From: Rothia kristinae NBRC 15354
GTDB taxonomy: Bacteria; Actinomycetota; Actinomycetes; Actinomycetales; Micrococcaceae
DNA length: 64,000 nucleotides
NCBI RefSeq assembly: GCF_001570865.1
Contig: NZ_BCSM01000011.1
Coordinates: forward strand, 1 to 64,000
Direction: 5' to 3'
Below are positions 1 through 64,000 of this stretch, piece after piece (within the stretch, counting starts at the first letter, position 1; the number at the start of each line of letters is the position of its first letter). The notes under the pieces are model-generated. The model saw only the letters and a program-made list of their open reading frames with translations. It was not told the origin of the DNA and searched no databases. Position numbers and translations under genes: made by a program.

Positions 1-1
1 C

Positions 2-106
2 ACCGCGACCCTCCCGTCGCAACCGCAGACGGTGAGCGTGTGGCGCACCAAATCCGGGTGGGTGAAGGACGGCTGCTCCGCGAACCCCCGCGCCTGGGGC
101 TGCTGA
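2..106 (+). CDS. C-terminal fragment of a gene cut by the window edge
   Basis: An open frame enters from the left edge and stops with TGA at 104-106, giving about 34 residues that end ...KDGCSANPRAWGC. The short tail has two cysteines and two tryptophans and could be the end of a secreted or cell-wall protein. No domain is recognisable, and there is too little sequence to exclude a chance frame. The next 178 bases up to the acyl-CoA ligase start hold no other gene that I can see. Confidence 0.3.
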   Translation, partial: TATLPSQPQTVSVWRTKSGWVKDGCSANPRAWGC

Positions 107-284
107 GACCAACACCCCCAAGCCCTGACGCGAACTCCGCTCCGCTTCCCTTGACCACCAGACCCCTGATATCTCGCCTCAGCGGGCAGGTATGGCTTGT
201 ATCACTCCGGATGCGGTAGCCTCGAGTCCACCGTGCCGCTCCCCGCGGCGTCGGCACCTGGTCCCAGGAGAAGAAGGAGCGACG

Positions 285-1928
285 ATGCTCAAGGGCATGC
301 AGGCCACCACCGGCGAGGACTACCCGCTGAACATCACCACCCTGATCCGGCATGCGGCCCGGAACTTCCCGGACCGGGAGGTGGTGCACCGCGGCAACGA
401 CGGCGCCTGGCACCGCTCCACCTACCGCGAGGAATGGCGGCGCCTGGCCCGCATGGCGCACGCGCTGAGCGGTCTGGGGATCGGGCCCGGCGACGTCGTC
501 GGCGTCATGGACTGGAACTCCCGCCGCCACTTCGAGCTGTACTTCGCCGTGCCCGGTCTGGCCGCGGTGATGCTGCAGCTGAACCTGCGCTTGGCCGCCC
601 AGGACCTGCGCTACGTCATCGACCACTCCGGGGCCTCCTGGATCTGCGTGGATGAATCCCTGCTGCCCCTCGCGGAGCAGCACGCCGACGCCGAGAACGT
701 GCGCGGGTGGATCGTCCTCAGCGACCGCCCCGGCTCCCAGGTGAGCACCACCCTCCCCCGCGCCGTCTTCCTCGAGGACCTCATGGCAGACCTGGACGAT
801 TCCGCCGACCAGTACCCGTGGGAGCTGATCGACGAGCACTCCGCGGCCTACGCCGGATACACCACCGGCACCACGGGTCGCCCCAAGGGCATCTTCTACT
901 CCCACCGCGCCATGTACCTGCACAGCCTCGCCCTGATCTCGGCCCTGCAGATCGGCCCGGAGGACTGCGTCATGCCGGTGACGCCCATGTTCCATGTGAT
1001 GTCCTGGGGCTTCCCGCAGGCCTCGTCCGCGGCGGGAGCGAAGGTCGTGCTCCCGGGGCGCTACGGCCTGGACGAGCTGGATTTCCTCGCGGACGCGATG
1101 GTCGAGGAGCAGGTGACGGTGGCCAACGGCGCGGCGGCGATCTTCGGGCCCGTGCTGGAGCACATCCGCGGCCTGGAGCAGGCGCCGGACCTGTCCCGGG
1201 TGCGACTGGTCTGCGGAGCCACGGAGCCGCCGCTGGCGATGATGAAGGGGTACAAGGAGCTGACCGGCGCGGACGTCGTGCACGCCTACGGCGCCTCGGA
1301 GACCTCCCCGGTCGTCACCTACAACTACCGGCTCAAGCCGGGCCTGGAGGATCTGGACGAGGAGCAGCGCTGGGACATCAAGCGCTGCCAGGGCCTGCCC
1401 GCGCTCGGCCTGGAGATCAAGATCGCGGATCTGGACGGCAACGAGCTGCCGGCCGACGGCGCCACCAGCGGCGAGCTGCTGGTCCGCGGCCCCTGGGTCA
1501 CGGTGGACTACCACGACCGGCCCGATGCCGGGGAGAGCTTCCGCGACGGGTGGTGGCGCTCCGGCGACGTCGGGGTGATGCGTCCGGACGGGTACCTGAA
1601 GCTCACGGATCGTCTCAAGGACGTCATCAAATCCGGCGGGGAGTGGATCTCCTCGATCGACCTGGAGAACGCGATCCTGGACAACGCCCGAGTCGCGGAG
1701 GCCGCGGTGATCGGGGTGCCGCACCCGCGCTGGCAGGAGCGCCCGGTGGCCTACGTCGTCGCCAAGCCGGGGGCCGAGCTCACCGAGGACGCCGTGCTGC
1801 AGACCCTGCGCGGGCGCTTCGCGGACTGGCAGCTGCCGGATCGGGTGATCCTGGTGGAGGAGCTGCCCAAGACGTCGGTGGGCAAGCTCAACAAGAAGCT
1901 CATGCGGGAGCAGTACGCCGCGTCCTGA
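285..1928 (+). CDS. AlkK-like acyl-CoA ligase (AMP-forming)
   Basis: Predicted cytosolic 547-residue adenylate-forming enzyme that activates a fatty acid to its acyl-CoA with ATP. The phosphate-binding loop TTGTTGRPKG is at residues 193-202, the A4/A5 motif YGASETSP at 335-342, a DRLKDVIKSGGEWIS hinge motif lies near 446-460, and the catalytic lysine is in GKLNKK at 533-538. Length and the whole motif series resemble medium-chain ligases of the AlkK type (about 546 residues), so medium- or long-chain acids are likelier than acetate. The ATG at 285 is chosen because AAGGAG sits 5 nt upstream; the frame stays open further upstream but lacks a better ribosome site. It stands alone, converging on the HerA-like gene. 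Exact chain-length specificity is not readable. Confidence 0.9.
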   Translation: MLKGMQATTGEDYPLNITTLIRHAARNFPDREVVHRGNDGAWHRSTYREEWRRLARMAHALSGLGIGPGDVVGVMDWNSRRHFELYFAVPGLAAVMLQLNLRLAAQDLRYVIDHSGASWICVDESLLPLAEQHADAENVRGWIVLSDRPGSQVSTTLPRAVFLEDLMADLDDSADQYPWELIDEHSAAYAGYTTGTTGRPKGIFYSHRAMYLHSLALISALQIGPEDCVMPVTPMFHVMSWGFPQASSAAGAKVVLPGRYGLDELDFLADAMVEEQVTVANGAAAIFGPVLEHIRGLEQAPDLSRVRLVCGATEPPLAMMKGYKELTGADVVHAYGASETSPVVTYNYRLKPGLEDLDEEQRWDIKRCQGLPALGLEIKIADLDGNELPADGATSGELLVRGPWVTVDYHDRPDAGESFRDGWWRSGDVGVMRPDGYLKLTDRLKDVIKSGGEWISSIDLENAILDNARVAEAAVIGVPHPRWQERPVAYVVAKPGAELTEDAVLQTLRGRFADWQLPDRVILVEELPKTSVGKLNKKLMREQYAAS

Positions 1929-2061
1929 CGCCCCGCGCCGTCGTCGGCCGCCCCCCGGAGCGGACCGGGACCGGATCGTGCACCGCGAGCCGGATCATCC
2001 GGTCCACGCTGCACACAACGGCCCACGACGACGCCGGAACCCGGCAGCACCACCCGCACAG

Positions 2062-2118
2062 GTCACTCTGGGTGCAGGATGACGCGAACCGTGCGCGACT
2101 TCCTGCACCCAGCGTGAC
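2062..2118. terminator. 18-bp inverted repeat between convergent genes
   Basis: Arms GTCACTCTGGGTGCAGGA (2062-2079) and TCCTGCACCCAGCGTGAC (2101-2118) pair with one mismatch around a 21-nt loop. It lies between the ends of the acyl-CoA ligase (+) and the HerA-like ATPase (-), so it probably acts as a bidirectional terminator. There is no U-tract on either side, which is common in high-GC actinobacteria. The rest of 1929-2153 shows nothing else. Confidence 0.6.
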
Positions 2119-2153
2119 CACGGGGTCGGGGGCCAGCGATCAGACCCCCGGAC

Positions 2154-3839
2154 TCAGCCGGACAGGCCGCCGAAGCCGCCGCGGCCCTTGCGGGAGCGGG
2201 AGCGGCTGGTGCCGAAGATGCCGCGCACCAGCTCCCGGCCGATCTGGGAGGCCACGTTGGTGCCCACGCGCATCATCGCGTCGTTGCGTTTCTGCCGCTC
2301 GCGCTCCTCCTCCTTGCGACGCCGCTCCTCCTCCTTGGCCTGCTCCCGCGCCGCGCGCTCGGCCTCCTTGCGCTCCTGGGCCGACGACGCCGCCCCGGAA
2401 CCGTCCGCGCCCGTCGCGCCGGAGGCACCAGCCCCGGAAGCACCGGCACCCCCGGCCCCAGCACCCGCGGACCAGGCCCCAGCAGCACCGCCGGGCCCCG
2501 CCTGCCCGCTGAGCTTCTCGAAGGCGGAGTAGGAGTCCACGACGGTCGCGTACTTCGGCATCAGCGGGGACGCGGCCACGACGGCGTCGACGGCCTCCGG
2601 GGCCGGGCCCATCAGCGAGCGCGGCGCGAACATCCGGGTCCACGCCACCGGGGAGGGCGCCCCGGTCTCGGTCATCACGGTCACCACGGCCTCTCCGATC
2701 CCGGCGGAGGTGAGCACCTGCTCCAGGTCGTACCCGGACTTCGGGAAGGTCTTCACGGTCGCGGTCAGGGCCTTCTGATCCTCCGGGGTGAAGGCGCGCA
2801 GCGCGTGCTGCACCCGGTTGGCCAGCTGCCCCAGTACCTCGGACGGCAGGTCCTTGGGGGTCTGGGTGATGAAGAAGATGCCCACGCCCTTGGAGCGGAT
2901 CAGCCGCACGGTCTGGGTGATGGACTCCTTGAAGGCCTTGGAGGCACCGGTGAACAGCAGGTGCGCCTCGTCGAGGAAGAACACCAGCTTGGGCTTGTCC
3001 GCGTCCCCGACCTCGGGCAGGTCCTGGAAGAGGTCCGCGAGCAGCCACATGAGGAAGGTGGAGAACAGCTGCGGCTTGGACTGCAGCGTGGACAGCTCCA
3101 GCACGGAGATGACCCCGCGCCCGTCCTCGGCGGTGCGCAGGAACTCGGCGGCGTCGAACTCCGGCTCCCCGAAGAACTGGTCCATGCCCTCGGCTTCCAG
3201 CCCCACGATCTCGCGCAGGATCACCCCGGCGGTGGCCTTGGACAGCCCGCCCAGCTGCGCCAGGGCCTCCTTGCCCTCGGCGCTGGTCAGGTGCTGGATG
3301 ACGGCGCGCAGGTCCTCGAGGTTGTACAGCTCCAGGCCCTGCTGGTCCGCCCAGTGGAAGATCAGCTGCAGGCTGGACTCCTGGGTGGCGTTCAGGTCCA
3401 TGACCCGGGAGAGCAGGAGGGGCCCGAAGGACTGGATGGTCGCGCGGATGGGCACGCCCTTCCCGTCCCCGCCGAGGGAGCAGAACTCGGTGGGGAAGGA
3501 CGACGCCGTCCACTCCTGACCCAGGGCGGCCGTGCGCGCGGAGAGCTTCTCGTTGGGCTGGCCGGGGGCGGCCAGACCGGAGAGGTCCCCCTTGACGTCC
3601 GCGAGGAACACCGGGACTCCGGCGTCGGAGAGCTGCTCGGCCATCAGCTGCAGGGTCTTGGTCTTGCCGGTGCCGGTGGCCCAGGCGATCAGACCGTGCC
3701 GGTTCATCATGGACAGAGGCAGGCCGACGACGGCCTCCGGGTGCGGCTGGCCCTCGCTCATCGCCGCGCCGAGGCGCAGGGTGGGGCCGTCGAATCGGTA
3801 GCCGCTGCTGATCTGGGCCAGCTGTTCCTCGTGTGTCAT
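2154..3839 (-). CDS. HerA-like ATPase (DUF853 family)
   Basis: 561-residue P-loop ATPase of the HerA/FtsK superfamily with the DUF853 architecture. Walker A ATGTGKTK is at residues 54-61, and a Walker B LVFFLDEAHLLF lies near 285-295. The C-terminal quarter is Gly/Ala-rich, then highly charged (runs of E, R, K, probably coiled coil), ending in an Arg/Ser/Gly tail. Family members are hexameric DNA-translocase-like ATPases whose cellular job is poorly known; a role in DNA handling is inference. The ATG at 3839 is preferred over the in-frame GTG at 3848 because a TACTGT -10 (3846-3851 on the minus strand) overlaps that GTG and would start transcription at the ATG, giving a leaderless mRNA. Monocistronic. 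Confidence 0.85.
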   Translation of the reverse strand: MTHEEQLAQISSGYRFDGPTLRLGAAMSEGQPHPEAVVGLPLSMMNRHGLIAWATGTGKTKTLQLMAEQLSDAGVPVFLADVKGDLSGLAAPGQPNEKLSARTAALGQEWTASSFPTEFCSLGGDGKGVPIRATIQSFGPLLLSRVMDLNATQESSLQLIFHWADQQGLELYNLEDLRAVIQHLTSAEGKEALAQLGGLSKATAGVILREIVGLEAEGMDQFFGEPEFDAAEFLRTAEDGRGVISVLELSTLQSKPQLFSTFLMWLLADLFQDLPEVGDADKPKLVFFLDEAHLLFTGASKAFKESITQTVRLIRSKGVGIFFITQTPKDLPSEVLGQLANRVQHALRAFTPEDQKALTATVKTFPKSGYDLEQVLTSAGIGEAVVTVMTETGAPSPVAWTRMFAPRSLMGPAPEAVDAVVAASPLMPKYATVVDSYSAFEKLSGQAGPGGAAGAWSAGAGAGGAGASGAGASGATGADGSGAASSAQERKEAERAAREQAKEEERRRKEEERERQKRNDAMMRVGTNVASQIGRELVRGIFGTSRSRSRKGRGGFGGLSG

Positions 3840-3921
3840 GGGGCCCACAGTACCCGGCGTCGGCCCCGGAACGTCCGGTGGATGCGCAGCATCGCCACAG
3901 GTGCATCCCAGGATGCGTCCC

Positions 3922-3998
3922 TACAGTGGAGAGCACCTCAAAGGTGCGAGTGATTGATGGGGAACGGCCCCGGTCCGATGCGGACCGGGGCCGTTCTT
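3922..3998 (+). ncRNA. Candidate small RNA or attenuated leader, copy 1
   Basis: A TACAGT -10 hexamer (3922-3927) is followed by a 64-nt unit (3935-3998) repeated almost exactly at 4543-4606. The unit has a 5' hairpin GCACCT-CAA-AGGTGC, a linker, and a 15-bp perfect stem (AACGGCCCCGGTCCG, 3963-3977, with 3981-3995; loop ATG) followed by CTTT, i.e. an intrinsic terminator. Promoter plus terminator with no credible gene between them implies a short transcript of about 65 nt. It could be a free small RNA or a terminated leader of the DUF2316 gene. A short reading frame inside it (ATG at 3958) is judged unlikely. A clear -35 is not visible. Confidence 0.55.
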
Positions 3999-4130
3999 TG
4001 CCCAGACGACCTTCCCTGACCGACGTTCCACCGCCCGGGAAGGGGTGACGCCGCGAGTCCCCGCCCTCTGCGCCCGCGCGCGGGCTTGGTATCTTGAGGG
4101 CATCGACCCATCCACCGCCGGAGGCATCCC

Positions 4131-4448
4131 TTGTCCCTGAACGCCGAAGAGCGCAGGACCACCAGCGAGGAGCTGCGCGCCAACCTGCTCCTGTCCGACC
4201 TGTCCGAGACCGAGGTCCTGGACACCCTCGACCTCACCCCCAGCCAGCTGGAGCGGATCCTGGACGTCTCCCCCGAGGCCGACCCGGCCGACGTCTGGCT
4301 GGTGCGCGACTTCATCCTGCAGACCCTCGAAGGCCAGTCCCGCGAGCCGCGGCCCTTCACCGTGCTCACCGAGCAGGCCCGCACCGACGCGCAGCGCTGG
4401 TTCGGCCTGCACGAGGTCCCGCCGACGCCGCAGGCCAGCCCCGAGTAG
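4131..4448 (+). CDS. DUF2316 family protein
   Basis: 105-residue protein beginning MSLNAEERRTTSEEL, matching the DUF2316 family of small actinobacterial and Gram-positive proteins. The region LSDLSETEVLDTLDLTPSQLERIL (about residues 24-47) looks like a helix-turn-helix, followed by a DVWLVRDFILQTL helix, so DNA binding is possible but not shown. Start is TTG at 4131 with GGAG about 8 nt upstream; a TATCTT hexamer lies near 4091. The gene sits exactly between the two small-RNA-like units, which makes shared control likely. Molecular function unknown. Confidence 0.8.
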   Translation: MSLNAEERRTTSEELRANLLLSDLSETEVLDTLDLTPSQLERILDVSPEADPADVWLVRDFILQTLEGQSREPRPFTVLTEQARTDAQRWFGLHEVPPTPQASPE

Positions 4449-4529
4449 GCCGCGCCGCAGGCCCACACCCCCTGCGAAACACCTGGTCAACACGCAGAGG
4501 GAACTCAGGGAAACCTCAGCATCGATCCG

Positions 4530-4606
4530 TACGGTAGGAACTACCTCAAAGGTGCGAGTGATTGATGGGGAACGGCCCCGGTCCGATACGGACCGGGGCC
4601 GTTCTT
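4530..4606 (+). ncRNA. Candidate small RNA or attenuated leader, copy 2
   Basis: Second copy of the 64-nt unit (4543-4606), 63 of 64 bases identical to copy 1; the only change is G to A in the terminator loop. The sequence upstream is unrelated to copy 1 except that a TACGGT -10 hexamer (4530-4535) sits at the same 13-nt distance from the unit. The terminator stem is 4571-4585 with 4589-4603, tail CTTCTT. The 5' hairpin is shorter here (ACCT-CAA-AGGT). It lies 40 nt before the NmrA-like reductase gene. Confidence 0.55.
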
Positions 4607-4646
4607 CTTAACCACCCGCGCCCACTCCCGCAAGAACGGAGCCCCC

Positions 4647-5387
4647 ATGACTCGCATCGCCGTCGCCGGCGCGTCCGGCGCCATCGGAACCCTCGTCCTG
4701 CACGACGCCGCCCAGGCCGGGCTGGACACGGTCTCCCTGGACCGCGCCCACGGCATCGACCTGCTCACCGGAGAGGGGCTGGCCGCGGCCCTGGAGGGAG
4801 TCACGGCCGTCATCGACGTCTCCCAGGTCGCCCCGCCCGACCATGAGAACCCCACCGGCCCGATCCTGCGCGCCGCAGGCCACCTGCTCGAGGCCGCCCA
4901 GGCCGCCGGCGTCCGGCGTCTGGTCATGCTCTCCATCAACGGCGTGCAGGACGAGGGGCTGCAGCAGTTCCCCTTCTACGCCGCCCGCGCCGCCCAGGAG
5001 GAGCTGGTGGGCCGATCCTCGGTGGAGCACCTGATCGTGCGCAGCGCCCAGTGGTTCGAGTTCGGCATGAATCCCGCGGCGGTCACCGAGGAGCAGGACC
5101 GGGTGCGAGCGCAGGACTGGGCGATCCAGCCGCTGGCCGCCGCCTCCGTCGCCAGCTTCCTGGTGGAGGCGGCCCAGGGCCAGCATGGCGCCGGCATGGT
5201 CACTCTGGCCGGCCCGGATCGGATGCGCCTGCCCGAGCTCACGGAGCGCACGCTGCGGGCCCGCGGAGACCGGCGGCCCGTGCACGCCGAGGATCCGGTC
5301 CTTCCGGGGCTGGGCGACGGCACCCTGCACGCGCCGTCCGACGCCCGCATCCTGGGGCCGGGGCTCGCGCAGTGGCTGGAAGGATGA
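4647..5387 (+). CDS. NmrA/SDR-like NAD(P)-binding protein
   Basis: 246-residue atypical short-chain dehydrogenase. The N-terminal IAVAGASGAIG is the glycine-rich dinucleotide-binding motif of the extended/NmrA-type SDRs, and VDVSQVAPPD followed by AAQAAGVRRLVMLSINGVQD is the usual next segment of that fold. No YxxxK catalytic pair is obvious, so it may be a redox-sensing or isomerase-like member rather than an active oxidoreductase. Start ATG 4647 has ACGGAG 6-7 nt upstream. It follows the second terminator unit, so it may be expressed by read-through or from its own promoter. Substrate unknown. Confidence 0.8.
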   Translation: MTRIAVAGASGAIGTLVLHDAAQAGLDTVSLDRAHGIDLLTGEGLAAALEGVTAVIDVSQVAPPDHENPTGPILRAAGHLLEAAQAAGVRRLVMLSINGVQDEGLQQFPFYAARAAQEELVGRSSVEHLIVRSAQWFEFGMNPAAVTEEQDRVRAQDWAIQPLAAASVASFLVEAAQGQHGAGMVTLAGPDRMRLPELTERTLRARGDRRPVHAEDPVLPGLGDGTLHAPSDARILGPGLAQWLEG

Positions 5388-5409
5388 TCGCCGGAGACGC
5401 TTAGAGTCA

Positions 5410-5420
5410 TATTGACAATA
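5410..5420. promoter_or_regulatory. Palindrome TATTGACAATA upstream of MFS gene
   Basis: A perfect 5-1-5 palindrome in an AT-rich patch 40 nt before the MFS start, in an otherwise very GC-rich stretch. It includes a TTGACA hexamer (5412-5417), but the TAGTGT hexamer at 5447-5452 is too far (29 nt) for a standard promoter pair. It may be an operator for a regulator not encoded nearby. Confidence 0.3.
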
Positions 5421-5460
5421 ACCTCGCTTTCCGGCCGTCTCGCGGGTAGTGTCCTGGGCC

Positions 5461-6960
5461 ATGACCACCACGCACACCCGCACCGAGCGGCTCGACGAGC
5501 TGCCCCTGACCCGCAAGCACGCCCGCCTGCTCACCGGCTCCGGCATCGGCTGGGCCCTGGACGCGATGGACGTCGGCCTGATCTCCTTCATCATGGCCGC
5601 GCTGACCGCCCAGTGGGGCCTGACCCCCACCGAGGCTTCCTGGCTGGGTTCCATCGGCTTCATCGGGATGGCCCTGGGCGCCACCCTGGGCGGGCTGCTC
5701 GCCGACCGCTTCGGGCGCCGCCAGATCTTCGCGACCACCCTGCTCGTCTACGGGCTGGCCACCGGCGCCTCCGCGCTGTCCACCGGTCTGGCGATGCTCA
5801 TGGCGCTGCGCTTCCTGGTCGGGCTGGGTCTGGGTGCGGAGCTGCCGGTGGCCTCCACCCTGGTCTCCGAGTTCGCCCCGCGGCGGATCCGCGGCCGGAT
5901 GGTCGTGCTGTTGGAGGCCTTCTGGGCGGTGGGCTGGCTGGCCGCGGCCTGCATCGGCGCGTTCGTGGTGGGCGCCTCCCCGGAGGGCTGGCGCTGGGCC
6001 CTGGCCCTGGGGTGCCTGCCCGCGGTCTACGCGCTGATCGTGCGCCTGGGGCTGCCGGAATCCGTGCGCTTCCTGGAATCCCGGGGGCGGCACGAGGAGG
6101 CCGAGCGGGTGGTCCGCTCCTTCGAGGAGGCCGCGGAGCACTCCGGGAAGACCGGTGCCGCGGGTGCGGCCGACGGCGCGGGTGCGGCCGAGACCACGGG
6201 TCGGGCCGCCGCGGGTGCGGCGAGTGCGGCCGACGCCGGGACCCGAGCCGGGACCGCCGGTGCCGCGGATGCGGCGGGGGCCAGCGCGGGTGCGGCCGAC
6301 GGCGCGGCGTCGCCCTCGGGGTCGGCGGCCGCCCGCACGACGTCGGACTCCGCCCCCGAGCCGAGCGGCGGCCTCGGAATCTGGTCCGCGCAGCTGCGGG
6401 GACGCACCGCGGCCCTGTGGACCGTGTGGTTCTGCATCAATCTGTCGTACTACGGGGCGTTCATCTGGATCCCGTCCCTGCTGCACGCGCAGGGCTTCAC
6501 CCTGGTCAAGTCCTTCACCTTCACCCTGATCATCACGCTGGCCCAGCTGCCCGGCTACGCCACGGCGGCGTGGCTGATCGAGCGGTGGGGACGCCGGATC
6601 ACGCTGGCCGTGTTCCTGGCGGGCTCCGCGGCGGCGGCGATCGGCTACGGGCTGTCCACCTCGGAGACGGCGATCATCGTGTGCGGCTGCCTGCTGTCCT
6701 TCTTCAACCTGGGAGCCTGGGGCGCGCTGTACGCGATCGGCCCGGAGCTGTACCCGACGACGGTGCGCGGGGCCGGAACGGGGGCCGCGGCCGGATTCGG
6801 TCGGATCGCCTCGATCATCGCGCCGCTGATCGTGCCGCCGCTGGTGGCCCTCGGCGGGCACGTGCTGCTGTTCGGGGTCTTCGCCGCGGCCTTCGCGGTG
6901 GCCGCCGCCGCGGCCTTCACCCTCCCGGAGCAGCGCGGGCGCGCCCTGACGGAGGGGTGA
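5461..6960 (+). CDS. MFS transporter, NiaP/aromatic-acid-like
   Basis: 499-residue 12-helix major facilitator. GIGWALDAMDVGLISF in helix 1 and the loop 2-3 motif GGLLADRFGRRQIF are typical of the NiaP-like/aromatic acid:H+ symporter branch, and helix 4-5 carries RFLVGLGLGAELPVASTLVSEF. The central cytoplasmic loop between helices 6 and 7 (about residues 225-302) is replaced by an Ala/Gly/Thr-rich linker encoded by imperfect GCGGGTGCGGCC-like repeats, unusual for the family. ATG 5461 has no ribosome site; TAGTGT at 5447 suggests a nearly leaderless transcript. Substrate (nicotinate, an aromatic acid, or other) cannot be read from sequence. It ends before a strong terminator shared with tRNA-Ser. 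Confidence 0.8.
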   Translation: MTTTHTRTERLDELPLTRKHARLLTGSGIGWALDAMDVGLISFIMAALTAQWGLTPTEASWLGSIGFIGMALGATLGGLLADRFGRRQIFATTLLVYGLATGASALSTGLAMLMALRFLVGLGLGAELPVASTLVSEFAPRRIRGRMVVLLEAFWAVGWLAAACIGAFVVGASPEGWRWALALGCLPAVYALIVRLGLPESVRFLESRGRHEEAERVVRSFEEAAEHSGKTGAAGAADGAGAAETTGRAAAGAASAADAGTRAGTAGAADAAGASAGAADGAASPSGSAAARTTSDSAPEPSGGLGIWSAQLRGRTAALWTVWFCINLSYYGAFIWIPSLLHAQGFTLVKSFTFTLIITLAQLPGYATAAWLIERWGRRITLAVFLAGSAAAAIGYGLSTSETAIIVCGCLLSFFNLGAWGALYAIGPELYPTTVRGAGTGAAAGFGRIASIIAPLIVPPLVALGGHVLLFGVFAAAFAVAAAAAFTLPEQRGRALTEG

Positions 6961-7006
6961 GTCGCGGCGGACCCAGACCCGGAGCGACGCCGCCCCGAAC
7001 GCGAAA

Positions 7007-7052
7007 AGACCGGCCCCCGGTTCAGTGTTGCTACTGGCTCGGGGGCCGGTCT
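7007..7052. terminator. Bidirectional terminator, MFS gene / tRNA-Ser
   Basis: A perfect 13-bp stem AGACCGGCCCCCG (7007-7019) with CGGGGGCCGGTCT (7040-7052) around a 20-nt loop. On the minus strand the stem is followed by TTTT, a good intrinsic terminator for the tRNA transcript; on the plus strand it follows the MFS gene by 46 nt. Confidence 0.85.
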
Positions 7053-7058
7053 GCTCGG

Positions 7059-7143
7059 CGGAGGATGGGGGATTTGAACCCCCGAGGGCGTGAACCCAAC
7101 ACGCGTTCCAGGCGTGCGCCATAGGCCGCTAGGCGAATCCTCC
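7059..7143 (-). tRNA. tRNA-Ser(GGA)
   Basis: The minus strand gives acceptor arms GGAGGAT and ATCCTCC, the D-arm GCC...GGC, anticodon stem CACGC/GCGTG with loop CTGGAAC (anticodon GGA, 7107-7109), a long variable arm as in class II tRNAs, and the T-arm GGGGG-TTCAAAT-CCCCC. It reads UCC/UCU serine codons. The 3' CCA is not encoded (the genome has CCG after the discriminator base G), so CCA must be added by nucleotidyltransferase. Confidence 0.95.
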
Positions 7144-7206
7144 AGGCGTCGCTTGCATCCATCCGGTCGGGACCGCACGGCATGCTCACGAAAGCGAACG
7201 GATACG

Positions 7207-7236
7207 AGCCTACACAACCGCTCCGGAGGCTGACAA
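7207..7236 (-). promoter_or_regulatory. Promoter of tRNA-Ser
   Basis: On the minus strand TTGTCA (7231-7236) and TAGGCT (7207-7212) are separated by 18 nt, a good sigma-70-type promoter. Expected transcription start is near 7200, giving a 5' leader of about 55 nt before the mature tRNA. It is back to back with the SRP RNA promoter. Confidence 0.7.
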
Positions 7237-7288
7237 CCCGCCGCGGCCCCGGGTGGCGCAGAACACCGACCCAGGGCGGGTCCGCGGT

Positions 7289-7318
7289 GTGACACCCGCG
7301 CGGGGCCTCCGCTAAGCT
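7289..7318 (+). promoter_or_regulatory. Promoter of SRP RNA gene
   Basis: GTGACA (7289-7294, five of six bases of TTGACA) and TAAGCT (7313-7318) with an 18-nt spacer place the transcription start near 7325, exactly where the SRP RNA stem begins. Confidence 0.7.
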
Positions 7319-7323
7319 GGCAC

Positions 7324-7414
7324 CAGCCCCTCGCGTGGCGTCATCGTGGAAAACTCCCCCAGGGCCGGAAGGCAGCAAGGGTATCTGCGCTCTGACGGGT
7401 GCGCGAGGGGTCTT
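7324..7414 (+). ncRNA. ffs: Signal recognition particle RNA (4.5S type)
   Basis: About 90 nt. The closing stem is CCCCTCGCG (7327-7335) with CGCGAGGGG (7402-7410). The universally conserved Ffh-binding loop region is present: GGAAAAC...CCAGGGCCGGAAGGCAGCAAGGG, with the GGAAG tetraloop closing a domain IV hairpin and the symmetric and asymmetric internal loops. With Ffh it forms the particle that targets membrane and secreted proteins. Location directly before dnaX is common in actinobacteria. End positions are approximate. Confidence 0.93.
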
Positions 7415-7490
7415 CTCGTCTCCGCCGTCCCCCTCCACAGACCCGCGGACGCCGTTCGATCTGTCAGTCCCAGCCGTTAGTGTTGTTCGC

Positions 7491-10400
7491 GTGAGCACCG
7501 CACTGTACCGCCGTTACCGCCCGGAGACGTTCGCCGACGTCATCGGGCAAGAGCACGTCACCGAGCCCCTGATGACGGCGCTGCGGAACAACCGCGTCAA
7601 CCACGCCTACCTCTTCTCCGGGCCGCGCGGCTGCGGCAAGACCACCTCCGCGCGCATCCTGGCCCGCTGCCTCAACTGCGCCGAGGGCCCCACCCCCACC
7701 CCGTGCGGGCACTGCGAGTCCTGCCGGGACCTCGCCCGGGACGGCGCGGGATCGCTGGACGTCATCGAGATGGACGCCGCCTCCCACGGCGGCGTGGACC
7801 ACGCCCGTGACCTGCGCGAACGCGCGACCTTCGCCCCCGTGCGGGACCGCTACAAGATCTTCATCATCGACGAGGCGCACATGGTCACCCGCGAGGGGTT
7901 CAACGCGCTGCTGAAGATCGTGGAGGAGCCGCCGGAGCACATCAAATTCGTCTTCGCGACCACCGAGCCGGCCAAGGTCCTCGGCACCATCCGCTCCCGC
8001 ACCCACCACTACCCCTTCCGCCTGGTCCCCCCGGAGACCCTGCGCACCTATCTGGCGCACCTGTGCGAGCAGGAGGGCATCGCCGTCGAGCAGGGGGTGC
8101 TGCCGCTGGTGGTGCGCGCCGGAGGAGGGTCCGTGCGGGATTCGCTGTCCGTGCTGGATCAGCTGATGGGCGGCTCCGGGTCGGAGGGCATCACCTACGA
8201 CCTCGCCGTCGCCCTGCTGGGCTTCACCCACGCCGAGCTGCTGGACGGGGTGGTGGACGCCTTCGCCGCGGGGGACGCTCCGGCCGTCTTCCAGGCCGTG
8301 GACCGGGTGATCAGCACCGGGCAGGATCCGCGCCGGTTCGTGGAGGATCTGCTGGAGCGGTTCCGGGACCTCATCATCGTCCGGGCCGCTCCCGACGCCG
8401 CGGCCTCGATCCTGCACGGGCTCTCCGAGGACCAGGTGGATCGGATGCGCGGGCAGGCCCAGCAGCTGGGGGCCGCGGAGCTGTCCCGGGCCGCGGACAT
8501 CACCAACGCCGCCCTGACCGAGATGACCGGGGCCACCACCCCTCAGCTGCACCTGGAGCTGCTGTGCGCCCGGATCCTGCTGCCGACCGCGGATGATTCC
8601 ACCCGCGGGGTCGGGGCCCGGGTGGATCGGCTGGAGCGGCGGATCAACCTGGGCACGGTCGGCGCGGTGGCGGCCCCGCTGCGCCAGGATCCGGCCGCCC
8701 TGACCACCCCGGAGACCCCCGCCGAGCACGCGGCCGCCCAGGCGGCGGGCACCGAGGAGGGGCCCGAGCGCTCCGACGGCTCAGCGGCTGAGGGTATGGC
8801 GGCGGCCCCGGACGGTCGCGAGGCCGCGCTGGCGATGGTCCGGCGGAACCGTCCCGTCCCGCCGGGGCAGCAGACCGGGGACGAGGACGCCGGAGCCGAT
8901 GCCGTCGATTCCCGCCGGGTCGAGGCCGGCAGGACGGGGAACGACGCCGCCGGGAACGACGCCGCCGAACCCTCCGGCGCCCCATCGCCTGCGGCCGACC
9001 AGCACCCGGAGGCCCCCGAACGGGAGACCTCGGCGTCGCACATGGCGGAGGACGCCGGACAATACCAGCCGCAGCCCACGGCCCCGGCCGACGCCGGCCA
9101 GGTCACCATGATCCAGCGCTCCTGGGCCGATGTGGTGGCCGCCGTCGGCAGCCGCTCCAAGGTGGGCCAGGCGACCTTCCGGGAATGCCAGCCCTCCCGC
9201 TTCGAGGACGGCGTCCTGTACGTCTCCTCCCGCGGGCCGGGGATCCAGTCCCGGGTGCAGCGCTACGCCGGTGCCCTGTCCGAGGCGCTGCAGGAGGTCC
9301 TGGGGATCTCCTGCCAGGTGGCCGTGGACGGCGGCCCCGGGCCCTCCGACGGCGGCGGGCGCGGCCCGCAGGGGCCGTCCGGGCCTGGCGGGCCCGGTGG
9401 ATCTGGCGGGTCCGGAGGGCCCGGCAGGGGACCGGGCGGCCCCGCGTCGTCGCCCGCTCGCGGACAGAGCGAACAGGACGGACAGCGCGGACACGGCGGG
9501 GCCTCCTTCGCGGGTGCCCCCGGCCGCGGACCGGAGCGCTCCGGCCACGCCCCCTCCGCCTCCGCGCGCGCGGAGGAGCCCGAGTGGCCGGATGAGGGCC
9601 AGTGGGAGCGGGCTGCCCAGCAGGCCCTCCGGGAGCGCCCCGCCGCGCCCTCCGCGGGTCGGGCACCCGATGAGTCGGGGCGCCCGCGCGTCACCCCGGA
9701 TCTGCCCCAGGGCCCGCGGGCCGAGGAGGAGGCCTGGCGTCGTCACGGGGAACCGGCCGAGGGCGGGGCCCCTGCCTGGTCCGAGGATGCCGAGGGCGAG
9801 GACTTCGGCAGCTGGGAGGTCGCCGCGATCCCCGGTGACGGTCCCGAGCAGGCCGAGGCTACTCAGGACACCGCTTCGCAGCGTTCGGCTCCGGAGGTCG
9901 CGGAGGGGCAGCGTCCCGCGCGTCCCGCCCCGGTGCCCTCCCAGGGCTCGCCCGATCCGCGCACCCCGCCCACCGGCAGCCTGAGCGTGGTCCCCTCCCC
10001 GCAGGAGCCCGGTGAGGCCCCCGCGGATTCCGGCGACCCCGGACAGCACCCCGCGCCGGATGCGACGGCCGGCCCCGCCCAGGAAGCCGCGCCCGACCAC
10101 GCCCCGACGAACCACGCTGCTCCGACTTCCGACGCCCACCCGGCCGACCCCGGCGCGTCGTCCCCCGGGGCTTCGTCGAGCGGATCTGAGACGGAAGAGG
10201 CCGGGCCGGCACACGACTGGTCTGTGGCCGCCCGACGCGCCGGCGCCCCGGGCGAACCGGTGGACGGGCGCCGCAGCGGCTGGGGATACGCCGGGCCCGA
10301 CGACGGTTCCGCACGGCACCCGTCCCAGTGGGGCGAGCGCACCCCGCGCCTGGTCGAGATCCCCGGCGGCGCGGGAGCACCCGGCGGCGGGTCCGCCTCC

Positions 10401-10787
10401 CGCCACCTGCGCGCCGTCCCCGACGACGCCGCCTCCAGCGCCCCCTCCAGCAGCCCGGCCGACGGGCAGGCGCCCCCGGACACTGGTCCCGCCGGCCCGG
10501 AGGGGCACGCGCCGTCGACTCCGCCCACCGAACCCGCCGGGCCCGCCCGGGATCAGCCGCACCGGTCCTTCCGGGAGCGCCACGCCGCGGCCATCGCCGC
10601 CGGGGCTCGCTCCCACGGGGGCCCCGGCGTCGACTCGCAGGCCCCGGAGCCGCCCGAGGACTGGGAGGACTTCGCCCCGACCCCGGAGGATGAGGACTTG
10701 GAGGACTCGACGATGTACGGTCAGGCGGCGGTCGAGACCCTGCTCGGCGGCCGGGTGATCGAGGAGCGGCCCCACCAGGCGCGCTGA
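7491..10787 (+). CDS. dnaX: DNA polymerase III subunit gamma/tau
   Basis: 1098-residue clamp-loader ATPase of the replicative polymerase. Walker A GPRGCGKTT is at residues 44-52, the zinc-binding cysteines (C..CGHCESC) at about 62-79, Walker B IFIIDEAHM near 123-131, and an SRC-like TIRSRT segment near 166. The AAA+ and collar domains end near residue 390; about 600 residues of disordered Pro/Gly/Ser/Glu-rich tail follow, with a collagen-like GP/GGS stretch near 640-665. Only one folded island (SWADVVAAVGSRSKV, about 542-615) and a conserved end (PPEDWEDF...LGGRVIEE) interrupt it. GTG 7491 is chosen over an upstream in-frame start because TAGTGT (7478-7483) lies 7 nt before it, implying a leaderless mRNA. 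The tail is much longer than in E. coli (643 residues total). Confidence 0.96.
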   Translation: MSTALYRRYRPETFADVIGQEHVTEPLMTALRNNRVNHAYLFSGPRGCGKTTSARILARCLNCAEGPTPTPCGHCESCRDLARDGAGSLDVIEMDAASHGGVDHARDLRERATFAPVRDRYKIFIIDEAHMVTREGFNALLKIVEEPPEHIKFVFATTEPAKVLGTIRSRTHHYPFRLVPPETLRTYLAHLCEQEGIAVEQGVLPLVVRAGGGSVRDSLSVLDQLMGGSGSEGITYDLAVALLGFTHAELLDGVVDAFAAGDAPAVFQAVDRVISTGQDPRRFVEDLLERFRDLIIVRAAPDAAASILHGLSEDQVDRMRGQAQQLGAAELSRAADITNAALTEMTGATTPQLHLELLCARILLPTADDSTRGVGARVDRLERRINLGTVGAVAAPLRQDPAALTTPETPAEHAAAQAAGTEEGPERSDGSAAEGMAAAPDGREAALAMVRRNRPVPPGQQTGDEDAGADAVDSRRVEAGRTGNDAAGNDAAEPSGAPSPAADQHPEAPERETSASHMAEDAGQYQPQPTAPADAGQVTMIQRSWADVVAAVGSRSKVGQATFRECQPSRFEDGVLYVSSRGPGIQSRVQRYAGALSEALQEVLGISCQVAVDGGPGPSDGGGRGPQGPSGPGGPGGSGGSGGPGRGPGGPASSPARGQSEQDGQRGHGGASFAGAPGRGPERSGHAPSASARAEEPEWPDEGQWERAAQQALRERPAAPSAGRAPDESGRPRVTPDLPQGPRAEEEAWRRHGEPAEGGAPAWSEDAEGEDFGSWEVAAIPGDGPEQAEATQDTASQRSAPEVAEGQRPARPAPVPSQGSPDPRTPPTGSLSVVPSPQEPGEAPADSGDPGQHPAPDATAGPAQEAAPDHAPTNHAAPTSDAHPADPGASSPGASSSGSETEEAGPAHDWSVAARRAGAPGEPVDGRRSGWGYAGPDDGSARHPSQWGERTPRLVEIPGGAGAPGGGSASRHLRAVPDDAASSAPSSSPADGQAPPDTGPAGPEGHAPSTPPTEPAGPARDQPHRSFRERHAAAIAAGARSHGGPGVDSQAPEPPEDWEDFAPTPEDEDLEDSTMYGQAAVETLLGGRVIEERPHQAR

Positions 10788-10856
10788 TCCCGACCGCCAC
10801 CCACCAACCACCGCACCGGAGCGCTGCATCCGGTGCCCCCGCGAGAATGAGGAGCC

Positions 10857-11705
10857 GTGTACCAAGGCGCAGTCCAGGATCTGATCGATGAGCTCGGCCG
10901 TCTGCCGGGGGTGGGCCCGAAGTCCGCCCAGCGCATCGCCTTCCACATCCTCAACTCCCCGGCCGAGGAGATGGAGAAGCTCTCCGCGGCCATCACCACC
11001 GTGAAGCGGAAGGTCTCCTTCTGCGAGATCTGCGGCAACATCTCCGAGACCCCCAAGTGCTCGATCTGCCGCGACGCCCGCCGGGACACCTCCCTGATCT
11101 GCGTGGTCGAGGAGCCGAAGGACGTCTCCGCGATCGAGCGCACCGGCAGCTTCGACGGCCGGTACCACGTGCTCGGCGGCTCCATCAATCCGATGCAGGG
11201 CATCGGCCCGGAGCAGCTGCGCATCCGCCAGCTCGTCACCCGCCTGGCCGACGAGAACGTCCAGGAGATCATCCTGGCGATGGACCCCAACCTGGAGGGC
11301 GAGGCCACCGCGACCTACCTCTCCCGTCTGCTCAACCCCATCGGCGTCACGGTCTCCCGCTTGGCCTCCGGGCTGCCCGTGGGCGGGGACCTGGAGTACG
11401 CGGATGAGATCACATTGGGCCGGGCCCTGGAGGGCCGTCGCATCCTCACCGCCGGGATGCGCCGGGCCGCGGAGGAGGCGCGGCTGGCCGACGAGGAGGA
11501 CGCCGAGGACTTCGCCGCGAACCCCGAAGCCTCGGACCACAACACCGACGACGACGGCTCAGAAAGCTCTGGGAGCTCCGAGGAGCCCGGTGAGGGCGAA
11601 CCCGAACGGGGCGGTGCGGGCTCGGAGGCCTCCCCCGAGGTGCCCGCGCGCCGCTACCCGACGCCCCGGCGCGGCGAGCGCTTCGCCAATCCCTGGGCGG
11701 ACTGA
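10857..11705 (+). CDS. recR: Recombination mediator RecR
   Basis: 282 residues. It acts with RecF/RecO in loading RecA at gaps during recombinational repair. Visible domains: N-terminal helix-hairpin-helix ([20 protein letters not shown], 12-31), a four-cysteine zinc finger ([16 protein letters not shown], about 57-72), and the Toprim domain beginning [14 protein letters not shown]. Typical RecR is about 200 residues; this one carries an extra acidic, Ser/Glu/Gly-rich C-terminal tail of about 75 residues ending in [12 protein letters not shown]. Start is GTG 10857 with AGGAG just upstream. It follows dnaX by 69 nt, the classic dnaX-recR arrangement. Confidence 0.95.
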
Positions 11706-11724
11706 GAAGCCTCGAGCGGGCAGC

Positions 11725-11750
11725 GGGGCGCACGGGATGCCCGGCGCCCC
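11725..11750. terminator. Terminator between recR and siderophore-interacting protein gene
   Basis: GGGGCGC-A-CGGG (11725-11736) pairs with CCCGGCGCCCC (11740-11750) around loop ATG, with one bulged A. It sits in the 64-nt gap between convergent genes. No U-tract. Confidence 0.55.
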
Positions 11751-11769
11751 GGCCCGCGGCGTCGGGCGC

Positions 11770-12681
11770 TCACCGCTTCCTGGTCCAGTAGCCCTTCGCG
11801 TGCATCGAGCGCTTGTCCAGCCCCCACTGCTCCAGCAGGAGCCGACGCACCGGGCGCAGGGCGGCGCTCTCCCCGGCAAGCCACGCGAACGCGGGGCCCT
11901 CGGGAACGGGCATCCGCTCCACGACCTCCAGGGCCGTGCGACCGGCCAGCACCTCCGCCCGGCCCGGCTCCCCTGTGTTCGCCCGCGCGTCGGCCTCCGG
12001 GCTCGCTCCTCGGCTCGCCGCCCCGTCCCCGTCCCCAGGTCGGCCGTCCGCAGACTGGCCGTCCGGACCGTCCTCGCCCGGCACCAGCCACGTCAGGCGC
12101 ACCCCGGCGGGGGCTGAGAGGTCCTGGACGGAGTCCGGGCCGGGCACCTCGAGGATCACCCGCCCGACGGCGTCGGCGGGCAGCTGCTCCAGCCAGCGAG
12201 CGATGCCGGGCAGGCCCGTCTCATCCCCCACCATGAGCAGGAAGCACCCCGGCTCCGGGGCCTCGCGGCCGCTCTTGGGCCCCAGCAGGTGCACCGGATC
12301 CCCCGGGGCGAGCGCCTGCGCCCACCGGCTGCCGGGGCCGCGCCCGTGGGCCACCACGGCGATCTCCACCGTCCCGAGTTCGGGATCCACCCGGCGCACC
12401 GTGTACTTGCGGGTCAGCGGGGCGGGCTTGGCCCAGCGCGGCTTGCCGCCGGTGAGGTCGGGCTCGGGCACCCGGCCGGTCTGCGGATCAGGCAGCACCA
12501 CGCGCACGGTCTCCCCCACCGCGTGCCGGGTGGGGAATCCGGGCAGGCCCTCCACCACCACCCGCGTCATCGTGGGGCTGAGCCGCTCGACGACGCGCGC
12601 CCGGCCCACGCGATAGCGCGGGGCCTGCTCCTGCCGCCCCGTCTCCTGCGTGCCCTGCTTCGGGTGATCCCGTCCGCCCAT
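11770..12681 (-). CDS. Siderophore-interacting protein (ferric-siderophore reductase)
   Basis: 303-residue FAD-binding protein of the SIP/ViuB family, which reduces Fe(III)-siderophores in the cytoplasm to release iron. The N-terminal beta barrel carries [11 protein letters not shown] (the FAD-binding RxYTxR motif) at about 105-115 and a typical [20 protein letters not shown] segment; the C-terminal NAD(P)H domain ends with AFAWLAGES and [10 protein letters not shown], both family hallmarks. A 40-residue Gly/Asp-rich insert ([17 protein letters not shown]...) lies within the C-terminal domain. Start ATG 12681 has GAGGA about 12 nt upstream, a rather long spacing. It probably serves the siderophore ABC importer 3.5 kb away. 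I see no iron box in front of it. Confidence 0.9.
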
Positions 12682-12881
12682 GCGCGATGCCGTCCTCTTT
12701 CCGCTTCCTGCGCCGCAGTCATGCCATCCGCCGCGTTCCGCATCGTGGGACACCGGACGCGAAGCGGCGTCCTCCTGTGCGGGAGGATACCCTGGGACGG
12801 GCGGCCACGCGCCCCACCACCCGCCCTGCCCCGCCCTGGGGGCGCCGGGCCAGCAGGACGAGAGCGAGGACGGGAGCACCC

Positions 12882-14177
12882 ATGAGTCTGATCGTGCAGA
12901 AGTTCGGCGGGTCCTCCGTGGCCGATGCCGAGGGCGTCAAGCGCGTCGCCCGGCGCATCGGGGACACGAGGGCCGCCGGGAACGACGTCGTCGTGGTGGT
13001 CTCCGCGATGGGCGACACCACGGACGATCTGCTGGATCTGGCCCACGAGGTCTCCTCCTTCCGGGGGCCCAGCCGCGAGCTGGACATGCTGCTGACCGCC
13101 GGGGAGCGGATCTCCATGGCGGTGCTGGCGATGGCCGTGCGGGAGCTGGGCATCCCCGCGCAGTCCTTCACCGGCTCCCAGGCCGGGATGATCACCGACG
13201 GCATCCACGGCGCGGCCCGCCTGGTGGAGGTCAACCCGGATCGGATCCGGGAATCCGTGCAGGCCGGCAACGTCGCGATCGTCGCCGGCTTCCAGGGCAT
13301 GAACCGGCAGACCCGGGACATCACGACCCTGGGCCGGGGCGGTTCGGACACGACGGCGGTGGCCCTGGCCGCGGCCCTGGACGCGGACGTGTGCGAGATC
13401 TACTCGGACGTGGACGGGGTGTTCACCGCGGATCCGCGGATCGTGCCCACCGCGCACAAGCTGGACGAGGTCTCCAGCGAGGAGATGCTGGAGCTGGCCG
13501 CCAACGGGGCGAAGATCCTTCACCTGCGCAGCGTGGAGTACGCCCGGCGCTTCGGGCTGAAGCTCCACGTCCGCTCGTCCTTCAGTACCCTGGAGGGGAC
13601 CTGGGTGATCCCGAGCCCCACCGACGCCGACTCCCGTGATCTGACGAAGGAGATCCCCTTGGAACAGCCCCTCATCTCCGGTGTGGCCCACGACCGCTCG
13701 CAGGCGAAGGTCACGATCGTCGGCGTCCCTGACGTGCCCGGCTACGCCGCGAAGATCTTCGGCAGCCTCAACGACGCCGAGGTCAACCTGGACATGATCG
13801 TGCAGAACGTGTCCACCAAGTCCGCCAAGCGCACGGACATCTCCGTGACCCTGCCGCAGGATCAGGGGGACACGGCCCTGCAGGTGCTGCGTCGCGTCCA
13901 GGAGGAGGTGGGCTTCGAGGACGTGCAGTACGACGACCGGATCGGCAAGCTCTCCCTGGTGGGTGCGGGCATGAAGTCCAACCCGGGGGTCTCCTTCCAA
14001 TTCTTCAAGGCCCTGTCCAACGCCGGGGTGAACATCGACATGATCTCCACCTCGGAGATCCGCATCTCCGTGATCACCCGCCTGGATCTGCTCGACGACG
14101 CCGTGCGCGCGGTGCACAGCGCCTTCGACCTGGACCGGGAGGGCGAGGCCACCGTCTACGGCGGCACCGGCCGCTGA
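12882..14177 (+). CDS. lysC: Aspartate kinase
   Basis: 431 residues. It phosphorylates L-aspartate, the first step to lysine, threonine, methionine and diaminopimelate. The catalytic domain starts [13 protein letters not shown] and includes [16 protein letters not shown] (about 147-162) and [13 protein letters not shown] (about 172-184); two ACT domains occupy about 265-425 and bind feedback-inhibiting amino acids. ATG 12882 has a GGGAG site about 6 nt upstream; TACCCT near 12786 may be the -10. The usual partner asd does not follow; instead a conserved gene starts 2 nt after the stop. The regulatory part is probably also made alone from an internal start (see 13659). Confidence 0.96.
13659..14177 (+). 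CDS. lysC: Aspartate kinase beta subunit from internal start
   Basis: Within lysC an in-frame TTG at 13659 (codon 260) is preceded by AAGGAGAT with good spacing, in the middle of a coding sequence where such a site is otherwise unexpected. The product would be 172 residues, [20 protein letters not shown]..., consisting of just the two ACT domains. Bacillus and Corynebacterium lysC are known to make an alpha2-beta2 enzyme from the same kind of in-frame start at the equivalent place (MEEAVLTGVA in Corynebacterium). Existence here is inferred from the ribosome site and homology of position. Confidence 0.65.
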
Positions 14178-14179
14178 GG

Positions 14180-15133
14180 ATGCGCCTGCTCGACGCCGCC
14201 CGGTGGCGCGCGCTGGCCGCGGAGCACGGACAGCGTGCGGATCGGCACGGGCAGCCCTTCGTGGATCGTCGCAGCCGGGGCGAGAAGCACCCGGTGGAGG
14301 ACTTCCTGTTCACCTACTACACCCTGTCCCCCGGGCAGCTGCGCCGCTGGCATCCCGGGGCCGGGGTGATCCTGCTGGACGCCGCCGAGCGTCGAGACTG
14401 GAAGCACTACCGGCCCGCCGTCGAGGACGAGCTGCGCGCCGCCGGGCTGGAGACCGATGCCGCCCGGGACATCGCCGCGGCCGGCACCGCGGTGACCGTG
14501 GACGTCGAGGGATTCCTGTCCCAGCGGCAGCGCACGGTGGAGTTCGTCCGGGATCTGCTCTCCCGCACGCTGGCGAAGCCGGGATCCTTCGGGTGCTTCG
14601 GGCTGCACGAGTGGGCGATGGCCTACCGCTCCGAGGTCAACGGGCATCGGCACGAGTACCTGGACCTGCGGCTGGGCGCGGCGGGCACGGATGAGGTGGT
14701 GGAGGGGCATCGGATCACGTGCACTCACTTCGACGCCTTCCGCTTCTTCCAGCCGCAGGCCGTCCCGCTGAACACGATCCAGCCCTCCCGTCGGACGCAG
14801 CGGGAGATGGAGCAGCTCGGGTGCCTGCACGCGAACATGGACGTGTACAAGTGGGCGTACAAGCTGCTGCCCCTGGTGGATTCGGATCTGCTGCTGGAGG
14901 CCTTCGAGCTGTCGCGGGAGATCCGGGAGATGGACATGCGCGCGGCCCCCTACGACCTGGCGGATTGGGGATACGCGCCGATCCGCATCGAGACCGCGGA
15001 GGGCAAGCGGGAGTACGCGCGGCTGCAGCGGGCCTTCGCGGAGCGCTCCCAGCACCTGCGGGAGCGCCTCACCTCTCTCCTCCGCACAACGGGAGATCCT
15101 TCCCATATCGGGACCGCACACGTCCCGAAATGA
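14180..15133 (+). CDS. Conserved protein, usually annotated 3-methyladenine DNA glycosylase
   Basis: 317 residues, starting 2 nt after lysC, so translationally coupled. Recognisable conserved actinobacterial family: GEKHPVEDFLFTYY (about 34-47), WHPG, a central GCFGLHEWAMAYR (about 136-148), CTHFDAFRFF (about 182-191) and LHANMDVYKWAYKL (about 215-228). Databases commonly label it 3-methyladenine DNA glycosylase, but I see no helix-hairpin-helix or Mpg motif supporting that, so the activity is doubtful. The many conserved His, Asp, Trp and Tyr residues suggest an enzyme. Oddly, the last 17 codons and the stop are supplied by a 73-bp palindromic repeat (15082-15154), which may have replaced the native C-terminus. 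Confidence 0.8.
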   Translation: MRLLDAARWRALAAEHGQRADRHGQPFVDRRSRGEKHPVEDFLFTYYTLSPGQLRRWHPGAGVILLDAAERRDWKHYRPAVEDELRAAGLETDAARDIAAAGTAVTVDVEGFLSQRQRTVEFVRDLLSRTLAKPGSFGCFGLHEWAMAYRSEVNGHRHEYLDLRLGAAGTDEVVEGHRITCTHFDAFRFFQPQAVPLNTIQPSRRTQREMEQLGCLHANMDVYKWAYKLLPLVDSDLLLEAFELSREIREMDMRAAPYDLADWGYAPIRIETAEGKREYARLQRAFAERSQHLRERLTSLLRTTGDPSHIGTAHVPK

Positions 15134-15154
15134 GAGGGATCTCCCGTTTTGCGG
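15082..15154. repeat. 73-bp palindromic element, copy 1
   Basis: Outer arms CCGCACAACGGGAGATCC (15082-15099) and GGATCTCCCGTTTTGCGG (15137-15154) pair with one mismatch; an inner stem TCGGGAC/GTCCCGA lies at the centre, so nearly the whole element is one imperfect palindrome. It overlaps the 3' end of the preceding gene and includes its stop codon (15131-15133). About 90% identical to 16060-16132; a remnant is at 37081. Confidence 0.85.
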
Positions 15155-15162
15155 GGGTGGGT

Positions 15163-15976
15163 TCAGCGACGGTGTCGGGAGAGCAGCAGCCAGCCGATCA
15201 GCCCGGCGGGGGCGGCGAACAGCACGGTGGAGATCGCCACCGTCACGGAGGTGTCGGCTTCGCCGGCCTCCAGGACGTGGCGAGACCACTCGGGATCGAA
15301 CATCGCGCCCACGGCAGCGCCGCAGTTGAACAGGAAGTGCAGCAGGATCACCGCGCCGGTGCTGCGTGCGGGTTCGCAGCCATACCGCGCCGAGCAGCAG
15401 GCCCAGCAGAGCCGCGCAGACCACCTGCCCGAGCACGGGCACCAGGGCGCCGGGGTTGTGGATGAGGTTGAGCAGGTGGGCCAACCCGAAGATCACCGCG
15501 GGCAGGGCGACGACGCCGCGCGGACCCATCCTGCCGGTGGCCAGCAGCGCCCCGGCCAGCACCGCGAGGACCCCGGCGCGGAAGAACAGCTCCTCGACGG
15601 CGGCGGTGCCCGGCTGCCCGAGAACTGTGCCGAGGGCCGCCAGCGGCGGGGCGGAGAATCCCCCACCCTGGGCGGTCCAGGACAGGGCGCTCAGGACCAG
15701 GACGAGCGCGCCGGCGGCCGGCATGTACCAGCCGAGCAGCAGCCCGCGCCCCATCCGCCCTGGGCGCAGGGCCTGCGGGAGGAGCCCGAGGGCCCGGAGC
15801 AGGACCACGGCGGTGGTCAGGGGGATCAGGGTGCCGATGGGGCCCGCCCAGGTGCCCAGCGGCAGGGCCGCGGCGGCCAGGCCCGCCAGCCATAGGCTCA
15901 CTCCGAAGCCGGCGACCAGCAGCAGCACGGCGGGCAGGGGGCGGCATCGCGCGGTCGCGAAGGGGAGATCGGTCAC
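15163..15976 (-). pseudogene. CPBP intramembrane metalloprotease, frameshifted
   Basis: Membrane protease of the CPBP (CAAX protease and bacteriocin-processing) family, broken by a frameshift. The N-terminal part (GTG 15976, with AGGAAG about 7 nt upstream) reads through several membrane helices and includes the EExxxR motif in AAVEELFFRAG and the second motif FGLAHLLN. Near 15363-15378 the frame is lost: GAVWLRTRTQHRRG no longer continues into TGAVILLHFLFNCGA, which lies one frame over and carries the last family motif HxxFN. Removing four bases (ACGC) there would restore RTRSTGAVILLHF. It is either a recent inactivation or a sequencing error. The gene is bracketed by the two copies of the 73-bp palindrome. 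Confidence 0.75.
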
Positions 15977-16010
15977 GGGTCTTCCTCTCAGGGATCGGAC
16001 AAAAGCGCGA

Positions 16011-16021
16011 ATGATTATCAT
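16011..16021. promoter_or_regulatory. Fur/Zur-like palindrome ATGATTATCAT
   Basis: A perfect 5-1-5 AT-rich palindrome in GC-rich DNA, between the CPBP gene (-) and the siderophore permease genes (+). Its core matches Fur-family (Fur/Zur) operators containing TGATAATCA-like sequence. On the minus strand a TTGCAC hexamer directly precedes it, so it would lie in the -35/-10 spacer of the CPBP promoter. Which metal regulator binds is unknown. Confidence 0.35.
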
Positions 16022-16059
16022 GTGCAATCCTGGGGAGAACCTGGGACTCCCGCCCCCTT

Positions 16060-16132
16060 CCGCAAAACTGGAGATCCTTCCCATCTCGGGACCGCACACG
16101 CCCCGGAAGGAGAGGGATCTCCCGTTGTGCGG
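16060..16132. repeat. 73-bp palindromic element, copy 2
   Basis: Same length as copy 1 with seven base differences. Arms CCGCAAAACTGGAGATCC (16060-16077) and GGATCTCCCGTTGTGCGG (16115-16132). It lies 41 nt before the siderophore permease start. Together with copy 1 it brackets the frameshifted CPBP gene. Confidence 0.85.
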
Positions 16133-16173
16133 TGAGGAGGAGGGGTGGGGTGAGGCATGGCTATCCTGAACGG

Positions 16174-17268
16174 GTGACCTCCTCACCGCCCATCGTCGAC
16201 GACGCCGCCCCCGCGAGCGCCCCGGGGCGGCTGCGCAGCCTGCACCTGTGGTTCCCGCTGGCGCTGCTCGCGGTCATCCTCATCTGCGCGGTGGCCAGCC
16301 TCATGGTCGGCGGCCGAGCCAATACGATCGCCCAGGCTTGGGAGCGCATCCCGGACGCCCTGACCTACGCGGGGGACCCGAAGCGCCTGCCCGCCTCTCG
16401 CAGCGGCGACGAGCTCGTCGTCGTCATGGGGCTGCTGCGGCTGCCGCGCACCGTGCTGGCCCTGCTAGTCGGCGCGGCCCTGGGTGCGGCCGGCACGGTC
16501 ATCCAGGGGCACACGCGCAACCCGCTGACGGACCCCGGGATCCTCGGGATCAACGCCGGGGCTGCCGCGGCCGTCGTGCTCTCCCTCGTGTTCGGCTGGA
16601 CCGACTCGCCCACCGGGTACGTGTGGCCCGCGCTGATCGGCTGCGCGCTGGTCACCGCCGCGGTGTTCGCCCTGTCCTCCACGGGGTCCACGGCCGCCAA
16701 CCCGCTGAGCATCGTGCTGGCCGGGGCCGCCCTGTCCGCGATCCTCATGGCCGTGGTCAACGCCCTGGTGCTCTCCGACGACGACGCCCTGGAGGGTCTG
16801 CGCCAGTGGGCCACCGGCTCGGTGGCCGGGCGGGATCTGGACGTGGCGTGGGTGGTGCTGCCGATCATCCTGGTGGGTCTCGTCCTGGCCTGCGCGCAGG
16901 GCTCGGCCCTGAATCTGCTGGCCCTCGGGGAGACCGTGGCCCGCTCGCTGGGGCTGGCCACCACCCGCTGGCGGGTCCTCGGCCTGCTCAGCGTGGCGCT
17001 GCTGGGCGGGGCGGCCACCGCGGCCGCCGGGCCCGTGGCCTTCGTGGGGCTGGCCGCCCCGCACATCGTGCGCGCCGTCGTCGGGCCGGACTACCGCCTG
17101 GTGGTGCCCTACGCGGCGCTGCTCGGCGCGGCCCTGGCCCTGGCGGTGGACGTGCTGGGGCGGATCATCGCCCGCCCCGGGGAGCTGCAGATGGGCATCG
17201 TCATGGCCCTGGTCGGCGTGCCGTTCTTCGTCATCCTGATCCGCCGGGGGAAGGTGCAGGCCCTGTGA
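16174..17268 (+). CDS. Siderophore ABC transporter permease (FecCD family), first
   Basis: 364-residue inner-membrane permease of the FecCD/BtuC type, with about nine or ten hydrophobic helices. Family marks include GLLRLPRTVLALLVGAALGAAGTVIQGHTRNPLTDPGILGINAGAAA (about 88-135) and PVAFVGLAAPHIVRAVVGPDYR (about 288-309). It pairs with the next permease to make the channel of a siderophore importer. GTG 16174 is chosen: TATCCT at 16162-16167 ends 6 nt before it, which fits a leaderless mRNA, and upstream frame sequence belongs to the palindrome. The stop overlaps the next start by 4 nt (GTGA). Confidence 0.9.
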   Translation: MTSSPPIVDDAAPASAPGRLRSLHLWFPLALLAVILICAVASLMVGGRANTIAQAWERIPDALTYAGDPKRLPASRSGDELVVVMGLLRLPRTVLALLVGAALGAAGTVIQGHTRNPLTDPGILGINAGAAAAVVLSLVFGWTDSPTGYVWPALIGCALVTAAVFALSSTGSTAANPLSIVLAGAALSAILMAVVNALVLSDDDALEGLRQWATGSVAGRDLDVAWVVLPIILVGLVLACAQGSALNLLALGETVARSLGLATTRWRVLGLLSVALLGGAATAAAGPVAFVGLAAPHIVRAVVGPDYRLVVPYAALLGAALALAVDVLGRIIARPGELQMGIVMALVGVPFFVILIRRGKVQAL

Positions 17269-18428
17269 GCGCGTCCCGCATCCCCCAGACTCGCACCACC
17301 CAGCCCCGAACCGCCGGCTCCCGCGAGACCAGCACCGCCGACGCCGGGACCGCCCGCGCCGACCTGGGCCTCCGGGCCGTACGCCTCGGGCCGCTCTCCG
17401 CGGTGCTGCGCCCGCGGCGCATCGTCGTCGCCGTGGTCCTGATCCTGGTGACCGTGCTCGTGTTCGCCGCGAACCTGGGGCGCGGGGACTTCCCCATGAG
17501 CGTGCCGGACGTGCTGCGCACCCTCGCCGGGGGCGGGACCCGGCTGGAGGAGACCATCGTGTTCCGGTGGCGCCTGGGCCGGGCCGTGGTGGGCCTGGCG
17601 GTGGGCGCGGCCCTGGCCTTCTCCGGGGCGCTGACCCAGTCCGTGGCCCGCAACCCCCTGGCCAGCCCGGACGTCCTGGGCATCACCAACGGCGCCTCGG
17701 TGGCCGCGGTCTTCGTCATCACCGTCTCCGGCACGCACGGGCTGTTCGGCGACGCCGCGGTCTTCGGCCGGGATGTGCTCGGGGTGCCCGTGGTCGCGAT
17801 CATCGGCTCCGTGCTGACCGCCGCCCTGGTGTGGTGGGTGGCCGGGAAGGACCGCGGCTCGATGCTGCGGCTGGTGCTGATCGGGGTGGGCGCGTCCATG
17901 TTCCTCAACGCGATCTCCACCTGGCTGATGGCCGGGACCACCCTGGATCAGACCGCCGAGGCCCGGCTGTGGCTGACCGGTTCGCTGAACGGACGCGGCT
18001 GGGACCAGGCGTGGGCCCCGCTGATCTGCTCCCTGGCCGCCCTGGCCCTGGCCGGGCGGCTGGCCTTCCAGCTGGCGGGGCTCTCCCTCGGCCCGGAGAT
18101 CGCCCACGGGCTGGGCCACCGCCTCCGGGTCGCGCAGGCGAGCCAGCTGCTGGTCGCCGTCGTGCTGGCCGCGGTGGCGGTCTCCGCGGCCGGGCCGATC
18201 CCCTTCGTCGCCTTCGTGGCCCCGCAGATCGCCCAGCGGATCACCGGGGCGGCCACCCCGCCGCTGTGGTGCTCGGCCCTGACCGGGATGCTGCTGGTCA
18301 GCGCGGCGGACCTCGTGGCCCGCACGGTGCTGCCGTGGGAGCTGCCCCTGGGCATCGTGACCGCCGTGTGCGGCGCCCCCGTGCTGATCTGGCTGGTGCT
18401 GAAGATGAACCGAAAGGCCTCCGCATGA
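17265..18428 (+). CDS. Siderophore ABC transporter permease (FecCD family), second
   Basis: 387-residue FecCD-type permease translated from a GTG overlapping the previous stop. The first 45 residues form a polar Thr/Arg/Ala-rich cytoplasmic lead. Then come FRWRLGRAVVGLAVGAALAFSGALTQSVARNPLASPDVLGITNGASVAAVF (about 103-153) and, late in the protein, GPIPFVAFVAPQIAQRI. These match the partner position in heterodimeric importers of catecholate or hydroxamate siderophores. It ends in ATGA overlap with the ATPase gene, so the three genes form one operon. Confidence 0.9.
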   Translation: MSASRIPQTRTTQPRTAGSRETSTADAGTARADLGLRAVRLGPLSAVLRPRRIVVAVVLILVTVLVFAANLGRGDFPMSVPDVLRTLAGGGTRLEETIVFRWRLGRAVVGLAVGAALAFSGALTQSVARNPLASPDVLGITNGASVAAVFVITVSGTHGLFGDAAVFGRDVLGVPVVAIIGSVLTAALVWWVAGKDRGSMLRLVLIGVGASMFLNAISTWLMAGTTLDQTAEARLWLTGSLNGRGWDQAWAPLICSLAALALAGRLAFQLAGLSLGPEIAHGLGHRLRVAQASQLLVAVVLAAVAVSAAGPIPFVAFVAPQIAQRITGAATPPLWCSALTGMLLVSAADLVARTVLPWELPLGIVTAVCGAPVLIWLVLKMNRKASA

Positions 18429-19315
18429 CCCCGTTCCGCGACCGCACCTCCCGCCGCGCGATCCCGCCGCAGACGCCGAGCATCGCCCCGGACCCGACGG
18501 CGGAGACCCCGGCGGGAGCCCCCGCCTCCCCGTCCGAGGCGCCCGCCGCCCGGATCACCGCGCGCGGGCTGACCGTGGGCTACGGGCAGGACCCGGTGCT
18601 GCGGGACCTGGACCTGCAGATCCCGGCGGACCGGGTGACCACCCTGATCGGCCCCAACGGCTGCGGGAAGTCCACCCTGCTGAAGTCCCTGTGCGACCTG
18701 CTGCCCTTCAGCGGCGAGGTCCTGCTGGAGGGGCGCAGCGTCCGGGAGCTGAAGGGGGTGCGCCGGGCCCGGCGCCTGACCCTGCTGCCCCAGTCCCCCA
18801 CCGCCCCGGAGGGGCTCACCGTGGCGGGGCTGGTCGCCCGCGGTCGGCACCCGTACCAGTCCTGGCTGGCGCAGTGGTCCGCCCGGGACGACGACGTCGT
18901 GCGCGACGCGCTGGAGGCCACCGGCCTGCTGGGCCTGGCGCACCGGCCCATCGCGGCGCTGTCCGGCGGGCAGCGCCAGCGGGTGTGGATCGCGATGGCC
19001 CTGGCCCAGGACACCCCCACCCTGCTGCTGGATGAGCCGACCACCTACCTGGATCTGGCCTACAGCATCGAGGTGCTCTCCCTGGTGCGCCGGCTGAGGC
19101 AGGAGCGCGGCAAGACGGTGGTCATGGTACTGCACGACCTCAACCTGGCGATCCGCCACTCGGATCACCTGGTGGCCCTGGCCGGCGGTGCGGTGGCCGC
19201 CCAAGGCTCCCCGGAGGAGATCATCACCCCGGAGCTGCTGGAGGAGGTCTTCGGGCTGAAGGCGCTGGTGGTGGCGGACCCGGTGACCGGCGGCCCGCTG
19301 GTGGTCCCGGCCTGA
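18425..19315 (+). CDS. Siderophore ABC transporter ATP-binding protein
   Basis: 296-residue ABC ATPase of the FepC/FhuC type that drives the importer. A Pro/Ala-rich N-terminal extension of about 40 residues precedes the domain. Walker A GPNGCGKST is near 78-86, the Q-loop in TLLPQSPTAPEG, the signature LSGGQRQR near 180-187, Walker B TLLLDEPTTYLDL near 199-211, and the switch histidine in MVLHDLNLA. The start overlaps the previous stop (ATGA). The substrate-binding lipoprotein follows after 183 nt with its own iron-box promoter. Confidence 0.94.
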   Translation: MTPFRDRTSRRAIPPQTPSIAPDPTAETPAGAPASPSEAPAARITARGLTVGYGQDPVLRDLDLQIPADRVTTLIGPNGCGKSTLLKSLCDLLPFSGEVLLEGRSVRELKGVRRARRLTLLPQSPTAPEGLTVAGLVARGRHPYQSWLAQWSARDDDVVRDALEATGLLGLAHRPIAALSGGQRQRVWIAMALAQDTPTLLLDEPTTYLDLAYSIEVLSLVRRLRQERGKTVVMVLHDLNLAIRHSDHLVALAGGAVAAQGSPEEIITPELLEEVFGLKALVVADPVTGGPLVVPA

Positions 19316-19316
19316 G

Positions 19317-19339
19317 CCGGTGCGAAGCTCCGGCACCGG
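19317..19339 (+). terminator. Hairpin after ABC ATPase gene
   Basis: CCGGTGC (19317-19323) with GCACCGG (19333-19339), a 7-bp stem with a 9-nt loop directly after the stop codon, followed by further GC-rich inverted sequence. It plausibly separates the permease/ATPase operon from the binding-protein gene. Confidence 0.4.
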
Positions 19340-19387
19340 GCCCCGACATCGGGCCCCGGCCCGGCGTCGGCGGGACGCGCTTCACAT

Positions 19388-19406
19388 CCGGGTGAGGCTC
19401 TCCTAA
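19388..19406 (+). promoter_or_regulatory. IdeR/DtxR-like iron box overlapping a -10
   Basis: CCGGGTGAGGCTCTCCTAA matches 13 of 19 positions of the DtxR/IdeR consensus, including AGGCT in the centre and CCTAA at the right. TAAGCT (19404-19409) could be the -10 of the same promoter, so iron-bound IdeR would block transcription of the siderophore-binding lipoprotein gene when iron is plentiful. Confidence 0.65.
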
Positions 19407-19498
19407 GCTGATGGGGAGCCGGACGACGCCGACGGCCCCGCCGTCGCCCCTCCGGCCTGGAGCACACCCACCCGTCCCCGACCCGAGGAGACCGCACC

Positions 19499-20551
19499 GT
19501 GACCCCGACCAAGACCCCGTTGCGCCGCCTGCTGGCGGCCCTGATCTTCGCCCTGTGCGGCGTCTTCGCGCTCAGCGCCTGCGGCTCCGGCGACGGCAGC
19601 TCCGAGGACTCCTCGGATTCCGCCAGCGCCTCGGCCTCCTCCGGGGACTGGCCGCGCACCATCAAGGACGACAACGGCGATGAGGTGACCATCGACTCCC
19701 AGCCGAAGAGCATCGTCTCCACCTCCGTGACCCTGACCGGCTCCCTGCTGGCCGCGGACGCCCCGGTCAAGGCCACCGGCATCACCCAGGCCAACACCCC
19801 CGTCTCGGATGACAAGGGCTTCTTCACCCAGTGGGGCGACGTCGCCGAGCAGCACGGCGTCAAGGCGCTGAGCGGCATCACCACCAAGCCGGAGGAGGTC
19901 GCGGCGGAGAACCCGGACCTGATCATCGTGTCCAAGACCGGCCAGGACTCCGCGATGGAGCAGCTGGACCAGCTCAAGGAGATCGGCGCCCCGGTGTTCG
20001 TGGTGGACTACGCGGACAAGGACTGGCAGGACGTGACCGAGAAGCTCGGTGAGGTGACCGGCCACGAGCAGCAGGCCGAGGACGTCGTGAAGAAGTACGA
20101 GGACAAGCTCGCCGAGGTCAAGGACGCCATCGAGCTGCCCGAGCAGCCCACCACGGCCCTGAACTACAACCCCAGCCGCGACGACTCCGGCTCAAAGGCC
20201 AACATCTGGACCGACAAGTCCGCCCAGGGCCGGATGCTCAAGGAACTCGGCTTCGAGCTGACCACCGTGCCCGATGACGCCAAGTCCGGCAGCTCCCAGA
20301 TGGGCGGCCAGCGCGAGGACATCGTGCCGGTGGACAGCGAGAACCTCTCCAAGGCCATCACCGGCAAGACCGCGGTGATCTTCAACGCCGACGAGAAGAA
20401 GGTCCAGGCCTTCGAGAAGGACCAGCTCGTCGCCGACACGGACGCCGTGAAGGACAGCCGCGTCTACGCGATGGGTCTGGACTCCTTCCGCCTGGACTAC
20501 TACTCCGCGGGCAACGTCCTGGACGTCATCGAGAAGGAGTTCGGCAAGTAG
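19499..20551 (+). CDS. Siderophore-binding lipoprotein (FepB-like)
   Basis: 350-residue extracellular solute-binding lipoprotein. The signal peptide runs through a hydrophobic core to the lipobox LSAC, with lipidated Cys28; an acidic, Ser-rich linker follows. The two-lobed periplasmic-binding fold is shown by PKSIVSTSVTLTGSLLAADAPV, WGDVAEQHGVKALSGITTKPEEVAAENPDLIIVSKTGQDS and a C-terminal SFRLDYYSAGNVLDVIEKEF. It delivers ferric siderophore to the permease pair encoded just upstream. GTG 19499 has GAGGAG about 9 nt upstream. The iron box in front fits an iron-starvation gene. Exact siderophore unknown. Confidence 0.9.
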   Translation: MTPTKTPLRRLLAALIFALCGVFALSACGSGDGSSEDSSDSASASASSGDWPRTIKDDNGDEVTIDSQPKSIVSTSVTLTGSLLAADAPVKATGITQANTPVSDDKGFFTQWGDVAEQHGVKALSGITTKPEEVAAENPDLIIVSKTGQDSAMEQLDQLKEIGAPVFVVDYADKDWQDVTEKLGEVTGHEQQAEDVVKKYEDKLAEVKDAIELPEQPTTALNYNPSRDDSGSKANIWTDKSAQGRMLKELGFELTTVPDDAKSGSSQMGGQREDIVPVDSENLSKAITGKTAVIFNADEKKVQAFEKDQLVADTDAVKDSRVYAMGLDSFRLDYYSAGNVLDVIEKEFGK

Positions 20552-20602
20552 CCGACGCCGCGGGATCCGCGAGCCCCCGCCGGGTGCGGACCTGCGCACC
20601 GC

Positions 20603-20637
20603 CTCGGGCCCCTCTCCCGGTGGGAGAGGGGCCCGAG
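20603..20637 (+). terminator. Strong intrinsic-type terminator
   Basis: A perfect 16-bp stem CTCGGGCCCCTCTCCC (20603-20618) with GGGAGAGGGGCCCGAG (20622-20637), loop GGT. It follows the binding-protein gene by 52 nt and precedes the deacetylase-like gene. Little U-tract. Confidence 0.85.
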
Positions 20638-20717
20638 CCCATATCCCCGAAGGCCGGCGCGGGCCAGGTGCCCGCGTTCGGCCGCCATCGCCTCGAACCA
20701 CGGAGGAGAACCACCCC

Positions 20718-21896
20718 ATGAGCCTCTCGCGCCGCTCACTCATCGCCTCCGGAGCCGCCGGCCTCGCGGGCCTGGCCTTGTCCGCCTGCGGGCGCACGGG
20801 CGGGCAGGCCGGGCCCAGCGCCGGATCCTCGGAGGGCCCCGAGTCCCCGTCCGCCTCCGCCTCCTCGGCCAGCCAGGCCCCCGGCGTCGCCCTGCAGGAC
20901 ATCAGCACGGTCCCGCACCTGTTCTTCCACTCCCTGGTGGCCGATCCCCAGCGGGCCCTCGACGGCGATGACCAGCAGGCCGGGTACCTGGACTACATGG
21001 TCACCATCCCGGAGTTCCGGAAGATCATCGCCGAGCTGCACCGACGCGACTTCCAGCTGGTGACCCCGCACCAGCTGCTGCGCGCCGAGGCCGACGGCCG
21101 GGTCACGACGCTGCACCCGGAGATCACCCGCGGGAAGAAGCCGCTGATCCTGTCCTTCGACGACCTCTCCTACTACGAGTACATGGACGGGGACGGGTTC
21201 GCGCAGAACGTCACGCTGCACGACGGGGAGCTGACCTGCACGTACACCGACGCCGCGGGGAAGACCACCACCGGGGAGTACGACTACGTGCCGATCCTGG
21301 AGCGCTTCGTGGCCGAGCACCCGGAGTTCTCCCACGCCGGGGCGAAGGGCACCGTGGCCCTGACCGGGTACAACGGGATCCTGGGCTACCGCACCTCCGA
21401 GATCTCCTACGGCCAGGAGAACCGGAACATCCGCCGGGACCAGGAGACGGCCCGGACGGTCGCCCAGGCCATGAAGGACCGCGGCTGGGAGTTCGCCAGC
21501 CACTCCTGGGGGCACCTGAACTTCACCCAGGAGGGCGTGGCCAACCTGGAGGCGGACACGCGGAAGTGGAAGGCGGAGGTGGAGCCGCTGGTGGGCCCCA
21601 CGGACCTGCTGATCTACCCGTTCGGCGCGGACATCGCCGGGGTCGAGCCGTACACGGACGCCAACCCCAAGGTCCGGATGCTCACCCAGCAGGGCTTCCA
21701 CGCCTTCTTCAACGTGGACGCCTCCCAGGTGGCCTGGTGGCAGATCCAGCCGACCACGATCCGCGCCAACCGCATCAACGTGGACGGGATCTCCCTGAAG
21801 GCCGCCATCGACGGGGACAACGACGTGCTGCAGCACTTCTTCGATCCGCGGGCGGTGCTGGACCCGGCCCGCCCGGCGTCCATCGCCGGCTCCTGA
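20718..21896 (+). CDS. Polysaccharide deacetylase-like lipoprotein
   Basis: 392-residue exported lipoprotein of the NodB/carbohydrate esterase 4 superfamily. The N-terminus has a twin-arginine-type SRRSLIASG followed by lipobox LSAC (Cys24), so export may be by Tat or Sec. The metal-binding aspartate pair is in KKPLILSFDDLSYYEY (about 149-164) and the HSWGH motif near residue 260 corresponds to the HxxxH ligands of the family. These enzymes remove acetyl groups from cell-wall polymers, but some members are inactive or act on other amides. GGAGGAG lies 9 nt before ATG 20718. It stands alone between a terminator and the purine operon. Confidence 0.82.
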   Translation: MSLSRRSLIASGAAGLAGLALSACGRTGGQAGPSAGSSEGPESPSASASSASQAPGVALQDISTVPHLFFHSLVADPQRALDGDDQQAGYLDYMVTIPEFRKIIAELHRRDFQLVTPHQLLRAEADGRVTTLHPEITRGKKPLILSFDDLSYYEYMDGDGFAQNVTLHDGELTCTYTDAAGKTTTGEYDYVPILERFVAEHPEFSHAGAKGTVALTGYNGILGYRTSEISYGQENRNIRRDQETARTVAQAMKDRGWEFASHSWGHLNFTQEGVANLEADTRKWKAEVEPLVGPTDLLIYPFGADIAGVEPYTDANPKVRMLTQQGFHAFFNVDASQVAWWQIQPTTIRANRINVDGISLKAAIDGDNDVLQHFFDPRAVLDPARPASIAGS

Positions 21897-21939
21897 GCGC
21901 CGGCGCCGTCGCGGTGGTGTACCGCACGCGACCCCCGGG

Positions 21940-21945
21940 TAGACT
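21940..21945 (+). promoter_or_regulatory. -10 hexamer TAGACT before the purine genes
   Basis: TAGACT sits 115 nt before purS and matches the TANNNT pattern seen repeatedly in this window. The -35 (GTGTAC, 17 nt upstream) is poor. I see no purine riboswitch or PurR-like palindrome in the leader. Confidence 0.4.
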
Positions 21946-22060
21946 GATCCCGCAAGCTCGCGGAGCGTGCGGCGGCCGCGCCCGGCCGACGCGCGTGAGA
22001 CGGCACCTTCCGCTCCCCTTCCGCGCGCCCACACCGTCCGCCTCGCGTACAGGAGCCCCG

Positions 22061-22312
22061 ATGCCCCGCATCATCGTCGACGTCATGCCCAAGCCCGAGA
22101 TCCTGGACCCCCAGGGCAAGGCGATCGCCCGGGAGCTGCCCCAGATCGGCCTGGACGGCTTCACTGCCGTGCGCCAGGGCAAGCGCTTCGAGCTGAGCGT
22201 GGAGGGCGAGGTCACCGAGGCCCGCCTGGCCGAGGCCCGCAAGGCCGGTGAGGAGCTGCTGTCCAACCCGGTGATCGAGGACGTTGTGGCCGTGACCGTG
22301 GTGGAGGACTGA
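22061..22312 (+). CDS. purS: Phosphoribosylformylglycinamidine synthase subunit PurS
   Basis: 83 residues, the usual size. PurS bridges PurQ and small PurL in the FGAM synthase complex, fourth step of purine synthesis. The fold pattern is clear: [32 protein letters not shown], and a C-terminal helix-strand [18 protein letters not shown] 22061 has AGGAG 6 nt upstream. purQ starts 5 nt after the stop. Confidence 0.95.
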
Positions 22313-22317
22313 GCGCG

Positions 22318-23097
22318 ATGACCGTGGAGACCCCCCTCGTCGCGGACCTGCACCAGGACGCCCCGGACGCCGCGCTGGCCGCGGTGCGCGTCGGCGTCGT
22401 CACCTTCCCCGGGACCCTGGACGAGCGCGACGCCGCCCGCGCCGTGCGCCTGGCCGGCGGCACCCCCGTGCCCCTGTGGTTCAAGGACTCGGACCTGCAG
22501 GGGGTGGACGCCGTGATCATCCCCGGCGGCTTCTCCTACGGGGACTACCTGCGCGCCGGGGCCATCGCCGCGAAGGCCCCCATGATGGCCTCCGTGGCCG
22601 ACGCCGCCCGCTCCGAGCACGCCCTTCCGGTGCTGGGCATCTGCAACGGCTTCCAGGTGCTCACCGAGACGCACCTGCTGCCCGGCTCCATGATCAAGAA
22701 CGACCACCTGAAGTTCATCTGCCGGGACCAGCGCCTGCGCGTGGAGACCACCGCGACCCCGTGGCTGGCGGAGCTTCAGCGCGGCGAGGAGATCGTGGTG
22801 CCGCTGAAGAACCAGGACGGGCAGTACGTGTGCGATACGAAGACCCTGGAGAAGCTGGAGGCCGAGGACCTGGTGGCCTTCCGCTACCTGGGCGGCAACC
22901 CCAACGGCTCCCGCAACGACATCGCGGGGGTGCGCAACGAGCGCGGCAACGTCGTCGGGCTCATGCCGCACCCGGAGCACGCCGTGGAGGGCGGCTTCGG
23001 CCCCTGCTCCTCCGGGCGCGAGGCCGTGGCCATGCGCTGGGGCACGGACGGGCTGCGGATCTTCTCCTCCCTCCTGCGCCAGCTCGTGAACGCCTGA
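22318..23097 (+). CDS. purQ: Phosphoribosylformylglycinamidine synthase subunit PurQ
   Basis: 259-residue class I glutamine amidotransferase that supplies ammonia for FGAM synthesis. The nucleophile motif LGICNGFQ (about 106-113) and the downstream catalytic [11 protein letters not shown] (about 219-229) are intact, as is the oxyanion segment [13 protein letters not shown]. The N-terminus extends about 20 residues before [10 protein letters not shown], slightly longer than usual. There is no ribosome site of its own, fitting coupling to purS 5 nt upstream. Confidence 0.95.
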
Positions 23098-23155
23098 GCC
23101 CCACCCACCACGACGACGTCGCCCACCCCCCTCTCCGAAGGAAGCTCCGCACCCC

Positions 23156-25459
23156 ATGACCGAGCAGCAGTTCAACCTGGACACCGTCGAGCACGCCGCA
23201 CAGACCCCCGATGAGGAGCTGCCCTGGGCGGAGCTGGGCCTGAAGGAGGACGAGTTCCGCCAGATCGTGCGGCTGCTGGGCCGGCGCCCCACCGCCGCGG
23301 AGCTGGCCATGTACTCCGTGATGTGGTCCGAGCACTGCTCCTACAAGTCCTCCAAGGTGCACCTGAAGCAGTTCGGGCAGAAGGTCACCGAGGAGATGAA
23401 GAGGGACCTAATGGTGGGCATCGGGGAGAACGCCGGGGTCACCGACATCGGCGGCGGCTGGGCCGTGACCTTCAAGATCGAATCCCACAACCACCCCTCC
23501 TACGTGGAGCCGTACCAGGGGGCCGCCACCGGGGTCGGCGGGATCGTGCGCGACATCATCTCGATGGGCGCCCGGCCCGTGGCGGTCATGGACCCGCTGC
23601 GCTTCGGGGACATCGACCACCCGGACACCGCGCGCGTGGTGCACGGGGTGGTGGCCGGCGTCGGCGGGTACGGCAACTCCCTGGGCCTGCCGAACATCGG
23701 CGGGGAGGTGGAGTTCGACCCCTGCTACCAGGACAACCCCCTGGTCAACGCCCTGGCCGTGGGCGTGATGCGCCACGAGGACATCCGCCTGGCCAACGCC
23801 TCCGGGGTGGGCAACCGGGTGATCCTGTTCGGCGCGCGCACCGGCGGGGACGGCATCGGCGGGGCCTCCGTGCTGGCCTCGGAGTCCTTCGACGACGCCA
23901 AGCCCTCCAAGCGCCCCGCCGTGCAGGTGGGAGACCCCTTCGCGGAGAAGGTGCTCATCGAGTGCTGCCTGGAGCTGTTCAAGGAGTCCGTGGTGGAGGG
24001 CATCCAGGATCTCGGTGCCGCCGGGATCTCCTGCGCCACGTCCGAGCTGGCCTCCAACGGCGAGGGCGGGATGCACGTGGATCTGACCAAGGTGCTGCTG
24101 CGCGACCCGACCCTGACCCCCGGGGAGATCCTCATGTCCGAGTCCCAGGAGCGGATGATGGCCGTGGTGACCCCGCAGAACCTGGGCCGCTTCGAGCAGA
24201 TCATGGACAAGTGGGACGTGGAGTACTCCGTGCTCGGAGAGGTCAACGACTCCGGGCACCTGACCATCGAGTGGGGCGGGGAGATCATCGTGGACGTGGA
24301 TCCGCGCACCGTCGCCCACGACGGCCCCACCTACGAGCGTCCCCTGGCCCGCCCGGACTGGCAGGACGCGGTGGTCGCAGATCGCTTCGCCGGCTCCGCC
24401 GCGGACGCGGACCGGCCCTCCGGGGCGGACCTGGGCCCGGCGATCGTCGAGCTGATGTCCTCCCCGAATCTGTGCTCCAAGGCCTGGGTGACCGACCAGT
24501 ACGACCGCTACGTGCAGGGCAACACGGCCATGTCCCAGCCGGACGACGCCGGGGTGATCCGGGTGGATGAGCAGACCGGGCTGGGCGTGGCCCTGTCCAC
24601 GGACGCGACCCCCCGCTACGCATACCTGGACCCCTACGAGGGGGCGAAGGCGGCCCTGGCCGAGGCCTACCGCAACGTGTCCACCGGCGGCGCCCGGCCC
24701 GTGGCGGTCTCCGACTGCCTGAACTTCGGCTCCCCGGAGGACCCGGCGATCATGTGGCAGTTCGCCGAGGCCGTGCGGGGTCTGGCCGACGGCTGCCTGG
24801 AGCTGGGCGTGCCGGTGACCGGCGGCAACGTCTCCCTGTACAACCAGACCGGCGGGCGGGCGATCAACCCGACCCCGGTGGTCGCGATGATGGGCGTCAT
24901 GGACGACGTCGCCCGCCGCACCCCCTCCGGGTGGGAGGCGGACCAGGATGGGCAGGCGATCTACCTGCTGGGCACCACCGCCGAGGAGCTGGACGGCTCC
25001 GAGTGGGCCCGGCTGCGCGGGCACCTGGGCGGGGTGCCGCCGCGGGTGGACCTGGCCCGGGAGAAGCTGCTCGGGGACATCCTGGTGAACATGAGCCGGG
25101 ACGGGATGATCGACTCCGCCCACGACGTCGCCGCCGGCGGGCTGGCCGCGACCCTGGCGGAGGCGTGCCTGCGCTTCGGCGTCGGGGCCCGGATCGGCCT
25201 GGGCGAGGTGGCCGAGCGGGACGGGGTGGATGAGTTCACCCTGCTGTTCTCCGAATCTCAGGGGCGGGTGGTGTGCGCGGTGCCGCGCACCGAGGAGGTG
25301 CGCTTCAAGGACATGTGCACCGCCCGGGACTACCCCTTCGCGCGCATCGGCGTGGTGGACGCACAAGCCGGGGCCCTGGATCTGCAGGGCATCGCCTCGG
25401 TGGACCTGGACGAGCTGCGCGCGGGATGGGCCGGCACCCTGCCCGCCCGCTTCGCCTGA
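23156..25459 (+). CDS. purL: Phosphoribosylformylglycinamidine synthase subunit PurL
   Basis: 767-residue small-type PurL, the ATP-dependent synthetase subunit that needs PurS and PurQ. Motifs: [16 protein letters not shown] (about 58-73, catalytic His), the nucleotide/metal site [26 protein letters not shown] (about 104-129), [17 protein letters not shown], and a second-half [17 protein letters not shown] 23156 has GAAGGAAG about 9 nt upstream; a 58-nt gap separates it from purQ, but the three genes form one operon. Confidence 0.96.
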
Positions 25460-25479
25460 GCCGCACCGGGAGGGATGCG

Positions 25480-27255
25480 ATGGCCGCACGGGCATCGTCC
25501 TGGACCGCGCTGGGGACGGTGCTGCTGCTGGGCGCCGGTCTGCTCACCGGGTGCGCTCAGCGCGCCCCGGAGGTGACCGGGGCGATCCTCGACCACTACC
25601 GGGCGCAGGGCGTGCGGGAGCTGCTCGGGGAGCCGGTGGAGGATCAGCGCTGCGGGCTGCCCGGGGACGGCTGCGAGCAGGCCTTCCAGCGCGGGCGGAT
25701 CTTCTGTTCCCCGTCCAGCGGCGCCGCGCACCTGGTCGCCGGGCCGCTGCTGGACTGGGACACCGGCCACGGCGGCCCCGAGGGCGACTACGGGTGGCCC
25801 GCGGAATCCCTCGAGGCCGGGGCCCGCCAGCTGCGCACCGGTCACGCCGCCGACGGCGCCTCCTGGCTGCTGGTGCGCCGGGAGGGCTCGGGCGAAACGC
25901 CGGGGCGGAGCGCCGCGAGCGCCGCCACGCAGGAGCAGGACGCGGAGGAGTCCGACGACGGCGTCGTACCGGTCCGGACCAGCGGGGCGATCGGCGCGTA
26001 CTGGCTGGCTCACCGGGAGCAGCTGGGCGCCCCGAGCTCGCGCACCCCGGAGGGCGAGCGCTGCGACGAGGCGCCGACGCCGGTGTGCCGGCAGAGCTTC
26101 GACCGGGCGGACCTGCTGTGGGACGCCGCCCACGGGGCCCAGCCGCTGCGCGGGGCGTTCCGCGGGCGCTACGAGGAGGCGATGGGCGCGGCCGAGGCCC
26201 CGGAGCGCACGCTGCCGGGCGGCGTCGTGCTGCAGAGCTTCCTGGCCACGGACGGCACCCGGACCGTGCTGCGCTGAGGTGCCCGCGACGGCGTCGCCGT
26301 CGGCGCGCTGCACGGACGGGTGCAGGCCGATGAGCAGGGGTACCTCAGCGTGCTGCCGGAGCGGGGCCGGGAGGATCCCGCGCGGGCCCTGGACGCGGTG
26401 GCCGCCGTGCACGGGCTGGGCGAGGCCCGCGGGCCGGTGCAGCACGGGCCCGCCGGGGTGGTCTCCCGGGAGCACGCGGGTGGGGTCGCCGTGCTGAGCC
26501 CCGAGGGCACGGCCGTGGTGATGTCCGCGCCGGTGCTGCGGCAGTGGCTGCGCGGGCCCGCGCTGGTCGGGGCCCCGGTGGCCTCGGCCCGCGGGGAGGA
26601 CGGCCGGATCCGCACCCGCTTCACCGCGATGACGCTGGCCCACCACCCGGAGCGGACGGGGCTGGTGATGGCCGAGGATCAGGCCCTGGGAGCCGGGGAC
26701 GCCCTGGTGCTCGGGGATTCCCAGCTGCTGGACGGGGACCACGACGGCTCATGGGTGTCCCGCTCGATCCGCGCCCTGGGGTGGACCCCGCACTACCGGG
26801 CCCGCGGCGGGATCGGCGTGGTGGCGGACGGCTCGAAAGACCACTACGGCTCGTACCTGGACGGGGTGGCCGGCGGCCGGTGGGTGCTGCCCGCGGGGGA
26901 CCCGGGGTTGGTGTACGTGCAGGGCTCCGGCAACGACGTCGGGGTGGCCCCGGAGCGGCTGCGGGAGGGGACCGCTCGGCTGCTGCGCACGCTGAAGGAG
27001 GCGTATCCGCAGTCGCGGATCGTGCTCAGCGGGGTGATCTCCAAGAAGGGCGCGACGGCGCGGGACCGGGTGGCCGATGCCCTGGAGCAGGTGGCCCGGG
27101 CGGAGGGCGTGGAGTTCGTGCCCCTGCGCGGGAAGATCACCGAGTGGCACGCGGAGGGGGACCTGGTGGACGGGAAGCACTTCTCCGCCCCCACCGGCCA
27201 CGAGAAGATGGCCGCCGCCTACACCCCGCACCTGCGCGAGCGCCTGGCCCGCTGA
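25480..27255 (+). pseudogene. LGFP-repeat lipoprotein with SGNH hydrolase domain, split by in-frame TGA
   Basis: A single frame from ATG 25480 (GGGAGGG just upstream) to TAG/TGA at 27255 would encode about 591 residues but carries one internal stop, TGA at 26275-26277. Before it: signal peptide with lipobox LTGC (Cys25) and LGFP-like repeats (ILDHYRAQG...LGEPVEDQRC...). After it, coding continues in the same frame without loss of codon bias (GARDGVAVGALHGRVQADEQGYL...), with a further LGFP-like stretch (GGVAVLSPEG) and a C-terminal SGNH/GDSL hydrolase: block I LVLGDSQ, the GN pair in VQGSGNDV, and DGKHFSAPTGH with the catalytic D/H. The second half has no ribosome site of its own. A cell-wall-associated esterase is the likely ancestral role. 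Recent nonsense mutation, readthrough or sequencing error are all possible. Confidence 0.75.
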
Positions 27256-27280
27256 TCCTGGCCCGGCCTGCCGGATCGCG

Positions 27281-27345
27281 TTCGGGACCGGTTTGTCGAT
27301 TCGGGACGGGATATTCCGGTCCCGAAGCGACGAACCCGTCCCGAA
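27281..27345. repeat. 65-bp palindromic element, copy A
   Basis: An imperfect palindrome built from four TTCGGGAC/GTCCCGAA blocks: TTCGGGACCGGTTTGTCGA on the left mirrors the right end CGACGAACCCGTCCCGAA. It sits 25 nt after the SGNH gene and 34 nt before the end of the convergent membrane-protein gene. A second copy is at 42544. It probably also ends transcription from both sides. Confidence 0.8.
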
Positions 27346-27379
27346 ACGTCGTCGGGGGCGCGCCCGGCCCCGGCCCGGG

Positions 27380-27847
27380 TCAGGCGGCGGGGGCGGTGGA
27401 GGCGGTCACGGCGATGAACAGGGCCAGGGAGAGCAGCATCCCCACGGGCCCGGCCACCCCGGCGGCCCACACCCAGGCGCGCCGGTAGCCGCGGGCCAGG
27501 CCGATAGCCAGCAGCAGGAAGCCGATGAGCACCAGCGCCGCCCAGAGCACCTGGGAGGCCAGGGCGATCAGGGGCAGGGCGTACTCGCTGTACTGCCCGG
27601 CCTCGAAGGCCTCCTTCATGGCCGTGTAGGAGGATTCCAGCTGCACCCGCACCAGCACCACCGCCCCCAGCAGGGAGGCGAACACGGAGAAGATCACCCC
27701 GATCAGGCTCAGCGTCGCCCCGACGACGGCGGTGCGCCGCCCGCGCACGGGACGCTCCAGCGGCGCGCCCTCCGGGACGTATTCGGTGCCGGGGATCTCC
27801 GGCGCGGCGGGGCGGCGGGCAGAGCGTCGGCTGGTGCGGCGGGCCAT
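27380..27847 (-). CDS. Hypothetical membrane protein, four helices
   Basis: 155 residues: a basic N-terminus (MARRTSRRSARRP), then four hydrophobic segments (about 38-60, 82-103, 107-123, 130-150). I do not recognise the family. ATG 27847 is well supported by GAGGAGGAG 7 nt upstream. It is divergent from the P-type ATPase gene with a 204-nt gap containing that gene's promoter. Confidence 0.7.
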   Translation of the reverse strand: MARRTSRRSARRPAAPEIPGTEYVPEGAPLERPVRGRRTAVVGATLSLIGVIFSVFASLLGAVVLVRVQLESSYTAMKEAFEAGQYSEYALPLIALASQVLWAALVLIGFLLLAIGLARGYRRAWVWAAGVAGPVGMLLSLALFIAVTASTAPAA

Positions 27848-28008
27848 GCGATCTCCTCCTCGGGAAGCGAGTGGGCTCCTGGTGCGTGCGGGGGCGCCTC
27901 CCAGGATCTCACGAGCCCCCGCCCGACGCCGCGCACCGCGCACCACCGGCGGCCCGGGGACCACCCCGGGGACGGCGTCGGCTCCGGTCCGGGCGGGGTG
28001 CTCGCGGA

Positions 28009-28014
28009 TAGACT
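28009..28014 (+). promoter_or_regulatory. -10 hexamer TAGACT before P-type ATPase gene
   Basis: TAGACT 38 nt before the ATPase start, the same hexamer as in front of the purine genes and of the gene at 43723. No convincing -35. Confidence 0.45.
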
Positions 28015-28051
28015 GGGCGGCGCAGCACCCCCACCCCAGCCGAGGAGAGCG

Positions 28052-30562
28052 ATGAGCGTCCGGACCCACCAGGCACCCGCCCTCCCCCGGGCCGACGACG
28101 CCGAGCTGGTCCGCACCGGACTCACCGCCGAGCAGGTGGCCGCCCGCCGCGAGCGCGGCCTGACCAACACCCAGCCCACCACCACCTCCCGCAGCGTGTG
28201 GGCGATCATCCGCACCCACCTGCTCACCCTGTTCAACCTGATCCTCGGGCTGTGCGCGGCCGTCATCATCGCGCTGGGCCGGTGGCTGGACCTGCTGTTC
28301 TCCCTAGCGGCGCTGAGCAACATCGTCATCGGCTTCATCCAGGAGTTCTCCGCCAAGCGCAAGCTGGACCGGATCGCCCTGCTGCGTCGGGACCCGGCGC
28401 GGGTGGTGCGCGGCGGCGAGGTCGTCGAGGTGGCGCTGGAGGAGCTGGTGCTGGACGACGTCCTGGTGCTCACCCGGGGGGATCAGGTCCCGGCCGACGG
28501 CGAGGTTCTCACCGCGGACGGGCTGGACCTGGACGAGTCCCTGCTGACCGGGGAGAACGACCCGGTGACCAAGAGCCCCGGGGACACAGTGCTGTCCGGC
28601 TCCTCGGTGACCGGCGGGTCCGGGCGGGTGCGCCTGAGCGCCGTCGGCTCCCGCTCCCACGCCGCCTCCCTGGCGGCCGAGGCGCGCACCTTCCGACCGA
28701 TCTTCTCCGAGCTGCGCGCCGGGATGCAGCAGGTGGTGCGGTGGCTGAGCTGGGCGCTGGTGCCGATCGTGGCGGTGGTGCTCAACGGGCAGATGCAGGC
28801 CGTGGGCGGGTGGCACGCGGCGTTCGCCACCGGGGCGTGGCGCGATGCCCTGGTGGTCGCGGTGTCCTCGGTGGCGTCGATGGTCCCGCAGGGGCTGGCG
28901 CTGATGACCACGATCGCCTTCGCGGTGGCCGCGGTGAAGCTGGCCCAGGACGAGGTGCTGATCCAGGAGCAGCCGGCCGTGGAGGTGCTGGCGCGGGTGG
29001 ACACGGTGTGCTTCGACAAGACGGGCACCCTCACGGAGGGCGGGGTCTCCTTCGACGCCGTGCACCCCCTGGACCCCGCCGATGCGGGGAAGACCGAGAC
29101 TCCCGCAGGCGCCGCGGCGGCCCTGGCGTGGTTCGGCGCGGACCCGCACGCCAACCCCACGGCGGCGGCCCTGGCCGAGGGCTTCCCGGAGGCGCCCGCG
29201 GAGGATCCGGAAGGTGTGCTGCCGTTCTCCTCCGCGCACCGCTTCTCCGGGGTGCAGCTGCCCGGGGCGGGGGCGTGGCTGCTGGGCGCCCCGGAGGCCC
29301 TGCTGGCCCCGTCGGCCCTGGCCGATCCGGACCGCTATGACGCCGCCCGAGCCCGGGCGCGGGAGCTTGCGGCGTCGGGGCTGCGCACCCTGGTGCTCTC
29401 CCGGGCGCAGGCCCTGGCCCGGGGGCGGGACGGGAAGCCCGGCCAGGAGCTGCCCGGTGACCAGGAGCCGGTGCTGCTGGTGACCTTCCGGGAGCAGGTG
29501 CGCACCGACGCCCGGGAGACCCTGGAGTTCTTCACCCAGCAGGGCATCGCCGCGAAGGTGATCTCCGGGGACAACCCGGCGACGGTCGCGGCGGCGGCCC
29601 GCCAGGCCGGGGTGGACCTGCAGGGGGAGGCCGTGGATGCCTCCGCCCTGCCGGAGGAGGGCCCGCAGCTGGCGGAGGCGGTGCGCGAGCACGCCGTGTT
29701 CGGGCGGGTCTCTCCCGCACAGAAGCGGAACATGGTGCGAGCCCTGCAGGAGGACGGGCACGTCGTCGCCATGACCGGGGACGGGATCAACGACGCCCTG
29801 GCCCTGAAGTACGCGGACCTGGGGATCGCGATGGGCAACGCCGCGCCGGCCACCAAGGCGGTGTCCCGGCTGGTGCTGCTGGACGGGCAGTTCTCCCGGC
29901 TGCCGGCGGTGCTGGCGGAGGGGCGGAAGATCATCGCGAACATCGAGCGGGTCACGCACCTGTTCCTGTCCAAGACGGCGTTCGCGGTGCTGATGGGGGT
30001 CACGCTGGGGCTGCTGGCGTGGACCTTCCCGTTCCTGCCGCGCCAGTACTCCACGGCGGATCTGCTGATGCTGGGCGGGCCCACCTTCGTGCTGACCATG
30101 CTGCCCAACAACCAGCGGTACGTGCAGGGGTTCCTGCGCCGGGCCCTGCACTTCGCGCTGCCGAACGCGGTGATCGTGACGGCGGCGGTGGTGGCGGTCA
30201 ACGGGTACACCCTGTTCGCCGATCCCACCCCGGTGGGCACGCGCGCGGTGCAGACGGCGAGCTTCCTGGTGCTGGTGCTGGTGGGCCTGTGGATCCTGTG
30301 CGTGGGCTCCCGACCCCTGACCCTGGCGCGGGCGGGGCTGCTGGCGGCGATGTACGCGGGTCTGGTCCTGGTGCTCACGGTCCCGATCTCCCGGTGGTAC
30401 CACGAGTTCCAGATCCCGGATGCGGACCTGCTGGCGGTGGCCCTGGGCGTGGGTGCGCTCGGGTGCGCGCTGGTGGAGGCGAACTTCCGGTGGCACCGGC
30501 GGTGGCTGCGCCGCACCCAGCCGCAGGCCGTCGACGCCGCCGCGGCCGCAGGCCAGCTGTAG
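28052..30562 (+). CDS. Cation-translocating P-type ATPase (CtpE-like)
   Basis: 836-residue membrane pump. The phosphorylation motif CFDKTGTLTEG lies near residue 312, the actuator-domain LDESLLTGEND near 166, the hinge MTGDGINDALALKYADLGIAMGN near 576, and membrane helix 4 carries SSVASMVPQGLALMTTIAF. The MVPQGL variant of helix 4 and about ten helices with no heavy-metal N-terminal domain fit the CtpE-like group of mycobacterial and actinobacterial pumps, for which Ca2+ uptake has been proposed. ATG 28052 has GAGGAG 6 nt upstream. Single gene followed by the PTS leader. Ion specificity is inferred from similarity only. Confidence 0.88.
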   Translation: MSVRTHQAPALPRADDAELVRTGLTAEQVAARRERGLTNTQPTTTSRSVWAIIRTHLLTLFNLILGLCAAVIIALGRWLDLLFSLAALSNIVIGFIQEFSAKRKLDRIALLRRDPARVVRGGEVVEVALEELVLDDVLVLTRGDQVPADGEVLTADGLDLDESLLTGENDPVTKSPGDTVLSGSSVTGGSGRVRLSAVGSRSHAASLAAEARTFRPIFSELRAGMQQVVRWLSWALVPIVAVVLNGQMQAVGGWHAAFATGAWRDALVVAVSSVASMVPQGLALMTTIAFAVAAVKLAQDEVLIQEQPAVEVLARVDTVCFDKTGTLTEGGVSFDAVHPLDPADAGKTETPAGAAAALAWFGADPHANPTAAALAEGFPEAPAEDPEGVLPFSSAHRFSGVQLPGAGAWLLGAPEALLAPSALADPDRYDAARARARELAASGLRTLVLSRAQALARGRDGKPGQELPGDQEPVLLVTFREQVRTDARETLEFFTQQGIAAKVISGDNPATVAAAARQAGVDLQGEAVDASALPEEGPQLAEAVREHAVFGRVSPAQKRNMVRALQEDGHVVAMTGDGINDALALKYADLGIAMGNAAPATKAVSRLVLLDGQFSRLPAVLAEGRKIIANIERVTHLFLSKTAFAVLMGVTLGLLAWTFPFLPRQYSTADLLMLGGPTFVLTMLPNNQRYVQGFLRRALHFALPNAVIVTAAVVAVNGYTLFADPTPVGTRAVQTASFLVLVLVGLWILCVGSRPLTLARAGLLAAMYAGLVLVLTVPISRWYHEFQIPDADLLAVALGVGALGCALVEANFRWHRRWLRRTQPQAVDAAAAAGQL

Positions 30563-30664
30563 CCCCTCCCCGCGGGCCCCGGCGGCAGATGGTTTCGCGA
30601 GCAGCCATGGGCCGGGCGGTGAACGGGGTGCGGAAACAGTCCGGCACGGGGCCTGCCGAGCGTC

Positions 30665-30670
30665 TATACT
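30665..30670 (+). promoter_or_regulatory. -10 hexamer TATACT before PTS leader
   Basis: TATACT is the best -10 hexamer seen in the window. It places transcription start near 30677, about 34 nt before the RAT sequence and 200 nt before the PTS start codon. The -35 region is poor, which fits control mainly by antitermination. Confidence 0.6.
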
Positions 30671-30710
30671 GGGGGCCGAGCGGCGGCCCCCTGAGGCCGT
30701 CGGATCCTCA

Positions 30711-30828
30711 GGATTGTTACTGACGATCAGGCAAGACCTGGGTCTCCCAACCGCATGAGCAGCGCCTGCGTGCGCCACAAGGACCGTGGCTCGCGCGCGC
30801 CGTCGTGCCCCCGGGAGGCTCAGGTCTT
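30711..30828 (+). promoter_or_regulatory. RAT antiterminator overlapping a terminator (LicT/BglG type)
   Basis: Positions 30711-30739 read GGATTGTTACTG, then ACGATC, then AGGCAAGACCT: a near-perfect ribonucleic antiterminator as in the E. coli bgl and B. subtilis licS/bglP leaders. Its 3' end is also the left arm of a 16-bp terminator stem (30733-30748 with 30813-30828, two G-U pairs, then UUCGU). The two structures are mutually exclusive. A BglG/LicT-family antiterminator protein, switched by PTS phosphorylation, should stabilise the RAT hairpin and let transcription proceed when the sugar is present. The 64-nt terminator loop is unusually long. Confidence 0.85.
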
Positions 30829-30879
30829 TCGTGTATCTGCCCCGGGAAGCGCCCGGGCACTCGCACCAAGGAGCGACAC

Positions 30880-33087
30880 ATGGATCACCAGAAGACGGCG
30901 CAGTCCGTCCTTGACGGGCTGGGTGGGCCCGAGAACATCAACTACTTCACCCACTGCGCCACGCGCCTGCGCGTGACGCTCAACGACAAGTCCAAGGTGG
31001 ACAAGCCCGCCATCGAGAAGACCGACGGCGTGCTCTCCGTGATCGAGCAGTCCGGGCAGACCCAGGTGGTCATCGGCAACGAGGTCGCGGATGTCTACGA
31101 CGCCATGGCCAAGATGCCCGGGATGGAGAAGGAAGGCGGCTCCGCGCAGAAGCCGGCCGCCGGCGAGGGCGCCGGGGACGAGAAGAAGGCCGGGATCATC
31201 ACCCGGATGTTCGACGTCCTCTCGGACTCCTTCCGCCCCGTCCTGTGGGCCCTGCTGGGCTCCTCCATGATCCTCACGCTGATCGTGCTGCTGCAGACCC
31301 TCGGCGTGTTCGGGCACTACACCAACTTCCAGGGCGAGTCCGTGACCGTGGACCTGGTCAACGGGCCCAAGCTCGGCGACGACGCCCTCAACGCGGACAT
31401 GCTCAACCAGTGGCGTGCCCAGTTCCCGTTCTGGTTCATCATCCTGGGTGCGGCCCTGTCCGTGCTGAACTTCATGCCCATCATGGTGGGTGCGACGGCG
31501 GCCAAGCGGCTCGGCGCCAACATGTGGGTGGGTGCCGCGATCCCCGCGGCCCTGATGACCGACGCCTTCAAGGGCCTGTCCGACATGGCCGGGGGCGCTG
31601 ACCACATCACCCTGTTCCACATCGGCGGCTTGGACGTGCCGCTGTACCTGTTCAACTACACCGGGCAGATCTTCCCGCCCCTGTTCGCGGTGGCGCTGCT
31701 GGCCCCGCTGGAGCGGCTGCTGAAGAAGGTCATCCCGAACATGCTGCACATGGTCTTCGTGCCCATGATCTCCCTGCTGATCATGGTCCCGCTGACCGCG
31801 CTGATCATCGGGCCCATCGGCGTGAAGCTGGGTCTGGGCATCTCCGACGTGTTCCAGTGGCTCAACGACATCAACCCCGCCATCGTGGGTGTGGTGGTCG
31901 CCGGGTCCTACCTGTTCATGGTGCCCCTGGGCCTGCACTGGCCGCTGAACGCCGTGATGATCTCCAACCTGTCCACCCTGGGCTACGACTTCATCCAGTC
32001 CCCGATGGCCGCATACAACTTCGCGGTGTTCGGCGTGGTCACCGGTGTGGCCATCCGCGCCAAGCGGGACAAGGAGCTGCGTCAGACGGCCACGGGTGCG
32101 GCGGTCTCCGGTCTGCTGGGCGGCATCTCCGAGCCGTCCCTGTACGGCGTGGTGCTGCGGTACAAGCGCGTGTTCCCGCTGATCCTGGTGCCCGCGATGA
32201 TCGCCGGCGGTCTGATCTCCTGGATGGGCGTGCGCTCCTACGCCTTCGCGTTCACCTCCCTGCTGTCCATCCCCGCGATGCAGCCGATCCCGCTGTTCTG
32301 CATCGGCCTGGCCATCGCCTTCTTCGGCGGTATGGCCGGGGTGCTGATCTTCGGCTTCCGCTCCAAGGATCAGCGCGAGGCGGATCTGGCCAAGCAGAAC
32401 CTGGCCGCGGATGAGGTACCCACCGAATCCAACGCCCCGGATCTGGTGGCCGCCCCGGCCGGCGCCGTGGCCGCGGCCGCCGGCGGCACCGCGGTGGGTG
32501 CCGCGGGCACGGCCGGCGCCGGGACGGGCGAGGGCGTGTCCTCCACCCGCGACGACGCCGGCTCCGCCAGCGCCGAGCCCGCGAAGCCCGCCGCCCCGGC
32601 GAAGCCGAAGCCGACCTACGAGCCCGGCACCGAGCTGAGCGTCGGCTCCCCGCTGGAGGGCAAAGCCGTGGCCCTGTCCGAGGTCCCGGACCCGATCTTC
32701 TCCGCGGGGAAGCTGGGTCAGGGCGTGGCCATCGAGCCGACCGGCAACACCGTCTACGCCCCGGCCGACGCCAAGGTCATCGCGACCCCGGGGTCCGGGC
32801 ACGCGATGGGTCTGCGGCTGGACAACGGCGTGGAGCTGCTGGTCCACGTCGGCATCGACACCGTGAACCTGGGCGGGGAGGGCTTCGAGGTCCTCGTGTC
32901 CAAGGGCGATGAGGTCACCGCCGGGCAGGAGCTGTACCGCTTCGACCGGCAGGTCATCAAGGACGCCGGGTACCCGCTGATCACCCCGGTGCTGGTGACC
33001 AACACCCCCAAGTACGCCAGCGTGGAGGGTCGCCCGGCCGACGCCGTGACCCCCGGGGACGCGGTCATCACGGTGACCACCAAGTAG
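30880..33087 (+). CDS. PTS beta-glucoside/sucrose-type transporter, EIIBCA
   Basis: 735-residue sugar permease/kinase in B-C-A order. EIIB (1-85) has the phosphorylated cysteine in THCATRLRV (Cys26). EIIC (about 108-510) has ten or so helices with GGISEPSLYGVVLRYK. After an Ala/Pro/Lys linker (about 515-590), EIIA carries the active histidine in LLVHVGIDTV (His656). The B-C-A order marks the beta-glucoside/sucrose/trehalose branch of the glucose superfamily; the sugar is not readable. ATG 30880 has AAGGAG 7 nt upstream. The RAT leader predicts induction by an antiterminator, but no bglG-like gene, phospho-glucosidase or other PTS gene is in this window. Confidence 0.92.
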   Translation: MDHQKTAQSVLDGLGGPENINYFTHCATRLRVTLNDKSKVDKPAIEKTDGVLSVIEQSGQTQVVIGNEVADVYDAMAKMPGMEKEGGSAQKPAAGEGAGDEKKAGIITRMFDVLSDSFRPVLWALLGSSMILTLIVLLQTLGVFGHYTNFQGESVTVDLVNGPKLGDDALNADMLNQWRAQFPFWFIILGAALSVLNFMPIMVGATAAKRLGANMWVGAAIPAALMTDAFKGLSDMAGGADHITLFHIGGLDVPLYLFNYTGQIFPPLFAVALLAPLERLLKKVIPNMLHMVFVPMISLLIMVPLTALIIGPIGVKLGLGISDVFQWLNDINPAIVGVVVAGSYLFMVPLGLHWPLNAVMISNLSTLGYDFIQSPMAAYNFAVFGVVTGVAIRAKRDKELRQTATGAAVSGLLGGISEPSLYGVVLRYKRVFPLILVPAMIAGGLISWMGVRSYAFAFTSLLSIPAMQPIPLFCIGLAIAFFGGMAGVLIFGFRSKDQREADLAKQNLAADEVPTESNAPDLVAAPAGAVAAAAGGTAVGAAGTAGAGTGEGVSSTRDDAGSASAEPAKPAAPAKPKPTYEPGTELSVGSPLEGKAVALSEVPDPIFSAGKLGQGVAIEPTGNTVYAPADAKVIATPGSGHAMGLRLDNGVELLVHVGIDTVNLGGEGFEVLVSKGDEVTAGQELYRFDRQVIKDAGYPLITPVLVTNTPKYASVEGRPADAVTPGDAVITVTTK

Positions 33088-33107
33088 TCCCACCCGGCGC
33101 ACAGCAC

Positions 33108-33164
33108 GACGGCGCCCGCCTCCTCTCGGATCCCCAGCGGGTCCGGGAGGGGGCGGGCGCCGTC
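33108..33164 (+). terminator. Terminator after PTS gene
   Basis: GACGGCGCCCGCC (33108-33120) pairs perfectly with GGCGGGCGCCGTC (33152-33164); part of the 31-nt interior (TCGGA...TCCGGGA) pairs further. It lies 20 nt after the stop and also before the end of the convergent thioesterase gene. Confidence 0.8.
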
Positions 33165-33190
33165 TCGCGTCTGGGGGCTGCCGGGGCCGT

Positions 33191-33664
33191 TCAGGCCCGC
33201 AGGTGCCGCTGCAGGGTGCGACGCTGCTCCGGGCTCAGACGCACCAGCCCGCCGTCGGGCCGGACGAAGGCCAGCACGGTGCTCGCCGCACAGCACGCGG
33301 TCCCGGTCGCGGCATCGCACACCCGGTAGCCCACGGTGAGGCTGGCCGGGGTGACCCGCTGGACCCACACCTCCACCCGGGCCGGATCGCCTCGGTAGGG
33401 CAGGGGCGAGCGGTACTTCACGGTGTGCTCGGCCACCAGCGCCTGGGTGCCCGCGGGCAGGTCCGCGAACACGGGGATGGGCACCTCCTGGCGACGCTGC
33501 TCCGGGACCTCGCCCGCGCTGGGCGGGGCGCCGAAGGCCAGCGCGCGGGCCTCCTCCAGGATCCGCACGATCTGCACGTTGTTCACATGCCCGTACGCGT
33601 CCATGTCCCCCCAGCGCAGGGGGACCTCCAGGATCACGGGCTCGGGATCGACTGCTGCACTCAT
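33191..33664 (-). CDS. Acyl-CoA thioesterase, 4HBT hot-dog family
   Basis: 157-residue hot-dog-fold protein. VPLRWGDMDAYGHVNNVQIVRILEEAR (about 13-39) is the 4-hydroxybenzoyl-CoA thioesterase signature with the catalytic Asp and the GHVNN turn. It hydrolyses an unidentified acyl-CoA. ATG 33664 has no ribosome site, but TAGAGT (minus strand, 33672-33677) ends 7 nt before it, so a leaderless transcript is likely. Monocistronic. Confidence 0.88.
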   Translation of the reverse strand: MSAAVDPEPVILEVPLRWGDMDAYGHVNNVQIVRILEEARALAFGAPPSAGEVPEQRRQEVPIPVFADLPAGTQALVAEHTVKYRSPLPYRGDPARVEVWVQRVTPASLTVGYRVCDAATGTACCAASTVLAFVRPDGGLVRLSPEQRRTLQRHLRA

Positions 33665-33767
33665 GCCACCCACTCTAGGAGCGCGCTCCGCCCGCGCGCT
33701 CCCGCGAACCGGCCCCTGAGTCAGCAGGCCGGGGGCCCGGCCCGCCCGCGCCGGACCGCGCCGCGCC

Positions 33768-35252
33768 TCAGCGGCGACGCTGCGGAGGGGCGACCGTCGG
33801 CACGGCGCCGGTGGCGTCGTGAGCCTCCTGGAAGGCGGACTCATCCAGCTGGGCGTGGTGGCGCACGGCGGCGAAGAACACCACCACGAGCACCGCGAAG
33901 AACGCCACGGCCACCAGGCCGGGCACGACCATCGTCGCGCTGGAGAACACGGCGACGAACACCGCGACCAGCCCGAGGATGCCCACACCGGCCATCGCGG
34001 ACCCTCCGAGCAGGCGGAACTGGTCCGCGGCCCCGTCCCGGCGCCGGTAGGAGATGTAGGAGACCAGGATCAGGCCCCACACCACGAGCACCAGGGTGGT
34101 GATCATGGACATCATGATCTGGAAGACGGACTCGGTGAACAGCGCCAGCACCACCACCAGCAGGATGCCCAGGCTGGACACGGCCAGGGCCCCGGCGGGG
34201 ATGCCGCGCGACGTCGTCGCCCGCAGCCGGCGCGGGGCCATGCCCTCGTAGGACAGGGAGTGCATCAGGCGGGTGCCGGCGTACACGTTCGCGTTCGCCG
34301 CGGACAGCGCCGCGACCAGCACGATGAAGTTGATGACGGCCGCGGCCGCCGGGATCCCGACGTCGGAGAACACCCGCACGAACGGGCTGGAGCTGAGCCC
34401 CTCCTCCTGGGTGAGGGTCTCCGAGGACATCAGGCACATCACCACGAACAGGGACAGCACGTAGAAGGTGGACAGCCGCCACACGGTGGCCTTGGCGGCC
34501 GAGCGCACCGAGCGCACCGGGTCCTTGGCCTCGGCCGCGGAGATGGACACCAGCTCGATCCCGCCGAAGGAGAACATGACCACGGCCATCGCCAGCCAGA
34601 TCGACGCCGGCCCGTTGGGCAGGAATCCCCCGCCCTCGGTGAGCCGGTGCAGGCCCTCCGCGGGGTGGCTGGGCAGCCCGAAGAACACGATGATCAGGCC
34701 GATGATGATGAACGCGATGACCGCGAGCACCTTGATCCCGGAGAGGATGAACTCCACGGAGCCGAAGGACTTCACGCTGAAGGCGTTCAGCCCCAGCACG
34801 ATCGCCCCGAACACGACGATGCCGACCCACAGCGGCAGCTCCGGCCACCAGAACTTCAGGTACGTGGCCACCGCGACCAGCTCCGCCCCGGCCACCAGCA
34901 CGGTGGTGGCCCAGTAGGACCAGCGGGAGATGAACCCGCCGAAGGGCCCGAGGTAGCGGGCGGCCATGGAGCCGAAGCCGCCGCGCACGGGGAAGCGCAC
35001 GGCCATCTCCCCGGCGGCGCTGGCGATGATCGCGGCGATCAGGGAGCCGATGGCGTAGGAGACGATCACGGCCGGGCCGGCGATGGCGATGGCCGCCCCG
35101 GAGCCGAGGAACAGGCCGGTGCCCAGGGCGGAGCCGAGGGCGATCATGGTCATCTGCTCGTGGGAGAGGGAGCGGGTCAGCCCGCCCTGACCGGGGGCAG
35201 GCTCCGCGGGGGTGGGCGCGGCGGCGCCGGGATTCTCGGGTGCGTGGGACAC
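33768..35252 (-). CDS. Amino-acid permease, APC/AAT family
   Basis: 494-residue 12-helix permease. LSHEQMTMIALGSALGTGLFLGSGAAIAIAGP (about 28-59) is the helix 1 consensus of the amino acid transporter (AAT) branch (LysP, ProY, AnsP, GabP relatives), and GEMAVRFPVRGGFGSMAARYLGPFGGFISRWSYW follows. Amino-acid or polyamine proton symport is expected; the exact substrate is not deducible. GTG 35252 gives a 25-residue Pro/Ala-rich lead; AAAGG lies about 12 nt upstream, so the start is only moderately certain. Divergent from the MBL hydrolase gene. Confidence 0.88.
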   Translation of the reverse strand: MSHAPENPGAAAPTPAEPAPGQGGLTRSLSHEQMTMIALGSALGTGLFLGSGAAIAIAGPAVIVSYAIGSLIAAIIASAAGEMAVRFPVRGGFGSMAARYLGPFGGFISRWSYWATTVLVAGAELVAVATYLKFWWPELPLWVGIVVFGAIVLGLNAFSVKSFGSVEFILSGIKVLAVIAFIIIGLIIVFFGLPSHPAEGLHRLTEGGGFLPNGPASIWLAMAVVMFSFGGIELVSISAAEAKDPVRSVRSAAKATVWRLSTFYVLSLFVVMCLMSSETLTQEEGLSSSPFVRVFSDVGIPAAAAVINFIVLVAALSAANANVYAGTRLMHSLSYEGMAPRRLRATTSRGIPAGALAVSSLGILLVVVLALFTESVFQIMMSMITTLVLVVWGLILVSYISYRRRDGAADQFRLLGGSAMAGVGILGLVAVFVAVFSSATMVVPGLVAVAFFAVLVVVFFAAVRHHAQLDESAFQEAHDATGAVPTVAPPQRRR

Positions 35253-35381
35253 GGCGGAAGTGCCTTTCGGGTGCGAACCGGATGATCCGACCAGCATATC
35301 CGCCCGGCGCGGGCGAGGTCGGGCGGCGGCGGGCGGCATCGCGCGCCCCGGACCGGGCGCGGATGTGGTGGACTGGACCCC

Positions 35382-36275
35382 ATGGACGTCACGCCCTCCT
35401 CCCCCGACCCCGGGCACGACGCCGTCGGGCCTGGCGGCCCCCAGCCCGGCGGCACGGCCGCGCCCGGCTGGGTCCGCACCAGCGGGCACACGGCCTGCCT
35501 GCGCGCGCCCAATCCGGGGCCGATGACCCTGGAGGGCACCAACACGTACGTGGTCGGGGATCTTCCGCGGGACTGGCCGGGAGACGGCTCCCGGCCGGGC
35601 GTCATCGTGGTGGACCCGGGCGCGGAGGACCCGGAGCACCTGCGCCGCCTGACCGAGCGGACGCGGGTGGAGCTGATCCTGCTGACCCACCGGCACGCGG
35701 ATCACGCCGCGGGCGCCCCCGCCCTGCACGCGATGACCGGTGCCCCGGTGCGCGCGGCGGAGCCCTCCCTGTGCCGCAAGGGCCCGCCCCTGGAGGACGG
35801 GGAGGTGGTCGGCGCGGCGGAGCAGGAGCTGCTGGTGCTGGGCACGCCGGGGCACACGGCGGATTCGGTGTGCCTGCGCCTGGATGCCGATTCGGTGATG
35901 TTCACCGGGGATACGGTGCTGGGCCGCGGCTCGACCATGCTGGACTACCCGGACGGCGCCCTGGAGCCGTACATCGACTCCCTGCGGGATCTGCTGGAGC
36001 AGCGCGAGCACACGGTGCTGCCCGGACACGGGGCGCCGGGCGGGGACCTGCACGCCCGGTGCGAGGCGCTGCTGGAGCACCGGCTGGACCGGTTCGAGGC
36101 GCTGCAGGAGCTGCTGCGGGAGACCGACGACGACATCGGGCCCTCCGCCTCCGCGCTGGCTCGGCGGATCTACCCGGGGGTTCCCGACGCTGCCCGGGCG
36201 GCGGCCGTCAAGACCCTCAAGGCCCAGCTGGCCCACCTGGTGGAGCTGGGCGCGATCGCCGGGTTCAGCGAGTAG
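35382..36275 (+). CDS. MBL-fold metallo-hydrolase
   Basis: 297 residues with the complete metallo-beta-lactamase fold signature: HRHADH at 103-108, GTPGHTADSV (third ligand His), FTGDTVLG (bridging Asp) and LPGHGAPGGD. A C-terminal winged-helix-like tail of about 80 residues (ALLEHRLDRFEALQELL...RIYP...AAAVKTLKAQLAHLVELG) is typical of the LACTB2-like/glyoxalase II-like group. The reaction is probably hydrolysis of a thioester or of an RNA/phosphoester; substrate unknown. The last 11 nt overlap the end of the convergent transporter gene. Confidence 0.85.
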   Translation: MDVTPSSPDPGHDAVGPGGPQPGGTAAPGWVRTSGHTACLRAPNPGPMTLEGTNTYVVGDLPRDWPGDGSRPGVIVVDPGAEDPEHLRRLTERTRVELILLTHRHADHAAGAPALHAMTGAPVRAAEPSLCRKGPPLEDGEVVGAAEQELLVLGTPGHTADSVCLRLDADSVMFTGDTVLGRGSTMLDYPDGALEPYIDSLRDLLEQREHTVLPGHGAPGGDLHARCEALLEHRLDRFEALQELLRETDDDIGPSASALARRIYPGVPDAARAAAVKTLKAQLAHLVELGAIAGFSE

Positions 36276-36972
36276 CGGGCCCCGCCGCGGCGTCGTCCTC
36301 CACGCGCGGGTAGGTGGGCTCGTGGCGCTTGAACCAGGCGATGGTCGGGTAGGTGATGGGCAGGATGATGACCTCCACCGCGCACTTGTACACGTAGCCC
36401 ACGAGCACGTAGTTGAGGAAGTCCGCGGGCTCGGTGATCCCCAGGATGGGGGCGGCCACGGTGCAGAAGATCAGGGTGTCCGCCAGCTCCCCCACCAGGG
36501 TGGAGCCGATCAGGCGCACCCACATCCACCGCTCGCCGGTGGCCCGCTTGATCAGGGCCATCACCCAGGCGTTGAGCAGCTGTCCCACCAGGAACCCGGC
36601 CAGGGAGCCGGCGAGGATCCTCGGGACCGGGCCCAGCACGGATTCGAAGGCCGCCTGGTTCTCGTAGAAGTCCGCGGCGGGCAGGATGATGACGATCCAG
36701 AAGCACAGGCTCGCGAACGCCCCGGCGAGGAAGCTGGTGATGATCGCCCGTCGAGCGGAGCGGAAGCCGTACACCTCGGTGACCACATCGCCCAGCACGT
36801 AGGCCAGGGGGAAGAGGAAGAAGCCGCCGTCGGTGATGATGGGGCCGAAGGCCACACCCTTGGTGGCCCCGATGTTGGACAGGATCAGCAGCACGCAGTA
36901 CAGCGCGAGCAGCAGGTCGAAGTAGGTGCGCGGCCGTCGGGCGTAGCGCGGGGCGGGGGCGGAGTGCGGCAC
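36265..36972 (-). CDS. Queuosine-precursor transporter, YhhQ/VUT family
   Basis: 235-residue integral membrane protein of the VUT (YhhQ, DUF165) family that imports the queuosine precursors preQ0/preQ1. About six helices; family marks are LLILSNIGATKGVAFGPIITDGGFFLFPLAYVLGDVVTEVYGFR (about 28-71) and GELADTLIFCTVA (about 157-169). GTG 36972 has AGGAG 7 nt upstream. It converges on and overlaps the MBL gene by 11 nt, which leaves no room for a terminator between them. Confidence 0.88.
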   Translation of the reverse strand: MPHSAPAPRYARRPRTYFDLLLALYCVLLILSNIGATKGVAFGPIITDGGFFLFPLAYVLGDVVTEVYGFRSARRAIITSFLAGAFASLCFWIVIILPAADFYENQAAFESVLGPVPRILAGSLAGFLVGQLLNAWVMALIKRATGERWMWVRLIGSTLVGELADTLIFCTVAAPILGITEPADFLNYVLVGYVYKCAVEVIILPITYPTIAWFKRHEPTYPRVEDDAAAGPATR

Positions 36973-37080
36973 GGGAGGCTCCTGAGTGCGAGGAGGGGAC
37001 GACGATGACGCGGCCCGCCTGCCACCCGGGCCGCACAGCATCCTACCCACCCCTGCCCCATCCTCACCCCTCCCCTGCCT

Positions 37081-37096
37081 CCGCAAAACGGGAGAT
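37081..37096. repeat. Remnant of the 73-bp palindromic element
   Basis: CCGCAAAACGGGAGAT is the left arm of the element seen at 15082 and 16060, here followed directly by GCGG, as if the interior had been deleted. It lies 48 nt before the pyridoxal kinase start. The rest of 36973-37143 shows only GC-rich sequence without a clear promoter. Confidence 0.6.
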
Positions 37097-37143
37097 GCGG
37101 TGGGGGTGCGGCGGGTGGGGTGACCCGTGCCATCATGGGGTGC

Positions 37144-37956
37144 ATGACTACCTCGCAGACCCCCATCGCCATGACCATCGCGGGTTCGGAAGCCACCGGC
37201 GGCGCCGGTGCGCAGGCGGACCTGAAGACCTTCCAGGCCCTCGGGGTCTACGGGTGCCTGGCCCTGACCTGCATCGTCTCCTTCGACCCGAAGAACGGCT
37301 GGGCCCACCGGCTGACCCCCGTGGACCAGCAGACTCTTCAGGATCAGCTGGAGGTCAACACCACCGTCTACGACCTCGACGCCGTGAAGATCGGGATGCT
37401 CGGCTCCCCGGACACCATCGCCACCGTCGCCGAGGTGCTCACCGAGCAGAAGCCGCGCCGGATCGTGCTGGATCCGGTGCTGATCTGCAAGGGACAGGAG
37501 CCCGGCGCCGCCCTGGACACCGACGAGGCGCTGAAGGCGAAGATCCTGCCGCTGGCGGACTTCGTGACCCCCAACCACTTCGAGTCCCTGTCCCTGTCCG
37601 GGCTCGAGGCGATCGACACCGTCGAGGACCTGGAGAAGGCCGCGCGGATCATCCACGAGCGCTCCGGGGCGGCCGTGCTCGCCAAGGGCGGGGTGCGCCT
37701 GGACGGGGACGACGCCGTGGACGTGTTCTACGACGGGCAGACCACCGAGGTGCTCTCCGCTCCGAAGATCGGCGAGGTCCAGGTGGCCGGTGCCGGCTGC
37801 TCCCTGGCGGCCGCGGTGACCGCGGAGCTCGCGCAGGGCCGCACCCCGCTGGAGGCGGCGCGGGCCGCGAAGGACTTCGTGACCCGCGGCATCGAGGCCC
37901 GGATCTCCTCCCACGCCCCGTTCGACTCGCTGCGCCAGATCAACCGGCTCGCCTGA
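37144..37956 (+). CDS. Pyridoxal/pyridoxamine kinase (ThiD-like)
   Basis: 270-residue ribokinase-superfamily enzyme of the PdxK/ThiD type. The N-terminus IAMTIAGSEATGGAGAQADLKTFQALGVYG is the substrate-binding signature, LDPVLICKG and VTPNHFESLSL are central, and the catalytic Asp motif is changed: AGAGCSLAAAVTAEL (about 220-234) has GAGCS with Cys where the ribokinase family usually has Asp. The Gram-positive PdxK group is known to use a Cys there in place of Asp, which favours pyridoxal kinase over hydroxymethylpyrimidine kinase. ATG 37144 is chosen; another in-frame ATG is 9 nt upstream, and neither has a clear ribosome site. Confidence 0.85.
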   Translation: MTTSQTPIAMTIAGSEATGGAGAQADLKTFQALGVYGCLALTCIVSFDPKNGWAHRLTPVDQQTLQDQLEVNTTVYDLDAVKIGMLGSPDTIATVAEVLTEQKPRRIVLDPVLICKGQEPGAALDTDEALKAKILPLADFVTPNHFESLSLSGLEAIDTVEDLEKAARIIHERSGAAVLAKGGVRLDGDDAVDVFYDGQTTEVLSAPKIGEVQVAGAGCSLAAAVTAELAQGRTPLEAARAAKDFVTRGIEARISSHAPFDSLRQINRLA

Positions 37957-37971
37957 GCGGGCACGCGCAGG

Positions 37972-38667
37972 TCAGGAGGCCACGGAGCGCAGGCGGGGCG
38001 CCTCGTCCTCCGCGGTCTCCTGCGCTTGCGGGACCCGGTGGGTGGGGACGGGGCGGCCCTCGGCGTCGAAGGAGGCGCCCAGGCCCAGCTGGATGAAGCG
38101 GATGGTGTTCCCGATGCGGGTCTCCCGGGCGGCCTCGTCCTCGGCGCGCCCGCGATCCGCGGCGGAGGACAACGAGCCGTGCACCAGCTGCGCCATCTCG
38201 CGGATGTCCGACTCCGGCAGGTACCCCTGGTCGATGCCGGCGCGCAGGATCTGGGCGAGCACCGCCTGCAGCTCCCCGACGTGGTGGCCCAGCTTCTCGA
38301 AGGACTCCGGGGAGAGCACCGAGCGCATCGCCGGACCCGGAGGCAGGTGGCGGCGGGACATGTCCTCGATCTGCATCCGCACGTACACGGCCAGCTGATC
38401 CACCGGGTTGGTCACGGTGGCCAGCTCGGTGCGCAGATCCCCGATGAACCGCTCGGTCTCATCCAGGGCGTAGGCCACCAGCAGCTCACCCATGTCCGCG
38501 AAGTAGTTGTACACGGCCGTGCGCCCGATCCCGGCGTTCTTGGCCACGTGGGTCATGGTCAGGCCGGTCAGCCCGTTGGTGTAGAGGAGCTCGCCGAAGG
38601 AGGCCAGGATGGCGTTCTTGGTGTTCTCCCGCTGGGCGGCGTTGGTCGCGGCGCTGATTCGAGGCAT
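37972..38667 (-). CDS. TetR-family transcriptional regulator
   Basis: 231 residues. The N-terminal helix-turn-helix LTMTHVAKNAGIGRTAVYNYFADMGELLVAYA (about 36-67) is a canonical TetR DNA-binding domain; the rest is the ligand-binding/dimerisation domain. ATG 38667 is leaderless: a TATGAT hexamer (minus strand, 38674-38679) ends 6 nt before it. TGTC-N7-GACA at 38688-38702 overlaps the -35 region and may be its own operator. No obvious target transporter is adjacent, so the ligand is unknown. Confidence 0.9.
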   Translation of the reverse strand: MPRISAATNAAQRENTKNAILASFGELLYTNGLTGLTMTHVAKNAGIGRTAVYNYFADMGELLVAYALDETERFIGDLRTELATVTNPVDQLAVYVRMQIEDMSRRHLPPGPAMRSVLSPESFEKLGHHVGELQAVLAQILRAGIDQGYLPESDIREMAQLVHGSLSSAADRGRAEDEAARETRIGNTIRFIQLGLGASFDAEGRPVPTHRVPQAQETAEDEAPRLRSVAS

Positions 38668-38687
38668 GCTGACATCATACGGGCAGG

Positions 38688-38702
38688 TGTCACCAAAAGA
38701 CA
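38688..38702. promoter_or_regulatory. Candidate TetR operator TGTC-N7-GACA
   Basis: A small inverted repeat just upstream of the -10 of the TetR gene, compatible with autoregulation. Weak on length alone. Confidence 0.3.
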
Positions 38703-38703
38703 G

Positions 38704-39030
38704 TCATGACGACGCCGCGTCGCCATCCGCGGTCGCATCCAGGTCCAGGACGCGGGCGTACATGACCTGCCGATGCTGCAGCGCGGTGCGCAGGGCCCGG
38801 TGCACCCCGTCCTCCAGGTACAGCCGACCCCGCCACCGGACCACGTGCGGGAACAGGTCCCCGTAGAAGGTGGAGTCCTCATCCAGCAGGGTGCCCAGGT
38901 CCAGGGTGCGCTGCGTGGTGATCAGCCGGTCCAGGCGCACCTGCTGCGGCGGGATGGTCCCCCACTGCCGGGGCCCGTCGTACCCGTGGTCCGGGTACGG
39001 GCGGGAATCACCGACGGCGTGGAAGATCAT
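38704..39030 (-). CDS. Conserved hypothetical protein, ParB/Srx-like
   Basis: 108 residues. The stretch VRLDRLITTQRTLDLGTLL...RGRLYLEDGVHRALRTALQHRQVMYARVLDLD (about 31-98) follows the pattern of the ParB/sulfiredoxin N-terminal fold (strand, helix, then DGxHRxxA, then helix and strand). Small actinobacterial proteins of this kind are conserved but uncharacterised. No ribosome site is obvious at ATG 39030. The gene lies between the TetR gene (stop 2 nt before the operator) and the drug-exporter gene, all on the minus strand; whether it is co-transcribed with TetR is unclear. Confidence 0.65.
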   Translation of the reverse strand: MIFHAVGDSRPYPDHGYDGPRQWGTIPPQQVRLDRLITTQRTLDLGTLLDEDSTFYGDLFPHVVRWRGRLYLEDGVHRALRTALQHRQVMYARVLDLDATADGDAASS

Positions 39031-39070
39031 GCCCCCATGATCCCACGGGCACCCCCGAGGACCCGGGATC

Positions 39071-40849
39071 TCACGAGCGGATCGGGATCATGCCGGTCTC
39101 CGGCAGCGGGATCTCCCCGGTGCACGGGTGGCGCCGCTCGGCCTCCTCCTCGGAAGCCGCCTCCCGTCGCTCCTCCTGCGCTCCGGCAGCCGCGGTGGTC
39201 CCGGAGGCCGCGACCGTGGTGGCCAGGTCCTTCTCCACGACGAACAGCAGCACCAGCGCCGCGGCGATCCCCAGCGGCATGATCCACAGGAAGATCGGGA
39301 TCAGGGCGTCGCTGTACGCCCCGATGATCACCTCGCGCACCGGATCCGGCAGGGACTGCACCACCGAGGGGGTCAGCGAGTTGGTGGAACCGAGGCTCGT
39401 GGCCTGCCCCTGCTGCCGGGCCGCGGCCAGCACCGGGGCCAGGCGATCCGCCAGCAGATCCTTCAGCCGGGCCGTGAACAGCCCGCCCACCAGGGCCGAG
39501 CCCACCGTGGCGCCCACCTGGCGGAAGAAGTTGGCCCCCGCCGTCGCCGTGCCGACCATGCTCACCGGGAAGCTGTTCTGCACCACCAGGGTCAGCAGCT
39601 GCATGGACATCCCCAGGCCCAGACCCACCACGGCCAGGGCCAGGCAGATCAGGTATGTGGCGGTGTCCGTGGCCAGGCGCGAGAGGCAGAACAGCCCGGC
39701 CGCGATCAGCAGGGAGCCGGCCACCATGAAGGCCTTGTATCGGCCCAGCTTGGACACCAGCGCCCCCACGGTCACCGAGGTCACCAGCATCGTGCCCATC
39801 ATCGGGATCATCAGCAGGCCGGCCTGGGTCGCGTCCACCCCCAGCACCATCTGCAGGTAGGTGGGCATGTACCCGATCGCCCCGAACATCGCGATGCCCA
39901 TGCACAGCCCCGCCACGGTGGTCAGCACGAAGTTGCGGTCCCGGAACAGCGCCATCGGCATCACCGGCTCGGCCGCGCGCAGCTCGACCGGCACGAACAG
40001 CGCCGCCGCCACGACGACGGCGCCCAGCAGCCCCAGGATGGTCGGAGAGTTCCAGGCGTACTGGTTCCCGCCCCACGTCATCGCCAGCACCAGGCAGGCG
40101 GTGGCCGCGGCCAGCAGGGCCATGCCCAGGACGTCGATGCGCGCCCGGCGCGTGCGCGCCCCCGCGTTGGTGTGCGGGATGAGGAACACGGCCGCGGCCA
40201 GGGCCAGCGCGCCCAGGGGCACGTTCATCCAGAAGCCCCAGCGCCAGCCCGGGCCCTCGGTCAGCCACCCGCCCAGCAGGGGCCCGGCCACGGAGGAGAA
40301 CGCGAACACGCCCATCAGGGCTCCCATGTACTTGCCGCGCTCGCGCGCCGGGATGACATCGGCGATCACCGCCTGGGACAGGATCATCAGGCCGCCGCCG
40401 CCCAGACCCTGCAGCCCACGGGAGACGATCAGCCCCGTCATCGACTCCGCGAGCGCACCGGTCACGGACCCGGCCGTGAAGGCGAGGATCGCGAAGATCA
40501 GCAGGGGCTTGCGGCCCCAGAGGTCCCCGAGCTTGCCGTAGATCGGCATCATGATCGTGGAGACCAGGATGAACGCGGTGATCACCCAGGACATGTGCTC
40601 CACCCCGTCCAGCTCCCCGACGATGGTGGGCAGGGCCGGGGAGAGCACGGTCTGGTTCAGCGAGGACATCAGCATGATCAGCATCAGCCCGATGAACAGC
40701 AGCAGGATGCTGGGGGCCGGGGCGGGATCGATGGCCCCGCCGGGCTCGGACGACGTGGCCGACTCGGCCGCCGACGACGGCGCGGGGGCGGTCTGCGGGG
40801 CGGAGGCCCGGCCGGGGCGCGCGTGACGCGGGGTGTAGGTGGTGGTCAA
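39071..40849 (-). CDS. DHA2-family multidrug exporter (EmrB/QacA type)
   Basis: 592-residue 14-helix MFS drug:H+ antiporter. Helix 1 has LMLIMLMSSLNQTVLSPALPTIVGEL, loop 2-3 GKLGDLWGRKPLL (motif A) and helix 5 carries GPLLGGWLTEG (motif C, antiporter signature). The Ala/Pro/Ser-rich N-terminus (about 45 residues) and Glu/Ala-rich C-terminus are cytoplasmic. TTG 40849 is supported by AGGAGGAACG directly upstream and overlaps the TetR stop by 4 nt (TTGA), so the two are translationally coupled. Exported compounds unknown. Confidence 0.92.
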   Translation of the reverse strand: MTTTYTPRHARPGRASAPQTAPAPSSAAESATSSEPGGAIDPAPAPSILLLFIGLMLIMLMSSLNQTVLSPALPTIVGELDGVEHMSWVITAFILVSTIMMPIYGKLGDLWGRKPLLIFAILAFTAGSVTGALAESMTGLIVSRGLQGLGGGGLMILSQAVIADVIPARERGKYMGALMGVFAFSSVAGPLLGGWLTEGPGWRWGFWMNVPLGALALAAAVFLIPHTNAGARTRRARIDVLGMALLAAATACLVLAMTWGGNQYAWNSPTILGLLGAVVVAAALFVPVELRAAEPVMPMALFRDRNFVLTTVAGLCMGIAMFGAIGYMPTYLQMVLGVDATQAGLLMIPMMGTMLVTSVTVGALVSKLGRYKAFMVAGSLLIAAGLFCLSRLATDTATYLICLALAVVGLGLGMSMQLLTLVVQNSFPVSMVGTATAGANFFRQVGATVGSALVGGLFTARLKDLLADRLAPVLAAARQQGQATSLGSTNSLTPSVVQSLPDPVREVIIGAYSDALIPIFLWIMPLGIAAALVLLFVVEKDLATTVAASGTTAAAGAQEERREAASEEEAERRHPCTGEIPLPETGMIPIRS

Positions 40850-41499
40850 CGTTCCTCCTGGAGGATCTGAGAGAAGAGGGCGGCGGAGCGGGCGATCTGG
40901 GCGTCGGCCTCGTCGATCTCCCGTCCCGCACCGAAGTCGATGTGGCGCAGGATCGCCGCGGAGAGCAGGACCAGGGCCCGAACGCGGCGCACCTGCTCCG
41001 GGTCGGGCTCGGCGTCGGGCTCGGTGCGGGGCACGAGCTCTCCCCGCTCGGCGTAGGCGGCCCAGTCCATGCCCAGCAGGAACTGCTGCAGGGCCTGCTC
41101 GCAGCGCAGCATGTGGATCTTCATCCGCTGGCGCAGCTCCGGCAGCTCGCGGATGACCTCGCGCGACGCCGCGGCGGCTTCCGGGGACATGGACCCGCGC
41201 AGCACCCGCAGGAAGATCTGCGCGGCGTAGGCCGGCAGAGCGCTCTTCGCGGGGTGGGGCACGGTGCGCAGCAGCTGCTCGCTCATCTGCGGTTCGCGCA
41301 GCCCGAGGACGGCGTCCTCCTTGCTGGGGAAGTAGTTGAAGAAGGTCCGGGTGGAGACCCCCGCCTGCTCGGCGATGGACTCCGCGGTGGTGCCCTTCAG
41401 GCCCTTGGCGCGCGCCTGCTCGGCGGCGGCGGCGTGGATGGCCTCCCAGGTGCGGGTCCGGCGGCGCTCGCGCAGCGACGGCGATTCGTTTTCTTGCAC
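40846..41499 (-). CDS. TetR-family repressor of the adjacent exporter
   Basis: 217 residues. The helix-turn-helix GTTAESIAEQAGVSTRTFFNYFPSKEDAVLG (about 36-66) is TetR-type, close to actinobacterial regulators with an R-T-F-F-N-Y-F recognition helix. GTG 41499 is leaderless: TAAGAT (minus strand) ends 6 nt before it. The promoter is filled with TGCAT/ATGCA palindromes (41501-41540), likely its operators. The exporter gene overlaps its stop, a standard self-regulated efflux operon. Confidence 0.92.
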   Translation of the reverse strand: MQENESPSLRERRRTRTWEAIHAAAAEQARAKGLKGTTAESIAEQAGVSTRTFFNYFPSKEDAVLGLREPQMSEQLLRTVPHPAKSALPAYAAQIFLRVLRGSMSPEAAAASREVIRELPELRQRMKIHMLRCEQALQQFLLGMDWAAYAERGELVPRTEPDAEPDPEQVRRVRALVLLSAAILRHIDFGAGREIDEADAQIARSAALFSQILQEER

Positions 41500-41500
41500 T

Positions 41501-41540
41501 ACTGCATCTTATGCACTGATGCAGTATCTGCACGAGTGCA
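41501..41540. promoter_or_regulatory. TetR operator cluster
   Basis: ACTGCAT (41501-41507) with ATGCAGT (41519-41525) is a perfect 7-bp inverted repeat; TGCATCTTATGCA is nested in it, and TGCACGAGTGCA (41529-41540) is another perfect palindrome. All lie over the promoter of the TetR-exporter operon, so binding would shut it off. Confidence 0.65.
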
Positions 41541-41733
41541 TCTTCTATGGGATCGGTCACCGGCTCCGCCGGCGGGTCCGTCAGAGGGCAACGCCGACGG
41601 GCGGCGGTGGGCGACGCGGGGCGGCGGGCGGGTCCGTCGGCGGACGGCGGGCGGGTCGGGCCGAGGGCGGCGGTGGCAGAATGGTGCGCCGTCGTCCTCC
41701 CCGGCCTCACTTCCCCACCGTCCCAGGAGTCCC

Positions 41734-42519
41734 GTGTCCCCGCGCCGTTCCCGCCGATCCCGCAGCCGTCCCCGCCCGCGCGTGCGGATGAGCACCCGCA
41801 CCCGGTTCATCGTCACCGTGGTCGCGGTGGTGGTGCTCGCCGTCGTCGGGCTGGGCACCCGCGGGCTGGATCTGTTCCGCGGCGAGGACGGATCCGCAGA
41901 TCGGTCGGGCGCGACCGCATCCCGGGCGGCCGGCCCCCTGCCCACGGGCCTCACCGCGCAGCAGGCCCTGGATTCCCTGGAGACCAAGGGCAAGGCCGCC
42001 CGGACCGGGTACTCCCGGGACGCCTTCGGCGCGCGGTGGGCGGATGTGGACCACAACGGCTGCGACACCCGCAACGACATCCTCGCCCGGGACCTGACCC
42101 AGACCACCCTGCGCCCCGGGACCTGCAAGGTGGCCACCGGGGTGCTACAGGATCCGTACACGGGTCGGCGCATCGACTTCACCGCGGGGGCCCAGACCAG
42201 CGCGGCGGTGCAGATCGACCACGTCGTCGCCCTGTCCGACGCGTGGCAGACCGGCGCCCAGCAGCTGTCCACCGCGGACCGCATGGCCCTGGCCAACGAC
42301 CCTCTGAACCTGCTGGCCGTGGACGGGCCCGCCAACAACGGCAAGTCCGACGGCGACGCCGCGACCTGGCTGCCCGAGCAGAAGTCCTTCCGCTGCGAGT
42401 ACGTGGCCCGGCAGGCCGGGGTCAAGCGCAAGTACGACCTGTGGGTGACCCGTGCCGAGCGGGCCGCGATGCAGCGGGTCCTGGACACCTGCCCCGGCCA
42501 GCGCATCCCCACCCGGTAA
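41734..42519 (+). CDS. Exported HNH nuclease-like protein (DUF1524 type)
   Basis: 261 residues. A very basic N-terminus (SPRRSRRSRSRPRPRVR) precedes one hydrophobic segment (about 25-42), so it is secreted or anchored with the catalytic part outside. The nuclease core has NGCDTRNDILARDL, QIDHVVALSDAWQTGA (the DHxxA/S-type HNH motif, about 168-183) and DPLNLLAVDGPANNGKSD, matching secreted HNH proteins of the DUF1524/GmrSD C-terminal kind. A role in DNA scavenging or competition is inference. GTG 41734 has AGGAG 5 nt upstream; a later in-frame ATG at about codon 19 would still keep the membrane segment. Confidence 0.85.
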   Translation: MSPRRSRRSRSRPRPRVRMSTRTRFIVTVVAVVVLAVVGLGTRGLDLFRGEDGSADRSGATASRAAGPLPTGLTAQQALDSLETKGKAARTGYSRDAFGARWADVDHNGCDTRNDILARDLTQTTLRPGTCKVATGVLQDPYTGRRIDFTAGAQTSAAVQIDHVVALSDAWQTGAQQLSTADRMALANDPLNLLAVDGPANNGKSDGDAATWLPEQKSFRCEYVARQAGVKRKYDLWVTRAERAAMQRVLDTCPGQRIPTR

Positions 42520-42543
42520 CCCGCCCGGCCCGCTCCACTGGGT

Positions 42544-42608
42544 TTCGGGCCGGGTTCGTCGCTTCGGGACGGGTTATTCCGGTCCCGAAACGACGAACCC
42601 GTCCCGAA
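42544..42608. repeat. 65-bp palindromic element, copy B
   Basis: TTCGGGCCGGGTTCGTCG mirrors CGACGAACCCGTCCCGAA around an inner TTCGGGACGGG/CCGGTCCCGAA pair. It differs from copy A (27281) at a few positions only. Again it sits between convergent genes, 24 nt after the HNH stop and 29 nt before the end of the nitrilase-family gene. Confidence 0.8.
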
Positions 42609-42637
42609 CCGATCTGATCAGGGCCGGGCCGGGCCGG

Positions 42638-43450
42638 TCAGTAGCCCAGGCGGGCGTTCTCCAGCACGGGCAGAGCCTGCCGGGCCCGGGGCACCACGTC
42701 CAGATCCAGATCCACGATCTCCAGGTGCTCCCCGCCGTCCAGCTGCGCCAGGGCTTCTCCGAACGGGTCCGCGACGACGGAGTGCCCCACACCCGTGGGC
42801 GCGCCCTCCGGCACCGCGGCGCCGGTGACGGCCGGGTCCGCCTGGCCCACCGCGAGCACGATCGTGTTGCTGTCCAGGGCACGGGCCCGAGTCAGGATCT
42901 CCCACTGCCGGACCTTGCCCCCGCCGGCACCCCAGGAGGCCGCACACACGATGACCTCGGCCCCGGCGCGAGAGAGCTCAGCGAACAGCTTGGGGAAGCG
43001 CACGTCGTAGCACAGGGCCAGCCCCACCCGGTGCCCGGCGACGCTGAGCACCACGGGCTCCCGACCCGCAGCCACGGTGTCCGACTCGCGGAACCCGAAG
43101 GCGTCGTAGAGGTGGATCTTCGCGTAGTCGAAGCGCTCGCCCTCGGGGGTGTACGCCGCCAGCACGTTGCGCACCCGGGGGCTACCGGACCCGGCCGGAG
43201 CCTCCTCGAACTCCCCCGCCACGATGGTGATCTCCCGCTCGGCGGCCAGCCACATCAGCTCGGTCTTCCAGTGCTCGGCATGCTCCCGGGCCGCACCCAG
43301 CAGGTCGTGGCCGAACCCGATCATCGTGGCTTCCGGGAAGACGACGAGCTGCGCACCGGCGGCCGCGGCGCGCTCGGTGTGCTCGCGGACCAGGGCGAGA
43401 TTCCCCGCGACGTCGGCGGTGGTGCTGATCTGGGCGATGGCGGCTCTCAT
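42638..43450 (-). CDS. Carbon-nitrogen hydrolase (nitrilase superfamily)
   Basis: 270-residue amidase-type hydrolase with the full catalytic triad: Glu40 in FPEATM, Lys111 in YAKIHLYDAFGF, Cys147 in ALCYDVRFP. The Nit2/omega-amidase-like branch fits best (short single domain, KIHLYDAFGFRES, CYDVRFPKLF). It may hydrolyse omega-amides such as alpha-ketoglutaramate or deaminated glutathione; which one is inference. ATG 43450 has no strong ribosome site. Divergent from the glycosyltransferase-like gene. Confidence 0.88.
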   Translation of the reverse strand: MRAAIAQISTTADVAGNLALVREHTERAAAAGAQLVVFPEATMIGFGHDLLGAAREHAEHWKTELMWLAAEREITIVAGEFEEAPAGSGSPRVRNVLAAYTPEGERFDYAKIHLYDAFGFRESDTVAAGREPVVLSVAGHRVGLALCYDVRFPKLFAELSRAGAEVIVCAASWGAGGGKVRQWEILTRARALDSNTIVLAVGQADPAVTGAAVPEGAPTGVGHSVVADPFGEALAQLDGGEHLEIVDLDLDVVPRARQALPVLENARLGY

Positions 43451-43582
43451 GCCTCCACCCTGCCACGTCCGTCCGGGACCCGCGCACAGGGGCCGGGACC
43501 GGCCCCCGAGGCATGACGCCCGGGACTGGATCCCCGGGCCGGGCAGCGGGCACGGCACAGAATCCGCACAGCGACCCTCCGA

Positions 43583-43588
43583 TAGACT
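43583..43588 (+). promoter_or_regulatory. -10 hexamer TAGACT before polysaccharide genes
   Basis: TAGACT 135 nt before the start at 43723, identical to the hexamers in front of purS and the P-type ATPase gene. No good -35. The leader of about 130 nt shows no clear structure. Confidence 0.4.
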
Positions 43589-43722
43589 CGCCCGAGGCGC
43601 ACCGATGCCCGCACCCCGGTTACGCCCGGGCCGCAGACCCCCACGGGCGGCCCCGGAGCGCCTCCGGGGCGGACGCGGAAGCACCCGGACCATCGCACCC
43701 CATTCGCACCAGGACACACACT

Positions 43723-44874
43723 GTGGACATCCAGAACCACTTCTACGGCCACTCCGCCGCCTACGCCGCCCACGCGGGCCTGTCGGCACCACGCCACATC
43801 GCCGGTCTGGTGCAGCACGGGTGGACGCCCACCTCCCCGGTGCGCAGCCACTTCACGGAGCTGACCTCCGCCGCACCAGCCGGAGGGCTGTTCGTGTGGT
43901 CCCACGGTTCCCGGGCCTGGGATCCCGCACGGGATGAGGAGGAGACCGGATACCGGAGCACAGCCATCGGGGCGCCGTTCCTGTACCTGGCGGACCAGGT
44001 GCGCGCCCGCGGGGCGATGCCGGAGCGCACGATCCCCACCGTCGTCGTCCCCTTCCACGGCTCCAAGATCTTCCAGCTGGAAGGCGACCAGTCCGTGTAC
44101 GCCCGCCAGGTCTACGAGAAGGAGGGCCCGGCCGTGGTCTGCCTCCACGTGGATGACATGGAGCACGAGGAGATCGTGCGCGCCTGGACCGACGCCGGGC
44201 ACCGGGTGACCACCTGCGGTCAGCGCCGGGACCCGGAGTTCCTCTCCCGCAACCTGTGGCTGCTGGCCTCCGCACGCAAGGTGGTCACCAACCGGGTGGC
44301 CACGGCCTCGTTCTACGCCGCAGCCCTGGGCACCCCCGTGCACACCTACGGGCCCTTCTACTCCGTGCGCAACGCCGCCGCGACGGATCCTGACGAGGCC
44401 GCGATGCGCGCCATGTTCCCGGAGTTCTTCGCCGAGCAGCCGGACCAGGAGGCGCTGCGGCGGATCGCCGAGGTGGAGCTCGGCCGCCCCTGGATGCGCC
44501 GCCCCGAGGAGCTGACGCGCCTGCTCGGCTGGGACGGGTCCACCCTGCGCCCGGCGCTGCAGTACTGGCTGACCGGGCCGGTGGACAAGGCCCTGAAGGT
44601 CCTGGGACTGCGGACCAGCGCGGTCACGACCCCGCAGAGCCCCACCCACGACGGGCAGGCATCGGACCCGACCCCCGCTCCGGCGGTCCCGAACCGGACG
44701 GAGCCGAACGCGGGCGGGGAGCCGGCGGAGCCGAGCGCCGGCCCGAAGCCGCACCCCCTGGCGTTCCTGCGCCACCCGCTGCAGCATCTGCCCGAGCGCC
44801 TGCCCCGGAGCACCTACCCGCAGGCCGTGGCGCCTGGCATTGAGGACGCCCCGGCGGGGAGCCGCCGGGCATGA
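43723..44874 (+). CDS. Glycosyltransferase-like protein, probably surface polysaccharide
   Basis: 383 residues. The body (DIQNHFYGHSAAYAAHAG..., VVVPFHGSKIFQLEGDQSVYARQV, VVCLHVDDMEHEEIVRAWTDAGHRVTTCGQ, LWLLASARKVVTNRVATASFYAAALGTPVHTYGPFYSV) has the alternating strand-helix pattern of a GT-B C-terminal domain or sugar epimerase-like fold; the last part resembles the nucleotide-sugar site where a glycosyltransferase binds its donor. I cannot assign a family with certainty. The last 100 residues are Pro/Glu-rich linker plus a short basic segment. It overlaps the flippase gene by 4 nt (ATGA), so the pair probably makes and exports a glycan. GTG 43723 has only a weak AGGAC upstream. Confidence 0.65.
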   Translation: MDIQNHFYGHSAAYAAHAGLSAPRHIAGLVQHGWTPTSPVRSHFTELTSAAPAGGLFVWSHGSRAWDPARDEEETGYRSTAIGAPFLYLADQVRARGAMPERTIPTVVVPFHGSKIFQLEGDQSVYARQVYEKEGPAVVCLHVDDMEHEEIVRAWTDAGHRVTTCGQRRDPEFLSRNLWLLASARKVVTNRVATASFYAAALGTPVHTYGPFYSVRNAAATDPDEAAMRAMFPEFFAEQPDQEALRRIAEVELGRPWMRRPEELTRLLGWDGSTLRPALQYWLTGPVDKALKVLGLRTSAVTTPQSPTHDGQASDPTPAPAVPNRTEPNAGGEPAEPSAGPKPHPLAFLRHPLQHLPERLPRSTYPQAVAPGIEDAPAGSRRA

Positions 44875-46301
44875 GCCGCACCCCGCCCTGGGCCGAGCCC
44901 GCCCCGGAGCCCGCCGAACCCCTCGGCGTCCCGGGCCCGGTGGGTCCCGTCCAGCCGTCGAGCCCGCAGCCCCGGACCGCGCAGACCACCCCCGTCGGGT
45001 CCCCGCGCCGGGGCCTCCCCCCGCGGGTGGTGCCGTACCTGTACCTCATCGCCTCGGCGGTGCAGGGCATGGCCGCGGTGCTCGTGCAGCCGTTCTCCAT
45101 CCACCTGTTCGGCGGGGTCCGCTCCCCCGGGTGGAACTCCGCCTCCTTCGCGATCTCGGTGATGCAGGTGGGCCTCGTCGCCTTCTCCGCGGGCTTCCCG
45201 CTGGCCATCACCCGCGCCTGGCTGGAACCCGGCGACGGTCCCCGCAACGCCCGAGCGATCAACGGCTTCAACGTGCTGCTCGCGGTGCTCGGCGGCGCCC
45301 TCGGACTCGGCATCGCCGCCCTGGCCGGCGCCCCTGCCTACCTGCTGGCCTCGATCTGGTCCATGGCGGCCCTGGCCGTCGTGGTCGCCGCCCAGGCCCA
45401 GCTGCGCGCCCAGGCCCGCCCCCTGACCTTCGCGGCCCTGGCCGCCGGCTCCTCGCTGATCGCCCACCTGTTCGGTCTCACCGCCATCGCCCTGTTCGGC
45501 GCCCATGCCGCGGTGTTCATGGGCGGCTTCGCCGTCTCCACGACCCTCACGGCCCTCGCCGGGATCCTCCTGACCCGCCCCACCGCACCGCAGAGGGCAT
45601 GGGGTGCGGTGAAGACAGCGGTGGTGGCCGGGGCGCCCCTGCTGCCGCACTCCTTCGCGATCATCCTGCTGATGCAGGGCGACTCCATCCTGCTCAAGCG
45701 CCTGGCCTCCCCCGGGGAGACCGGGGTCTACCTGGCCGCGCTCGTCTTCGCCCAGGGGCCCATCGCGGTGCTAGCCGGACTGAACAACGCCTGGTCCGCG
45801 ACCGTCCTGAAGGCCTCCCACGGGGACCCGGCCGAGTTCGAGCGGATCTCCCGGTCCACCCTGCGCACCGCGACCCGGCTCGGAGCGCTGATGGCGGTGC
45901 TCGGGTCCATCGGCGCGCCCCTGGGGATCCTCGTGCTGGCCCAGGGCAACCCGGACACCACCCGCGTGGCCGTCGTCCTGCCGGTGCTGGGCATCGGCTA
46001 CGCCCTGTACCTGGTCTCCACCAACATCCTGTTCGGGCGGCTGCGCACCACCGCGTTCTACTGGGTGACCCCGGCCGTCGTCGTGCTCGCCGCCGCGGCC
46101 GCCGCCTGGCCGGCCTCCCGCGACGCCCTGGTGGGGGTCGCGTGGGCGAAGGTCGCGGCCTTCACTCTGCTGGGTCTGGCCTATGCGTGGAACGCCCGCA
46201 AGGACGTCGCTCTGCCGATGCTGCGCACCGTGGGGCTGGTGGCCGCAGCGGGGCTCGTCGCCGCCGCAGTCCTCGCCGTCTACACGCTGCTGCTGGCCTG
46301 A
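44871..46301 (+). CDS. Polysaccharide flippase-like membrane protein (Wzx/MATE type)
   Basis: 476 residues with a Pro-rich cytoplasmic lead (about 55 residues) and about 12 to 14 hydrophobic helices. Features such as FPLAITRAWLEPGD, SFAIILLMQGDSILLKRLASPGETGVYLAALVFAQGPIAVLAGLNNAWSATVLKA (about 264-318) match the oligosaccharide flippase/polysaccharide transport group, in which a Wzx-like protein moves lipid-linked glycan across the membrane. Translation is coupled to the preceding glycosyltransferase-like gene. No other polysaccharide genes are nearby, so the pathway must be completed elsewhere. Confidence 0.78.
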   Translation: MSRTPPWAEPAPEPAEPLGVPGPVGPVQPSSPQPRTAQTTPVGSPRRGLPPRVVPYLYLIASAVQGMAAVLVQPFSIHLFGGVRSPGWNSASFAISVMQVGLVAFSAGFPLAITRAWLEPGDGPRNARAINGFNVLLAVLGGALGLGIAALAGAPAYLLASIWSMAALAVVVAAQAQLRAQARPLTFAALAAGSSLIAHLFGLTAIALFGAHAAVFMGGFAVSTTLTALAGILLTRPTAPQRAWGAVKTAVVAGAPLLPHSFAIILLMQGDSILLKRLASPGETGVYLAALVFAQGPIAVLAGLNNAWSATVLKASHGDPAEFERISRSTLRTATRLGALMAVLGSIGAPLGILVLAQGNPDTTRVAVVLPVLGIGYALYLVSTNILFGRLRTTAFYWVTPAVVVLAAAAAAWPASRDALVGVAWAKVAAFTLLGLAYAWNARKDVALPMLRTVGLVAAAGLVAAAVLAVYTLLLA

Positions 46302-46334
46302 ACCGGGCACCGGGACCAGCCCCGGCCCACCCAC

Positions 46335-47156
46335 TCAGTCCAGCAGGGATTCCAGGACGACGGCCGCGCCGTCCTCGTACACGCTGGGCGCCACCTCGTC
46401 GGCCACCGCCCGCACGCCCTGCGCGGCCTGGCCCATCGCGACCCCGCGCCCGGCCCACGTGAGCATCTCGACGTCGTTGAAGCCGTCCCCCACCGCGACG
46501 GTGCGCTCGCGCGGGATGCCCAGCCGCGAGCGGATCTGCTCCAGCGCGGAGGCCTTGGACACCCCGTGCGCGGCCACATCCAGCCACGGCGTCCACCCCA
46601 CCGCGTAGGCGACCCCGTGCAGCCCGGCCCGCTCGATCGCCTCGGTGAAGTCCTCCAGGTCCAGCTCCTCGGAGAAGACCACCACGCGCACCGCGGACAT
46701 GCTCGCCAGCTCCTCGAAGCCCACCACCCGGGCGGGCGCGCCGAAGCTGGCGTCGTGCACCGGGACCGTGGACCAGAACGCCCCCTCGGCGGTCTCCAGG
46801 GCGAAGCGAGCCCCCGGCACGGCCTCGCGCAGGGTGCGCAGGGCCGGTTCGGGGCGGAACTCGGCGGCGTCGATCACCGCGTACCCGCCGGGGGCCTCGG
46901 CGTCGATGCGCAGGGTGATCCCGCCGTTGGAGGCCACCGCGTAGCCGCGGGTGATCCCGGCCAGCTCCACCACGGGCAGGGCCGCGGCCCGGGAGCGCCC
47001 GGTGGCGATGACCACGTGGTGTCCGGCCGCGACCACCGCCTGCACGGCCCGGCGCACCCGGGCGGACATCGCGCCGTCGTGATCCACCAGGGTGCCGTCC
47101 ACGTCCAGGGCCACCAGGTGGGGTCCCGACGCCGGGCTTCGGGGCGCGGAGGTCAC
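46335..47156 (-). CDS. HAD-family phosphatase (Cof type)
   Basis: 273 residues. Motif [14 protein letters not shown] (about 15-27), motif II IATGRS (about 49-54), and motif [23 protein letters not shown]...[24 protein letters not shown] (about 199-238) define a HAD-IIB (Cof-like) phosphatase of sugar phosphates or nucleotides. GTG 47156 overlaps the serS stop by 4 nt (GTGA), so it is translated after serS from the same mRNA. Substrate unknown. Confidence 0.9.
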
Positions 47157-48487
47157 CGGCTCCCGGCCTCGCGCACCGCCGGGATGACCTCCAGGCCGCC
47201 CAGGTAGGGGCGCAGCGCCTCCGGGATGCGCACGGAGCCGTCCGCCTGCTGATGGGTCTCCAGGATCGCCACCAGCCAGCGGGTCGTGGCGAGGGTCCCG
47301 TTGAGGGTCGCGACCATGCGGGTCCCGCCTTTCTTCCCCTCCGCGCCCTCGGGGGTGCGCTCGCGGATGTTCAGGCGCCGGGCCTGGTAGGTGGTGCAGT
47401 TGGAGGTGGAGGTCAGCTCGCGGTACGTGCCCTGGGTGGGCACCCACGCCTCGCAGTCGAACTTGCGGGCCGCGGAGGAGCCGAGGTCCCCGGCGGCGGT
47501 GTCGATGACGCGGTAGGACAGCTCGCACAGGCCGAGCATCTCCTCCTCCCAGGCGAGCATCTGGGCGTGCATCGCCTCGGCGTCCTCCACCCGGGCGTAG
47601 ACGAACATCTCCGCTTTGTTGAACTGGTGCACGCGGATGATGCCGCGGGTGTCCTTGCCCGCGGACCCGGCTTCGCGCCGGTAGCAGGTGGACCAGCCCA
47701 GGTACTTCAGGGGCCCGTCGGACAGGTCGATGATCTCGTCCGCGTGGTACCCGGCGATCGCGACCTCGGAGGTGCCCACCAGGTAGAGGTCATCGCGCTC
47801 GAGGCGGTAGATCTCGTCGTCGTGCTTGACGTTGAAGCCGGTGCCGGCCATGGTCTCCGGGCGCACCAGGGTGGGGGTGGTGAGCATGGTGAAGCCGCGT
47901 CGGCTCGCGTAGTCCAGGGCCATGGTGAGCAGGGCCTGCTCCAGGCGGGCCACGTGGCCTTTGAGGAAGTAGAAGCGGGCCCCGGAGACCTTGGCGCCGC
48001 GGGCCATGTCGATGCCGTCCACGATCTCGCCGATCTCCAGGTGGTCCCGGGGGGCGAACCCCTCGGCCTCGAAGTCTCGCGGCTGTCCGACGGTCTTGAC
48101 GACCTCGAAGTCCTCCTCGCCGCCGGTGGGCACCCCGTCGATGATGAGGTTCTCCATGCGGGAGGTCAGCTCGTCCTGGTCCCGCTGGGCCTGCTCGGCG
48201 CGGGCCTCGGCCTCCTTGACCTGACCGGCCAGCTGGGCCGCCTGGGCCTTGGCCTGCTCGAAGGCGCCCTGCTGGGAGGGGTCCTTCTTCGCGGCCCCGG
48301 CGAGCCGGCCGATGTCCTTGCTGGCGGCCTTCTGCTCGGCGCGCAGGGACTCGAACTCGCTGATGGCCTGCCGACGGGAGGCGTCGGCCTCCAGGATGCG
48401 GTCCACCAGCTCGACGTCGGCCTGGCGGGCGCGCTGGGAGGCTCGGAAGAGGTCGGGGTTCTCACGCAGAAGACTGAGGTCGATCAC
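47153..48487 (-). CDS. serS: Seryl-tRNA synthetase
   Basis: 444 residues (family about 420-440). It charges tRNA-Ser with serine. The N-terminal coiled-coil arm is residues about 27-107 (charged heptads [19 protein letters not shown]...). Class II motif 2 is [28 protein letters not shown] (about 263-290) and motif 3 [33 protein letters not shown] (about 399-431). GTG 48487 is leaderless: TAGGTT (minus strand, 48494-48499) ends 6 nt before it. It leads a two-gene operon with the HAD phosphatase and is divergent from the kinase gene. Confidence 0.97.
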
Positions 48488-48620
48488 GCCCCCAACCTAC
48501 CGCACGGCCGTCCGCGTCGAGCGGCCTCCCCCGGGGCCGGCTCTGCCGCTCTCGGCGACAGGTCCCGCCGGCGAGGGGCAGGCCGCCCCTTCCGCTCGCC
48601 CCTCACGTAGCCTGGGAGAC

Positions 48621-49679
48621 ATGACTCGACCTTCCAGGCTCCTGGCCGCCGCGGGCCTCGCCGTGTTCGGCGGCGCCGCGGCCGCCAGCATCACCGCGGC
48701 CTGGCTGCGCAGCTCCCCCCTGCCCCCGGCGATCGCCGCCCCGGACCGGCCCCCGCTCACGCCGGGGCCCCCGCGGCGGGTCGGCGTCGTCGTCAATCCG
48801 GCCAAGCACGGGGCGCGGGAGGCCCTCGACGTCGTGCGATCGTCGCTGCGCCGGGCCGGCTGGGAAGAGCCCCGGGTCTACGAGACCACCGTGGAGGACC
48901 CCGGTGCCGGTCAGGTGAGCGCAGCCCTGGCCGACGGGTGCGAGCTCGTGCTGGCCATGGGCGGGGACGGCACCGTGCGCCAGGTCGCCGCGGAGCTGGC
49001 GGGAACCGAGAAGACCCTCGGCATCGTCCCCCTGGGCACCGGGAACCTGCTGGCCCGCAACCTGGAGCTGCCCTTCACCGACCCGGCCGGCTGCGTGCAG
49101 ATCGCCCTGCACGGGCACCCGCACCGCATCGACCTCATCGGCATCCGCGCCGAGCTGGCCGAGGGGGAGGCAGTGCGGCAGCGCTTCACCGTGATGGGCG
49201 GGGCCGGATTCGACGCCCAGATCATGACCGACACCCGGGATCGCCTGAAAGCCCGCATCGGCTGGATCGCGTACGTGGAGGCCGGGATGCGCAACCTCGT
49301 GGCCCGCCGCCACTCCGTGAGCATCACCGTGGACGACGCCGCCCCCGTGCACCGCAAGACCCGATCGGTGATCGTCGCCAACACCGGGGATCTCACCGCC
49401 GGGATCCGCCTGGCCGAGGCCTCCCGGCTGGACGACGCCCGCCTGGAGGCCATCGTGCTCACCCCCCGCAGCCTGCTGGACTGGGCCGCCCTGACCTGGC
49501 AGGTGATCTCCCGACGCCGCGGGCTGCTGCCGGTGATCGAGCACCTGCACGGGCGGCGGGTGCACGTGGACTTCCTGCACCACCCGCAGCCCATGGAGGT
49601 GGACGGGGACTACGTGGGCGAGGTCCGCGCCTTCACCGCCGAGGTCCAGCCCGGGGTGCTGCGGGTGCAGACCACCTGA
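48621..49679 (+). CDS. Diacylglycerol/lipid kinase
   Basis: 352 residues. The kinase motif GGDGT is at 114-118, with PLGTGNLLARNL near 136-147 (DAGK catalytic domain) and a C-terminal TAGIRLAEASRLDDARLEAIVLTPRS beta-sandwich segment. An N-terminal hydrophobic helix (about 7-27) anchors it in the membrane. It phosphorylates diacylglycerol or another lipid alcohol with ATP. ATG 48621 has TAGCCT 7 nt upstream, a leaderless promoter; divergent from serS. Confidence 0.9.
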   Translation: MTRPSRLLAAAGLAVFGGAAAASITAAWLRSSPLPPAIAAPDRPPLTPGPPRRVGVVVNPAKHGAREALDVVRSSLRRAGWEEPRVYETTVEDPGAGQVSAALADGCELVLAMGGDGTVRQVAAELAGTEKTLGIVPLGTGNLLARNLELPFTDPAGCVQIALHGHPHRIDLIGIRAELAEGEAVRQRFTVMGGAGFDAQIMTDTRDRLKARIGWIAYVEAGMRNLVARRHSVSITVDDAAPVHRKTRSVIVANTGDLTAGIRLAEASRLDDARLEAIVLTPRSLLDWAALTWQVISRRRGLLPVIEHLHGRRVHVDFLHHPQPMEVDGDYVGEVRAFTAEVQPGVLRVQTT

Positions 49680-49780
49680 ACCGGCCCCGCGCACGGCGTC
49701 AGGACGTCATCGGGCGCCACCCGGCCGGGCGGAGGACTACGCTGGACGCGCATTCGCCGCCACCGTCGAAAGGAATCCCC

Positions 49781-51481
49781 GTGGGCACCCCGTCCGCCGC
49801 CGCCGCGCTCGAGCAGTTCCGCAGCATCATGGGCACCCAGCACGTGCTCACCTCCGAACGCCGCACCGCCCCCTATGCCCGCGGCAACCGCTACGGGTCC
49901 GGGAAGGTGCTGGCCGTGCTCAGGCCCGGCACCCTCGTCCAGATGTGGCAGGCCCTGCAGGTCTGCCTGGACCACGACATCGCCATCATCAACCAGGCCG
50001 CCAACACCGGGGTCACGGGCGGGTCTTCCCCTGCCGCGCAGGACTACGACCGCGACCTCGTGATCATCTCCACCCTGCGGATCAACCAGATCCACCTGAT
50101 CAACGACAACCGCGAGGCCGTATGCCTGGCCGGGTCCACCCTCTACGAGCTGACCGCCAAGCTCACCCCGCTGGGCCGGGAGCCGCACTCGGTGATCGGC
50201 TCCAGCTCCATCGGCGCCTCCGTGGTCGGCGGCATCGCCAACAACTCCGGCGGCTCCCAGGTCCGCAAGGGGCCCGCCTACACCGAGCACGCCCTGTTCG
50301 CCCGGGTGGACGAGCACGGGAAGGCGCACCTGGTCAACCACCTCGGCATCGAACTGGGCGAGGACCCCGAGCACGTCCTGGAGCGCGCCCAGCGCGGGGA
50401 CTGGGACCCGGCGTCGGTCACCGCCCCGCCGGAGGACACCACCGGCACCGACTACGCCGAGCACGTCCGGCAGATCACGGACACCCCGGCCCGGTACAAC
50501 GCCAACCCCAAGTTCCTCTTCGAGGCCTCCGGCAGCGCCGGCAAGCTGATGATCTTCGCCGTGCGGGTGCGCACCTTCCCCCTGGAGAAGGACACCGCGA
50601 CCTTCTACATCGGCACGGACAGCCCCAAGACCCTGGAGGACCTGCGCCGGGAGATCCTCACCTCGGACCGGCGCCTGCCGATCTCCGGGGAGTACCTGGG
50701 CCGGGAGTCCTTCGACATGGCCCGGAAGTACGGCAAGGACACCTACGTGGCCCTGAAGTACGCCGGCAGCCGCACCCAAGTGCGGATGTTCGCCCTGAAG
50801 AACTGGGCCAACGGGGTGTTCGCCAAGCTGCCCGGCTTCGGCCCGACGACGGCGGACACCATCGCCCAGAAGCTGTTCGCCCTGCTGCCCGAGCAGGTCC
50901 CCGAGCGCCTGCGCGCCTTCCGCGACCGGTGGGAGCACCACCTGATCCTGGTGGTCAGCCACGACCAGCGGGAGGAGACCCAGCAGATGCTCACCGGGTT
51001 CTTCGCCCAGGACGGGCACGACGGCGGGTTCTTCCTGTGCGACCCCGCCGAGGCCGAGGCGGCCATGCTGCTGCGCTTCGGCGTGGCCAGCGCGACCAAC
51101 CGGATGTTCAACCTGCGCCGGGAGGAGTTCTCCGACTTCGCGAGCCTGGACGTGGCCCTGCGCCGGGACGACGAGGACTGGCTGGCGCAGATGCCGGAGG
51201 AGATCACCAAGGACATCGCGGAGAGCTGCTACCTCAGCCACTTCCTGTGCCACGTGGTGCACGCGGACCACATCATCCGCAAGGGGGTGGACGCCCCCAC
51301 GGTGAAGCAGAAGATGGTGGACTTCCTCGAGGCCCGCGGGGCGGTGCTGCCGGCCGAGCACAACTACGGCCGTGTCTACCACGCCCCGGACAGCCTCGTG
51401 GAGCACTACAGGTCCCTGGACCCGTGCAACGTGTTCAACCCCGGGGTGGCGATGACCTCCCCGAAGCGCAACTGGGCGTAG
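49781..51481 (+). CDS. dld: Quinone-dependent D-lactate dehydrogenase
   Basis: 566-residue FAD flavoprotein of the Dld type, membrane-associated, oxidising D-lactate to pyruvate and passing electrons to quinone. The FAD-binding part has INQAANTGVTGGSSPAAQDYDRDLVIIST (about 68-96) and GSSSIGASVVGGIANNSGGSQVRKGPAYTEHALFARV; ESCYLSHFLCHVVHADHIIRKG and the ending DPCNVFNPGVAMTSPKRNW match the specific Dld C-terminus. GTG 49781 has AAAGGA 7 nt upstream. The 101-nt region before it shows no clear promoter. It converges on pheA with a 19-nt gap. Confidence 0.94.
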   Translation: MGTPSAAAALEQFRSIMGTQHVLTSERRTAPYARGNRYGSGKVLAVLRPGTLVQMWQALQVCLDHDIAIINQAANTGVTGGSSPAAQDYDRDLVIISTLRINQIHLINDNREAVCLAGSTLYELTAKLTPLGREPHSVIGSSSIGASVVGGIANNSGGSQVRKGPAYTEHALFARVDEHGKAHLVNHLGIELGEDPEHVLERAQRGDWDPASVTAPPEDTTGTDYAEHVRQITDTPARYNANPKFLFEASGSAGKLMIFAVRVRTFPLEKDTATFYIGTDSPKTLEDLRREILTSDRRLPISGEYLGRESFDMARKYGKDTYVALKYAGSRTQVRMFALKNWANGVFAKLPGFGPTTADTIAQKLFALLPEQVPERLRAFRDRWEHHLILVVSHDQREETQQMLTGFFAQDGHDGGFFLCDPAEAEAAMLLRFGVASATNRMFNLRREEFSDFASLDVALRRDDEDWLAQMPEEITKDIAESCYLSHFLCHVVHADHIIRKGVDAPTVKQKMVDFLEARGAVLPAEHNYGRVYHAPDSLVEHYRSLDPCNVFNPGVAMTSPKRNWA

Positions 51482-51500
51482 CCGTCGGCCGGGTCGCGGC

Positions 51501-52442
51501 TCAGGCTCGCTCCGGGGCCGCGCCCATCAGCCCGGCCACCCAGCGGTCCGCGGCGTCGAAGGCGGCATCCGCGTGGTGGGCATCCACCGCGGGTGCCGCC
51601 CCGTCGGCCCGCGGGTAGGAGCCCAGGAACACCACCCCCGGGGAGATCCGGTGCAGCCCGCGCAGCGCGTTGCGCATCCGCGCGTCGGCCAGGTGCCCCT
51701 CCGCGTCCACGGAGAAGAAGTACCGGCCCAGGGCCTCCCCCGTGGGCCGGGACTCGATGCGGGAGAGGTTGACCCCGCGGGCCGTGAACTGCTCCAGCAG
51801 CTCCATCAGCGCCCCGGGGCGATCCGCGGGCAGCGGGATCATCAGGGTGGTCTTGTCCGCGCCGGTGCGCTCCGGCAGCGGGAAGGCCGCCGGGGCCACC
51901 AGGACGAAGCGGGTGACGGCGGTGGAGATGTCCCCGATGTCCTCGGCCAGCACCGCCAGCTCCGGGTGCTGCTCCAGCACCACCGGGGAGCAGACCGCGG
52001 CCTGGTACCCGGGGGACTCCGCGCCCAGCAGGGCCAGGGCGGCGGCCGCGGTGGACCCGGCCGGGAGGTAGTCGGCCTCCGGCAGGTGGGCGTGCATCCA
52101 CCCGCGCACCTGCGCCCAGGCGTGGGAGTGGGTGGACACGGTGCGCACCTGCTCCAGACGGGTGCCGGGGGCGCCGACCAGCACGAAGCGGATGGGCACC
52201 AGCACCTCGCGGATGATCCGCAGGTCCGCCCCGGCCGCGATCGCGTCCAGGGTGGCGGTGACCCCGCCCTCCACGGAGTTCTCGATCGGCACCATCGCCG
52301 CGTCGACCTCCCCGGCGCGCACCGCGGCCAGGGCCGCCGGCACCGACGGCGACGGCGCGCGCTCGGCGTCGGGCGCGTCCTCCACGGACAGCAGGGCGGC
52401 CTCGGTGAAAGTTCCCTCCGGACCCAGGAACGCGTACCTCAC
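51501..52442 (-). CDS. pheA: Prephenate dehydratase
   Basis: 313 residues. It turns prephenate into phenylpyruvate, the committed step to phenylalanine. The catalytic domain has YAFLGPEGTFTEAAL at the start, VPIENSVEGGVTATLD (about 62-77) and, near its end, the highly conserved TRFVLV segment (Thr-Arg-Phe); the ACT domain follows with KTTLMIPLPADRPGALMELLEQFTARGVNLSRIESRPTGEALGRYFFSVDAEGH, including the ESRP motif that binds phenylalanine. The start GTG 52442 lies 2 nt before the rhodanese stop, so the two genes are co-transcribed. The association is not obviously metabolic. Confidence 0.96.
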   Translation of the reverse strand: MRYAFLGPEGTFTEAALLSVEDAPDAERAPSPSVPAALAAVRAGEVDAAMVPIENSVEGGVTATLDAIAAGADLRIIREVLVPIRFVLVGAPGTRLEQVRTVSTHSHAWAQVRGWMHAHLPEADYLPAGSTAAAALALLGAESPGYQAAVCSPVVLEQHPELAVLAEDIGDISTAVTRFVLVAPAAFPLPERTGADKTTLMIPLPADRPGALMELLEQFTARGVNLSRIESRPTGEALGRYFFSVDAEGHLADARMRNALRGLHRISPGVVFLGSYPRADGAAPAVDAHHADAAFDAADRWVAGLMGAAPERA

Positions 52443-52444
52443 GG

Positions 52445-52768
52445 TCAGCGGACCTGCGGGTCCTGGCCGTTCTCGGAGACCATGGGATACTCGGCGTCCT
52501 GCCACGCCCCCATGCCGCCGCGCACGTTGATCGCGTCGAAGCCGTTCTGGTTCAGGTACTCGGTCGCCTTCAGCGAGCGCCCGCCGGAGCGGCAGATGAC
52601 GTAGACGTCCTCGTCCAGGGGGATCTCGCCGTAGCGGGCGGGGATGTCCGCCAGGGGCAGGTGCTGGGCCCGCTCGATGTGCCCCTCCTCCCACTCGTAG
52701 TCCTCGCGGACGTCGAGGATCTTGGCGTCCTCGGGGATCTCCTCCACGCTCACGCTGGGAATGTCCAC
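52445..52768 (-). CDS. Rhodanese-like domain protein
   Basis: 107-residue single-domain sulfurtransferase. DVREDYEWEEGHIERAQHLPLADIPARY (about 19-46) is the first conserved block and the active-site loop VICRSGGRS contains Cys59. The C-terminal INVRGGMGAWQDAEYPM is typical. It may shuttle persulfide sulfur. GTG 52768 has AAGGAG 7 nt upstream, making this the first gene of the operon with pheA. Confidence 0.92.
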   Translation of the reverse strand: MDIPSVSVEEIPEDAKILDVREDYEWEEGHIERAQHLPLADIPARYGEIPLDEDVYVICRSGGRSLKATEYLNQNGFDAINVRGGMGAWQDAEYPMVSENGQDPQVR

Positions 52769-52936
52769 GGTGCGCTCCTTCGCTGCTCGGCTGGCTCGGA
52801 TTCCGCCGCCCAATCTACCCGGCGCCCGTCCCGCGCGGGAGGGCACTTGCGCCGGACCGCCCCCGGGTGTTGTCTGTAACGCGAGATATGGTTCACACCT
52901 CAGCGGGTGCGGGCCGCGGCAGAGAGGAACCCCAGC

Positions 52937-54049
52937 ATGAGCACCACCCCGTGGCAGGGCCGCGACGACGGCCCCGGCGCCATCCACACCCGCTGGCACC
53001 ACATGGTCTACGCCGGGCAGAAGGAGACCGGGGAGGAGGCGCAGAGCCTCGCGGTGCTCGGCTTCGACTCCCACGAGGGCACGATCCGCTCCCAGGGTCG
53101 GCCCGGGGCCGCGGAGGGCCCGCACCGGCTGCGCCACGCCCTGGCCCAGCTGGCCTTCCACGGGGCCAACGTGGTGCACGACCGCGGGGACATCGAGGTG
53201 GACGGGCACCACCTGGAGGAGGCGCAGGCCGAGGCCGGGCGGCGCATCGCCGAGGCGGTGCGGGATCACCGGATGACTCTGGTGCTGGGCGGGGGACACG
53301 AGACCAGCTACGCGGGGTACCTGGGTCTGGCGGCCTCCGGGCGGCTGGACGGGGTGCGCACCTGGGGCGTGGTCTCCTTCGACACCCACCTGGGCACCGC
53401 CCAGGAGCCGCAGGCCACGGCCACCACGGTGTTCGACCAGATCGCCCGGGCGGAGCGGAAGGCCGGGCGGGAGTTCCGGTACGTGGCCCTGGGCATCTCC
53501 GAGACGGACAACACCCGCGCCCGCTTCGAGAACGCGGGGCGGATCGGGGCCCGGTACCTGAAGGATGCTCAGCTGCGCGAGGCGGAGCTGCCCGAGGCCG
53601 AGGCCTGGCTGGAGGAGCGGCTGGCGGACCTGGAGGTGATCTACCTCAGCGTGGATCTGGACGTGCTGCCGGGGGAGACCGCCCCGGGGGTCAGCGCGCC
53701 GGCCACCCTGGGGGTGCCCCTGTTCGTGGTGGAGCGCCTGGCCCGCCGGGTGGCGCGCACCGGGAAGGTCGCGGTGCTCGATGTCGTCGGGCTGGTGCCG
53801 CGCCTGGACCTGGATGAGCGCACCGCCCGCGCCGGGGCCCGGCTGATCCACTGGATCACTGCCGACGGCTTCGAGCGTCCGGCCGCGGACGCCTCCTCGG
53901 AGACCGCCCGGCCCCTGCTGGCCGAGCGCCAGCGGCACCTGGACTCCGGGACCGCGGACCCCGGCGGCACCACCGCCACCACCCAGCCCGTCACCGGCCA
54001 GCCCGTCACACAGGCCGCACAGGGCACCGGCACAGCGGCGGCGCGTTAG
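52937..54049 (+). CDS. Arginase-family ureohydrolase, HutG-like, with altered metal site
   Basis: 370 residues. The arginase/agmatinase/formimidoylglutamase fold is clear: GGGHE (118-122, ligand His121), SFDTHLGTA (Asp149, His151) and SVDLDVLPGETAPGVSAPATLG (Asp240, Asp242). The LDVLPxxxAPGVSAP wording matches formimidoylglutamase HutG best. The usual DAHxD motif reads DTHLG, so the second aspartate, a ligand to one manganese, is Gly153. This may weaken or change activity. The last 60 residues are a Thr/Gln/Ala-rich tail. ATG 52937 has GAGGAA about 9 nt upstream; TATGGT at 52887-52892 may be the -10. No other hut genes are nearby. Confidence 0.85.
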   Translation: MSTTPWQGRDDGPGAIHTRWHHMVYAGQKETGEEAQSLAVLGFDSHEGTIRSQGRPGAAEGPHRLRHALAQLAFHGANVVHDRGDIEVDGHHLEEAQAEAGRRIAEAVRDHRMTLVLGGGHETSYAGYLGLAASGRLDGVRTWGVVSFDTHLGTAQEPQATATTVFDQIARAERKAGREFRYVALGISETDNTRARFENAGRIGARYLKDAQLREAELPEAEAWLEERLADLEVIYLSVDLDVLPGETAPGVSAPATLGVPLFVVERLARRVARTGKVAVLDVVGLVPRLDLDERTARAGARLIHWITADGFERPAADASSETARPLLAERQRHLDSGTADPGGTTATTQPVTGQPVTQAAQGTGTAAAR

Positions 54050-54058
54050 GTTGGTCAT

Positions 54059-55693
54059 ATGAGCGATCGAGCCGGAACCCCCGCACAGCCGCAGGACCTC
54101 GTGGACATCGAGGAGCTGCTCACCGCCTACCGCGAGCGCGTGCCCGACGCCGAGGACCCCGCCCAGCGGGTGGCCTTCGGCACCTCCGGGCACCGGGGTT
54201 CGGCCCTGAGCGGCTCCTTCAACGAGGCGCACATCGCCGCGATCACCCAGGCGATCGTCGAGTACCGCACCGAGCAGGGCATCGACGGGCCGCTGTTCAT
54301 GGGCCGGGACACCCACGCCCTGTCCGGTCCGGCGCAGGAGACGGCCCTGGAGGTGCTGGCCGCGCACGGCGTCGTCGTGCTGCTGGACGCCCGCGACGGG
54401 TACGTGCCCACCCCGGCGCTGTCCCGAGCGATCCTGGTGCACAACGCCCGACCCGGGGCCTCCCAGGCCGACGGCATCGTGATCACCCCGAGCCACAATC
54501 CGCCCACGGACGGCGGGTTCAAGTACAACCCGCCGCACGGCGGGCCCGCCGGGGCCGAGGCCACCGGGTGGATCCAGGACCGGGCCAACGAGCTGCTGGC
54601 CGACGGGAACCGCGGGGTGCGCCGGGTGCCGTACGCCCAGGCGAAGCTGGCCGAGACCACGCAGACCTACGACTACCTGGACGCGTACGTCTCCGAGCTG
54701 CCCGAGGTGGTGGACCTGGAGGCGATCCGCAAGGCCGGGGTGCGCATCGGGGCGGACCCGATGGGCTCGGCATCGGTGGAGTACTGGAAGGAGATCGGGC
54801 GCCGGTACGGGCTCGAACTGACCGTGGTCAACCCGGACGTGGACCCGCAGTGGGGGTTCATGACCCTGGACTGGGACGGGAAGATCCGCATGGACTGCTC
54901 CTCCCCGCACGCGATGGCCTCGCTGATCGCCAACCGGGACTCCTACGACATCGCGACCGGCAATGACGCCGACTCGGACCGGCACGGCATCGTCACCCCG
55001 GACGCCGGGCTGATGAACCCCAACCACTTCCTGACCGTGGCTATCGACTACCTGTACCGGCACCGTCCGGACTGGCCGGGCGACGCCGGGGTGGGCAAGA
55101 CCCTGGTCTCCTCCTCGATGATCGACCGGGCCGCCGAGGACCTGGGGCGCACGCTCGTGGAGGTGCCGGTGGGGTTCAAGCACTTCGTGGACGGGCTGCT
55201 GGCCGGCACCCTGGGCTTCGGCGGGGAGGAGTCCGCGGGGGCCAGCTTCCTGCGCCGGGACGGGGCCGTGTGGACCACGGACAAGGACGGGATCATCCTG
55301 GCCCTGCTGGCCTCGGAGATCCTCGCGGTCACCGGCAAGACGCCGTCGCAGCGCTACGCGGAGCTGACCGAGCGCTTCGGGGACCCCGCCTACGAGCGGA
55401 TCGACGCCCCCGCGACCCGGGATCAGAAGGCCCGGCTGAAGCAGCTGAGCGCCGAGGACGTCACGGTCGAGGAGCTGGCCGGAGAGCCGATCACCGCCAC
55501 ACTCACCGTGGCCCCGGGCAACGGGGAGCCGCTGGGCGGGCTGAAGGTGGTCACCGAGTCCGCCTGGTTCGCCGCCCGCCCCTCCGGCACGGAGGACGTG
55601 TACAAGATCTACGCGGAGTCCTTCCGCGGCCCGGAGCACCTGCGGCAGGTGCAGGCCGAGGCCAAGCGGCTGGTGGACGGCGTCATCGGCTGA
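54059..55693 (+). CDS. pgm: Phosphoglucomutase, alpha-D-glucose-specific
   Basis: 544 residues (family about 545). It interconverts glucose-1-phosphate and glucose-6-phosphate. The active serine loop is [20 protein letters not shown] (Ser145), the metal loop [10 protein letters not shown] (about 301-310), the sugar-binding loop GGEESAGAS (about 385-393), and the phosphate site [13 protein letters not shown] near the C-terminus. ATG 54059 is probably leaderless: TAGGTT (54047-54052) ends 6 nt before it and overlaps the stop codon of the preceding gene. It converges on the DUF4190-type gene with a 3-nt gap. Confidence 0.96.
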
Positions 55694-55696
55694 GGC

Positions 55697-56260
55697 TCAG
55701 CCGAACAGCACCCGCAGCGGGGCGGTGAGGCCGGCGGCGGACGGGGTGCCGGTGGGACTGTTGTGCAACGCGGTCCCCAGGATGCTGAACACGAAGATCA
55801 CCGAGCCGACGATCAGCAGGACGGACAGCGCGCCGATGATGGTGGCGATCCACCCGAGCACCCGCCCGGCGGTCGCGTCCGCCCCACCCTCGCGGGCCTT
55901 CTTCGCCTGCACCAGGGCGATCGGCCCGAGGATCACGCCCAGCATGCTGACCAGCCCGACGATGCCGAGCACCAGAGCCGTCGTCGCCTGGGACTGCGCC
56001 CGCGGATCGACCGGCGGGTACGGGTAGCCGTACCCACGCGGATAGCCCCCGTGCTGCGGCTGCTGAATATGCCCCTGCCCGCAGTCGCCAGCGGGCTGGC
56101 CGTACTCACCCGGGGTCTGACTCTGGCCCGGCTGTTCCCCGTGCCGGCCGCCCTGCAAGGGGTGGTCGGGCTCGTCGCCGGTGCGGGCGGAGGCACCCTG
56201 GATCTCCGCCTGGCTGTGGTGGTCCTCGGGATGCTGGGGATCGCGGTGGTGCTCGCTCAT
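55697..56260 (-). CDS. DUF4190-type membrane protein
   Basis: 187 residues. The first 90 are His/Gln/Gly/Pro-rich and hydrophilic (HHRDPQHPEDHHSQ..., GGYPRGYGYPYPP). Two hydrophobic segments follow (about 100-125 and 140-165), with LVLGIVGLVSMLGVILGPIALVQAKKAR being the DUF4190 signature. Function unknown. ATG 56260 is preceded by TACTGT (minus strand) ending 7 nt before it, so probably leaderless. The 220 nt between this gene and the next hold no further gene that I can see. Confidence 0.75.
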   Translation of the reverse strand: MSEHHRDPQHPEDHHSQAEIQGASARTGDEPDHPLQGGRHGEQPGQSQTPGEYGQPAGDCGQGHIQQPQHGGYPRGYGYPYPPVDPRAQSQATTALVLGIVGLVSMLGVILGPIALVQAKKAREGGADATAGRVLGWIATIIGALSVLLIVGSVIFVFSILGTALHNSPTGTPSAAGLTAPLRVLFG

Positions 56261-56480
56261 ACCCGTCACAGTATCCGCCGGACATCCCACCGGACCAGGC
56301 CTGACGCTGCCTGCGACGGAGCACGCAGGCCCCGAGGCCGATGACGATGAGCACCGGATGCTCGGCGCCGGCATCTCGTGCCGTCCCCGGGGCGAGGACC
56401 CCGCCCTGCTGCAACAGTCTCCACCCGCCACTGGAGTATGACGCGGATCATCCTCATCGGAATGAATGGGATGGAGCCGG

Positions 56481-57119
56481 ATGAAGCACGCTGACGAAGA
56501 ATCTGTCGACATCTCCAAGATGTCCATCTGGCGTTTTCGGGAGTATCGCCGATGGCTCACCCTGGGCACCTCCCATGATTTCGCCTCCGCCATCAAGCGG
56601 TTCACCTTCCCGATGCTGACCCTCATGGCGACAGGGGATCCCCTCCTCGCAGGGCTCGTGGGAACGCTGGGAGTCGCCTCCGAAGCGATCGCAGGTTTGG
56701 TCGGGGGGGGTATTTCGCGGACCACCATCCCAAACTCGGTCTGATGATGCTGGCATCATCTGTCGGTGCGGTATGGACTCGTCGGATCAGCCTCCACCGG
56801 CCAGCTGGTGGAGATCCTGGATGAGCGCGTGATAGGCCGAGCCCTGGCGGCGAACCAGGGGCGTGATGCGACGATCTCCCTGACCGGCGCTCCGCTCGGC
56901 GGGTTCGCCCTCGGGCTCTCCACCGCCCTGGTCGCACCGCTGCTCCAGATCCTCGACCTGCTGGGCCTCGTCGGCCTCAGTGCGGCGGTCCTGGTGGTCC
57001 TGCTCAACAGATCGCTCCGAGGCATCCCCAGACCCGAGGACCTGAAGGAGTACGCAGTGAGTCGGGTCAGCCGGGAGGCGCACCCCCGCCGAGAGCCCGC
57101 GGGGACGACGACGTCGTAG
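56481..57119 (+). pseudogene. Decayed MFS transporter, frameshift at a G8 tract and internal deletion
   Basis: From ATG 56481 the frame reads KHADEESVDISKMSIWRFREYRRWLTLG...TLMATGDPLLAGLVGTLGVASEAIAGLVG, an MFS helix 1-2 region, and then runs into eight G bases (56703-56710). With six or nine Gs it would continue GGYFADHHPKLGLMMLASSVGAV, the MFS motif A loop; with eight it stops at 56744. Beyond that frame the similarity jumps to GQLVEILDERVIGRALAANQGRDATISLTGAPLGGFALGL (in another frame, from 56793), typical of a later part of EntS-like exporters, so the middle is deleted. Base composition is a little more AT-rich than the neighbours. A remnant, possibly of foreign origin. Confidence 0.7.
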
Positions 57120-57165
57120 AGTGGGGACGATCGTCCCTGACCTCGACCGAACGGTGCATGACCCC

Positions 57166-58641
57166 ATGTCCCACACCACCGCAGAACCCCGCGGCGTCGA
57201 CGCCCACAATCCCAGCGGCAAGACGTTCTTCGGCCACCCCCGCATGCTCGCCAACCTCTTCTCCGTGGAGATGTGGGAGCGCTTCTCCTTCTACGGCATG
57301 CAGGCCATCCTGGTGTACTACCTGTACTACTCCGCCGCGGAAGGCGGGCTGGCCCTGGACAAGGGCGCGGCCACCGGCATCATCGGCGCCTACGGCGGCA
57401 TGGTCTACCTCATGGCCATCGTCGGCGGATACCTCGGGGACAAGATCCTCGGGCCGGAGCGCACCCTGTTCTACTCGGCGATCGCCATCATGTTCGGGCA
57501 CATCGCCCTGGCCCTGCTACCCGGGCTGGTCGGGGTCATCGTGGGCCTGGTGCTCATCGCCGTGGGCTCCGGGTGCCTGAAGACCAACGCCTCCGTGCTG
57601 GTCGGCTCCCTGTACGACCTCAAGGACACCCGCCGCGACGCCGGCTTCACCATCTTCTACCTCGGCGTGAACATCGGCGCCCTGGTCGGTCCGCTGCTGA
57701 CCAACTGGCTGTGGGGTCTGGCAGGCTTCCACTTCGGCTTCGGCCTGGCCGCGATCGGCATGTTCGCCGGCCTCGTGCAGTACGTGGCCACCCGCAAGCG
57801 CCTGCCCGCCGAAGCCCGGGTCGTGCCCACCCCCGCCTCCGCGAAGGAGAAGGGCCTGGCCGGCGGCGCCGTCGTCGTCTTCCTGCTCCTGGTGGCCCTG
57901 ATCAGCGCGACCGGCCTGCTGACCCCGGACAACATCGACAACTGGGTGATCGGACTGACCCTGGTGGGCGCCATCGCCCTGTTCGCGGTGCTGCTGACCA
58001 GCAAGCGCACCACCGCCGATGAGCACTCCCGGGTGCTCTCCTTCGTGCCGCTGTGGCTGGCCAACGTGGTGTTCTGGGCGCTGTTCCAGCAGCAGTTCAC
58101 CGTAATGGCCGTGTACTCGGACACCCGCCTGGACTGGCACCTGTTCGGCATGGAGCTCAAGCCCGGCCTGGTCAACTCCATCAACCCGATCTTCATCATC
58201 GCCTTCGGCACCCTGTTCTCCGTGATGTGGACCAAGCTCGGCGAGCGCCAGCCGACTACCGTCACCAAGTGGTCCTTCGGCCTGGTCGGCGCCGGCATCG
58301 CGTTCCTGATCTTCCTCACCCAGGCCGGCAAGCCCGTGGTGAGCCTGTGGTGGATCGTGCTGATCCTGTTCGTGCTCACCCTCTCCGAGCTGTCCATCTC
58401 GCCCACCGGCTCCTCCCTGGCCACCAAGCTCGCCCCGGAGGCGCACAAATCCCAGATGATGGCGCTGTTCTGGACCTCCGTGGCCATGGGCACCACCCTG
58501 TCCGGCTGGCTGGCCGGCTTCTACTCGATGGACACCGAGATCCCGTACTTCACGACCATGGGCCTGATGTCCATCGCCGCGGGCCTGCTGGTGTTCTTCG
58601 GGCGCAAGCCGATCCTCAAGCTCATGCGCGGCGTGCGCTGA
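57166..58641 (+). CDS. POT-family peptide:proton symporter
   Basis: 491-residue 14-helix di/tripeptide transporter of the POT/PTR2 family. The helix 1 signature MWERFSFYGMQAILVYYL (about 36-53) supplies the ExxERFxYY-type proton site, with the first glutamates conserved, and loop motif GGYLGDKILGPERTLFY (about 87-103) follows; FYLGVNIGALVGPLL (about 165-179) is the second PTR2 signature. Start ATG 57166 is chosen because TAGAGT (57117-57122, overlapping the previous stop) would start transcription near 57129, after the upstream in-frame GTG. No ribosome site is evident. A 14-bp terminator follows. Confidence 0.92.
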   Translation: MSHTTAEPRGVDAHNPSGKTFFGHPRMLANLFSVEMWERFSFYGMQAILVYYLYYSAAEGGLALDKGAATGIIGAYGGMVYLMAIVGGYLGDKILGPERTLFYSAIAIMFGHIALALLPGLVGVIVGLVLIAVGSGCLKTNASVLVGSLYDLKDTRRDAGFTIFYLGVNIGALVGPLLTNWLWGLAGFHFGFGLAAIGMFAGLVQYVATRKRLPAEARVVPTPASAKEKGLAGGAVVVFLLLVALISATGLLTPDNIDNWVIGLTLVGAIALFAVLLTSKRTTADEHSRVLSFVPLWLANVVFWALFQQQFTVMAVYSDTRLDWHLFGMELKPGLVNSINPIFIIAFGTLFSVMWTKLGERQPTTVTKWSFGLVGAGIAFLIFLTQAGKPVVSLWWIVLILFVLTLSELSISPTGSSLATKLAPEAHKSQMMALFWTSVAMGTTLSGWLAGFYSMDTEIPYFTTMGLMSIAAGLLVFFGRKPILKLMRGVR

Positions 58642-58657
58642 GAGGCGGGAGGCGCAG

Positions 58658-58703
58658 ATCGGGTCATCCGGACTCGGAAGCAGGTGACCCCGGATGACCC
58701 GAT
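58658..58703 (+). terminator. Terminator after peptide transporter
   Basis: ATCGGGTCATCCGG (58658-58671) pairs perfectly with CCGGATGACCCGAT (58690-58703), with an 18-nt loop. It lies 16 nt after the stop. No U-tract. Confidence 0.75.
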
Positions 58704-58725
58704 GTGTCCTCGGGTTCCGAGGCCC

Positions 58726-58755
58726 TTGGGCCGCCTCCCCGGCCGGTTCTAGGTT
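58726..58755 (+). promoter_or_regulatory. Promoter of the DUF4242-flavoprotein-ABC operon
   Basis: TTGGGC (58726-58731), an 18-nt spacer and TAGGTT (58750-58755) give an expected transcription start near 58762, 30 nt before the first gene. Fit to consensus is moderate. Confidence 0.5.
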
Positions 58756-58791
58756 GAACGGGACATCATCCCCGTCGAAAGGCCACGGACC

Positions 58792-59331
58792 ATGGCTCTG
58801 CACCTGCTGGAACTGACCCCTCACACGCCCTCCCAGGAGAACGCCGAAAGCCTGCTCAAGGCCGTCTCCGAAGCCCTGGACGCGGCCCCGGCCGCCGAGC
58901 TCATCGAATCCCAGGTCACCGCGGATCACGCCCGGCTCTTCGTGATCGTGGAGACGACCGACGGCAGCGCGACCGACGCCGCCGACCGGGTCCGCGCCGC
59001 TGTCTCCGCCCAGGCCGAGGTCGCCGGCCCCGATGCGGTGCGGCTGGTCGGAGCAGAGCTGTCTGAGATCAAGAAGCTCAAGAAGGACGCCGACTACCTC
59101 GTGGAGTGGGACATCCCCACCGAGATCACGATGGAGCAGTACCTCACCCGCAAGAAGGCGAACGCCCCCAAGTACGCCGAGGTCCCGGAAGTCTCGTTCC
59201 TGCGCACCTACGTGCGCGAGGACACCGTCAAGTGCCTGTGCTTCTACGACGCCCCCGACGAAGAGGCAGTCACCCGCGCCCGTCAGGCCGTGGACACCCC
59301 CATCGACCGTCTCTTCCGCCTGCGCGCCTGA
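58792..59331 (+). CDS. DUF4242-domain protein (SCO4226-like)
   Basis: 179 residues. The second half, DYLVEWDIPTEITMEQYLTRKKANAPKYAEVPEVSFLRTYVREDTVKCLCFYDAPDEEAVTRARQ (about 99-163), is a DUF4242 domain, a small ferredoxin-like fold; a Streptomyces member, SCO4226, was reported to bind nickel. The first half has a similar strand-helix layout (ELIESQVTADHARLFVIVETTD) and may be a divergent second copy. ATG 58792 has AAAGG about 11 nt upstream. First gene of an operon with a flavoprotein and an ABC importer; the conserved linkage suggests it handles, senses or chaperones the imported compound, but its role is unknown. Confidence 0.78.
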   Translation: MALHLLELTPHTPSQENAESLLKAVSEALDAAPAAELIESQVTADHARLFVIVETTDGSATDAADRVRAAVSAQAEVAGPDAVRLVGAELSEIKKLKKDADYLVEWDIPTEITMEQYLTRKKANAPKYAEVPEVSFLRTYVREDTVKCLCFYDAPDEEAVTRARQAVDTPIDRLFRLRA

Positions 59332-59340
59332 GGGGCGACG

Positions 59341-60447
59341 ATGAACACGAGCGCACACGTCGACACCCGATCCGAAGCCTCCGCCATGACCGATCTGGAC
59401 CTGGCCAGCAGGCCCCTGACCGCGTACCCGCACCGAGAGAAGGTCCTCGACCTTGCGGAACAGGCCGCCGACGCCGTGGACCGGGATCAGGCCTCCCCTT
59501 TCACCACCCTGCAGGAGCTGGGTGATCTGGGGTTGCTGACCCTTGGCCGCACCGGGTCTCTTCTGCCGCAGGCAGCCGTGGTCCATGACATCGCCACCCA
59601 CTGCGTCTCCACGGCCTTCAGCCTCTGGGCGCACCGCAGCGTCATCGCCTTCTTCGACGCCGTGGACCGTCCCCTGCCGGAAGGGCTGAGCACCGCCCGA
59701 GTCTCCGGGACCACCGCCATGGCCGCCGCCTTCAAGGACGCCGCCGGGATCGGCGAGCTGGGGGTGAGGGCCCGTCCCGGGGCTGAGGGCGGGCTCATCC
59801 TGGACGGAGTGATTCCGTGGGCCTCCAACCTCCACCCCGGTGGCATCGCCGTCGTCCCGGTGGCATTGACGGATGACGAGGGACACCAGACGGGGAAGGC
59901 CATCGTCGCCCTGTCGACCGACCGATCGGGCTTCGACACCGCCCCGATGCGGAACCTGCTGGCGCTGAACGCGACCCGTTCCGGGTTCACCCGGGTTCGT
60001 GAGGTTCATGTCCCGGCCCGCGACATCCTCACCGAGGACGTCCCCGCATTCCTCGCGAGGATCTCCGCGCCCTTCCTGCTGCTGCAGTCCTCCCTCTGCC
60101 TGGGCTTGGCCGCGGCCGCCGTGGACTCCGCCAGGCTGGGAGCCGACCATGTCTGCGGTGTCTTCCGCGAGCAGTACGACGCCGTGGCTGCGACGCAGCA
60201 TCAGCTGCGCGGGCGGCTGACGGTCCTCGCCGAAGACCCCGGGTCGGCGACCCGTCGGGACCTGCTGCAGCTGCGCCTGGATGCCGCCCATCAGGCCAAA
60301 GCGGCCACGGACCTGGAGCTGATGGTGGTCGGCGGGCGCGGCTACGTGGCCCGCTCGGCCACCGCCCGCCGCGTGCGGGAAGCCGCCTTCCTGCCGGTGC
60401 AGTCCCCCACTGAGGGGCACCTGCGTCTCGAGCTGCAGCGCGCATGA
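59341..60447 (+). CDS. Acyl-CoA dehydrogenase-like flavoprotein
   Basis: 368 residues, 9 nt after the DUF4242 gene, with GAGGGG upstream. N-terminal helices, then the beta-barrel segment ATAMAAAFKDAAG...GLILDGVIPWASNLHPGGIAVVPVALTD (about 120-178), then the helical C-terminal domain. The acyl-CoA dehydrogenase fold is recognisable, but the catalytic Glu region is not obvious, and the sequence is shorter than typical dehydrogenases; it resembles the flavin-dependent monooxygenase branch (DszC/SfnC-like) that attacks small sulfur or nitrogen compounds. Its pairing with a sulfonate/nitrate-type importer supports that. A later in-frame ATG at 59386 is an alternative start. The stop overlaps the ATPase gene by 4 nt (ATGA). 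Confidence 0.75.
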   Translation: MNTSAHVDTRSEASAMTDLDLASRPLTAYPHREKVLDLAEQAADAVDRDQASPFTTLQELGDLGLLTLGRTGSLLPQAAVVHDIATHCVSTAFSLWAHRSVIAFFDAVDRPLPEGLSTARVSGTTAMAAAFKDAAGIGELGVRARPGAEGGLILDGVIPWASNLHPGGIAVVPVALTDDEGHQTGKAIVALSTDRSGFDTAPMRNLLALNATRSGFTRVREVHVPARDILTEDVPAFLARISAPFLLLQSSLCLGLAAAAVDSARLGADHVCGVFREQYDAVAATQHQLRGRLTVLAEDPGSATRRDLLQLRLDAAHQAKAATDLELMVVGGRGYVARSATARRVREAAFLPVQSPTEGHLRLELQRA

Positions 60448-61175
60448 GTCAGGCCCCGGTCCTGCTGGAGGTCAGCGGGGCGCGCAAGACCTACCCTGGC
60501 GCCCGCGCCCCGGTGCTGGACGGCGTGGACCTGCGGATCCGGCGAGGGGAATCCGTCGTGTTCCTGGGCCCCTCCGGTTCGGGCAAGTCCACCCTCCTGC
60601 GTGCCATCGGCGGGCTGGAGCCCCTGGACGCCGGAACCGTACGCACCGCGAGTCGTCCCGCCGTCGTCTTCCAAGATCCGGCCCTGTATCCGTGGCTGAC
60701 GGTGGCTCAGAACATCGCGCTGGCGGGGCGCTTCCGGGCCCATCGGGGACAGGTGAGCCGAGGCCGGGTGCGAGAGCTGCTGGATGTCCTGGGACTGACG
60801 TCCCTGGCGGATACCGCACCGGGGCAGCTGTCCGGCGGACAGGCCCAGCGGGTGGCCGTGGGGCGGGCTCTGGCCGCCAAACCCCAGTTGCTGCTGCTGG
60901 ACGAACCGTTCTCCGCGCTGGATCCGGCGACCCGGGAGGACCTCCAGCACTGGCTGCGCCGGCTCATCGAGGATCTGGAGCTCACTGCCGTGACAGTCAC
61001 CCACGACGTCGCCGAGGCCACGGCCCTCGGTGATCGAGTGGGATTCTTCCGCACCGGGGCCGGCTTCGAACGGTGGTGGACCGTTCCTCGCACCGATCGG
61101 GACCCTGACACCGATGCGCTGACCGCAGACCTGCGGGAGCATTACCGCGGGGCACGCGAGGAGTGGATCATATGA
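60444..61175 (+). CDS. ABC transporter ATP-binding protein (SsuB/NrtD-like)
   Basis: 243-residue importer ATPase. Walker A GPSGSGKST is near residues 41-49, the Q-loop in VVFQDPALYPWLTV, the signature LSGGQAQR near 129-136, Walker B LLLLDEPFSALDP near 149-161, and the H-loop in VTVTHDVAEA. The FQDPALxPWLTVxxN wording is that of nitrate/sulfonate/taurine importers. Both ends overlap neighbours by 4 nt (ATGA), so the operon is translationally coupled. Confidence 0.93.
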   Translation: MSQAPVLLEVSGARKTYPGARAPVLDGVDLRIRRGESVVFLGPSGSGKSTLLRAIGGLEPLDAGTVRTASRPAVVFQDPALYPWLTVAQNIALAGRFRAHRGQVSRGRVRELLDVLGLTSLADTAPGQLSGGQAQRVAVGRALAAKPQLLLLDEPFSALDPATREDLQHWLRRLIEDLELTAVTVTHDVAEATALGDRVGFFRTGAGFERWWTVPRTDRDPDTDALTADLREHYRGAREEWII

Positions 61176-62416
61176 GTCCGCGACGCTCTTCTGCGCAGCA
61201 CGGCCCACAGCCGGACCCCGTCTCACGCACGCAGCACCGGCCCGGCGAAGGCCCGGGGCGGCGCACCGTCCTGCGGCGGGCCGCAGTGACAGGACTGGGG
61301 CTGGCTGGAGCGGGTCTGACAGGGGTCGGCGCCTGGGCGGCAGGGGATGCCCTGGGCGCATCTGGGGGATCCCCCGAGCCGGCCGCGCTGCGCATCGGGT
61401 ATCTCCCGATCACCGATGCCGCGCCGCTGCTGGTGGGCCACGCCCGGGGACTGTTCGCGCAGGAAGGCGCGCCCACGGCCGATCCGATCCTCTTCCGGTC
61501 CTGGGCCTCTCTGTGCGAAGCCTTCATCAGCTCCGAAGTGGACGCGATCCACCTGCTCATGCCCCTGGCTTTCCACCTGCGGTACGGACTGGGCGCTGAT
61601 GCCCGCGTCATGGCCTGGAACCACGTCAACGGCTCCGCGCTGACCGTGGCGCCGGAGATCCGAGACGTCGCCCAGCTGGCTGGAAGGACCGTGGCCGTGC
61701 CGGCCTGGTGGTCCGTGCACAATGTCCTGCTGCAGCGGCTGCTGCGTGATGCCGGACTGCGTCCGGTAATCCGACGCTCCCCGGAGGCGCAGGAGACCGC
61801 CCTGGTGGTGATGTCTCCTGCGGATATGCTTCCGGCCCTGCACCAGCGGACCATCTCCGGGTTCGTCGTCGCGGATCCCTTCAACGCGGCCGCGACCGCA
61901 CGCGGAGTGGGGAAGACCCTGCGTTTCCTCGGCGATGTGTGGCGTCACCACGCCTGCTGCGTGACGGTGCTGCGCGGTGACCTGGTGGACGACGCCCCGG
62001 AACGCACCGAGGCCTTTCTGCGAGGACTGGTGCGAGCCCAGGCATGGACCAGGGAACACCGTGAGGAGGCCAGCCGACTCCTGGCGGATGGGCTGCTGCC
62101 CCAGCCGCAGCCGATCATCCTGCGGGCTCTGACCGATCATCCCGACGCCGCGAGCGCGGTGCACCACCGAGACTGGGCCGGTGAGCTGATCGACTTCGTT
62201 CCGTACCCCTTCCCAGGATTCACCACACGGCTGCTGGAGGAGATGCGGGCGACCGTGGTGGACGCCCCGAGGGACTTCCTGGACGGTCTCGACGCCGCCC
62301 GCGTGCACGAGGATCTCGTGGTCACCGGGCCCGTGCGCGCTGCCATAGAAGAGTTGGGCGGACCGAGCGTCTTCGGACTGGATGGTTATGAGCGGACGGA
62401 GCAGCTGGATGGGTGA
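61172..62416 (+). CDS. ABC transporter substrate-binding protein (SsuA/NrtA-like), Tat-type signal
   Basis: 414 residues. A polar 30-residue lead with RRTVLRRAAVTGLGLAGAGL (about 30-49) resembles a twin-arginine signal; there is no lipobox cysteine, so it may stay membrane-anchored by its hydrophobic segment. The mature part is an NMT1/SsuA-like fold: LRIGYLPITDAAPLLVGHARGLFAQEG (about 74-100), FRSWASLCEAFISSEVDAIHLLMPLAFHLRYGLG, WNHVNGSALTV, and GFVVADPFNAAATARGVGKTLRFLGDVWRHHACCVTVL. The HHACC stretch is a possible metal- or thiol-binding motif and is unusual in this superfamily. The ATG overlaps the ATPase stop and has GAGGAG 8 nt upstream. Confidence 0.85.
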   Translation: MSPRRSSAQHGPQPDPVSRTQHRPGEGPGRRTVLRRAAVTGLGLAGAGLTGVGAWAAGDALGASGGSPEPAALRIGYLPITDAAPLLVGHARGLFAQEGAPTADPILFRSWASLCEAFISSEVDAIHLLMPLAFHLRYGLGADARVMAWNHVNGSALTVAPEIRDVAQLAGRTVAVPAWWSVHNVLLQRLLRDAGLRPVIRRSPEAQETALVVMSPADMLPALHQRTISGFVVADPFNAAATARGVGKTLRFLGDVWRHHACCVTVLRGDLVDDAPERTEAFLRGLVRAQAWTREHREEASRLLADGLLPQPQPIILRALTDHPDAASAVHHRDWAGELIDFVPYPFPGFTTRLLEEMRATVVDAPRDFLDGLDAARVHEDLVVTGPVRAAIEELGGPSVFGLDGYERTEQLDG

Positions 62417-63239
62417 CCACGGGATCAGACGGCTCCGAGCCTGGGGGCTGGGGGCTGCAGGCGTCGTCGGCGCGGTGGCACTGTGGTGGCTGTTCACCCG
62501 AGCCGCCGGGGCGGAGGACCCGCTGCTGTCCGCTTTCCGCCCGGAGAGGGTCCCCGCAGCCCTGGGAGAGCTGATCTCCCGGGGCGTTCTGCTCCCCGAC
62601 ATCGGTGTCTCTGTGCTGCGCCTGGGCCTCGGTCTGGGCCTGGCGGTGATCATCGGTCTTCCTCTGGGGCTGTGGTTCGGATCCTCGCGTACCGCGGAGC
62701 AGGCCGCACACCCGGTGGTGCAATTCCTGCGGATGGTGTCTCCGCTGTCCTGGGCGCCGGTGGCGGTGGCCCTGTTCGGCGTCGGCCATGCGCCGGTGGT
62801 GTTCCTGGTGGCCATTGCGGCCGTGTGGCCGGTGGTGCTGGGGACCTCAGCGGGGGTCCGTGCGGTGGATCCGGGGCATCTGCGGGTGGCCGAGAGCCTC
62901 GGTGCCACCCGCGGGGAGCGGCTGCGGCACGTGGTGCTGCCCAGCATCCGGCCGCAGGTGCTCACCGGTGTGCGCACAGCCCTGGGCATCGGATGGGTGA
63001 TCCTGGTCCCCGCGGAGATGCTGGGCGTCTCCTCCGGCCTGGGATACGAGATCCTCAACGCCAGGGACCGGTTGGCTTACGACGAGATGCTCGCCGTCAT
63101 CCTGGTGATCGGCTTGCTGGGGACCATCCTGGACGCCGTCGCCCGGTTCGCCTTGCACCCCCGCGTTCCCGGATCCCGGAGGCGGAGCCGATCGGCATCG
63201 GTGCTCGAGGAAGCGTCTGAGGTCACGGAAGCCGCGTAG
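62409..63239 (+). CDS. ABC transporter permease (SsuC/NrtB-like)
   Basis: 276-residue inner-membrane permease, about six helices. The EAA loop, AESLGATRGERLRHVVLPSIRPQVLTGVRTALGIGWVILVPAEMLG (about 163-208), is the coupling motif that docks on the ATPase and is typical of the BPD-type permeases of nitrate, sulfonate and taurine importers. ATG 62409 is chosen: GGAG lies 7 nt upstream and the gene then overlaps the binding-protein gene by 8 nt. Two further in-frame ATGs upstream (62382, 62388) are possible. Last gene of the operon. Confidence 0.88.
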   Translation: MGDHGIRRLRAWGLGAAGVVGAVALWWLFTRAAGAEDPLLSAFRPERVPAALGELISRGVLLPDIGVSVLRLGLGLGLAVIIGLPLGLWFGSSRTAEQAAHPVVQFLRMVSPLSWAPVAVALFGVGHAPVVFLVAIAAVWPVVLGTSAGVRAVDPGHLRVAESLGATRGERLRHVVLPSIRPQVLTGVRTALGIGWVILVPAEMLGVSSGLGYEILNARDRLAYDEMLAVILVIGLLGTILDAVARFALHPRVPGSRRRSRSASVLEEASEVTEAA

Positions 63240-63284
63240 AATCGTCCCGATCTTCCTTCCTTCCTCATCCCCCGGAGAAGAACC

Positions 63285-64000
63285 GTGCTCCCCGCCGATC
63301 ACCATCGCAGCCCCTCGGACACCGACCGCCCCGCAGCGGCCCACCGCCTCGGCTTCGGGTGGACCCTGCACGGCGACGGGCGCACCGTCGCCCCGGGGCA
63401 GGTGGTGGGCCCGCGGGAGCGGCTGCGGTGGGGCCGCACCGTGAGCATCGGCGCCCAGCACGTGGTCGCCATGTTCGGGGCGACCTTCCTCGTCCCGCTG
63501 ATCACCGGCTTCCCGCCGGCCACCACCCTGTTCTTCTCCGGGCTGGGCACCATCCTGTTCCTGCTGCTCACCGCCGGGCGGGTGCCCTCCTACCTGGGCT
63601 CCTCCTTCGCGTTCATCGCCCCCATCGGGGCGGCGAGCAACCAGTACGGTCCGGGCGGGGCCCTCGGCGGGGTGGTGATGGCCGGAGCGGCGCTGTTCGT
63701 CGTCGGGCTGATCGTGCAATGGGCGGGCACAGACTGGCTGCAGAAGCTCATGCCGCCGCTGGTCACCGGGGCGATCGTCGCGCTGATCGGCTTCAACCTG
63801 GCGCCCTCGGCCAAGGACAACTTCATGAAGGCGCCCGTGACCGCGCTGGTCACCCTCGGCTCGATCATCCTGATCTCGGTGCTGTTCCGCGGGATGATCG
63901 GGCGGCTGTCCATCCTGCTGGGGGTGGCCATCGGGTACATCACCGCCGTGGTGCGCGGGGAGGTGGACTTCTCCGCGATCCGCGCGACCTGGGAGGCCGA
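63285..64000 (+). CDS. Uracil/xanthine permease, cut by the window edge
   Basis: The frame from GTG 63285 (GGAG about 8 nt upstream) stays open to the end of the window, giving 238 residues of an NCS2 nucleobase:cation symporter. RLRWGRTVSIGAQHVVAMFGATFLVPLITGFPPATTLFFSGLGTILFLLLTAGRVPSYLGSSFAFIAPI (about 48-115) is the N-terminal signature (QHVVAMFGAT, GSSFAFIAP) of the UraA-type family. Uracil is a likelier substrate than xanthine from the UraA-like wording. It is preceded by a 45-nt gap after the ABC operon, so it may be read from that operon or from its own promoter. Confidence 0.92.
   Translation, partial: MLPADHHRSPSDTDRPAAAHRLGFGWTLHGDGRTVAPGQVVGPRERLRWGRTVSIGAQHVVAMFGATFLVPLITGFPPATTLFFSGLGTILFLLLTAGRVPSYLGSSFAFIAPIGAASNQYGPGGALGGVVMAGAALFVVGLIVQWAGTDWLQKLMPPLVTGAIVALIGFNLAPSAKDNFMKAPVTALVTLGSIILISVLFRGMIGRLSILLGVAIGYITAVVRGEVDFSAIRATWEA

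Follow-up and report, generated by a model that had tools for sequence, protein, structure and literature searches.

A small RNA family of the Micrococcaceae, probably activated by PhoP, with twin copies in Rothia kristinae

The window analyzed here comprises the first 64,000 nucleotides of contig NZ_BCSM01000011.1 of Rothia kristinae NBRC 15354. It contains two almost identical units on either side of a gene coding a DUF2316 protein. These units most probably (we estimate a probability of roughly 0.7) represent a family of PhoP-activated, multi-copy, base-pairing small RNAs, in which each unit is an independent gene. If this is true, it would be the first family-wide, regulator-driven small RNA for the largely unstudied Micrococcaceae, and, alongside Mcr7, a second small RNA connected with actinobacterial PhoP.

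The two units occupy positions 3935-3998 and 4543-4606 and are identical at 63 of their 64 nucleotides (98%). The sole difference is found in the terminator loop, which is GATGC in the first unit and GATAC in the second. The -10-like hexamers are TACAGT (3922-3927, plus strand) and TACGGT (4530-4535, plus strand), and in each unit ACCTC begins exactly 13 nt after the hexamer start. All these details agree with the initial annotation, which had also proposed a shared terminator hairpin with a stem of 15 bp. The hairpin is present in both units, and its stem is a perfect 16 bp in each, formed by 3962-3977 and 3981-3996 in copy 1 and by 4570-4585 and 4589-4604 in copy 2. Thus, the layout consists of the hexamer TAC(A/G)GT, ACCTC at 13 nt from the hexamer start, the segment GGTGCGAGTGATTGATGGGG, the 16-bp hairpin and a short T-rich tail. 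The T-tracts of the two units, TTCTTT and TTCTTCTT, are short and weak, and no terminator was called at either unit by a simple terminator scan. The RNA folding z-scores are -6.0 and -6.8, far better than those of shuffled sequences.

The first small RNA is predicted to span positions 3933-4000 of the plus strand. It includes a 5' mini-hairpin (3933-3947), the core GGTGCGAGTGAT (3943-3954), a single-stranded linker extending to 3961, and the terminator (3962-3996) with its T-rich tail. The second would span 4541-4609 of the same strand, with the 5' hairpin, the core GGTGCGAGTGAT at 4551-4562 and the terminator at 4570-4604 followed by the T-rich tail. This second copy is the top match of a covariance model, R1, built from 19 RNAs (83 bits, E 3.6e-18).

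It is important to compare the parts of the RNA that are conserved with those that vary. The invariant parts are ACCU and GGUGCGAGUGAU. The latter is retained without exception in an alignment of 33 RNAs, which represent about 15 genera, and is usually followed by GA or UGA, while ACCU is paired with AGGU in the small 5' hairpin. In the terminator helix eight pairs show double changes, and 37 such cells were counted, compared with a mean of 13.6 in shuffles and 12 or fewer in slid versions. The linker had been suggested to have a function beyond termination, and the invariance of GGUGCGAGUGAU next to terminator stems that vary with compensation is consistent with this idea. A reading of the core as a short open reading frame was rejected, since neither the ATG nor the frame is kept in the alignments. 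The RNA occurs in two forms. The short form of about 65 nt is found in multiple copies. The longer form is distinguished by one additional hairpin and, in many cases, a UUCCC(C) loop in the terminator, and it is present as a single copy in Arthrobacter-like genera; in Rothia it corresponds to the copy adjoining a short-chain dehydrogenase gene. No UUCCC terminator loop was found in the short Rothia copies.

A search of the whole genome of the window strain revealed two additional, more diverged copies, at C11:98332 (minus strand) and C2:214845 (plus strand), and the core is carried by no locus beyond these four. The complement of a 15-nt core segment has exactly four perfect copies genome-wide and none with one mismatch, so the recurrence of the unit exceeds chance. 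One might regard the units as a dispersed REP or terminator element without RNA function, for which a palindromic stem in multiple copies would be typical. This is hardly credible for a sequence that has only four copies in the genome, whose conserved part is the promoter-proximal section and not the palindrome, and that is equipped at every copy with a separate operator and -10 box. A repeat without a promoter is also not what was found, as TANNNT occurs at the fixed position, -13 from ACCTC, in 88 of 102 distinct sites.

The initial annotation had left a choice between twin small RNAs and shared attenuators that control the DUF2316 gene and the following reductase gene. The neighborhood of the two copies makes the second reading understandable. 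The DUF2316 gene (4131-4448, plus strand, TTG start, PF10078 with E 1.9e-24) is located between the copies, and the gene of an NmrA-like NAD(P)-binding protein (4647-5387, plus strand, PF13460) follows the second, so that both units precede a gene of the same strand and the gap between copy 2 and the NmrA-like start is about 40 nt. However, the covariance-model search, in which the unit might have been found always near DUF2316, did find it elsewhere but with DUF2316 at no other copy. The next downstream gene is convergent in 44 of 79 distinct sites, a count based on approximate gene calls from reading-frame composition, and the third copy in the genome faces a convergent permease gene. A same-strand gene immediately downstream, as an attenuator or leader would have, is therefore not a general feature of the copies, and some units are arranged as tandem monocistronic genes. 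For these reasons, a role of the units as cis-acting leaders of the two window genes is very improbable. Each copy has its own promoter and hairpin terminator, kept across species, as expected for a small RNA gene; the family consists of free-standing small RNA genes, and the DUF2316 gene is a neighbor only, outside the small RNA system. The short transcripts proposed to start at the unit are made plausible by the conserved promoter, the core and the compensated terminator.

The other neighbors have a longer association with the pair. A HerA-like ATPase gene (2154-3848, minus strand, PF05872 with E 1e-180) is divergent from copy 1. In other Rothia species the pair is located in the same block of AMP-ligase, NmrA and HerA genes, in a different gene order and without DUF2316, and NmrA-like homologues with 60-62% identity adjoin the copies. 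The NmrA-like, HerA and AMP-ligase genes are thus old neighbors of the pair in Rothia. The pairs in other Rothia have diverged and share 54-61 of 73-78 positions, in contrast to the nearly identical pair of the window. This suggests that gene conversion or a recent duplication is likely in the window pair.

The sequence upstream of the two hexamers had been described as unrelated. In fact, a repeat search extends the twins to 3867-3998 and 4475-4606 (132 nt) at 76% identity, and CAG triplets are present at -26, -37 and -48 before ACCTC in both promoters. In copy 1 the putative operator spans 3887-3913 of the plus strand, with CAG at 3887, 3898 and 3909 in an 11-bp phase and the sequence CACAGGT-GCAT-CCCAGGA. 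In copy 2 it spans 4495-4521 of the plus strand, with CAG at 4495, 4506 and 4517 and the sequence CTCAGGG-AAAC-CTCAGCA. No sigma-70 -35 element was found upstream of the -10 boxes of the window.

The same arrangement is seen throughout the family. CAG occurs at -26, -37, -48 and -59 in 55, 48, 37 and 39 of 102 sites, respectively. Among 84 sites, pairs of CAG at spacings of 11, 22 and 33 were counted 58, 39 and 21 times, compared with shuffle means of 1.3, 1.2 and 0.8, and any other spacing occurs five times or fewer; the relatedness of the genomes means that the sites cannot count as independent, although many genera are represented, as are paralogs inside single genomes. Direct repeats with an 11-bp period upstream of the -10 box are the arrangement of OmpR-family regulons. 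Such a promoter layout is characteristic of class II activation by regulators of the OmpR/PhoB type. The promoter would thus be activator-dependent, with phased half-sites in the place of the -35 element and ending about 10 bp before the -10 box. It is known that 11-bp repeats are used by other OmpR-family regulators too. Direct repeats at this period also make up the pho boxes of Escherichia coli PhoB. PhoP of M. tuberculosis binds direct repeats of TCACAGC with a strict 4-bp spacer and thus the same period (PMC4832192). The predicted half-site here differs, being C(N)CAGG, and as many as four of them can be present.

The genome codes for seven OmpR-type regulators. One of these is a clear PhoP ortholog, which matches 3r0j with E 6e-87, its recognition helix DASIVESYISYLRRKID being near-identical to DVNVVESYVSYLRRKID, and a histidine kinase gene follows its gene. 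Upstream of the phoP start the sequence CTCAGGA-ATCC-CCCAGGG is found, the same repeat as in the small RNA operators. In 29 of 30 relatives CAG-N8-CAG stands at this place, also in Rothia that lack the small RNA. The recognition helix and the box before phoP allow us to propose that PhoP, of the PhoPR two-component system, most probably binds the operators and probably activates the small RNA family. PhoP binding at the operators would mean that a PhoPR signal raises all copies together. Every one of the 50 genomes tested has PhoP, also those of Rothia without the RNA, and so the co-occurrence of PhoP and the RNA is not discriminating.

The main alternative is that the small RNA family, otherwise as described, is driven by another OmpR-family regulator and that PhoP merely uses a similar box. 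With seven such regulators in the genome, one of which (C2:47276) is a second PhoP-like protein with E 3e-71 to M. tuberculosis PhoP, this deserves consideration. However, of these regulators the PhoP ortholog alone is preceded at its own gene by the box in matching orientation and position, kept there in the relatives, and CACAG, the half-site of M. tuberculosis PhoP, is similar to the half-site seen here. We consider control by the second PhoP-like protein or another regulator unlikely, though worth keeping in mind.

A search of the genome with the operator and -10 pattern gave four perfect matches, three of which are the small RNA promoters and one is another site; the phoP promoter has one mismatch. 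With one mismatch allowed, 17 matches were obtained compared with 15 in the reversed control. The raw count is not above the control, and single extra matches are consequently not to be trusted. One such match lies at 16014-16045 of the window (minus strand), some 40 nt upstream of a membrane-protein-like frame that starts with GTG; a Pfam search with the frame tried downstream gave no family. Elsewhere in the genome (L201, G000:C4:139721, minus strand) a similar operator and TATGCT are located just before a penicillin-binding-protein-like gene, which is possibly a PhoP target in cell-wall synthesis.

The distribution of the RNA was assessed with two covariance models. At a threshold of E <= 1e-3, R1 matched 126 of 295 Micrococcaceae genomes, spread over 25 of 32 genera; these counts, like those of the genus search, include some weak terminator-only matches, and the core is present at all family loci inspected. 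R2, built from 33 RNAs, was compared with 396 genomes of the order and matched 25 Micrococcaceae genomes and three others. The three matches in other families lack the core and were rejected as chance terminators. At this sampling the RNA appears to be confined to the Micrococcaceae, in genera including Rothia, Nesterenkonia, Arthrobacter and Citricoccus, with one to eight copies per genome. Within Rothia seven other species have the same RNA, usually in 3-5 copies, and two further species have single divergent copies, while about 20 species lack the RNA. Five weak Rothia matches (G008, G015, G021, G032 and G034) are terminators without the core. A match in Neobacillus citreus was attributed to chance, as it is inside an apparent penicillin-binding protein reading frame. 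Carriage by phages was also rejected: three matches in viral contigs have neither promoter nor terminator, are apparently within coding DNA and are due to chance.

Some copies have unusual settings. An unannotated copy is located on the 138-kb plasmid NZ_CP039425.1 of Citricoccus sp. SGAir0253 (L318, 3001-3037). In one genus, complete units follow each other in tandem, two or three per array, at a spacing of about 150-400 nt (L070, L071, L076, L112 and L127), and each unit of an array has its own operator, its own -10 box and a different terminator. Some copies of one genus have a second, altered core, GGTGCGAGCGATGCAGGTGCGAGTGATGAC, as an internal duplication of the core (L081, 1501-1585, and L082, 1501-1584, both on the minus strand).

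The RNA family is, as far as could be assessed, new. No credible Rfam match was obtained for the window units or for twelve relatives, including at permissive thresholds, where the matches were of microRNA type, on the stem only, and were rejected as chance. The actinobacterial small RNA 6C has C-rich loops, but neither 6C nor other actinobacterial Rfam small RNA families matched these sequences. Searches of the literature, both for the core and for small RNAs of the Micrococcaceae, found no description.

As a class, two-component-controlled, multi-copy small RNAs are known. The closest in design are LhrC1-5 of Listeria monocytogenes (PMC4132741), which are short, occur in five copies with a promoter for each, and are all controlled by one two-component system; a single-stranded linker between two hairpins and a possible C-rich motif in the terminator loop are further similarities. 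However, LhrC belongs to a different phylum and pairs via UCCC motifs, while here the invariant part is GGUGCGAGUGAU and the short Rothia copies have no C-rich terminator loop. Sequence homology and UCCC pairing motifs would mark a member of LhrC; no Rfam relation was found, and the short Rothia copies lack the UUCCC terminator loop. Mcr7 of M. tuberculosis (PMC4038636) is also a PhoP-controlled actinobacterial small RNA and is thought to act at a ribosome-binding site, that of tatC. It differs in that it is described as a highly structured RNA whose free loop measures 33 nt, and as predominant in M. tuberculosis species; the comparison is one of descriptions, and no sequence relation is claimed.

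The product would be an RNA in which the 5' mini-hairpin and the invariant GGUGCGAGUGAU core lead into an unpaired linker and an intrinsic terminator. It would most likely act in trans, the core and the linker pairing with mRNAs near ribosome-binding sites, and in many genera the UUCCC(C) terminator loop might also pair with mRNAs. A target search in seven Rothia genomes, for core complements within 5-30 nt of an ATG, with a reversed-sequence control and a check of start codons, gave exact 9-nt complements before plausible starts in 9 of 26 cases compared with 3 of 27 in the control, a weak enrichment. In the window the segment CACTCGCACC (30859-30882, plus strand) contains a perfect 10-nt core complement directly before AAGGAG and the ATG of a PTS EII sugar transporter gene (30880). 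This makes the PTS gene the best target candidate in the window, though only a suggestive one. The site is missing in the orthologs of other Rothia (L308 was left out, as its first coordinate is not the true start).

The RNA might instead titrate a protein, as a CsrA- or Ms1-like sponge, with GGUGCGAGUGAU as the protein-binding site and the copy number as a dosage device. The strictly invariant core, partly paired in the 5' hairpin, is unlike typical seeds, tandem copy arrays occur in one genus, and no conserved target was found in the seven Rothia genomes, all of which would fit titration. However, the linker into which the core leads is single-stranded, loops of the UUCCC type are a usual feature of base-pairing RNAs, and most copies have no repeated motif inside the single RNA. 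Titration is quite unlikely in our opinion, and base pairing is preferred.

With PhoP control, the RNA may be viewed more generally as a conserved output of PhoP in the Micrococcaceae. It is reasonable to suppose, with somewhat better than even confidence, that the single-copy long form with the UUCCCC loop serves as this output in Arthrobacter-like genera, while in Rothia and others the short forms have been amplified to as many as eight promoter-bearing copies, sometimes in tandem, which would tune the small RNA dose. The elements provide a defined probe set, a defined operator and about 100 natural variants, and with them both the PhoP regulon and the way in which small RNA copy number evolves become directly testable in bacteria that are easy to grow and of low risk.

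Two other RNA genes were observed in the window, the bacterial small SRP RNA (7322-7418, plus strand) and tRNA-Ser (GGA) (7057-7143, minus strand), both ordinary.
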